Source: Lachnospiraceae bacterium (GTDB lineage: Bacteria > Bacillota > Clostridia > Lachnospirales > Lachnospiraceae). Taken from it: a DNA stretch of 32,411 nt. The notes below the pieces were generated by a model, which ran no database searches, had not been told where the DNA came from, and saw nothing but the letters and a program-made list of their open reading frames with translations. The stretch is taken from assembly GCA_024693925.1 (NCBI GenBank), contig JAILKH010000035.1:1-32411 (forward strand). The letters are read 5' to 3'. A program made the position numbers and the translations under genes. Of this stretch, positions 1-32,411 are shown piece by piece (the first letter of the stretch is position 1; each line of letters starts with the position of its first letter).

Positions 1-172
1 CTTATGACATTTCCTAAATTTACTTTAGGGCCGTTCTTAAAACTTAACTTTTTGAAATGTTGTTATAAGGTTTCTGCCGTAACCGGCTCTCCCTTATAAC
101 GAATTTCAGGGATGGTTTATACTATTAGATTTTCAAGGTTCCTTGCTGTCATTTATCAGCGACAGCTTAAAA
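1..172 (-). promoter_or_regulatory. Structured transcribed leader, probably of an rRNA operon leaving the left edge
   Basis: Read on the minus strand, this stretch follows a strong promoter and holds no convincing coding frame. It contains three stem-loops in a row: GCTGTC/GACAGC (145-166), GTTATAAGG/CCTTATAAC (62-100) and CCTAAA/TTTAGG (13-29). Between the first two is ACCTTGAAAATC (about 127-140), a CTTTGAAAA/CCTTGAAAA-type motif that I associate with 16S leaders and spacers of Firmicute rRNA operons. The structural gene is outside the window, so rRNA identity is inferred, not seen. Confidence 0.55.
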
Positions 173-201
173 ATAATAACATGCATAAATCCTTTAGTCA
201 A
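173..201 (-). promoter_or_regulatory. Strong sigma-A promoter driving the leftward leader
   Basis: On the minus strand TTGACT (196-201) and TATTAT (173-178) are separated by exactly 17 bp, close to consensus. Transcription would start near 166 and run off the left edge. A second possible -10, TATAAT at 271-276, lies upstream but has no good -35. Confidence 0.7.
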
Positions 202-351
202 GGACTTTTTTCAATTTTTTCGGCAAATATTTTTAATAGATTTTCTCCCACAATATCTTGTGGTAAACGGATTATAAAACTACTAATTAATATCATAAAA
301 AGCAGTTCTTTAAGATTCCGGTCCGTTAAAATTCAGTAGTATTCGTCAATA

Positions 352-402
352 AAACATCCTCCCTGATCAATGCTTATATATCATCAATCCCGGAGGATGT
401 TT
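352..402 (-). terminator. Probable intrinsic terminator after the VOC gene
   Basis: A perfect 11-bp inverted repeat (352-362 with 392-402, AAACATCCTCC/GGAGGATGTTT) encloses a 29-nt loop. On the minus strand the stem is followed by TTTTATTG, and it lies about 70 bp beyond the stop of the VOC gene. The long loop and short U-run make it weaker than a textbook terminator. It also separates that gene from the promoter at 173-201. Confidence 0.5.
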
Positions 403-470
403 CAGTTATCATGTTTAATATTATATTTTTGATCTTGGAAACTAATAGATCATATTATCAAAGACAGTTA

Positions 471-839
471 TTAAACGTAGATATTCACCTTCTTATGATG
501 AGAAACTATAAAGATGGTTCCGTTAGTGTTGGAAAATAATGCGAATTTAATCTTCTCATCATCAACCACATCGCCAATCTGCCTAAGTCCATCATTAAGA
601 GCATCCTGAACCGATGAATCAAAATCCCTTACTGCAATCCTGAAAACAGCCTTACCGGGTATAAAAGCCTCTCCTTCAACGAGATCAAATTCATTATACT
701 GATTCTCCATAATATAAATCTTGCAGCAGGATGTGATCAGTCTGTGTTTGATCGTATAACCAAGCTTTTCAGAAAAGAATTTTGCCCCCTCTTCAACATT
801 GCCTGTAGCAATGCCATTATACATTTGCGAAATGATCAT
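471..839 (-). CDS. VOC-superfamily (glyoxalase/bleomycin-resistance-like) protein
   Basis: This is a single-domain protein of 122 residues, the usual size of one VOC unit made of two beta-alpha-beta-beta-beta modules. The N-terminal half has the typical pattern of a helix following GNVEEGAKFFSEKLGYTI, and the second module carries AVRDFDSSVQDALNDG followed by a strand ending FIVSH. VOC proteins dimerise and often bind a metal or small ligand; the substrate here cannot be read from sequence. The ATG is preceded by AGGAGG with good spacing, and an independent promoter lies at 898-926, so it is probably monocistronic. Family assignment rests on fold-level pattern, so function stays open. Confidence 0.7.
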   Translation of the reverse strand: MIISQMYNGIATGNVEEGAKFFSEKLGYTIKHRLITSCCKIYIMENQYNEFDLVEGEAFIPGKAVFRIAVRDFDSSVQDALNDGLRQIGDVVDDEKIKFALFSNTNGTIFIVSHHKKVNIYV

Positions 840-897
840 TTTGTAACCTCCTTATTTATTGTGATGAAATAATCATTCTCCATAACAATTTTGGTAT

Positions 898-926
898 ATT
901 ATACTATAAAATCACTCTTGTGGCAA
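898..926 (-). promoter_or_regulatory. Promoter of the VOC gene
   Basis: On the minus strand TTGCCA (921-926) and TATAAT (898-903) are spaced by 17 bp, about 60 bp upstream of the VOC start codon. Confidence 0.65.
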
Positions 927-969
927 ATAAATACTGTTAAAAATCAGGTATCCTGGCATTTTGTCTCTT

Positions 970-3123
970 TTATTGCCCTTTCATTGATTTTTCCAGTCTT
1001 GTATAGAAAAGACTTATACCGAAGCACAGACCTCCGCAGATTATCAGGCTGAATGCACGCATGACAAGATTGTCATATGAGATATCAAATACAAGCAGCT
1101 TGACCGTGCTTAGCAGTGCAAGGATAAGGGCATACAGCCTGAGTGGCTTTTGTCTGATCTTCTGGCCGAATACAAGACACACTATTGCCCATAAGAACAA
1201 CAGAATGCTGGTTACGGGCTTGTTTTCGAATTTACCTGCCGCAAATATTATAAGGATTGTATATTTGATCCCCACATAGGCAGACAGTTTGAAATTCTCT
1301 GCCTTCATTAAATTAAAGACATTTAGGCTGAACAGCGCTGCGGCAATTGCCAGTGCGGCGGCATATGTAAAAACGCCGTTTCCGATTTTATCAAGGGCAT
1401 ACAGTGAATACAGCATGCATAAAGCATTAATAATGAAAAAACATATAAATGCTGCCTGACTAAACAAAGGTTCTTCTTTATTAATAAAATCCTTCTTAAG
1501 CTTTATATAAATCTGTGTTGCAAGCATCAGACATAAGCACAGAAGAATCCTGCTTATTTCTGATAATAATAGCCTGGTTTCTGGAGAAGCGGGTATCTGT
1601 ATGAACATCCCCATTGCCAATGCCATATACAGAGAGATCTTTTCAAACGGCTTTTCGGGTTTTGATATCAGGCATATAACTATAATAAATACTATCCCAG
1701 TTATAAGGTATACTGCTTCAGCCGGACCGGATACCGCTAAATCCCAGCTGTTAATAATTTCTCCTGTAATAGTATATATTGTACTGAAAAAAGCGCTGCA
1801 AAGAGCCGAACAATACAATGGCATCCGGGACACTTCGCTTTCGCTGTTTCTGAATCTTCTGTAAACAGCTATTAAACAGGGGATAATAAGCACCGAACAG
1901 TAGCTGTGCTTTGCAAAGCAATAACATACTACTGATACGCATGACATGACAGTACTAAATATGATCAATGTCAGATTTTCTTCTTCTATATATATATGCT
2001 CAGTGATGATATACATTAATACACCAAACAATGCCGTTATATATGCACATGCATTATCTGAATCTGTAATTTCGATCAGAGTAATGATCAAAGATAAATA
2101 TGCTGTATATCCCGTTACTGTATAGGAAATGATTGATATTACACCGTTTTTGGCATAGATAAGATTTCTTGTCAGTACATATAAAAGCAGGATAAACAGA
2201 ACAGATATCAGTACAGGGGCTGCAAAAATATTAGTATAACTTTGTTCAATATCGAATTCCGTACTGGTTATGAAATCATTCACCAAAGCAGACAATATCA
2301 TGAGGGATACTAAGGCCGACATGGAATTGGCAAGATAATTTTCATTTTTATAAAGTGTATTGTACAGTATTTCAGCTATGATAACATATACCGCAAGGAA
2401 AAGGGTAAGCCGAAATCCCCCCCATCTTACGATATTTACGGATCCCATGACAAGCGATATGAGTATTCCTGCCTGTCCTATGATATTAAACAGGATTGAT
2501 TTATATCCGGAACAGAGATAAACTACAACGCACCATACAAGAAGTGATAAATACAAAGGCACGTCTGAAATAAATCCAAAATAAATCTTCCCCGTAAACA
2601 GCGTTATATATACTGCGCCGAGACCGCAGGCAAGCAAAGCTACATTAAACACGGTGGATTTCCTGCGGGATAACATATAACCTGCTATTGACAATAACAT
2701 ACTGCCAAGTACCATCGCCGCGAATTTTACTTCTCTGGATAAATAAGGCATAACTGCTGCCGCAAACACGACCATTCCCACAAATATGAGCACAGAAGCG
2801 ACAACAACAAAAACGTTTTTACCGATAAAGGATTCCATATCCTTATTCTTCGGTTTTTCATTATGCATACGCATATCATTGGTTACGCGCTGTACCGGCT
2901 GTCTTGCATTGCTTTTATTTACAGCCGGATTTAAAGCAGGCTCCTGCCTTGGAACATTCTGCGGTCTAGTGATAAATACAGGCCTCTCTGTGAAAGTATT
3001 ATCAACCCTGATTACGGCAGAATCTACATTTTCTCTGCTGATAGGTGTCTGCCGTACCTGTAACTGTTTTTCCAGGTACTCGACTCTTTTTTCCAATATT
3101 TCAACACGCTCTTCTAAATTCAA
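970..3123 (-). CDS. DUF2339-type polytopic membrane protein
   Basis: The 717-residue product opens with a short heptad coiled coil (about residues 1-22, repeated LEKRVEYLEKQ-like units). A polar, Pro/Asn/Arg-rich linker runs to about residue 95, and the rest is an almost uninterrupted series of hydrophobic helices, roughly twenty or more. This layout is that of the DUF2339 family of predicted membrane proteins, whose function is unknown. Translation starts at a TTG with AAGGAG 8 nt upstream; no ATG fits the coiled-coil start better. It lies 35 nt downstream of the histidine phosphatase stop on the same strand, so the two are probably one transcript. No catalytic motif is evident. Confidence 0.75.
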   Translation of the reverse strand: MNLEERVEILEKRVEYLEKQLQVRQTPISRENVDSAVIRVDNTFTERPVFITRPQNVPRQEPALNPAVNKSNARQPVQRVTNDMRMHNEKPKNKDMESFIGKNVFVVVASVLIFVGMVVFAAAVMPYLSREVKFAAMVLGSMLLSIAGYMLSRRKSTVFNVALLACGLGAVYITLFTGKIYFGFISDVPLYLSLLVWCVVVYLCSGYKSILFNIIGQAGILISLVMGSVNIVRWGGFRLTLFLAVYVIIAEILYNTLYKNENYLANSMSALVSLMILSALVNDFITSTEFDIEQSYTNIFAAPVLISVLFILLLYVLTRNLIYAKNGVISIISYTVTGYTAYLSLIITLIEITDSDNACAYITALFGVLMYIITEHIYIEEENLTLIIFSTVMSCVSVVCYCFAKHSYCSVLIIPCLIAVYRRFRNSESEVSRMPLYCSALCSAFFSTIYTITGEIINSWDLAVSGPAEAVYLITGIVFIIVICLISKPEKPFEKISLYMALAMGMFIQIPASPETRLLLSEISRILLCLCLMLATQIYIKLKKDFINKEEPLFSQAAFICFFIINALCMLYSLYALDKIGNGVFTYAAALAIAAALFSLNVFNLMKAENFKLSAYVGIKYTILIIFAAGKFENKPVTSILLFLWAIVCLVFGQKIRQKPLRLYALILALLSTVKLLVFDISYDNLVMRAFSLIICGGLCFGISLFYTRLEKSMKGQ

Positions 3124-3158
3124 TGCCTTCTCTCCTTGGATTAAACCTTGATGGTTTT

Positions 3159-3689
3159 CTATACTTCATACACCTCATAATCAGCATTTTTCATAGAAAA
3201 ATTGAAAAACTCTTCGTTTGTCATATCTATAAAATAAGTGTTCATTACTCTTGCTGCTCCGCCATGGCAAACAAACAGGACATCCTTATCCCTGTATTTG
3301 GCTCTTACTTCATCAATCAGCCCGTATGTTCTGTATGCAACCTGCATCATTGATTCCCCTTCCGGATATCTGTATGCAAAGTTATGTTTATTTTCAAGAA
3401 ATTCCTTACCTTTTCTGTCAGTTCCTTCATATATGCCGTAATTCTGCTCTGTCAGACGTTCATCCGTAAATATCGGAACGTCAAGAGCTTTTGAGATATA
3501 TCCTGCCGTTTCAACCGCTCTTTTAAGAGGAGAGGCGATTATCACCGAGATATTTGTTTCTTTGAGCTTTTTTGCAAGATCCTCCGCCTGTTTTCGTCCT
3601 TCATCAGTAAGTCCAATATCGGTAATGCCACATATCTTATTTAATCTGTTCCATTCTGTTTCTCCATGACGGGCTACATATATTTTCAT
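3159..3689 (-). CDS. Histidine phosphatase (phosphoglycerate mutase-like)
   Basis: The chosen start gives 176 residues beginning MKIYVARHGETEWN, with the phospho-accepting histidine in the RHGE signature at residues 7-10. Other conserved elements follow: SPLKRAVETA (a phosphate-pocket Arg), the acidic LTEQNYGIYEG segment and FVCHGGAAR with the second catalytic His. An upstream in-frame start at 3758 would add 23 residues ahead of the first strand of the fold, so ATG 3689, which has an AAAAGG site, is preferred. Members of this branch dephosphorylate small metabolites (phosphosugars, alpha-ribazole phosphate, nucleotides); the substrate cannot be assigned. It is followed closely by the DUF2339 gene. 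Confidence 0.85.
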   Translation of the reverse strand: MKIYVARHGETEWNRLNKICGITDIGLTDEGRKQAEDLAKKLKETNISVIIASPLKRAVETAGYISKALDVPIFTDERLTEQNYGIYEGTDRKGKEFLENKHNFAYRYPEGESMMQVAYRTYGLIDEVRAKYRDKDVLFVCHGGAARVMNTYFIDMTNEEFFNFSMKNADYEVYEV

Positions 3690-3801
3690 TTTCCAACCTT
3701 TTCCATAATTGTAAATCCTGCATAAGATATCTGATTTGAATCTTCTGTTTAAACTCATTTATTCATTCGCACCAGTTTGTCTGTTATCAAATCCAAACTT
3801 A

Positions 3802-3830
3802 AGAATACAACTGTTTGTCTTACATTGCAA
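3802..3830 (-). promoter_or_regulatory. Possible promoter of the phosphatase-DUF2339 operon
   Basis: On the minus strand TTGCAA (3825-3830) and TATTCT (3802-3807) are spaced by 17 bp, leaving a leader of about 110 nt before ATG 3689. The -10 is imperfect. Confidence 0.4.
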
Positions 3831-3895
3831 CGTTTTTATACCACTTCAGTCTTACTTTATGTTTTTTAAAATGTGACTAATCAAAAACACAAAAT

Positions 3896-3944
3896 AACAG
3901 CCCCACGACCATGGCAGTAAAATGCCACCCGTCATAGGGCTGTT
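3896..3944 (-). terminator. Terminator of the His-rich peptide gene
   Basis: A long two-tier hairpin: outer stem AACAGCCC/GGGCTGTT (3896-3903 with 3937-3944) and inner stem TGGCA/TGCCA. On the minus strand it is followed by a T-rich tract (ATTTTGTGTTTTTG). It sits about 80 bp past the stop of the peptide gene. Confidence 0.7.
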
Positions 3945-4024
3945 TATTCCTGTCTGTGGATACCGCACATCTTAGTTCATGGATGCGTATGTCGTTCACC
4001 GGACAACAGGCTCCCTGTACATTC

Positions 4025-4312
4025 CTACAGTCCTGCAAGCACTCCGCGCAGTTCGCTGTTATCTATCGTTGATATATAGAACTCGGGATTTCCGGTATAT
4101 GCCCACTGACTGCACAGCTTCTGCCAGTCAGCTGCTGAAAACGTACCTACATTACCTGTTTTATCGGTAAAAGTAACATTTCCGAATGCATCCTTAGTTA
4201 TCCATCCGTGCTGCCCCTCATATTTTTCCCTTTCATGATCATGATGGTGATGATGACCACCGCTTATCTCTTCCATCTGCTCATCATTAAGTTTTTTCTC
4301 TTTCTCGCTCAT
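4025..4312 (-). CDS. Small His-rich peptide with a double-glycine (RiPP/bacteriocin-type) leader
   Basis: The 95-residue product has an N-terminal segment ending LNDEQMEEISGG (residues 8-19). This matches the consensus of leaders cleaved after Gly-Gly by C39 peptidase/ABC exporters in class II bacteriocins and many RiPPs. Immediately after the predicted cleavage site are five consecutive histidines (20-24) plus His26, suggesting metal binding. The remaining putative core (76 residues) is Gly/Asn/Thr-rich and aromatic, with a single Cys67, so lanthionine or disulfide chemistry within one chain is unlikely. It has its own promoter (4367-4395), an AGGAGG site and a terminator (3896-3944), so it is an intact one-gene unit. 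No maturation enzyme, exporter or immunity gene is recognisable in the window. The leader call is well supported; the function is unknown. Confidence 0.7.
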   Translation of the reverse strand: MSEKEKKLNDEQMEEISGGHHHHHDHEREKYEGQHGWITKDAFGNVTFTDKTGNVGTFSAADWQKLCSQWAYTGNPEFYISTIDNSELRGVLAGL

Positions 4313-4366
4313 ATCAATTCCTCCTAATCCTGTTAACGTTTCATTGTCCCCTATCTCTTTCTATTA

Positions 4367-4395
4367 TTTATACGTGATAACCAAACTGATGGCAA
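4367..4395 (-). promoter_or_regulatory. Promoter of the His-rich peptide gene
   Basis: On the minus strand TTGCCA (4390-4395) and TATAAA (4367-4372) are spaced by 17 bp. The promoter is embedded in the last codons of the truncated AraC gene and gives a leader of about 50 nt. Confidence 0.65.
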
Positions 4396-5012
4396 TATAT
4401 AAATGATTTCCTGTACTCCCCTGCACTTATATTATAATATCGCTTAAATGCCGATGAAAAATGCTCAACCGACGAATATCCCAGCTCATCCGCGATACAC
4501 GTAATGCTTACATCAGGCGAACGCAGCATCAGTGCCGCAGCACTCATCTTTGCTTCTGTCCTCTTACTTTGGAAGCTCATGCCATAATGTTCCTTCAAAA
4601 GTCTCTGCGTCTGACGAGTACTTAAGTTCAACCTACCGGCAAGTGAAGTAAGGGTTATCGTTCCATATTCATATAGAAAGGCTTCTTCTATGGTCAGATA
4701 GAGGTTATCGCCTGACTTTACCCCCGGGGAATCCGAATCGCTTTCCTTAACCGGATAATTCCTGACACAGGAGATTATTATCTGCTTTATTATCGATTCT
4801 ACTGCTGTCCTGTATCCTGTGTTTTTATCCGACAGCTCCTTAAACAGTGATTTCATCAGTGAATGGATCCCATGCCTGTCTCTTCCGTACCATATGGCTG
4901 TCAGCCGGAAAACACTCATAGGAGACAGTCTCCCTTTATCATTGACGCCTTTATACGACAGCTTAAGATAGATACAGTATTCGTTCAGGGGATCCTTGGG
5001 ATCGGGTATCAT
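4368..5012 (-). pseudogene. AraC-family regulator lacking its N-terminal sensor domain
   Basis: The C-terminal half is a normal AraC/XylS double helix-turn-helix: first HTH around TITLTSLAGRLNLSTRQTQR, second around ITCIADELGYSSVEHFSSAF, ending KRYYNISAGEYRKS. The 214 residues start in the middle of what should be the cupin-like ligand-binding domain. The frame stays open upstream only to a stop at 5034-5036, giving FAGRHS before the MIPDPKDP start. Just there the opposite strand becomes an aldo/keto reductase fragment, marking a breakpoint at about 5013-5035. No convincing ribosome binding site precedes 5012. It is probably a remnant, although the DNA-binding half could still fold if translated. 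Confidence 0.65.
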
Positions 5013-5023
5013 GGAATGCCTGC

Positions 5024-5269
5024 CTGCAAAGCCTTAAGGATCTGAAGCTTGAATACATCGATCTTTACTTCGTGCACTGGCCCTTTCCGAACTATCACGC
5101 ACCCGGCTGTGACGGGGATTCGAGAAATCCCGATTCCAAGCCGTTTTCGGTTGATGAATTCATGGATACGTGGAAACAGCTGGAGGAGCTGTATGATGAA
5201 GGTCTTGTCAAGGCCATAGGCATGTCCAATATGACTGTCAACAAGCTGTCGAAGGTTCTTCCCTTATGA
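5024..5269 (+). pseudogene. Internal fragment of an aldo/keto reductase
   Basis: Translation from 5024 gives LQSLKDLKLEYIDLYFVHWP, the hallmark of the AKR superfamily: a helix, then strand 4 ending in the active-site VHWP histidine. It continues to [13 protein letters not shown], the usual strand-5 region, and stops at 5267-5269. Only about 80 of the usual 270-330 residues remain. The N-terminal part with the catalytic Asp/Tyr/Lys and the C-terminal NADP-binding part are absent. The fragment has no start codon context of its own. It is bounded on the left by the truncated AraC gene and on the right by a RbsD/FucU tail. Confidence 0.75.
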
Positions 5270-5391
5270 TCGGATACATCGAGCGTTTCGCCTTTTATGA
5301 AGAAGCAAAAAAGGCCTACGCCATAGTTGTTACCGGCGAATCGGCCTTATATGCAAACATCATGTTACAGAAGGGCGTTGTCATCTGCTGA
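5266..5391 (+). pseudogene. C-terminal remnant of a RbsD/FucU-family sugar mutarotase
   Basis: The frame starting at ATG 5266 encodes 41 residues containing [20 protein letters not shown] and [14 protein letters not shown], then a stop. This is the conserved C-terminus of FucU (L-fucose mutarotase) and RbsD proteins, which are about 140 residues long, so roughly the first 100 are missing. The ATG overlaps the stop of the aldo/keto reductase fragment, so the join falls within a few bases of 5262-5270. Its 3' end overlaps the 3' end of the convergent alpha-galactosidase remnant by 27 nt. Which of FucU or RbsD it was cannot be settled from this tail. Confidence 0.65.
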
Positions 5392-6810
5392 TTTCAGGAG
5401 CAGCGCCAGAGCATCAAATGTTTCTTCAAATTCCATAGTAAGTTCATCACCGGCGATCCTTATCCTGTGATCGCCGGTTTCATATTTACCGACGATCCTG
5501 TATTCTCCCCTTAAGAGGATCATGACCTTCTGAATGCCTTCATGTTCAAAGGAATGGACTATAACAAGAACCTCACCATTCTCTCCGTATCTCACCCCTG
5601 CCTGATAATCCCTGAGATCCCTGTTGGAATACTGGAACGGGCCAAATCTGTATGTAAATCCATTGACTATTACCGGTGAGGCCTTTTTGTAGAAATCAAC
5701 GCCATCAAGCGCCAGCCTCCACTGAGCATCATTAAGATCAAAAATATCACCCGAAATACACAGTACCCCATACATTCCGGCGCACACGGAATATGCTATC
5801 CTCTTAAGTGCATCATCCTTGCGCAGTACAGCCCATATCTGACTCTTCCGGGCCAATACAAGAGCCTGAAGATCTGCAGCTATAACAGGTATCTCCTTTT
5901 CTTCATGAGCATCCGAGAAAGACAGGTAATCCGCAAGCTCCATAAAGGACGGCTCCAGTCTGTGGCCACCGGAGGAACACACCTCGATAGCAATACCCGG
6001 TACCTCCTCTCTTATCCTCCTGTAGAAATCCTGAGTCGCATTAATGCATGTCCTCAATCCTTCTCCGTAGCTCTCGGCACCGTCACAACCTATTCCGATC
6101 GTGTCGTTGTAGTCTATTTTGATATATTTAAAACCATTCTCATTCAGGAAATCTATGACCTTTCTGCCAAGGTAATCCTTAACCCGGTCATTTCTCATGT
6201 CCCAGAATCTCCTTGTTCCGGAGATTATGACTTTGCCGTCACGTGTAAGCAGATGAGCGCTGTCATCTGCCATGTCGGAATCCTTACCGACCACCTCCAG
6301 TTCAAACCAGATGCCTGCCTTCATCCCTGAAGCATTTATCATATCAACAACCTTTTTAATTCCGTTGGGGAAAAGATCCCCGGCAACTTTCCAGTCACCC
6401 ATGTTGTCCTGCCAGCCCCTGACCGGATCCCTGTACCAGCCGGCATCAATCACGAAATACCCGAAATCAGTCCCCTTGATTTTCTCAAGAAGCCGGGTTA
6501 TTACAGCCTCTGACGGCTCTCCCCATGTGGTACAGTACTCATTGAATATTGCAGGAAGAGACGTGATCCTCTGCTCCTTATCCCTCTGAATATCAAGCAG
6601 CCGGTCACAAACAGTCAGGAAATCACATTTACCGGCCGTAAGATAGCATTCAGGAGTTATGAATTCCCCGCCGGCTTCAAGAGTCTTCCTCCAATGGCCG
6701 AATTCATAATCGGCAAGACCCGCACTTAAGCTTAAGCCCTTGTATATTCTTACCGCCTCTATCTGCCATGAAGACGGACATGCAAGGGAGATCGCCCAAA
6801 ATACGCTCTC
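5365..6810 (-). pseudogene. 5'-truncated GH36-type alpha-galactosidase
   Basis: An open frame of 481 codons runs from a TAG at 6811-6813 to the stop at 5365, but the first usable start is the GTG at 6453, inside the (beta/alpha)8 barrel. Upstream of it the same frame encodes CPSSWQIEAV, FGHWRKTLEAGGEFITP and FNEYCTTWGEP, which belong to the end of the N-terminal beta-sandwich and the start of the barrel in GH36 enzymes. Hence the gene has lost its 5' end rather than starting at 6453. The catalytic residues survive: nucleophile Asp in YIKIDYND (residue 114 counted from the GTG) and acid/base Asp in SFSDAHE (residue 181). The last residues read into the opposite strand of the mutarotase remnant. 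Activity without the N-terminal domain is doubtful. Confidence 0.7.
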
Positions 6811-6938
6811 CTAATATTTTCCCTTCTCTGATAACCGTAGATTCTACCCCAAACCGATTACGATTACAGGTAAATAATACTGCATCAATATGTTTTTTGG
6901 TATGGTATTTCGTGCAGTCTTGATGTCTATTTGTGACA
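6811..6938 (-). other. Unassigned junction sequence between the two alpha-galactosidase genes
   Basis: These 128 bp carry no recognisable gene. In a frame different from the downstream alpha-galactosidase remnant, the minus strand reads HIDAVLFTCNRN and FGVESTVIREGKILGERILG, which has a protein-like composition. It could be the missing upstream part of the truncated enzyme displaced by a frameshift, or a piece of another gene. I cannot tell which. Confidence 0.3.
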
Positions 6939-9137
6939 TTATACTGCTTCAAGTATTTCCACATAAGAAATAAAGTCCTGTCCGGTCGCCAAAGCCTTAG
7001 AACTGAGCTTTGCAAGCTTAAGTCCAAGATACATAAGCTCATCACCGTAGTATTCCTCACCCTTAAGTTTATATTTAACATCCTCCTTAAGACCTGCGAG
7101 CTTTATAAAACCGGGAAGCTGATTAACGTTGGATCTCATACAATAGAGACCGAATATGGCCTTTTTCCTGTCTTTTGATACAACCATCCATGCAGCCTGA
7201 TCGTTCTTATAAGGGGATCTTAGCCTGTAGAAGGTGCCAAACTGTAATAGTTCCCGGTTTTCTTTCATAAATATTATCTGTTTTTTTACCTCTTCAAATT
7301 CCTCATCGCTTATACGGTTAAGATCAAGCTCATATCCAAAAGTACCGAAGCATGCAACGTTCGCTCTGGTTGTTATTGATGTATTCCGCCCTGTCTGCTG
7401 GTTGGGAACAGCTGATACATGCGCTCCTATTGAAGAAATTGGATATCCGAACGAAGTCCCGTACTGTATCCTGATCCTGTCAATCGCATCCGTATTGTCC
7501 GAACACCAGGCCTGAGGAGCATAATAAAGCATTCCGGCATCATACCGGTTTCCTCCCGAAGAGCAGGACTCAAACAAAATATCCGGAAAATCGATCCTGA
7601 ACCTCTCATACAGCCCATAAACTCCCATAACATATTTATGGTAGACCATGCCCTGTTCATCAGCAGATAATTCCGTACTATAGACCTCAGTAAGAGATCT
7701 GTTCATATCCCATTTGATATAACTTATCGGTGCATTTTCAATTACCTTTTTCAGCATACCATAGATGTAGTCAACTACCTCTTCTCTTGAAAAATCAAGT
7801 ACAAGCTGATGTCTTCCAAGAGATGACTTTCTTCCCGGAGTAGCCAGGATCCATTCAGGATGCCTTCTGAACAGATTGCTGTCGGGATTTACCATTTCGG
7901 GCTCGATCCAGAATCCGAACTTCATGCCCAGGGCATTTACCTTTCTGGCAAGCCCTGCCATACCCTGAGGAAACTTATCCGGATTCTCTATCCAGTCTCC
8001 GAGGCCCGAATAATCATCATTTCTGTTTCCGAACCACCCATCATCAAGAACAAACAGTTCAACCCCTGCTTCTTTAGCCTTTTTTGCAATTTCAAGGATC
8101 CTGTCCTCATCAAAATCCATAAAGGTGGCTTCCCAATTGTTTAAAAGAATCGGCCGCGGAGTATTTTTCCATCTGCCTCTTACAAGATTATTGTTATACA
8201 GATCATGAAATGTCTGACTGAGATAATTAAGCCCCTCATCTGTAAAGGCAATAACAACCTCCGGAGTCTCAAAAGATTCTCCCTTTTTTAGCGGCCATGT
8301 AAACCTGTCCGGATTTATACCCATAAGAAGTCTCAGCCGGCCAAACGTATCACATTCAGCCTGTGCCAGGAAATTTCCGCTGTATACAAACGACATTCCC
8401 ATGGCTTCTCCGGAAAAATCATCAGTCTTTGGCCTTTTTACGATAACAAATGGATTTTGATTCGCACTTGATATTCCACGCTTACTTTCAATGGAAACCG
8501 AGCCTGCGGATAACTTCTTTACTTCAGGTACCCTCTCTCTTGCCCATGCACCTGAAAACTGCATCCATTCATAATCCTGATTGGGAAGATCAATACATAC
8601 GCTGAGTGCTCTTGTAAGCTTTGTTATCTCCGTTCCGTTGTTTGTAAACTTAACGTGTCGGGTTATTACGGGATATTTATCAAAAATGGTATAAATGAGC
8701 GTCAATGACATCCTGGCTGTTTCATCCTCGAGATAAATCTCAAGAGTCATTGCCTCGTTTACATCCGCATATGTGGCCGGAAGCCCTTTAAGCGCGTGCT
8801 TACCTTTAAATATCTTATGATCCCTGTAAACAAAAGCACTTACCCTCGATCCGTTTGCAAGCTCGATCTCATAGGCCTGTGTCCCAAAATCAGTAATACC
8901 GAACGAAGGGTATTCCTGACGGTTAAGCTCCATTGAATAGGATTCCGTGTCCGGATCGACAGCTACGTTTGGTAATCCGAACCTGTTTAAAACATATGAC
9001 ATATCTTCTTTGTCATGTATACGTTTTCCAAAGTATATACTTCCCAGATCTCCCAACGGGGTAATTCCCATGATATAGCTGATCTTATCGTTATACAAAT
9101 TATACTGTTTTGATTTACTGTGCCAGATTATGTCCAT
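6939..9137 (-). CDS. Alpha-galactosidase, glycoside hydrolase family 36
   Basis: This full-length enzyme of 732 residues hydrolyses terminal alpha-1,6-galactose from melibiose, raffinose and stachyose. GH36 architecture is complete: an N-terminal beta-supersandwich (about 1-330), a (beta/alpha)8 barrel (about 331-640) and a C-terminal beta domain. Diagnostic motifs are LLNNWEATFMDFDE, FVLDDGWFGNR, YIKWDMNRS with nucleophile Asp477, CSSGGNRYD and WCSDNTDA with acid/base Asp547. These positions match well-studied bacterial GH36 enzymes almost exactly. There is no signal peptide, so it acts in the cytoplasm on imported oligosaccharides. The ATG has an AAAGG site about 9 nt upstream. It is divergent from an AraC regulator, the usual arrangement for inducible alpha-galactoside loci. 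No transporter gene is in the window. Confidence 0.95.
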   Translation of the reverse strand: MDIIWHSKSKQYNLYNDKISYIMGITPLGDLGSIYFGKRIHDKEDMSYVLNRFGLPNVAVDPDTESYSMELNRQEYPSFGITDFGTQAYEIELANGSRVSAFVYRDHKIFKGKHALKGLPATYADVNEAMTLEIYLEDETARMSLTLIYTIFDKYPVITRHVKFTNNGTEITKLTRALSVCIDLPNQDYEWMQFSGAWARERVPEVKKLSAGSVSIESKRGISSANQNPFVIVKRPKTDDFSGEAMGMSFVYSGNFLAQAECDTFGRLRLLMGINPDRFTWPLKKGESFETPEVVIAFTDEGLNYLSQTFHDLYNNNLVRGRWKNTPRPILLNNWEATFMDFDEDRILEIAKKAKEAGVELFVLDDGWFGNRNDDYSGLGDWIENPDKFPQGMAGLARKVNALGMKFGFWIEPEMVNPDSNLFRRHPEWILATPGRKSSLGRHQLVLDFSREEVVDYIYGMLKKVIENAPISYIKWDMNRSLTEVYSTELSADEQGMVYHKYVMGVYGLYERFRIDFPDILFESCSSGGNRYDAGMLYYAPQAWCSDNTDAIDRIRIQYGTSFGYPISSIGAHVSAVPNQQTGRNTSITTRANVACFGTFGYELDLNRISDEEFEEVKKQIIFMKENRELLQFGTFYRLRSPYKNDQAAWMVVSKDRKKAIFGLYCMRSNVNQLPGFIKLAGLKEDVKYKLKGEEYYGDELMYLGLKLAKLSSKALATGQDFISYVEILEAV

Positions 9138-9164
9138 TCGTAAAACCTTTCAATTAAGATATAT

Positions 9165-9170
9165 TTTATA
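9165..9170 (-). promoter_or_regulatory. Candidate -10 of the alpha-galactosidase promoter (activator-dependent)
   Basis: TATAAA on the minus strand lies about 28 bp upstream of the ATG, with no -35 match 17 bp further up (CTGAGA). That pattern suits a promoter needing an AraC-type activator. Copies of TTTTGA-like half-sites at 9229-9234, 9244-9249 (inverted) and 9272-9277 are possible binding sites, but this is speculative. Confidence 0.3.
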
Positions 9171-9255
9171 TAATCGGTTCAGGGTAATCTCAGTATATTT
9201 CCGGAACTGATATATTTACATGGCATAATTTGATTTTTAGATGTCAAAATGCGAC

Positions 9256-9284
9256 TTGAACTTTGTCTTATTTTGATATATAAA
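9256..9284 (+). promoter_or_regulatory. Promoter of the AraC-family regulator gene
   Basis: TTGAAC (9256-9261) and TATAAA (9279-9284) are spaced by 17 bp. Transcription would start near 9291, directly at the AAAGGAGG ribosome binding site. This rules out the upstream in-frame ATG at 9249 and fixes the start at 9306. Confidence 0.7.
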
Positions 9285-9305
9285 ATGTGTAAAGGAGGAA
9301 TATCC

Positions 9306-10163
9306 ATGGCTTCTAAACTTGAGGGATGTGATTTTTGTAAATTTGTCAATTATGAGGATTCAGATGATTTCTATCTGTACGAGGTTGGAAGGTACAAGTG
9401 TGAACCTCTGTACTCATATGAACATTTCGTTAAAAACAGGATAATTCTTCATTTTATACTAAGGGGTAAAGGGATCATTCGATTAAATAACCGTCAATAC
9501 AATATACATGAACATCAGATATTCCTTATTCCCGATAATGTTAAAACCTTCTATCAGGCTGACAAAGATGACCCGTGGGAGTACATCTGGATACATATTG
9601 GCGGTCCGAAAATCCCACTTATTCTAAAAGAAGCCGGGTTAACCTCAGAACATCCCGTATATACTCCTCTGGATCACCATAAACAGATTGAGGATCTTGC
9701 AATGGATATTCTGAAGCATTATAAGAGACAGTATTACTGTGTCGGTACTTTGTATAAAATATGCGATTACATGATAGAGAATTCTTCCGCAAAAGAAGAA
9801 AAGAAGATGGATAATTCCCTTTTATATGTCAAAAATGTGATATCCTACATCCAGCTTAAATATTCCGAAGCTGTAAAGATTGATAATATTGCCCTTTCTT
9901 TGGGACTTAACAGAAGTTATCTGACACGTCTTTTTAAGGATGCCACAGGCTATTCCCTTCAGGATTATCTTCTTACATACAGGATGAAAATGGCTGTTAA
10001 GCTGCTGGCCGATGAATCCATAAGCGTAAACCGGGTAGCTTCAAGCGTAGGATATAATGATACTTTTACCTTCTCGAAGGCTTTCAAGCGGCATTTCGGT
10101 GAATCACCCTCCGATTACCGCAAATCCCACAAAAGCGGGGGTGTCACTCAGACCTATGACTAA
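9306..10163 (+). CDS. AraC-family transcriptional regulator, probable alpha-galactoside activator
   Basis: From the ATG at 9306 (AAAGGAGG 8 nt upstream) the product has 285 residues. The N-terminal half is an AraC cupin: HFILRGKGIIRLNNRQYNIH and DPWEYIWIHIGGP are typical of the sugar-sensing MsmR/RafR-like branch. The C-terminal 100 residues hold two HTH motifs (KIDNIALSLGLNRSYLTRLF and VNRVASSVGYNDTFTFSKAF) and end KRHFGESPSDYRKS. It is transcribed away from the GH36 gene across a 168-bp shared control region, which implies local activation of that gene by an alpha-galactoside or its product. Its stop overlaps the convergent glycosyltransferase stop by 4 nt. The specific ligand is inferred from context. 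Confidence 0.88.
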   Translation: MASKLEGCDFCKFVNYEDSDDFYLYEVGRYKCEPLYSYEHFVKNRIILHFILRGKGIIRLNNRQYNIHEHQIFLIPDNVKTFYQADKDDPWEYIWIHIGGPKIPLILKEAGLTSEHPVYTPLDHHKQIEDLAMDILKHYKRQYYCVGTLYKICDYMIENSSAKEEKKMDNSLLYVKNVISYIQLKYSEAVKIDNIALSLGLNRSYLTRLFKDATGYSLQDYLLTYRMKMAVKLLADESISVNRVASSVGYNDTFTFSKAFKRHFGESPSDYRKSHKSGGVTQTYD

Positions 10164-11104
10164 TCTGCTTTATTATCATCAAATTCATCTATTATAAATC
10201 TCTGTCTGCCCTTGACATCATCATATATCCTTGTTATATACTCACCCAGAAGACCTGATACAAAGATATTGAGCCCGCTCATAAACCAGATCAGGGCACT
10301 CAGACCTGACACTATTGTTTCTTTTTTCTTAAGTACTGCCTTCTGGAAGAAATATATACCTGAAAGCAGTGCCCCGAACGCCGTCATAAATCCACCGAGA
10401 AAGGTAATATATTCAAGGGGTTTGCTGGAAAAACAGAATATTCCGTGAAAACCCATCCTGAACTCACCCCAAAGGCGGTTATATTTGCTTACATCGGCCT
10501 CTCTTGCCTCTCTGTGATATCTGACTGCCGTCTGTTTAAATCCCACATAAGATACCATCCCACGGAAGAACATATTGGTTTCAGGCATCTTCCTTATTTC
10601 TTCTATGACCCGTCTGTTAATAAGCCTGAAATCCGCCGTATCAACCGGTATTTCCACATCCGACAGGAAATTGATCACTCTGTAGGCTGTAAGATCAATA
10701 AGTTTCCTTATTCTTGTTTCGCCCTGTCTGTCAATACGCTGGGCATAAACAACATCATATCCTTCCTGCCATTTCTCAACAAGCTCTGTAATAACCTCAG
10801 GCGGATCCTGAAGATCAACATCTATAACAACGCAGGCATCTCCGGTACAGTTAAGCACACCTGCCATGGTGGCAGCCGCCTGTCTGAACCTCCTGCTCAT
10901 CGTAATAAGCTTGATATGGTGGTTTTTCCTCATATTTTCCTTTATCACATCATAGGTCCTGTCGGTGGATGGATCAAGGCTGAATATGATCTCGTAATCA
11001 CATCCCAGCTCATCAACAACCTTAACCGTTCTTTCAAGAAACGGTTCTATTCCGTTCTCTTCATTGTATACAGGTACTACTATTGATAACTTGAAATCTG
11101 GCAT
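10160..11104 (-). CDS. Family 2 glycosyltransferase, GtrB/CsbB/DPM1-like
   Basis: Beginning at ATG 11104, with CCGGAGG 6 nt upstream, the product is 314 residues. A longer frame to 11215 adds 37 residues before the fold and lacks a ribosome site. The GT-A domain (about 1-225) starts KLSIVVPVYNEENG and holds VVIDVDLQDPPE, a DxD-type metal/nucleotide motif, and RRFRQAAATMAG. Two C-terminal membrane helices (around ITFLGGFMTAFGALLSGIYF and ALIWFMSGLNIFVSGLLGEY) are characteristic of enzymes that load a sugar onto undecaprenyl phosphate at the inner membrane face. The upstream YfhO-family gene on the same strand is the expected partner using the lipid-linked sugar. The sugar is unknown; no GtcA-type flippase is in the window. 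Confidence 0.85.
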   Translation of the reverse strand: MPDFKLSIVVPVYNEENGIEPFLERTVKVVDELGCDYEIIFSLDPSTDRTYDVIKENMRKNHHIKLITMSRRFRQAAATMAGVLNCTGDACVVIDVDLQDPPEVITELVEKWQEGYDVVYAQRIDRQGETRIRKLIDLTAYRVINFLSDVEIPVDTADFRLINRRVIEEIRKMPETNMFFRGMVSYVGFKQTAVRYHREAREADVSKYNRLWGEFRMGFHGIFCFSSKPLEYITFLGGFMTAFGALLSGIYFFQKAVLKKKETIVSGLSALIWFMSGLNIFVSGLLGEYITRIYDDVKGRQRFIIDEFDDNKAD

Positions 11105-11166
11105 TTTAACCTCCGGAAATCCTAATCCATGTATAAGGGATTTTTTCATCTCTTCCAAATAATAAA

Positions 11167-11191
11167 GAAGATACCGAATACCGATATCTTC
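11167..11191 (-). terminator. Weak intercistronic hairpin between YfhO and glycosyltransferase genes
   Basis: GAAGATA/TATCTTC (11167-11173 with 11185-11191) forms a 7-bp stem followed on the minus strand by TTTATTATTT. It lies between the YfhO stop and the glycosyltransferase start. It may be a partial terminator, attenuator or mRNA-stabilising stem that lowers expression of the second gene. Confidence 0.35.
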
Positions 11192-11216
11192 CTTATAATA
11201 GCACGCAATTAACAAA

Positions 11217-13946
11217 TCAACAAGAGAGAAGTGAACCGGAAGAGGTATCCGGTATCTTCTTTCTTTTTATGATCAGAATGATTAAAATTATAAGAAAGAT
11301 CATACTCACAGGTACACCTAATACAAAACCCTTAGGCATATATTTAAGCTCTATATCATGCTCTCCTTCAGATATATAAACTGCAAGCAGCCCATCCGCA
11401 GCTTTTTTGTTCTCCGCCTTATTTCCGTCTATAAGAACTGTCCACTCTTCTTCATAGGGAAAAGAAAATACCAAAAGCTTATCATTTTTGCCAGAATGAG
11501 TTATATTGACCTTTCCGGTCAGATGCGATGATGTTATTTTATTAAGCTCACATTTATCACGGGTTGCAGCTTCATACCAGTCTGCTATTGCCTGCTTGTC
11601 TTCATAATAGAACTCATTATTCAGAAGTGTTATTTTATCCTGCTCGGCATATATTCGTACCTTTACCTCTTCTCCTTCGGGAAAATGACCCAGCTCTCGC
11701 ACGCTCCAGCCATAGGTTGTAAAATATGGCTGCTTTTCGAGGTCATTTACTACGATCCTTGTTTCCTGAAGATCGTCTGCCGTGAAATACATGAAAATAA
11801 AATCATTCCTCTGATTTATAAAACTGTATTCTATGTACGCATCCTCAGAAGGGTCTGTAACTCTGTATGTATGCCCGTCTTTATCAAGATTAACAGTCTT
11901 AAATCCTACATTTTCAACACTTTTATATATATCCTCACCTGCATATCCCATACTTCTCGCAAGTGCATTCTGATAGGAAAAATGATCATATTTACCTGCA
12001 GAATTTATATTTGAACCTGTTCCGGTTCCGTCAGCAATATCTTCCTTATCATCATTGTCATCTTTGTTCAGCTTAAGAGAAAGACTGTTTTCATCCATGG
12101 TAAAGCATAATGGCATGGCATAAGGATTAAGAAAGATACTTTTATCATTATAATTGAAGAAAAGCGTATATGGTTTAGGAGTTTCATCATATTGGGAAAG
12201 AAGATATTTCATTCCCATAAAACAGTCAGCAAAGGTCGTACTTCCTTCCCCATAGAAAGCCCAGTTCCCATTATCCCTGAAACCCAGAGAACCAAGAAAA
12301 CGCATTGCCTGCTCCGTTTCACAGGATGAAAAATGCGACAGCCCGTTATATCCTATAAGCATAGGATCATTGTTACTCCGTCTGTACAGCTTATCTACCC
12401 TGAAAAACCCTTTATCTTCTCTGTCAATTGTCTCGATTATTGCTCCGGTCTCATCAACAAAATCCTTAAAAGCATCTATCGTAATGCTCTGATCCTCATT
12501 TTTTTCCGGAAAATATGCATTAAGGGAAACATAAGCATTATAAGAAGCATCGCATAATGCTACAACCAAAAAGACAGGCATGATATATTGCAGTATCAAT
12601 GGACTTCTTCTATGATCATTTCTTTTATTAATATTAAACAAGATGATGAGAAGAGATGTAAGAATTAGATATATACCTGTTATCATAATCTCTCTTATCC
12701 CTACGGTTTCGTTTTTAATAACACACATGTATATTGAATAAATAACATATATAATTAATGATATTATAATGCTCCTGTTCCTTATTTTTCCTATGTTTAT
12801 AAAGCTCTTATATGAAATAAATAACACCATGAAACTGAACAAAAATGAATTACGGTACGGAAACCCGATCGGATATGAGAATCCATGCCATGCTACGTTC
12901 AGTATATCAACATAGAATCCGAGAATAAGGAATACGAGGATTAACGCCGACAGGATTTTTTCCTTCTTCGTTATAAATCGGCTTAAATAGAAAAGCATTA
13001 AAAAGAGTAGAGCTATGGTTCCACAATATATGAGAGGAAGTCCGTCGGAAACATTTCCGTGGAAGGCTGTGGAGTACATGCCTGAGAAGATCTCTGTTAT
13101 ATTAAAGTTCCCCTTTAAGGAAAGAGGTATATGTTTACGGCTGCTCTGTCCCCTAAGGGATATTACAGCGCAGAACAGGCTGACAGCCGAAATAAAAACA
13201 CCGACTACAGATGTACCGATATAAATAAATAATGATCTGAGATGACCCTTTATATGCTTAACATCCCTAATTCCTTCGATATCATCGTTTTCGGTAAAAT
13301 ACAAATAAATAAAAAAACAGATTGAGAAGATACAGATCATATAACCTATATAGTAGCTTGAAAAAATCGACAGAGCCTGGGATATTATATAAAGGATGCT
13401 TACCCTCTCTGTCTTAACTATCCTGTATATGCCAAGCATAACAAGAGGAAGCATCATTATATTAAAGAAATACTGGACACAGTTAAAATACCCCATCAGA
13501 TAGCCCATAAATGCATAAGCTGTAGAAAAGATAAGAGTTGTATACCGGCTTCCGTATATTTCCGTCAGAAAGATATTAAACATAAGTCCGATAAAGCCGA
13601 TCATAACGATCATCATTATAAGAATGCCACCGGGAAGAAGATCGTTTGGAACAAAAAGAAGAAGCAAAAGAAACGGCGTATTGCAGTAATAAGCGGCAAG
13701 ACCTGCCATATCCCCGCCGAAAGTCTTTGAAAAGCTATAAAAATATGTATCATCCGAGAAGAATATTTTCTTCATATAGCCGAAATAGTCGACAAACTGA
13801 TATCTCATATCAGCCATAAGTATAGAGTATTTCCCGAATGGATAAAAACCGGATGCGATGCTTATAAATACCATAAGCACTACCGGAATAAGAAATGCAA
13901 ATAAAGGACACAGTATCCTTCTTTTCCCGTATAAAAAGTCAAACAT
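11217..13946 (-). CDS. YfhO-family membrane glycosyltransferase-like protein
   Basis: The 909-residue protein has about a dozen hydrophobic helices from the N-terminus to about residue 470. An extracellular region of roughly 400 residues follows, with one last helix near the C-terminus (FVLGVPVSMIFLIILIILII) and a lysine-rich tail. Near the N-terminus YFGYMKKIFF and FSKTFGGDMAGLAAYY match the YfhO pattern, and EEEWTVLIDGNKAE lies in the C-terminal beta domain. In Bacillus subtilis YfhO is a GT-C-like enzyme that transfers a sugar from a CsbB-made undecaprenyl-phosphate carrier to lipoteichoic acid. The CsbB-like gene directly downstream supports the same two-step scheme here. The acceptor polymer and sugar are not determinable. 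The promoter is at 14022-14050. Confidence 0.82.
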   Translation of the reverse strand: MFDFLYGKRRILCPLFAFLIPVVLMVFISIASGFYPFGKYSILMADMRYQFVDYFGYMKKIFFSDDTYFYSFSKTFGGDMAGLAAYYCNTPFLLLLLFVPNDLLPGGILIMMIVMIGFIGLMFNIFLTEIYGSRYTTLIFSTAYAFMGYLMGYFNCVQYFFNIMMLPLVMLGIYRIVKTERVSILYIISQALSIFSSYYIGYMICIFSICFFIYLYFTENDDIEGIRDVKHIKGHLRSLFIYIGTSVVGVFISAVSLFCAVISLRGQSSRKHIPLSLKGNFNITEIFSGMYSTAFHGNVSDGLPLIYCGTIALLFLMLFYLSRFITKKEKILSALILVFLILGFYVDILNVAWHGFSYPIGFPYRNSFLFSFMVLFISYKSFINIGKIRNRSIIISLIIYVIYSIYMCVIKNETVGIREIMITGIYLILTSLLIILFNINKRNDHRRSPLILQYIMPVFLVVALCDASYNAYVSLNAYFPEKNEDQSITIDAFKDFVDETGAIIETIDREDKGFFRVDKLYRRSNNDPMLIGYNGLSHFSSCETEQAMRFLGSLGFRDNGNWAFYGEGSTTFADCFMGMKYLLSQYDETPKPYTLFFNYNDKSIFLNPYAMPLCFTMDENSLSLKLNKDDNDDKEDIADGTGTGSNINSAGKYDHFSYQNALARSMGYAGEDIYKSVENVGFKTVNLDKDGHTYRVTDPSEDAYIEYSFINQRNDFIFMYFTADDLQETRIVVNDLEKQPYFTTYGWSVRELGHFPEGEEVKVRIYAEQDKITLLNNEFYYEDKQAIADWYEAATRDKCELNKITSSHLTGKVNITHSGKNDKLLVFSFPYEEEWTVLIDGNKAENKKAADGLLAVYISEGEHDIELKYMPKGFVLGVPVSMIFLIILIILIIKRKKIPDTSSGSLLSC

Positions 13947-14021
13947 GATCTTCCCCTTGTATTTTTCTGTTATTTACTATTCTATACAATTACCATATAT
14001 CGTGTATGCCGTAAAGTCTAT

Positions 14022-14050
14022 TTTATAGTAACTGTTCAGAACTGGATCAA
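14022..14050 (-). promoter_or_regulatory. Promoter of the YfhO-glycosyltransferase operon
   Basis: On the minus strand TTGATC (14045-14050) and TATAAA (14022-14027) are spaced by 17 bp, about 75 bp upstream of the YfhO start codon. Confidence 0.65.
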
Positions 14051-14058
14051 AGAAGAAT

Positions 14059-14088
14059 TTGACATACCCCTTCCATAAACACTATAAT
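14059..14088 (+). promoter_or_regulatory. Promoter of the MBOAT-SGNH-rubrerythrin operon
   Basis: TTGACA (14059-14064) and TATAAT (14083-14088), both perfect consensus hexamers, are spaced by 18 bp, about 30 bp upstream of the MBOAT ATG. Its -35 is only 8 bp from the -35 of the divergent YfhO promoter. Confidence 0.8.
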
Positions 14089-14119
14089 TTGAATATCATT
14101 TTTAAATCCGAGGTTATAA

Positions 14120-15547
14120 ATGAGCCTTATTTCTGTAAGCTTTTTCATTTTCATATGTATACTGCTGATCATCTATTATAAGGTAAAACCCGGGAATCAG
14201 TGGAAGGTTCTGCTTATCGGCAGCCTAGTCTTTTATGCATGGGTAAGACCTGTATACATAGTATTTATTCTTATTTCAATTATAAGTACTTTTTACCTTA
14301 TGCGTAATCCCGTGAGATCACACTGGATCCTTACACTTATAATAAATCTTGGTATACTTATTGTATTCAGATACAGCATATATTTTGATGTTCATTCACT
14401 CATAGTTCCTTTGGGCATTTCCTTTTATACATTTATGACTCTTGGTTATGCTCACGATTGTATGGGGAAGAAAATAGAACCTGAAACAAATATCTTTCAT
14501 TACGCACTGTTTATTTCATATTTTCCGCAGATAACACAGGGACCTATCGGTACTTATAAGGATATGAAGGATCAGCTCATTTCTCCTCATGAGTGCAATA
14601 TCATCAATATTAAAGAAGGTGGTTACCGCTGTATAAAAGGACTGTTTAAGAAATTGGTCATTGCGGGAAGGCTTACCTATTATGTTGATACCGTATTTTC
14701 TTCACCAAATAATTATAACGGGCTTACCCTGATAATAGCAGTATTCTTCTATGCCATAGAGCTCTATGCCGATTTCTCGGGCTATATGGATATTGTCTGC
14801 GGAATTTCTAGAATGCTTGGGATCACTCTTACCGAGAACTTCAAACGTCCTTATTTCTCAAGGAATATTCAGGAATACTGGAGACGATGGCATATTTCAC
14901 TTAATGAATGGTTTAAGGAACATCTTATGCTTCCTGCGGTTACCTCCGGATGGAACAGGAAGCTCTCAAAAATGCTTGGTAAACTGTTCCCTAAAGCAAA
15001 GAAGGGAACCCTCAGAACCGTATTTCCTCTTATCCTTGTGTGGATAATAACCGGTATATGGCATGGAGCCGAGGATGTATATATCGGCTGGGGTGTCTAT
15101 TTTGCAATAATAATGCTCTTCTCAGTGTGTACAATGAATTATATGAAGAAGCTTCGTACAAAGATACACTGGAATGATGATAATATCTTCATCAGGATAT
15201 TTCAGACCTTACGAACATTTATAATAGTCCTTTTCGGAGAAGTTATGTTCCGTGCCCACAGCCTGTCGGACGCTTTTTCAATATACAAAAAAATATTTAC
15301 CACAACAAGAATCAGTGTTTCGGAAATCACATCCTCCCTGACCGCATTCGGAAACGGTAATCAGGCCTTGGCATCAGTGATCATTCTTACAGTGCTTATT
15401 TTGGGATTATTTATTGTTGAGCTTCTTAAGGAAAAAGATGAGAATTCATTTATGAGTCACAGATATATCTACGCGGCAGGAATGCTCATTGTTATGACAC
15501 TGTTTGGAGTGGCTGGGCAGTCGAACTTCATGTATCAGGCATTTTAA
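14120..15547 (+). CDS. MBOAT-family O-acyltransferase (AlgI/DltB-like)
   Basis: The 475-residue polytopic protein is of typical MBOAT length. It holds the family signatures: PLGISFYTFMTLGY, ISYFPQITQGPIG, ELYADFSGYMDI, FSRNIQEYWRRWHISLNEWF, and the invariant catalytic histidine in TGIWHGAED (His315). Such proteins move acyl groups across the membrane to extracellular polysaccharides or teichoic acids: acetyl for AlgI/PatA, D-alanyl for DltB. The ATG has a GAGG site and a consensus promoter. The next gene, 30 nt downstream, encodes a membrane-anchored SGNH protein, the usual transfer partner in AlgI-AlgJ/X, PatA-PatB and DltB-DltD pairs. The acyl donor is unknown; acetyl is the default guess, and an aminoacyl-ACP made by the enzymes at 18.5-21.6 kb is a more speculative one. 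Confidence 0.9.
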   Translation: MSLISVSFFIFICILLIIYYKVKPGNQWKVLLIGSLVFYAWVRPVYIVFILISIISTFYLMRNPVRSHWILTLIINLGILIVFRYSIYFDVHSLIVPLGISFYTFMTLGYAHDCMGKKIEPETNIFHYALFISYFPQITQGPIGTYKDMKDQLISPHECNIINIKEGGYRCIKGLFKKLVIAGRLTYYVDTVFSSPNNYNGLTLIIAVFFYAIELYADFSGYMDIVCGISRMLGITLTENFKRPYFSRNIQEYWRRWHISLNEWFKEHLMLPAVTSGWNRKLSKMLGKLFPKAKKGTLRTVFPLILVWIITGIWHGAEDVYIGWGVYFAIIMLFSVCTMNYMKKLRTKIHWNDDNIFIRIFQTLRTFIIVLFGEVMFRAHSLSDAFSIYKKIFTTTRISVSEITSSLTAFGNGNQALASVIILTVLILGLFIVELLKEKDENSFMSHRYIYAAGMLIVMTLFGVAGQSNFMYQAF

Positions 15548-15577
15548 ATTATAGAATGAAAGTAAAAGTAGTATGTT

Positions 15578-16504
15578 ATGAAAAAAACAGTTTTAACTCT
15601 TCTGTCAGCCGCTGTAATAATCCTTACGGCGGTAATACTTAAAAATGTATATTCCTGTGAGATTCCGATAGGAAACAGAGGTATCAGGGCTGCGATCAAA
15701 GAAGGAGACCTTGATATTCTCTTTATAGGATCTTCGACCTTCCGCTCCAATCTTGATATCCATGAGCTGGATAAGGCATATAACGGGCGGGACTTCATTA
15801 TATCCTATGGTGGCAATCAATATACTGCCACATCCGTGCAATATGATGAAATTCGGAAACGTTCTTCTAATGATTACGGTCTTATGGTATTTGAACTGGA
15901 TCCGCTTATGCTCACAGAAGAGGTCAAGCTGTCCGATTCCAGAGTAATCTGGGATCTGTCCTTTGCCGGGAAAAAAGCTCTATGGAATAAGCTTAAAACA
16001 GGAGGAATCACCAATAAATCCATAATGTTTGAATATTTCGTTACATCGGGAATGGATGATCTTATTACATATCCTCTTACGGAACCCTTCTATTCAACGA
16101 GATATTATAAGGGAGCAAAAACAGACGATACACCTTCCTCCGGCAAAGAATTTCTGGAAAATGAAGAATTTGATATAAGTGAATCGGTTCTCATAAAAGC
16201 CCAGGAGGAATCTGTTATTGAAATAATCGAAAAATGCAGGAGAGACAGTCAGGACTTTGTTTTTCTTGAATGTCCGCATTATTACAGACTTTCCGAAGAC
16301 CCTGTTTATAAGGAATATCATAGATACTTTACTGATCTTATGGTAAAATATAACGTAGATTACATCCTTGCCGGAGATATTGACTTTGACGATCACAATC
16401 CGGATTATTATGAGGATATGAGCCATATGTCAGGCTTGGGAAGGAAAACCTATACAGAAGAACTTATCAAATATTTACTCAAAACAGGAAAGGAGACAAA
16501 ATGA
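15578..16504 (+). CDS. Membrane-anchored SGNH/DltD-like transferase or esterase
   Basis: The 308-residue product has an N-terminal signal anchor (about residues 4-24), so the catalytic domain faces outward. Block I of the SGNH fold is [14 protein letters not shown] with Ser52-Ser53 in the nucleophile turn. A C-terminal [17 protein letters not shown] segment carries the Asp-x-x-His pair and the following helix, as in DltD and AlgX/J-like proteins. LVMFELDPL-like and [10 protein letters not shown] strands fit the central sheet. Its position directly after the MBOAT gene indicates that it takes the acyl group delivered across the membrane and passes it to the glycopolymer, or trims it. The start at 15578 has a weak upstream site (GAAAGTAAAAG). 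Assignment to SGNH is good; the exact subfamily is not certain. Confidence 0.72.
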
Positions 16505-17040
16505 GCAATCCATACGCAGGTACACAGACAGAAAAGAATCTTCAGGCAGCTTTTGCCGGTGAATCACAGGCACGTAATAAATACACCTATTTTGCCTCTG
16601 TGGCCAAGAAGGAGGGCTATGAACAGATATCAGCCCTGTTCTTAAAAACAGCGGACAATGAGAAGGAGCATGCCAAAATGTGGTTTAAAGAGCTTAAGGG
16701 CATAGGAACCACGACCGAAAACCTTAAAGCTGCCGCAGATGGCGAGAATTATGAATGGACAGATATGTATGAAGGCTTTGCCAAAACAGCAGATGAAGAA
16801 GGTTTTCATGAGCTTGCAGAGAAATTCAGGGGTGTTGCGGCAATTGAAAAGCATCACGAAGAAAGATACCGTGCACTTCTTAACAACGTTGAAACAAAAC
16901 AGGTATTTGAAAAGAGCGAGGTTAAGGTTTGGGAATGCAGAAACTGCGGCCATATCGTAGTCGGAACCAATGCACCGGATGTCTGTCCTGTATGTAACCA
17001 CCCTCAAAGCTACTTCGAAATTTCCGCAGAGAATTATTGA
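16501..17040 (+). CDS. Rubrerythrin
   Basis: This 179-residue protein reduces hydrogen peroxide in the cytoplasm of anaerobes. The N-terminal four-helix bundle carries the di-iron ligands in [28 protein letters not shown], and [13 protein letters not shown]. The C-terminal rubredoxin-like domain has two knuckles, CRNCG and CPVCN, for a FeCys4 site. Electrons would come from a rubredoxin/NADH oxidoreductase not found here. The ATG overlaps the SGNH stop (ATGA), with AAGGAG inside the upstream gene, so translation is coupled to a surface-modification operon; no separate promoter was recognised. A strong terminator follows at 17072-17107. Confidence 0.96.
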
Positions 17041-17071
17041 TCTATGGCATGATACACATGATCAAATATCG

Positions 17072-17107
17072 ACAGGGGATGGAAGTAAAATCCATCCCCT
17101 GTTTTTA
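17072..17107 (+). terminator. Intrinsic terminator after rubrerythrin
   Basis: A perfect 12-bp stem ACAGGGGATGGA/TCCATCCCCTGT (17072-17083 with 17091-17102), a 7-nt loop and then TTTTATT. It closes the plus-strand operon. The minus-strand copy lacks a good U-tract. Confidence 0.9.
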
Positions 17108-17108
17108 T

Positions 17109-17309
17109 TCAGTCTTCAATATTCAGTTCTAACGGTGCATCTATTTCTTCACCGACATATTTACCGTTTTTCTTTCTCTGCTTTACACATTCCGTAAGCA
17201 GATACTCAATTTGCCCGTTAACAGAACGAAAATCATCCTCAGCCCATGCGGCCACGGCATCATATAATTTCGCTGACAGACGAAGCGGAACCTGTTTTTT
17301 TTCTGCCAT
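17109..17309 (-). CDS. Small ribbon-helix-helix (Arc-like) DNA-binding protein
   Basis: The 66-residue product has a beta strand PLRLSAKLYDAVAAW followed by two helices ending GQIEYLLTECVKQRKK, the layout of Arc/MetJ-type ribbon-helix-helix domains that bind DNA as dimers through the paired strands. An acidic C-terminal tail follows (EEIDAPLELNIED). Its ATG shares a base with the stop of the SPFH gene (TAATG), so the two are translationally coupled. No toxin gene is adjacent, which argues against a standard toxin-antitoxin antitoxin. A palindrome over the operon promoter is a possible autoregulatory target. Confidence 0.75.
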   Translation of the reverse strand: MAEKKQVPLRLSAKLYDAVAAWAEDDFRSVNGQIEYLLTECVKQRKKNGKYVGEEIDAPLELNIED

Positions 17310-18325
17310 TAATACAGACTTCCCGAATTTACAACAGGCTGTGCATCGTGGTTACCGCATAATACCACTAACAGATTGGAAACCATGGCTGCCTTTCTCT
17401 CTTCGTCGAGATTGACTATTTCCTTCTCATTAAGTCTTTCAAGCGCCATCTCCACCATTCCTACGGCTCCATCAACTATCATCTTACGTGCGTCTATGAT
17501 TGCGGAAGCCTGTTGCCTCTGAAGCATTACAGATGCGATCTCAGGTGCATATGCAAGATATGTGATCCTGGCTTCTATTATCTCAAGTCCGGCATCCGTA
17601 ACCTTACTCTGGATCTCATTCTTGATCCTTTCGGCAACTACCTCTGCAGAACCACGAAGAGATCCTTCATCAGCCTGTCCGTCTCCGGTAGTATCTACAT
17701 CCGTAGCAACATCATAAGGGTAGATCCTTACAATATTCCTGAGAGCCGAATCACACTGAAGGGAAAGATATTCCTTATAATTATCAACATTAAACACTGC
17801 CTTTGCAGTATCTGTTACCTTCCATATAACTGCTATACCGATCTCTACCGGATTTCCGAGACAGTCATTTATCTTCTGTCTTCCGTTATTTAAGGTCATT
17901 GCTTTAAGGGATATTTTCTTACTGTATACATTTACGTTTCCCGTTGTACCTGTATTGATGGTAACCGTATCCGCCTTTGCAGCTGTTTCACCGCTCTGTG
18001 CAAGTCTTGTGCCTGCTGCCGGATTAACAGCTGTACAGAAAGGATTTACAAAATAAAAGCCGGGCTCCTTTATCGATCCCTTATAATTTCCAAACAGGGT
18101 AAGCACTAAAGCCTCCTGCGGCTTAAGAACCTTAAGACCTAAAAGCGGCACCCAACCGAATATAAAGATCATTATCCCGACAAAAACAAAGAATCCGCCG
18201 ATACCACTGTACTCTGAAAGCACTCCGCCTACAATACACAGAAAAAATGCAAATACATAAGCAAGCAATACACCGATCAGAACTATCATTCCGTGTTTCT
18301 TTTCAGTATAAATTTTTTCTGACAT
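17309..18325 (-). CDS. SPFH/band 7 domain membrane protein
   Basis: The 338-residue protein has two N-terminal membrane helices (about 14-35 and 40-62). An SPFH domain (about 68-250) follows, including [30 protein letters not shown] and [24 protein letters not shown] helical C-terminal region ends in [27 protein letters not shown]. Stomatin/flotillin-like proteins of this class oligomerise at the membrane and scaffold or regulate other membrane proteins. A partner NfeD-type protein is absent; the coupled gene is instead a ribbon-helix-helix protein. The ATG has AGGAGG 8 nt upstream, and the promoter region lies at 18401-18428. Confidence 0.9.
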
Positions 18326-18352
18326 AACATTATCCTCCTTAATCTGTATAAA

Positions 18353-18383
18353 ATAAGCATACTCCGGAACGAAATATGCTTAT
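18353..18383 (-). other. Inverted repeat in the SPFH mRNA leader
   Basis: A 9-bp perfect inverted repeat, ATAAGCATA/TATGCTTAT (18353-18361 with 18375-18383), with a 13-nt loop lies between promoter and ribosome binding site. On the minus strand it is followed by TTTATAC. It may be a leader stem-loop or weak attenuator; AT-rich composition makes chance possible. Confidence 0.35.
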
Positions 18384-18390
18384 ATTTAAT

Positions 18391-18428
18391 TGATATCATC
18401 ATGATATCATATTTATTCTTTTTGTCAA
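18391..18428 (-). promoter_or_regulatory. SPFH operon promoter with palindromic operator over the -10
   Basis: On the minus strand TTGACA (18423-18428) and TATCAT (18401-18406) are spaced by 16 bp. A perfect 17-bp palindrome, GATATCATCATGATATC, equivalent to two TGATATCA units offset by 11 bp (18391-18398 and 18402-18409), covers the -10. That is a natural repressor position. Confidence 0.55.
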
Positions 18429-18486
18429 CATTAAATTTTTCTGGTATTTTCCTTAAGTACCCTTGCTTATACTCTTTCCATTTCTT

Positions 18487-18708
18487 CTATTTAAGACGCT
18501 GTATCATCTCATATATTGACTTTGCGCTGTTAAAGTTATCGGGAATAATCTCTGTTGCGGGAACAGCCACATCATACTCTTCATCTATTACACTGATAAT
18601 ATTGATTATATCAAAGGAACTTAATATCTTTCCGTCGATAAGATCGGTACAGTTTTCAAAATCAACATCGTCTCTTATATCCTTAAGTAATTCCATTAAT
18701 TCTTCCAT
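18487..18708 (-). CDS. Acyl/peptidyl carrier protein (DltC-like)
   Basis: From ATG 18708 (AGAGGTGG site) the product is 73 residues, a minimal carrier domain. The phosphopantetheine attachment site is DGKILSSFDIINI with Ser31; SSFDI takes the place of the more usual DSFDI/DSL. Helix 4 is INNFNSAKS-like (PDNFNSAKSIYEMIQRL). The longer frame to 18756 adds 16 residues that do not belong to the fold. As the last gene of the adenylation-decarboxylase-carrier cassette, it is the likely acceptor of the activated (and perhaps decarboxylated) amino acid. It is too small and divergent to be the fatty-acid AcpP. No phosphopantetheinyl transferase is nearby. Confidence 0.82.
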   Translation of the reverse strand: MEELMELLKDIRDDVDFENCTDLIDGKILSSFDIINIISVIDEEYDVAVPATEIIPDNFNSAKSIYEMIQRLK

Positions 18709-18784
18709 TTTCCACCTCTCTTTTTTATAAATACTTATTGTAAGTAATAAGATCAACCGGCTGTGACATTTATTTTCACAATGG

Positions 18785-20005
18785 TCAAGAATTTAATTTC
18801 CATGTCTTTACGGCATCTCTTACCTTAGATATTATACCATTACTGTGTATTAAAACAACAGGCATATCCCTGCTTAAGAAAAGATTGAGTCCCTCTGTTA
18901 TTGAATATGCACCGATATTGCAAAACACAATTATATCACCGACTGACAGTATTCTTTCTTTATAGCTTCTTACGATAATGTCATTTGTAGTACATAAAGA
19001 CCCGCATAAAGTCTGGGTTATATCTTGTTTATCCATGTTATTTAATTGTTGTACAGATGTGTTATTTAATATGTTTTCTATATTATTATCAAGTGTTATC
19101 ATAACTGGTGTTTTCATTCCCATCATTTGACCGAGATAATTGATATGATTTATTCCTCCATCAAGTATACACCATCTGTTGTCGAAGGATTCCTTTACAT
19201 CACATACCCTTGAAATATAATATCCGCAGCTGCTGGCTATAAAACGTCCCATCTCAACTGTAAGATTACCATATCCCGCCATTTTGTTAAGATCGGCGCT
19301 AAGCTCCTTTACAGGTCGAAGAGTATCTGTGAAATCCTCACCTTCAAAATATGGATATGCAAAACCGGGACCATATTCTATCCACTTAAGCGGCAGACCG
19401 TATTTAGTCCGAAGATCATTAATAATCTCAGTAAGCATTGCCAGCTCTTCACGCTGATGCTTAAGCTTAGTCCTCTGAGTTCCCGCAAAGTAATGAATCC
19501 CTTCTATATCTATAAGGGTATTATCTCTGTTAATATCAAGTATATGTTCAATATCATTAACGGACATGCCAAACTGGCTTTTTGATGAAAGTCTTAAGAT
19601 AATTCCTACATTCCGGCCGAACTTTTTCGAAACCTGTTTTATAAGTTCATAATGTCTTATCGATTCAGCAGTTATGATACCGGCCCCATAGGTTATGGCA
19701 TCCTCTATATCCTCTGCCTCCTTATGGACTCCCGAATAGATTATCATCCCGGGTTTAACATTATAAGATTTACATATCTGAAGCTCTCCGGGAGAACATA
19801 CTTCAAGCATATCCACAATATCCGTAATCAGAGGTATAAGGAACGGATTGGCCTTTATAGAATAACACAGGCCGATCCTTTCATTTCCACTGTTAAGGAT
19901 ATTTCTTATCTTATTTACCCTGTCCTTTAATTCATCGGCATCAAACACAAAAACCGGTGTACCGAATTCTTCAGATACATTTTTAAATAAATCTGTTTTA
20001 ATCAT
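18785..20005 (-). CDS. Fold-type III PLP-dependent amino acid decarboxylase (LysA/exosortase-cassette type)
   Basis: The start ATG 20005 (GAGGG site) gives 406 residues. An alanine-racemase-like barrel carries the PLP lysine in CYSIKANPF (Lys51), GIHYFAGTQ in place of the usual HxHxGSQ, and EMGRFIASSCGYY for the phosphate-binding EPGR loop. The C-terminal beta domain has LCGSLCTTNDII with the catalytic Cys pair region and CNIGAYS. These mark the ornithine/diaminopimelate decarboxylase family rather than alanine racemase. Its place between an adenylation enzyme and a carrier protein repeats the order seen in exosortase-A associated clusters, where a decarboxylase of this family accompanies an AMP ligase and an ACP. 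It could act on a free or carrier-bound amino acid; the substrate is unknown. A housekeeping diaminopimelate decarboxylase role is less likely given the neighbours. Confidence 0.82.
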   Translation of the reverse strand: MIKTDLFKNVSEEFGTPVFVFDADELKDRVNKIRNILNSGNERIGLCYSIKANPFLIPLITDIVDMLEVCSPGELQICKSYNVKPGMIIYSGVHKEAEDIEDAITYGAGIITAESIRHYELIKQVSKKFGRNVGIILRLSSKSQFGMSVNDIEHILDINRDNTLIDIEGIHYFAGTQRTKLKHQREELAMLTEIINDLRTKYGLPLKWIEYGPGFAYPYFEGEDFTDTLRPVKELSADLNKMAGYGNLTVEMGRFIASSCGYYISRVCDVKESFDNRWCILDGGINHINYLGQMMGMKTPVMITLDNNIENILNNTSVQQLNNMDKQDITQTLCGSLCTTNDIIVRSYKERILSVGDIIVFCNIGAYSITEGLNLFLSRDMPVVLIHSNGIISKVRDAVKTWKLNS

Positions 20006-20031
20006 TTTTCCCTCATTATCATACAAACGTG

Positions 20032-21576
20032 TTATTTAATTTGCTGTTCAAGAATACCTCTGTCTATCTTTCCATTCTTATTAAGAGGAAAATCTTCAAG
20101 CTTTATAGTCTTTGACGGAAGCATGAACGGCGGAAGCTTTTCTTTAATGCACAAAGAAAGGTTTTCTTTATCAATATCTCCGGTGTAGAAGAGAATTATC
20201 TTCTTATGCTTACTGTCATATATGCTGCATGCTCTCGATACGCCGTCAACCGACATGGCAGAAACATCAATATCAGATAACTCTATCCTCTGTCCCATAT
20301 GCTTTATCTGAAAATCCTTCCTCGATGTATAAAATAACATCCCTGTATCATCATATTTTCCAAGATCTCCCGTACGGTATATAGTTTCTGCAAACCTGTT
20401 ATTTAATGGGTTCTGAACAAATACCTTTGAGGTTTTTTCAGGCTCTCTGTAATATCCAAGAGCAAGACAGGAACCGCTTACGCATATCTCTCCTTCTATT
20501 CCGTGTGTTATTATTTCCTTATCTTCGTCATCAAGCAGAAATACTTTTTCATTTCTGAAAGGAATTCCAATGGGAATTATTTCATCTTTTTCATATTCTC
20601 TGTCAATTATATGATACGTACAGTTACAGGTTATCTCTGTAGGACCATACAGATTGACATACATGGCATCCGGAAGATATTTTTTCCACTTATTCAGCTG
20701 TTTAACAGGCATAAGCTCACCTGAAAACATGACTTTCTTTATGGTTTCCGGCGTCTTATACTCAAGTCCGTTCATTATCGAGACAAAACACATTGCCGAT
20801 ACTGCCCAGATAAGCACCGTAACCCTGTTATCATACAGATAATCCATTAAAACGGAAGGGTTTGAGAAATACTCTCTTGGAATTAGTGCCACTCTGGCTC
20901 CAGTTTTAAGTCCGCTGTAAATATCTTTAACCGAAACATCGAAATCAAACGGTGCCTGATTGGCCAATACATCTTCATCTGTAATAGTAAATACGGATGT
21001 AAATTCATTAATGAATTCTATAACCGAAGCATGCCCTACCACAACTCCTTTTGGCACTCCGGTGCTTCCGCTTGTAAAATTCACATAAAGCGGCATCTTA
21101 TCATAAAAATCCTTACGTATTCCGGCTAAGAATTCTTCATCAGCCTTCTTATTTTTTGCTTCCTTTAACAGATCTTCTATTAAAACTATACCTTTTCTAT
21201 TCTTATCCGATAAAGATAGATCGTTAAGTATACTGTAATTAATTTCATCTGTTATAATAAATTCCGGATCAAGTACCGATATAATGCTCTCAGCCCTGTT
21301 TTTTGTCTGTCTTATATCAATAAAACTGTAGAAATCTCCCAGATACATTCCCGCAAACATCACTATCAGTGCATCTACGCTTTTTTCCATATAAAAAGTC
21401 ATGGCTGATTCAGGCTTTAAACAATCTCTTCCTTTAATATACGCAAGTTGAGTTGCTGTTTTCTTAGCCATATCAAGCAGATCTTTAAAGGATATTTCTT
21501 TATATGGATCCGAATAAGCTGTCTTATCACCATATACTTCTGCCGATTTTTCCAGCATTTCAATTATATTTATCAT
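20032..21576 (-). CDS. DltA-like amino acid adenylation (AMP-binding) enzyme
   Basis: The stand-alone 514-residue adenylating enzyme activates a carboxylate as acyl-AMP and loads it on a carrier thiol. Core motifs run in order: LYVNFTSGSTGVPKG (A3), NQAPFDFDVSVKDIYSGL (A4), NLYGPTEIT (A5), YRTGDLGKYDD (A7), FQIKHMGQRIEL (A8) and LNKNGKIDR with the catalytic lysine (A10). The Asp of A4 (FDFDVS) normally binds the substrate alpha-amino group, so an amino acid is expected. The NQAPF...DIY segment resembles D-alanine ligase DltA more than acyl-CoA synthetases. It is the first gene of the cassette, 26 nt before the decarboxylase. Its start lies 25 nt after the tRNA-Ser terminator, with no clear own promoter. 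Confidence 0.88.
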   Translation of the reverse strand: MINIIEMLEKSAEVYGDKTAYSDPYKEISFKDLLDMAKKTATQLAYIKGRDCLKPESAMTFYMEKSVDALIVMFAGMYLGDFYSFIDIRQTKNRAESIISVLDPEFIITDEINYSILNDLSLSDKNRKGIVLIEDLLKEAKNKKADEEFLAGIRKDFYDKMPLYVNFTSGSTGVPKGVVVGHASVIEFINEFTSVFTITDEDVLANQAPFDFDVSVKDIYSGLKTGARVALIPREYFSNPSVLMDYLYDNRVTVLIWAVSAMCFVSIMNGLEYKTPETIKKVMFSGELMPVKQLNKWKKYLPDAMYVNLYGPTEITCNCTYHIIDREYEKDEIIPIGIPFRNEKVFLLDDEDKEIITHGIEGEICVSGSCLALGYYREPEKTSKVFVQNPLNNRFAETIYRTGDLGKYDDTGMLFYTSRKDFQIKHMGQRIELSDIDVSAMSVDGVSRACSIYDSKHKKIILFYTGDIDKENLSLCIKEKLPPFMLPSKTIKLEDFPLNKNGKIDRGILEQQIK

Positions 21577-21601
21577 ATCCCTAATCCTTTATACACAATA
21601 T

Positions 21602-21643
21602 AAAAAAGCTTCACCGGATACCCTTAAGTAACCTGATGAAGCT
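21602..21643 (-). terminator. Terminator after tRNA-Ser / attenuator before the adenylation operon
   Basis: On the minus strand AGCTTCA/TGAAGCT (21637-21643 with 21607-21613) forms the base of a long hairpin. It is followed by TTTTTT, an intrinsic terminator 7 nt after the tRNA. Readthrough would enter the adenylation operon 25 nt later. Confidence 0.75.
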
Positions 21644-21649
21644 CTTTAC

Positions 21650-21736
21650 GGAGAAAGAGGGATTTGAACCCTCGCGCCGGTTTCCCGACCTACACCCTTA
21701 GCAGGGGCGCCTCTTCAGCCTCTTGAGTATTTCTCC
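21650..21736 (-). tRNA. tRNA-Ser (GCU anticodon)
   Basis: On the minus strand the acceptor ends GGAGAAA and TTTCTCC pair perfectly over 87 nt. The anticodon loop CTGCTAA gives GCU (codons AGC/AGU) and is closed by CGCCC/GGGTG. There is a long variable arm, as in all serine tRNAs, and a GGTTCAAATCC T-loop. The CCA end is not encoded. A consensus promoter lies 23 bp upstream and a terminator directly after it. Confidence 0.97.
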
Positions 21737-21759
21737 TTAACGCTGAACCAACAAAACAC

Positions 21760-21788
21760 ATTATACAAGAACCTTGAGTCTTTGTCAA
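21760..21788 (-). promoter_or_regulatory. Consensus promoter of tRNA-Ser
   Basis: On the minus strand TTGACA (21783-21788) and TATAAT (21760-21765) are both perfect hexamers with a 17-bp spacer, ideal for a stable-RNA promoter. Confidence 0.9.
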
Positions 21789-21848
21789 TTATACCGCATC
21801 ATTGAATTAAATTCGGATAATCCGTATACCGACCACCTTTATATAATA

Positions 21849-22922
21849 TCAATATATTACTTCTGCGATCACGCCTCCACAGATAACACAGCCGTCACTG
21901 TCATAAAAAACGGCTGACTGTCCTGGAGATGCACCTTTTACAGGCTCTTCAAACATTACCTTTATATTGTCATTATCAATCCTAAATATCTTTGCCGCCT
22001 GCTCCCTGTGATGATAACGTACCTTTACTTTACAGGATAATTCTTCTCCCATATCCAATCCGCTCATTCCCATAAAAACAATATCGTTAAGAATCAGCTC
22101 CTTACTGTATATTGAATCCTCTTTACCTATAACTATATCATTGGTATCCGTAAGGATTTTCTTTACATAAGCCGGATATCCAAGAGGCATGCCCAGTCCC
22201 TTTCTCTGCCCTACCGTATAATGGATAATACCTCTGTGTTTTCCAAGAACATTTCCGTCCTCATCAACAAAAAGTCCTTCACCCGGAATCTTTGCTTTTG
22301 CATTTTTTTCAACAAAATCCGAATAACTTCCATCAGTAACAAAGCATATTTCCTGTGAATCTTCTTTAGCGGCAACTGGAAGTCCTCCCTTAACCGCTAT
22401 ACTCCTTACTTCCTCTTTTGTATACTTTCCAAGAGGCATCATGGTTTTAGCCAGCTGTTCCTGAGTAAGTCTGTAGAGCATATATGTCTGATCTTTTTTA
22501 TCATGAACTGCTTTTTTTACCGTATATCTTCCGTTATCAAGCCTGACTATCGAAGCATAATGTCCTGTGGCTACATGATCGGCTCCCATTACATTTGCTG
22601 TATAAAGCATTTTTTCCCATTTAACATATCTGTTACACAATATACACGGATTAGGAGTCCTTCCTCTTAAGTATTCATCAACAAACGGCTCTGTAACCTC
22701 TCTGTTGAACTCTGAAATACAGTTAAATGTATGATAAGGAATACCTATTTTTTCACAAACACGTCTTGCATCATCAATCTCGCAGCATCTGCTGTCTTCC
22801 CCATTATCCGAAATCCATGTCCTTAAAGTCACTCCGATAACATCATATCCTTCATTTTTTAACAGATATGCCGTAACAGCGCTGTCCACTCCTCCCGACA
22901 TTCCTACAATAACCTTTGACAT
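21849..22922 (-). CDS. mnmA: tRNA-specific 2-thiouridylase MnmA
   Basis: The 357-residue enzyme thiolates U34 in tRNA-Glu, -Gln and -Lys using ATP and a sulfur carrier. Visible motifs: the PP-loop GMSGGVDSAVTAYLL at the N-terminus, CCEIDDARRVCEKIGIPYH, the active-site cysteine region TPNPCILCNRYVKW, GHYA, and QEICFV with the second catalytic cysteine. The C-terminal beta-barrel has GRHRG-like KHRGIIHYTVGQRKGLG. Length is standard. It follows the fumarase beta gene by 53 nt on the same strand and ends about 60 bp before the tRNA-Ser promoter. Confidence 0.97.
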   Translation of the reverse strand: MSKVIVGMSGGVDSAVTAYLLKNEGYDVIGVTLRTWISDNGEDSRCCEIDDARRVCEKIGIPYHTFNCISEFNREVTEPFVDEYLRGRTPNPCILCNRYVKWEKMLYTANVMGADHVATGHYASIVRLDNGRYTVKKAVHDKKDQTYMLYRLTQEQLAKTMMPLGKYTKEEVRSIAVKGGLPVAAKEDSQEICFVTDGSYSDFVEKNAKAKIPGEGLFVDEDGNVLGKHRGIIHYTVGQRKGLGMPLGYPAYVKKILTDTNDIVIGKEDSIYSKELILNDIVFMGMSGLDMGEELSCKVKVRYHHREQAAKIFRIDNDNIKVMFEEPVKGASPGQSAVFYDSDGCVICGGVIAEVIY

Positions 22923-22975
22923 TAATTGCTTATACCTCTTTCAGTAATTCTGTTAATATTTTGTCCACAGATAAT

Positions 22976-23515
22976 TTAATCAGCTGTATTTATCTCATAC
23001 AGATCATTTCCGTTACTGTCTATCACAACTATCACCGGAAAATCTTCAACATACAGTCTTCTTATTGCTTCCGTACCAAGATCATCATAAGCTATCACTT
23101 CCGATTCCCTGATACTTTTAGACAGAATTGCACCGGCTCCGCCAACGGCCGCAAAATACACTGCTTTGTTCTTTATCATTGAATCCTTAACGTCTTTACG
23201 TCTTTTACCCTTTCCTATCATTCCCTTAAGGCCTATATCAAGCAGGGAAGGAGTATATTTATCCATTCTTGTGGCTGTAGTAGGTCCGGCAGAACCTATC
23301 GGACGTCCTTCTCTTGCAGGAGACGGTCCCATATAATAAATAATATTATTTCTTACATCAAACGGAAGCTCCTCTTTTCTTAAAAGCGCTTCATACATCC
23401 TCTTATGAGCCGCATCCCTCGCAGTATATATCGTTCCGGTAATATATACATAATCACCGATCTTAAGTTCTTCTACTGTTTTATCATCCAAAGGAGCTGT
23501 TATATGTTTTTCCAT
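22976..23515 (-). CDS. Class I fumarate hydratase, beta (C-terminal) subunit
   Basis: The start at 23515 gives 179 residues; the upstream in-frame ATGs only add nine residues and overlap the AAAGG site. The protein matches the C-terminal domain of iron-sulfur fumarase/tartrate dehydratase: LKIGDYVYITGTIYTARDAAH, YYMGPSPAREGRPIGSAGPTTATRMD, GKGKR and AVGGAGAILSKSI. With the alpha subunit it hydrates fumarate to malate, or less likely dehydrates tartrate. The partner gene is upstream on the same strand but separated by a DUF445 gene, an unusual split. Confidence 0.92.
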   Translation of the reverse strand: MEKHITAPLDDKTVEELKIGDYVYITGTIYTARDAAHKRMYEALLRKEELPFDVRNNIIYYMGPSPAREGRPIGSAGPTTATRMDKYTPSLLDIGLKGMIGKGKRRKDVKDSMIKNKAVYFAAVGGAGAILSKSIRESEVIAYDDLGTEAIRRLYVEDFPVIVVIDSNGNDLYEINTAD

Positions 23516-23573
23516 ATTCGTGCCTTTCATTATCTGTAACAAATCAGAACTGCAAATAAAATTTTAATCTCTT

Positions 23574-24452
23574 TTAAATTATGTTATTTATTAGACCAAG
23601 TACCACACCAATAAGCGCACCCAGGCTTACTATTGTATTAAGCTCTTTTTTCATAACCGACAATATAAGTCTTTCCAACTCATCTACCGGCATTCCGTTT
23701 ATTTTATTTTCTATAACCCCGGCTATATCAATATGGGACATACACCTGTCTATATTATCACTTACAAGCTTGCGGTATCCTTCCGTAACGGATATCTTTA
23801 CAGAATCTGTCTCATTACCTGCCTGATTTAAAAGGGCTTCAACCGAATTACTGTCTATTGAATCAAGCTTTCCTTTTACTATCGGTTTAACATATTCAAT
23901 ACCGTTTTTATCAACAGCCTCCTGAATTCCGTCGGCAATAGACATAGCAGCAGAGGATATCATTTCATCCGATATAAGACGTCCTATTGTTTTACTGTGT
24001 ATCTTTTCTTTCAGAAATTCTGTACCGAATCCATCCATGATCGATTTGACATCCACAGAATCAACTATTTCCTGACATAATGCAATACAGACAGCATCTT
24101 TCTTTTTTCTGTATTCTTCATCATTAATCCCGGTAAGTATGCATATTTCCTCTTTTATTTGTACATTAAGATGTCTCATTACCGCATCGGTTACATGTTC
24201 CTCAACCTCTGAAGATAACAACATTGCTTCTATATCGCTTTTAGTAAGAAGTGAATCGGAAACAGCGTGGCCCACTGCACCTGCAAGCCTTTTCTGTCCT
24301 TTCGGTATGGCTCCCGGAGTAAACGGAAGAACATGACCGAAGAGTTTTATTTCATTACGTGGATAGAAAAGCATCTTAACAGCTATAAGATTGGTAAAAT
24401 AGCCTATAATTGCGCCTATTAAAGGACCTGATATATATTTTATTATTTCCAT
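23574..24452 (-). CDS. DUF445 family membrane protein
   Basis: The 292-residue protein begins with a hydrophobic segment, GPLIGAIIGYFTNLIAVKML, then FYPRNEIKLFGHVLPFTPGAIPKGQ, the signature of DUF445 (YheB-like) proteins. It continues with long amphipathic helices and closes with a C-terminal membrane helix (VSLGALIGVVLGLINNII). Topology suggests both ends in the membrane with a helical loop between. The function is unknown; homologues have been linked to spore or envelope processes only loosely. It starts 1 nt after the fumarase alpha stop, so the genes are cotranscribed and probably translationally coupled. Confidence 0.88.
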   Translation of the reverse strand: MEIIKYISGPLIGAIIGYFTNLIAVKMLFYPRNEIKLFGHVLPFTPGAIPKGQKRLAGAVGHAVSDSLLTKSDIEAMLLSSEVEEHVTDAVMRHLNVQIKEEICILTGINDEEYRKKKDAVCIALCQEIVDSVDVKSIMDGFGTEFLKEKIHSKTIGRLISDEMISSAAMSIADGIQEAVDKNGIEYVKPIVKGKLDSIDSNSVEALLNQAGNETDSVKISVTEGYRKLVSDNIDRCMSHIDIAGVIENKINGMPVDELERLILSVMKKELNTIVSLGALIGVVLGLINNII

Positions 24453-24453
24453 A

Positions 24454-25296
24454 TCAAATAATCCTCATGGAATGCCTGTTTACATGACAGCATATATTTA
24501 CCGCTACCGGAAGTCCCGCAATATGTGTTGCATATGTTTCTATATTAACCGCAAAGGCTGTAGTAGAGCCTCCAAGCCCTCCGGGACCGATCCCAAGGTC
24601 ATTTATTTTTATAAGCATTTCTTTTTCGAGCTCTGCAACGTATTCTATATCAGAATGCATATTTACACGGCGAAGAAGTGCTTTTTTTGCAAGCAGTGCA
24701 CATTTTTCAAAAGTTCCGCCTATACCGACTCCCACTACCATCGGAGGACAAGCATTTGGACCCGCTTCTTTTACAGTATTTATTATGGCATCCTTAACTC
24801 CTTCAATACCGTCAGCAGGCTTAAGCATATAAATCTTACTCATATTTTCACTTCCAAAACCTTTCGGAGCTATCGTAATCTTTACATTATCACCGGATAC
24901 TATATTATAATGGATTACCGCCGGAGTATTATCCTCTGTGTTTTTTCTTATAATGGGATCCGATACAACCGATTTACGAAGATAACCTTCAATATAACCC
25001 TGTCTTACCCCTTTGTTAACGGCATCCTCCAATAATCCTCCGGTAAAATGAACTTCCTGCCCTATATCCATAAAAACAACCGCCATACCCGTATCCTGGC
25101 ATATAGGTATCATATCATTTCCGGCAATATCTAGATTTTCTTCAAGCTGACACAGTATCTGCTTACCAAGAGGAGAAGTTTCATTCTTTTCTGAACTGTA
25201 TAAAGCTTCCTTCATATCATCTGTAAGAAAATGAGTTGCTTCTATACACATTTCTTTTATATTCTGAGTTATTTCATTTACATTAATATCTCTCAT
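24454..25296 (-). CDS. Class I fumarate hydratase, alpha (N-terminal, Fe-S) subunit
   Basis: ATG 25296, with AAAGG upstream, starts a 280-residue protein; the longer frame to 25338 adds 14 non-conserved residues. The three cysteines that ligate the substrate-binding [4Fe-4S] cluster are visible in IPICQDTGMAV, AGPNACPPMVVG and GGTFEKCALLAKKAL. Also conserved are DNTPAVIHY, APKGFGSENMS and GPGGLGGSTTAFAV. It forms the heteromeric hydro-lyase with the beta subunit encoded about 0.9 kb downstream, feeding a partial reductive or oxidative TCA branch. An oxygen-labile fumarase suits an anaerobe. Confidence 0.93.
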   Translation of the reverse strand: MRDINVNEITQNIKEMCIEATHFLTDDMKEALYSSEKNETSPLGKQILCQLEENLDIAGNDMIPICQDTGMAVVFMDIGQEVHFTGGLLEDAVNKGVRQGYIEGYLRKSVVSDPIIRKNTEDNTPAVIHYNIVSGDNVKITIAPKGFGSENMSKIYMLKPADGIEGVKDAIINTVKEAGPNACPPMVVGVGIGGTFEKCALLAKKALLRRVNMHSDIEYVAELEKEMLIKINDLGIGPGGLGGSTTAFAVNIETYATHIAGLPVAVNICCHVNRHSMRII

Positions 25297-25329
25297 CTTT
25301 TTTCCTTTTTTTATATTAAAAAATAAGCA

Positions 25330-25358
25330 AAGGGGCAAATTAAAACAATTTACCCCTT
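25330..25358 (-). terminator. Terminator of the gyrase operon
   Basis: On the minus strand AAGGGGtAAATT/AATTTgCCCCTT forms a stem over 25330-25358, followed by TGCTTATTTTTT. It lies 32 bp past the gyrA stop and only 34 bp before the fumarase alpha start. Some readthrough, or a promoter overlapping the stem (TTGTTT-17-TATTTT), must serve the next operon. Confidence 0.8.
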
Positions 25359-25389
25359 AAAATTTAATAGTTATACACATATGAGTTGA

Positions 25390-28011
25390 TTATTCATCAT
25401 CTTCACCGGTTTCTTCTTCAATATCATCAATATCTTCTTCATCCTTTAAATCTCCGGGAAGTTCAACCTCTTCATGGACTATAACCACAGGAGATGATAC
25501 ATTATCTTTACTGTCTTCATCAACTATATCCTGTATATCATCATCATCTGTTTCATTTACCCCGTCGGAAACCTTCTCTCTTACCTTGGCAATCTTGGCA
25601 ACCTTAACATGATCATTGAGATTAATAAGCTTTACTCCGGATGTATTACGTCCAAGCATTGAAACATCATGCATCGGAATCTGGATTATCGTACCTTCTG
25701 TAGTTATCATCATAATCTCATGATTATCATTTACAGCTTTAACGCCCACAACATACCCTGTTTTATCAAGTATCTTGTAACACTTAATTCCTTTTCCTCC
25801 ACGATGCTGTACAGTAAATTCATCAATACTTGTACGTTTGCCGTATCCTTTCTCGGATGCAATAAGAAGAGCCTCGCCCTGATGATCAAGCTGCATTCCG
25901 ACTATCTCATCATCATCACTTAGATTCATACCTCTTACACCCATGGATGAACGCCCGGTACATCTTACATCCGTTTCCTTAAATCTTATACAGATACCGT
26001 TCTTTGTAACAAGGAAGATATGAGTATCCTTATCTGTTGATTTAACCTCTATAAGCTCATCATCATCCTTAAGATTTATTGCTATAAGACCATTCTTACG
26101 AATATTTACATATTCCATTATGTTAGTCTTCTTTACAATACCCTTCTTTGTTACCATGAACAGGTTTCTGTTTTCATCATATTCTTTTATAGGTATTATC
26201 GCACTTATCTTTTCTCCGGGTGTTAACTGGAGAAGGTTTATTATGGCAATTCCTCTTGAGGTACGTCCGGCTTCTGGAATCTCATAGGCCTTAAGTCTGT
26301 ATACACGTCCCTTATCCGTAAAGAACATTATATAGTTATGGCTCATGGTCATAAGAAGATCTTCTATATAATCATCTTCTATAGTGGCCATACCCTTTAT
26401 ACCCTTACCACCGCGATGCTGTGATTTGAAATTATCTACAGTCATTCTCTTGATATAACCAAGAGATGTCATCGCAATCACCGTATTTTCCTTGGGAACA
26501 AGGTCTTCCATTGTAATATCGAATTCATCGAAACCTATCTTGGTTCGTCTTTCATCATTATATTTATCAGATATTACAAGTATTTCTTTCCTTATAACAC
26601 CAAGGAGCAGTTTTTCATCCGCAAGGATTGCCTTATATTCTGCAATTTTTTTCTGTAACTCGGCATATTCCTCTTCAAGCTTCTCTCTTTCCAGGCCTGT
26701 AAGAGCACGAAGTCTCATATCTACAATAGCCTGAGCCTGGGCATCTGTCAGTCCGAATCTTTCTATTAACTGAGTTTTGGCTTCCGCTACGGTTTTGGAA
26801 CCTCTTATTATTTTTATAACCTCATCTATATTATCTAAGGCTATAAGCAGGCCTTCTAATATATGAGCTCTTTCCTCAGCTTTATTAAGGTCGAATTTAG
26901 TCCTTCTGGTTACAACCTCCTCCTGATGCTTAAGATATTGGCCAAGTATCTGTACAAGACTCATTACCTTAGGCTCATTATTAACAAGAGCAAGCATGAT
27001 AACTCCGAATGTATCCTGCAGCTGAGTATGCTTATATAACTGATTAAGAATTATATTGGCATTAACATCCCTTCTTAATTCAATTACTACACGCATACCT
27101 TCTCTGTCAGATTCATCACGAAGGTCTGTAATTCCGTCTATTTTCTTTTCCTTAACAAGCTCTGCTATTTTCTCTATAAGTTTGGCTTTATTAACAAGAT
27201 AAGGAAGTTCACTTATTATTATGCGTGACTTACCGTTAGGCATAGTCTCAATATCGGTAACACCGCGTACTCTTATCTTTCCACGTCCCGTTCTGTATGA
27301 TTCTTCTATTCCTCTGGTTCCAAGAATCACCCCTCCAGTAGGAAAATCGGGTCCCTTTACTATCGGAAGTAGTTCATCTATATCCGTATCCCTGTCTTCT
27401 TCTATTTTATTATCGATCATCTTAACAACAGCGGATATGATCTCACCAAGGTTATGAGGCGGGATATTTGTTGCCATACCTACTGCTATACCTGTTGTAC
27501 CGTTTACAAGCAGATTGGGAAAACGGCTTGGAAGTACTGTAGGTTCTTTTTCGGTTTCATCGAAATTGGGGATAAAATCAACAGTATCCTTATTTATGTC
27601 AGCAAGCATTTCCATTGATATTTTTGAAAGTCTTGCTTCCGTATATCGCATTGCAGCGGCTCCGTCACCGTCTACAGATCCGAAATTACCGTGACCGTCT
27701 ACAAGAACACATCTCATAGACCAGTCCTGAGCCATATTTACAAGAGAACCATATATTGAACTGTCTCCATGAGGGTGATATTTACCCATTGTATCACCAA
27801 CGATACGTGCACATTTTCTGTGCGGTTTATCGGGATAATTACCAAGCTCGGACATTGCATACAGAATACGCCTTTGTACAGGCTTCATTCCATCTCTTAC
27901 ATCTGGAAGAGCTCTGGCTGCAATTACGCTCATTGCATAATCTATATAAGAGCTTTCCATTGTTTTTTTAAGATCGACCTCATGAATATTGTCGAAAATC
28001 TTGTCGTCCAT
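25390..28011 (-). CDS. gyrA: DNA gyrase subunit A
   Basis: The 873-residue gyrase A subunit breaks and rejoins DNA for ATP-driven negative supercoiling with GyrB. The catalytic Tyr123 is in [12 protein letters not shown]. The winged-helix/tower domain is followed by a coiled coil with the DQ/GLT motif ([25 protein letters not shown]) and a C-terminal beta-pinwheel. The pinwheel holds the GyrA box as QHRGGKG (its first Arg replaced by His), a sequence that recurs later in the domain. The tail is very acidic (last 60 residues), as in regulated GyrA tails. In the quinolone pocket, [10 protein letters not shown] has Ser84 but Gly88 where E. coli has Asp87. GAGGAG precedes the ATG, and the gene follows gyrB by 19 nt. 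Confidence 0.98.
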
Positions 28012-28030
28012 TTTTTCTCCTCATTTGTAA

Positions 28031-31050
<3,020 letters not shown>

Positions 31051-31063
31051 ATTCTTCTCCGTA

Positions 31064-31276
31064 TCATATATTAATTACTTTTATACTATTACCCTTATAT
31101 TCAACTACATCTCCCGGTACAACTTTTTTTCCTCTCTGAATTTCGGTTTTACCGTTAAGCTTAACATTACCGTTAACTATCTCAAGCTTTGCTTCAAGTC
31201 CTGATCCAACCAGTCCGGCCAGTTTAATAAGCTGCCCAAGCTTTATATAATCATCCTTAATTTTTATTTCTATCAT
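31064..31276 (-). CDS. yaaA: S4-domain RNA-binding protein YaaA
   Basis: The 70-residue protein is a single S4-like alpha-L RNA-binding domain: IKLGQLIKLAGLVGSGLEAK, then NGKTEIQRGKKVVPGDVVEY. YaaA of this locus in Firmicutes has been tied to ribosome biogenesis. AGGTGAT precedes the ATG. It is placed between dnaN (5 nt upstream) and recF, which makes the assignment secure. Confidence 0.93.
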   Translation of the reverse strand: MIEIKIKDDYIKLGQLIKLAGLVGSGLEAKLEIVNGNVKLNGKTEIQRGKKVVPGDVVEYKGNSIKVINI

Positions 31277-31281
31277 TTATA

Positions 31282-32385
31282 TCACCTTGTATTAACAGGA
31301 AGAAGCAAATAAATATAACTTTCCTTTTCATCTCTTATAAAACATGGAGCCTTGGCATTTACTATATAAAAATCTACTTTTTCCTCATCAATTACCTTTA
31401 ATGCATCAAGTACAAGTCTGGGATTGAATCCCATTCTTACATCTTTTCCCTTTTTTTCAACATATATATCCTCATCCATTGAACCAAGTGAAGATTTTAT
31501 ACTTAACGAAATATTATTATCGGTTACATCAAAGGTAAGAGGTTTTTTATCTCCTTCTTTCACCATAAGCATTGACCTGTCAACACTTTCAGTTATTTCT
31601 TTTTTATTGACTGTAAACCTGGTATCATAATCACTTATAAGCATCTGGTCTATATTAAAATATTTTCCCTCAAGTAATCTTGAAACTACCATAGTATCTT
31701 CAAATTCAAAAATTATATGATTTTTAGTAAAGAATATATATATATCTTTATCTGTATCTCCTGATATTATCTTGCTTATCTCATTAAGTGTTTTACCGGG
31801 AACAATTACCCTTTTTTCTTCATAATCATTTCTTAATTCTATATTTCTTATTGAAAGCCTGTGTCCGTCAAGAGCAGCTACTCTTAATTTATTTCCTTTT
31901 ATTTCAAATAACTCACCGGTCATCATTTTATTAGGTTCTGTATCCGGAGCTATTGAAAATATTGTCTGTCTTACAATTTCTTTTAACGTAAACTGAGACA
32001 AAACAAGCGGATTATCCTTATCAAGCCTTGGAAGATATGAAAATTCATCAGAAGGCTTACCGGTTATGTTCATCTTTGTTTTTTCGCAAACAATCGTTGA
32101 AGAAAAATTATCATCCGTAAATATGCTTACTTCACTGTCGGGAAGTTTTCTTACAATATCCTGTAGCATCTTTGCATCAAGACATATACTTCCCTCTTCA
32201 ATAATATTTCCTTCTATAAATGTTTCTATACCAAGCTCTGTATCATTTGCAGTAAGCTTTATTTTTCCTTCCTTTGCTTCTACAAGAATACATTCAAGAA
32301 TTGTCATTGTTGTCTTGCTTGGTACTGCTTTATATACAATCTGCACACCGTTTAACAGATCTGTTTTTAAACAACTTATCTTCAT
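31282..32385 (-). CDS. dnaN: DNA polymerase III sliding clamp (beta subunit)
   Basis: The 367-residue protein has the three-domain beta-clamp layout, beginning MKISCLKTDLLNGVQIVYKA and ending FIRDEKESYIYLLLPVNTR, whose C-terminal strand forms part of the partner-binding pocket. Other family patterns are VPGKTLNEISKII, RLLEGKYFNIDQML and GFNPRLVLDAL. It rings DNA and tethers polymerase and other replication factors. AAGGAAGG precedes the ATG. Only 26 AT-rich bases remain to the right edge, so the dnaA-dnaN spacer with its promoter and possible DnaA boxes is outside the window. Confidence 0.98.
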   Translation of the reverse strand: MKISCLKTDLLNGVQIVYKAVPSKTTMTILECILVEAKEGKIKLTANDTELGIETFIEGNIIEEGSICLDAKMLQDIVRKLPDSEVSIFTDDNFSSTIVCEKTKMNITGKPSDEFSYLPRLDKDNPLVLSQFTLKEIVRQTIFSIAPDTEPNKMMTGELFEIKGNKLRVAALDGHRLSIRNIELRNDYEEKRVIVPGKTLNEISKIISGDTDKDIYIFFTKNHIIFEFEDTMVVSRLLEGKYFNIDQMLISDYDTRFTVNKKEITESVDRSMLMVKEGDKKPLTFDVTDNNISLSIKSSLGSMDEDIYVEKKGKDVRMGFNPRLVLDALKVIDEEKVDFYIVNAKAPCFIRDEKESYIYLLLPVNTR

Positions 32386-32411
32386 ATAATCTTCCTTCCT
32401 TTTATTAAATA

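Follow-up and report, generated by a model that had tools for sequence, protein, structure and literature searches.

Many gut and rumen Lachnospiraceae carry what is probably a surface-decorating system resembling the Dlt pathway, by which D-alanine is put on teichoic acids; an added enzyme probably shortens the amino acid to beta-alanine or GABA ahead of attachment. Gene content, linkage, protein families, conserved catalytic residues, the closeness of the decarboxylase (DEC) to BtrK and a common pocket code of the adenylating enzyme (ADEN) were computed. The identity of the substrate, its decarboxylation while carrier-bound, the resulting product, the sequence of transfer steps and the acceptor are inferred. 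We moderately favor the reading that this is a Dlt-type system for envelope aminoacylation into which a decarboxylase has been inserted ahead of transfer, so that an acidic amino acid is loaded, decarboxylated on the carrier and esterified. The Dlt-type part of this reading is based on the linkage of five genes, an invariant carrier serine and a DltX-like tyrosine motif in the MBOAT protein. For the broader proposal the balance is about even: in it, an envelope glycopolymer of Lachnospiraceae bears ester-linked beta-alanine (or GABA) that is produced from Asp (or Glu) on a dedicated carrier, as a second teichoic-acid-type aminoacylation chemistry; in variant branches, formylation would take the place of decarboxylation, or the system would be fused to a surface transglutaminase.

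Proposed mechanism

ADEN would activate an acidic amino acid (L-Asp favored, L-Glu possible) by adenylating its side-chain carboxyl, and load the adenylated residue on the phosphopantetheine of the carrier (ACP). DEC would strip the alpha-carboxyl from the tethered residue, yielding beta-alanyl-ACP (or GABA-ACP). The acyl group would be carried across the membrane by the MBOAT protein, probably via its C-terminal Tyr, and handed by a DltD-like SGNH protein to an extracellular glycopolymer, giving an ester whose terminal amine is free. The initial annotation proposed that a decarboxylated amino acid or an aminoacyl-carrier thioester is made for transfer; the best reading is a thioester of the decarboxylated residue, destined for transfer, and beta-alanine, also named there, is a good candidate.

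Gene organization

The window is the whole stretch of 32,411 nucleotides that was analyzed; the GC content is 38%. ORFs and profile matches confirmed the adjacent minus-strand trio of the initial annotation: ADEN (20032..21576, minus), a DltA-like stand-alone amino-acid adenylation enzyme of 514 aa with pocket code DVKWMSLCNK; DEC (18785..20005, minus), a BtrK-like PLP decarboxylase of alanine-racemase fold; and the DltC-like carrier ACP (18487..18708, minus). Starts were assigned by our own reading of ribosome-binding sites. The DEC frame opens with TTG 20026, and its likely start is ATG 20005 behind GAGGG, which gives 406 aa. For ACP (ORF 18487-18756), the likely start ATG 18708 gives the 73 residues noted before. 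The earlier statement that no transferase is adjacent was wrong: a DltB-like MBOAT gene (14120..15547, plus) and a gene for a DltD-like membrane-anchored SGNH protein (15578..16504, plus) are located 2-4.4 kb off on the other strand. The separation of the two groups by 2 kb and their opposite strands speak against the favored reading. The pair is preceded by a sigma-70-type promoter match (14059..14088, plus; 12/12), which is a consensus match only; 35 promoter-like sites were found in the region vs 30.8 expected in shuffles.

Linkage across genomes

All five genes were found within 6 kb in 75 of 99 DEC loci, in 12 gene orders; the 99 loci take in related genomes. For 40 of these loci, retrieved only when the HMMs were already final, the five-gene count is 36. 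This later set represents 40 of 50 new genomes, ten weaker matches being left out. The 99 omit L035 and L119 (own contig C119, no DEC), L140 (a duplicate of the L133 match, taken from a named record), six decarboxylases below 350 bits (L071, L134, L138, L222, L223, L224), and L313 and L314, which were read later and likewise have all five genes. The initial annotation had named as a refuting case that the trio is not conserved together in relatives; this did not hold, with ADEN in 97/99 and ACP in 90/99 DEC loci. MBOAT (83/99) and DltD-like genes (82/99) within 6 kb of DEC are the usual partner, and the destination is therefore most likely the cell surface. Neighborhood by chance was rejected: the own 3.05 Mb genome contains 20 MBOAT matches, from which we estimated, for this one genome, a chance of ~0.09 for one within 6 kb, far below the observed 83/99. 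A binomial value for this linkage overstates the case because the loci are related.

DEC was found in 87 of 397 sampled Lachnospiraceae species (~1 in 5). The own genome has a second DEC copy in a second cluster of the same type. A contig search with one query sequence returned two MAG loci only.

Adenylation enzyme and pocket code

The assignment of ADEN as DltA-like was upheld by matches to AMP-binding (1.2e-55), AA-adenyl (287 bits) and DltA models (263-269 bits), with all NCBIfam scores below their cut-offs. Its AlphaFold model (pLDDT 89) has the A-domain fold. The top VIA matches of the model, which include engineered TycA variants, were given no weight because they tie with ordinary A domains.

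Pocket codes were read from ADEN rows of fitting length, with fragments dropped. D[VI]KW.S.CNK was present in 49/52 DEC-linked ADENs and in 36/39 of the later set, and other codes in 3/52 and 3/39. The same code was found in 7/41 ADENs whose loci yielded no DEC (L118 and 40 other places; at least four places were omitted: two fragments, G071:C63 and one inside a 3586-aa frame in G054). The code thus does not require decarboxylation; two of the seven loci carry a formyltransferase instead. DAKWAGLGMK is the commonest code in DEC-less clusters. According to our motif alignment, the D-Ala pocket residues are missing, with Val214 and Ser285 where B. cereus DltA has its pocket residues L198 and C269 (PMC11253843). 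By our own motif mapping, V236 and S301 fall on the bulky-residue positions F231 and S299 of VinN and on A236V of beta-Phe TycA (residues from PMC11253843).

Decarboxylase and probable site of decarboxylation

A match to Orn_Arg_deC_N (7e-17) is in line with the LysA-type fold assigned earlier. Among solved structures, DEC is nearer BtrK than LysA: searched against the PDB, the DEC profile matched BtrK best (212 bits), followed by 6KNH (179 bits; titled probable diaminopimelate decarboxylase) and further diaminopimelate decarboxylases (<=173 bits). With the window DEC alone, BtrK was ahead by a small margin (97 vs 90 bits). The window protein retains both decarboxylase domains and the loop Cys, and has Thr, common to BtrK, in place of the catalytic-loop Glu. 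BtrK converts Glu-S-BtrI to GABA-S-BtrI (PMC7857480), VinO acts on carrier-bound 3-MeAsp (PMC11284099), and BolN has been proposed to act on carrier-bound Asp (PMC7756342).

Alternatively, DEC might decarboxylate a free amino acid, with ADEN activating free beta-alanine or GABA and the Dlt-like part esterifying the product. We regard this as unlikely, although of the alternatives it survives best. The pocket code recurs in the seven DEC-less ADENs, where a beta- or gamma-amino acid could have another source, IdnL3 of a related pathway decarboxylates free beta-glutamate (PMC11284099), and at locus L067 ADEN and DEC belong to a pantothenate operon and no ACP is close by. However, BtrK, the nearest relative of known structure, and VinO act on the carrier, beta-alanine did not rescue deletion of the BtrK-like bolN (PMC7756342), and the tight linkage to ADEN would be unneeded.

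Carrier, MBOAT and DltD-like proteins

ACP has no Pfam match and matches DltC weakly (25 bits vs cut-off 68). The presumed phosphopantetheine serine is Ser31, and the same Ser is found in all 91 aligned ACPs of DEC loci. The MBOAT protein scored 149 bits with TIGR04091 (cut-off 375), and DltB was the only PDB match of the MBOAT profile at E up to 0.001. Its active-site pair His258/His315 is invariant in 26/26. Among the 83 MBOATs of DEC loci, 82 have Tyr as the fourth residue from the C-terminus (FMYQAF in the window); DltX has the C-terminal Tyr motif FLYFGF (PMC11035591). In the SGNH protein, Ser53 and His283 are invariant (26/26). DltD was the top Foldseek match of its model (E 1.2e-4), at 12% identity and with other SGNH folds tied in Z. 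No Pfam match was obtained for this protein, and a PDB search by sequence with the DltD-like profile yielded few mixed matches at E 0.008-1.5, DltD not among them. The likeness to DltD is structural only, as seen in the predicted model.

The homology to DltA, DltB, DltC and DltD, together with the alanine-racemase fold of DEC and the existence of DEC-less clusters (L118 and many further stretches), would also suit an ordinary D-alanine Dlt system with DEC as an accessory, e.g. for racemase-like supply of D-alanine. We consider this improbable, as DEC keeps both decarboxylase domains and the loop Cys, and Val and Ser replace L198 and C269 of DltA in our mapping; the DEC-less code DAKWAGLGMK differs as well.

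Pantothenate operon and beta-alanine

A hint at beta-alanine as product comes from the pan-operon locus of a single genome, L067, with the gene order panB-panC-coaBC-ADEN-DEC and no ACP seen nearby. In this genome (93% complete) panC is present, and panD was searched and not found, whereas 9 of 10 DEC genomes with panC hold panD as well. Missing panD alone proves nothing, since G002 is without both panD and DEC.

The same operon could indicate that the product of the trio is soluble (free beta-alanine to supply CoA, or a secondary metabolite) and that the MBOAT/DltD pair is merely a common neighbor. MBOAT is indeed absent within 6 kb from 16 DEC loci, 11 of which have >5 kb of flanking sequence on each side (L036, L049, L052, L059, L067, L131, L221, L274, L288, L296, L301); these 11 also weigh against the favored Dlt-type reading. 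This explanation is nevertheless improbable in view of the linkage of both partners through 12 gene orders, and supplying CoA cannot be what the trio is generally for, because panC is absent from 45 of 55 DEC genomes tested.

Distinction from diaminopimelate decarboxylase

LysA identity of DEC was rejected. The lysA model (TIGR01048, cut-off 298) gave 162 bits with the window DEC, and 155 and 144 bits in the search of the own draft genome. Residue 346 in the catalytic loop is Thr in 48, Ser in 5 and Arg in 1 of 54 DEC-clade rows, and Glu in 28 of 30 genus LysA rows (a gap and Ala in the remaining two). In the tree, the DEC and LysA groups were separate (support 100/100); BtrK was placed on the DEC side with 94/71, which is not strong and carries a long-branch warning. 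A separate LysA-like match of >=250 bits was present in 30 of 37 genus genomes, 15 of which contain DEC too. The initial annotation had named as a refuting case that DEC is the only diaminopimelate decarboxylase of its genome: no other lysA over cut-off was indeed found in the own draft genome, yet both genes coexist in 15 genus genomes, and DEC branches as a clade apart. The LysA-family fold and that draft genome speak for a lysine-biosynthesis locus next to ordinary D-alanylation genes, but this is highly improbable given 155 bits vs the cut-off of 298, the loop Glu replaced by Thr, the separate clade, the co-occurrence of both genes and the second DEC copy in a second cluster of the same genome.

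Comparison with known systems

All functional parts of the Dlt pathway (DltA, DltC, DltB, DltD, DltX) have counterparts here, a putative one for DltD and, for DltX, a C-terminal Tyr motif fused to the MBOAT protein; a dltX gene of its own was not noticed. Unlike in Dlt, a PLP decarboxylase is built in, ADEN lacks the D-Ala pocket residues and the scores are under the Dlt equivalog cut-offs. BtrI/BtrJ/BtrK of butirosin likewise pair a BtrK-like decarboxylase with a stand-alone carrier, whereas the ligase here is DltA-like and the apparent destination of the product is the envelope, not an aminoglycoside. VinN/VinL/VinO (vicenistatin) and BolO/BolC/BolN (bolagladins) consist, as here, of a stand-alone A enzyme, a stand-alone carrier and a PLP decarboxylase, the substrate of which is (methyl)Asp attached through its beta-carboxyl (for Bol proposed). 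V236/S301 recall the bulky F231/S299 of VinN, but VinN K330/R331 are replaced by C and N. The Vin and Bol sets feed PKS/NRPS lines. As to the exosortase-A-associated ligase/decarboxylase (TIGR03098/TIGR03099), to which the trio had been likened, the enzyme-family pair is common to both; with 157/592 and 168/478 bits (score/cut-off) and the MBOAT/DltD context here, it is a distant analogue only, even though TIGR03099 is the best NCBIfam match of DEC.

Implications

D-alanylation is the textbook means of adjusting surface charge and resistance to antimicrobial peptides in Gram-positive bacteria. An ester of a beta- or gamma-amino acid has a higher amine pKa and different ester stability. If the proposal is true, a widespread second aminoacylation displaying such an amino acid would change surface chemistry and could alter how the gut host perceives these bacteria. 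It would also assign a testable function to a decarboxylase whose nearest family, according to the models, is diaminopimelate decarboxylase, and serve as a concrete parallel for the exosortase-associated trio, the product of which is still undefined. A literature search aimed at this system, covering titles and abstract openings and subscription journals thinly, retrieved no description.

Neighboring genes

A YfhO-family GT-C glycosyltransferase gene (11217..13946, minus) adjoins the MBOAT gene in the window, and a GT2/YfhO pair of this kind is likewise beside the MBOAT gene in two genus relatives (L124, L127). Its presumed partner is a PgfS-like GT2 glycosyltransferase (10160..11215, minus; 229 bits, cut-off 500), which we take to be CsbB-like. 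The two thus form a pair of the type known from CsbB-YfhO glycosylation of lipoteichoic acid (comparison based on PMC5836110). As a neighbor outside the five-gene set, the pair suggests only a shared polymer: from their adjacency, it is possible that the YfhO/GT2 pair and the MBOAT group have a common acceptor. At the other end, tRNA-Ser(gct) with its own promoter match (21649..21736, minus) is located directly upstream of ADEN, as context outside the system.

Gene content and distribution

The five-gene set is a new variant of Dlt-type system, one with a decarboxylase, whose product and acceptor are putative. Literature searches (titles and abstract openings) found no description of such a system. 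A DltA-like adenylation enzyme (ADEN, 20032-21576), a LysA-fold PLP decarboxylase (DEC, 18785-20026, likely start ATG at 20005) and a 73-residue DltC-like carrier (ACP, 18487-18708) are all encoded on the minus strand and separated by short gaps only, and a tRNA-Ser lies directly upstream. Assignments were made with family models (DltA-like or amino-acid adenylation for ADEN), none of the three proteins scoring above an equivalog cut-off. The DltB-like MBOAT gene (14120-15547) and the DltD-like SGNH gene (15578-16504) are on the plus strand. The window is the entire contig C44 (GC 38%) of a 3.05 Mb draft genome in 201 contigs.

Neighbourhoods were read with profile HMMs built in this analysis, partners being counted within 6 kb. 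For 99 DEC loci (score >350 bits; related genomes and both source-genome copies included), ADEN was found in 97, ACP in 90, MBOAT in 83 and the DltD-like gene in 82; all five occurred together in 75, in 12 different orders and orientations. Among the 40 of these loci fetched once the HMMs were fixed, the counts were 40, 40, 36 and 36, with the full set in 36. It was also complete in two loci outside the 99 (L313, L314). That gene content stays constant while gene order is shuffled argues strongly that the five genes form one system. The adjacent trio reported in the initial annotation was present and conserved in relatives, and is more significant than stated there. Its interpretation, a decarboxylated amino acid or aminoacyl-carrier thioester made for transfer, was half right, and the supposed lack of an adjacent transferase was contradicted by the MBOAT genes.

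Of the 16 MBOAT-less DEC loci, five lie near the end of the available stretch (L039, L045, L063, L069, L123) and 11 have >5 kb of sequence on both sides. Several of the 11 (L036, L049, L221, L296, L301) lie next to a gene which, from its sequence, we take to be purA.

DEC relatives were detected in 36/150 sampled genomes of the family (including G108, whose gene proved BtrK-like in the tree), in 87/397 when more genomes were drawn and a different query was used, in 9/291 genomes of the class and in 7/398 of the phylum, three of them weak. Close relatives occur in two Lachnospiraceae MAGs, RUI156 and RUI534, presumably of rumen origin judging from the isolate names.

An RHH-domain small protein and an SPFH/Band 7 gene (17109-18325) separate the cluster's two halves. 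An SPFH gene (91% identical) occupies the corresponding place in locus L135, whereas none does so in L124, L127 and L034. The last of these (G000:C83, 1-6172) is a second complete five-gene cluster of the source genome on a 6.2 kb contig, with MBOAT-DltD-like and ACP-DEC-ADEN directly convergent. A 95-aa ORF (4025-4312, minus strand) with a double-glycine-like leader (EQMEEISGG) and a His/Asp-rich stretch had no Pfam or NCBIfam match at 1e-3 and is perhaps a secreted peptide precursor.

Proposed carrier-bound decarboxylation and substrate

A thioester on the side-chain carboxyl keeps the alpha-carboxyl free, as PLP chemistry requires. In the favoured reading, Asp or Glu would be loaded on ACP in this way, decarboxylated there and esterified to an envelope polymer. 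BtrK converts Glu-S-BtrI to GABA-S-BtrI (PMC7857480), VinO decarboxylates 3-MeAsp-VinL, for which thioester formation must precede (PMC11284099), and the same route is proposed with Asp for BolO/BolC/BolN, the bolN mutant not being rescued by beta-alanine (PMC7756342). A point for the rival order, decarboxylation of the free amino acid before activation, is IdnL3, which acts on free beta-glutamate (PMC11284099).

Ten ADEN pocket positions were assigned by motif in GrsA numbering (our own mapping). The code D[VI]KW.S.CNK was present in 49/52 DEC-linked ADENs of a first set, in 36/39 of a later set (one short fragment omitted) and in 7/41 at loci without DEC, where DAKWAGLGMK was commonest; among these seven ADENs, that of L204 comes from a 3.5 kb contig whose genome does carry DEC. 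By this mapping, positions 236 and 301 of the DEC-linked code are Val and Ser. According to a review (PMC11253843), F231/S299 replace A236/A301 of GrsA in VinN, an enzyme loading 3-methylaspartate in the manner of a beta-amino acid, and A236V is always present in evolved beta-Phe TycA. VinN K330/R331 are, in contrast, Cys/Asn in ADEN. V236/S301 agree with a beta-amino-acid-like substrate pose, short of proof. Four loci (L044, L056, L303, L307) share the code IARWCSQASK, without the amino-binding Asp, still beside DEC.

Two Dlt-like clusters, L186 (4422-6827) and L196 (2-2678), have a formyltransferase (PF00551) instead of DEC and the same pocket code as DEC-linked ADENs; an N-formyl-aminoacyl variant is possible. 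In L043 (5713-9057) and L294 (5741-8560), whose codes depart from D[VI]KW.S.CNK, DEC carries a long C-terminal extension; in L043 this contains Ig-like and transglutaminase domains (Pfam, L043 only), and that of L294 is similar by eye.

In locus L067 (G101:C12, 7238-13300), panB-panC-coaBC is followed by ADEN-DEC on one strand, with an 8-base overlap between the coaBC ORF and that of ADEN (DVKWMSLCNK); panC was named by Pfam, and panB and coaBC are our own assignments from sequence. These genes are a possible alternative source of beta-alanine for CoA. In 60 genomes (55 with DEC), panC was found in 12 and panD in 10; panD was not found in panC-bearing G101 and G002, and the pan region of G002 (L312) had neither DEC nor ADEN. 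PanD was also present in 9/10 DEC genomes with panC. As one case, L067 gives no more than a hint. Beta-alanine from aspartate is somewhat favoured as product, GABA is a tentative alternative, and any other product is improbable.

Transfer and acceptor

In the PDB, the MBOAT profile (26 rows) had no matches other than DltB (139 bits) at E up to 0.001. His258 and His315, invariant across the alignment, correspond through motifs RWH and WHG, in our reading, to the DltB active-site pair His289/His336 (PMC11035591). A Tyr fourth from the C-terminus was found in 82/83 MBOATs at DEC loci and in 30/32 at DEC-less loci, with strict FxYxxF in 45 and 26, respectively. Being as common without DEC, the motif supports a Dlt mechanism, not decarboxylation. 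Schultz et al. 2023 reportedly proposed that the DltX Tyr relays the acyl group between DltB and DltD; in the present system, such a relay would be fused to MBOAT. The motif matches the DltX C-terminus, FLYFGF (PMC11035591). G000 has 20 DltB/MBOAT-type matches in 3 Mb, two at contig ends, which suggests extensive envelope or exopolysaccharide acylation.

Next to the MBOAT gene lie a GT2 and a YfhO gene (10160-13946), as in L124 and L127. Since csbB-yfhO of B. subtilis serves lipoteichoic acid glycosylation (PMC5836110), a teichoic-type polymer is a plausible acceptor, no more.

Distinction of DEC from LysA

Identity of DEC with LysA was rejected on model scores, a separate clade, replacement of the loop Glu and co-occurrence with LysA-like genes. 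The two source-genome DECs scored 155 and 144 bits against the LysA cut-off of 298. In the genus, 30/37 genomes had a LysA match of at least 250 bits (12 above cut-off), and 15 of the 30 also carried DEC. In a tree of 88 rows, 54 DEC and 28 LysA rows formed two groups (support 100/100). BtrK was placed with DEC by a less well supported branch (94/71), and the program flagged long branches. The Glu after the loop Cys, present in 28/30 LysA rows, is Thr (48), Ser (5) or Arg (1) in the 54 DEC-clade rows. Among solved structures the DEC profile matched BtrK best, at 212 bits (2J66, 7RU7), compared with 179 bits for 6KNH (titled probable diaminopimelate decarboxylase, presumably SbnH of siderophore biosynthesis) and at most 173 for other DAP decarboxylases; with window DEC alone as query, BtrK led by 97 vs 90 bits.

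No gene of the source draft genome (98% complete) exceeded the LysA cut-off, unlike most genus members; lysine auxotrophy, a divergent enzyme or an assembly gap are possible. In L071 of G108 (8373-12696), a decarboxylase grouping with BtrK (100/96) lies close to an adenylating enzyme and to two ORFs resembling carriers; this is a separate cluster, perhaps of secondary-metabolite type.
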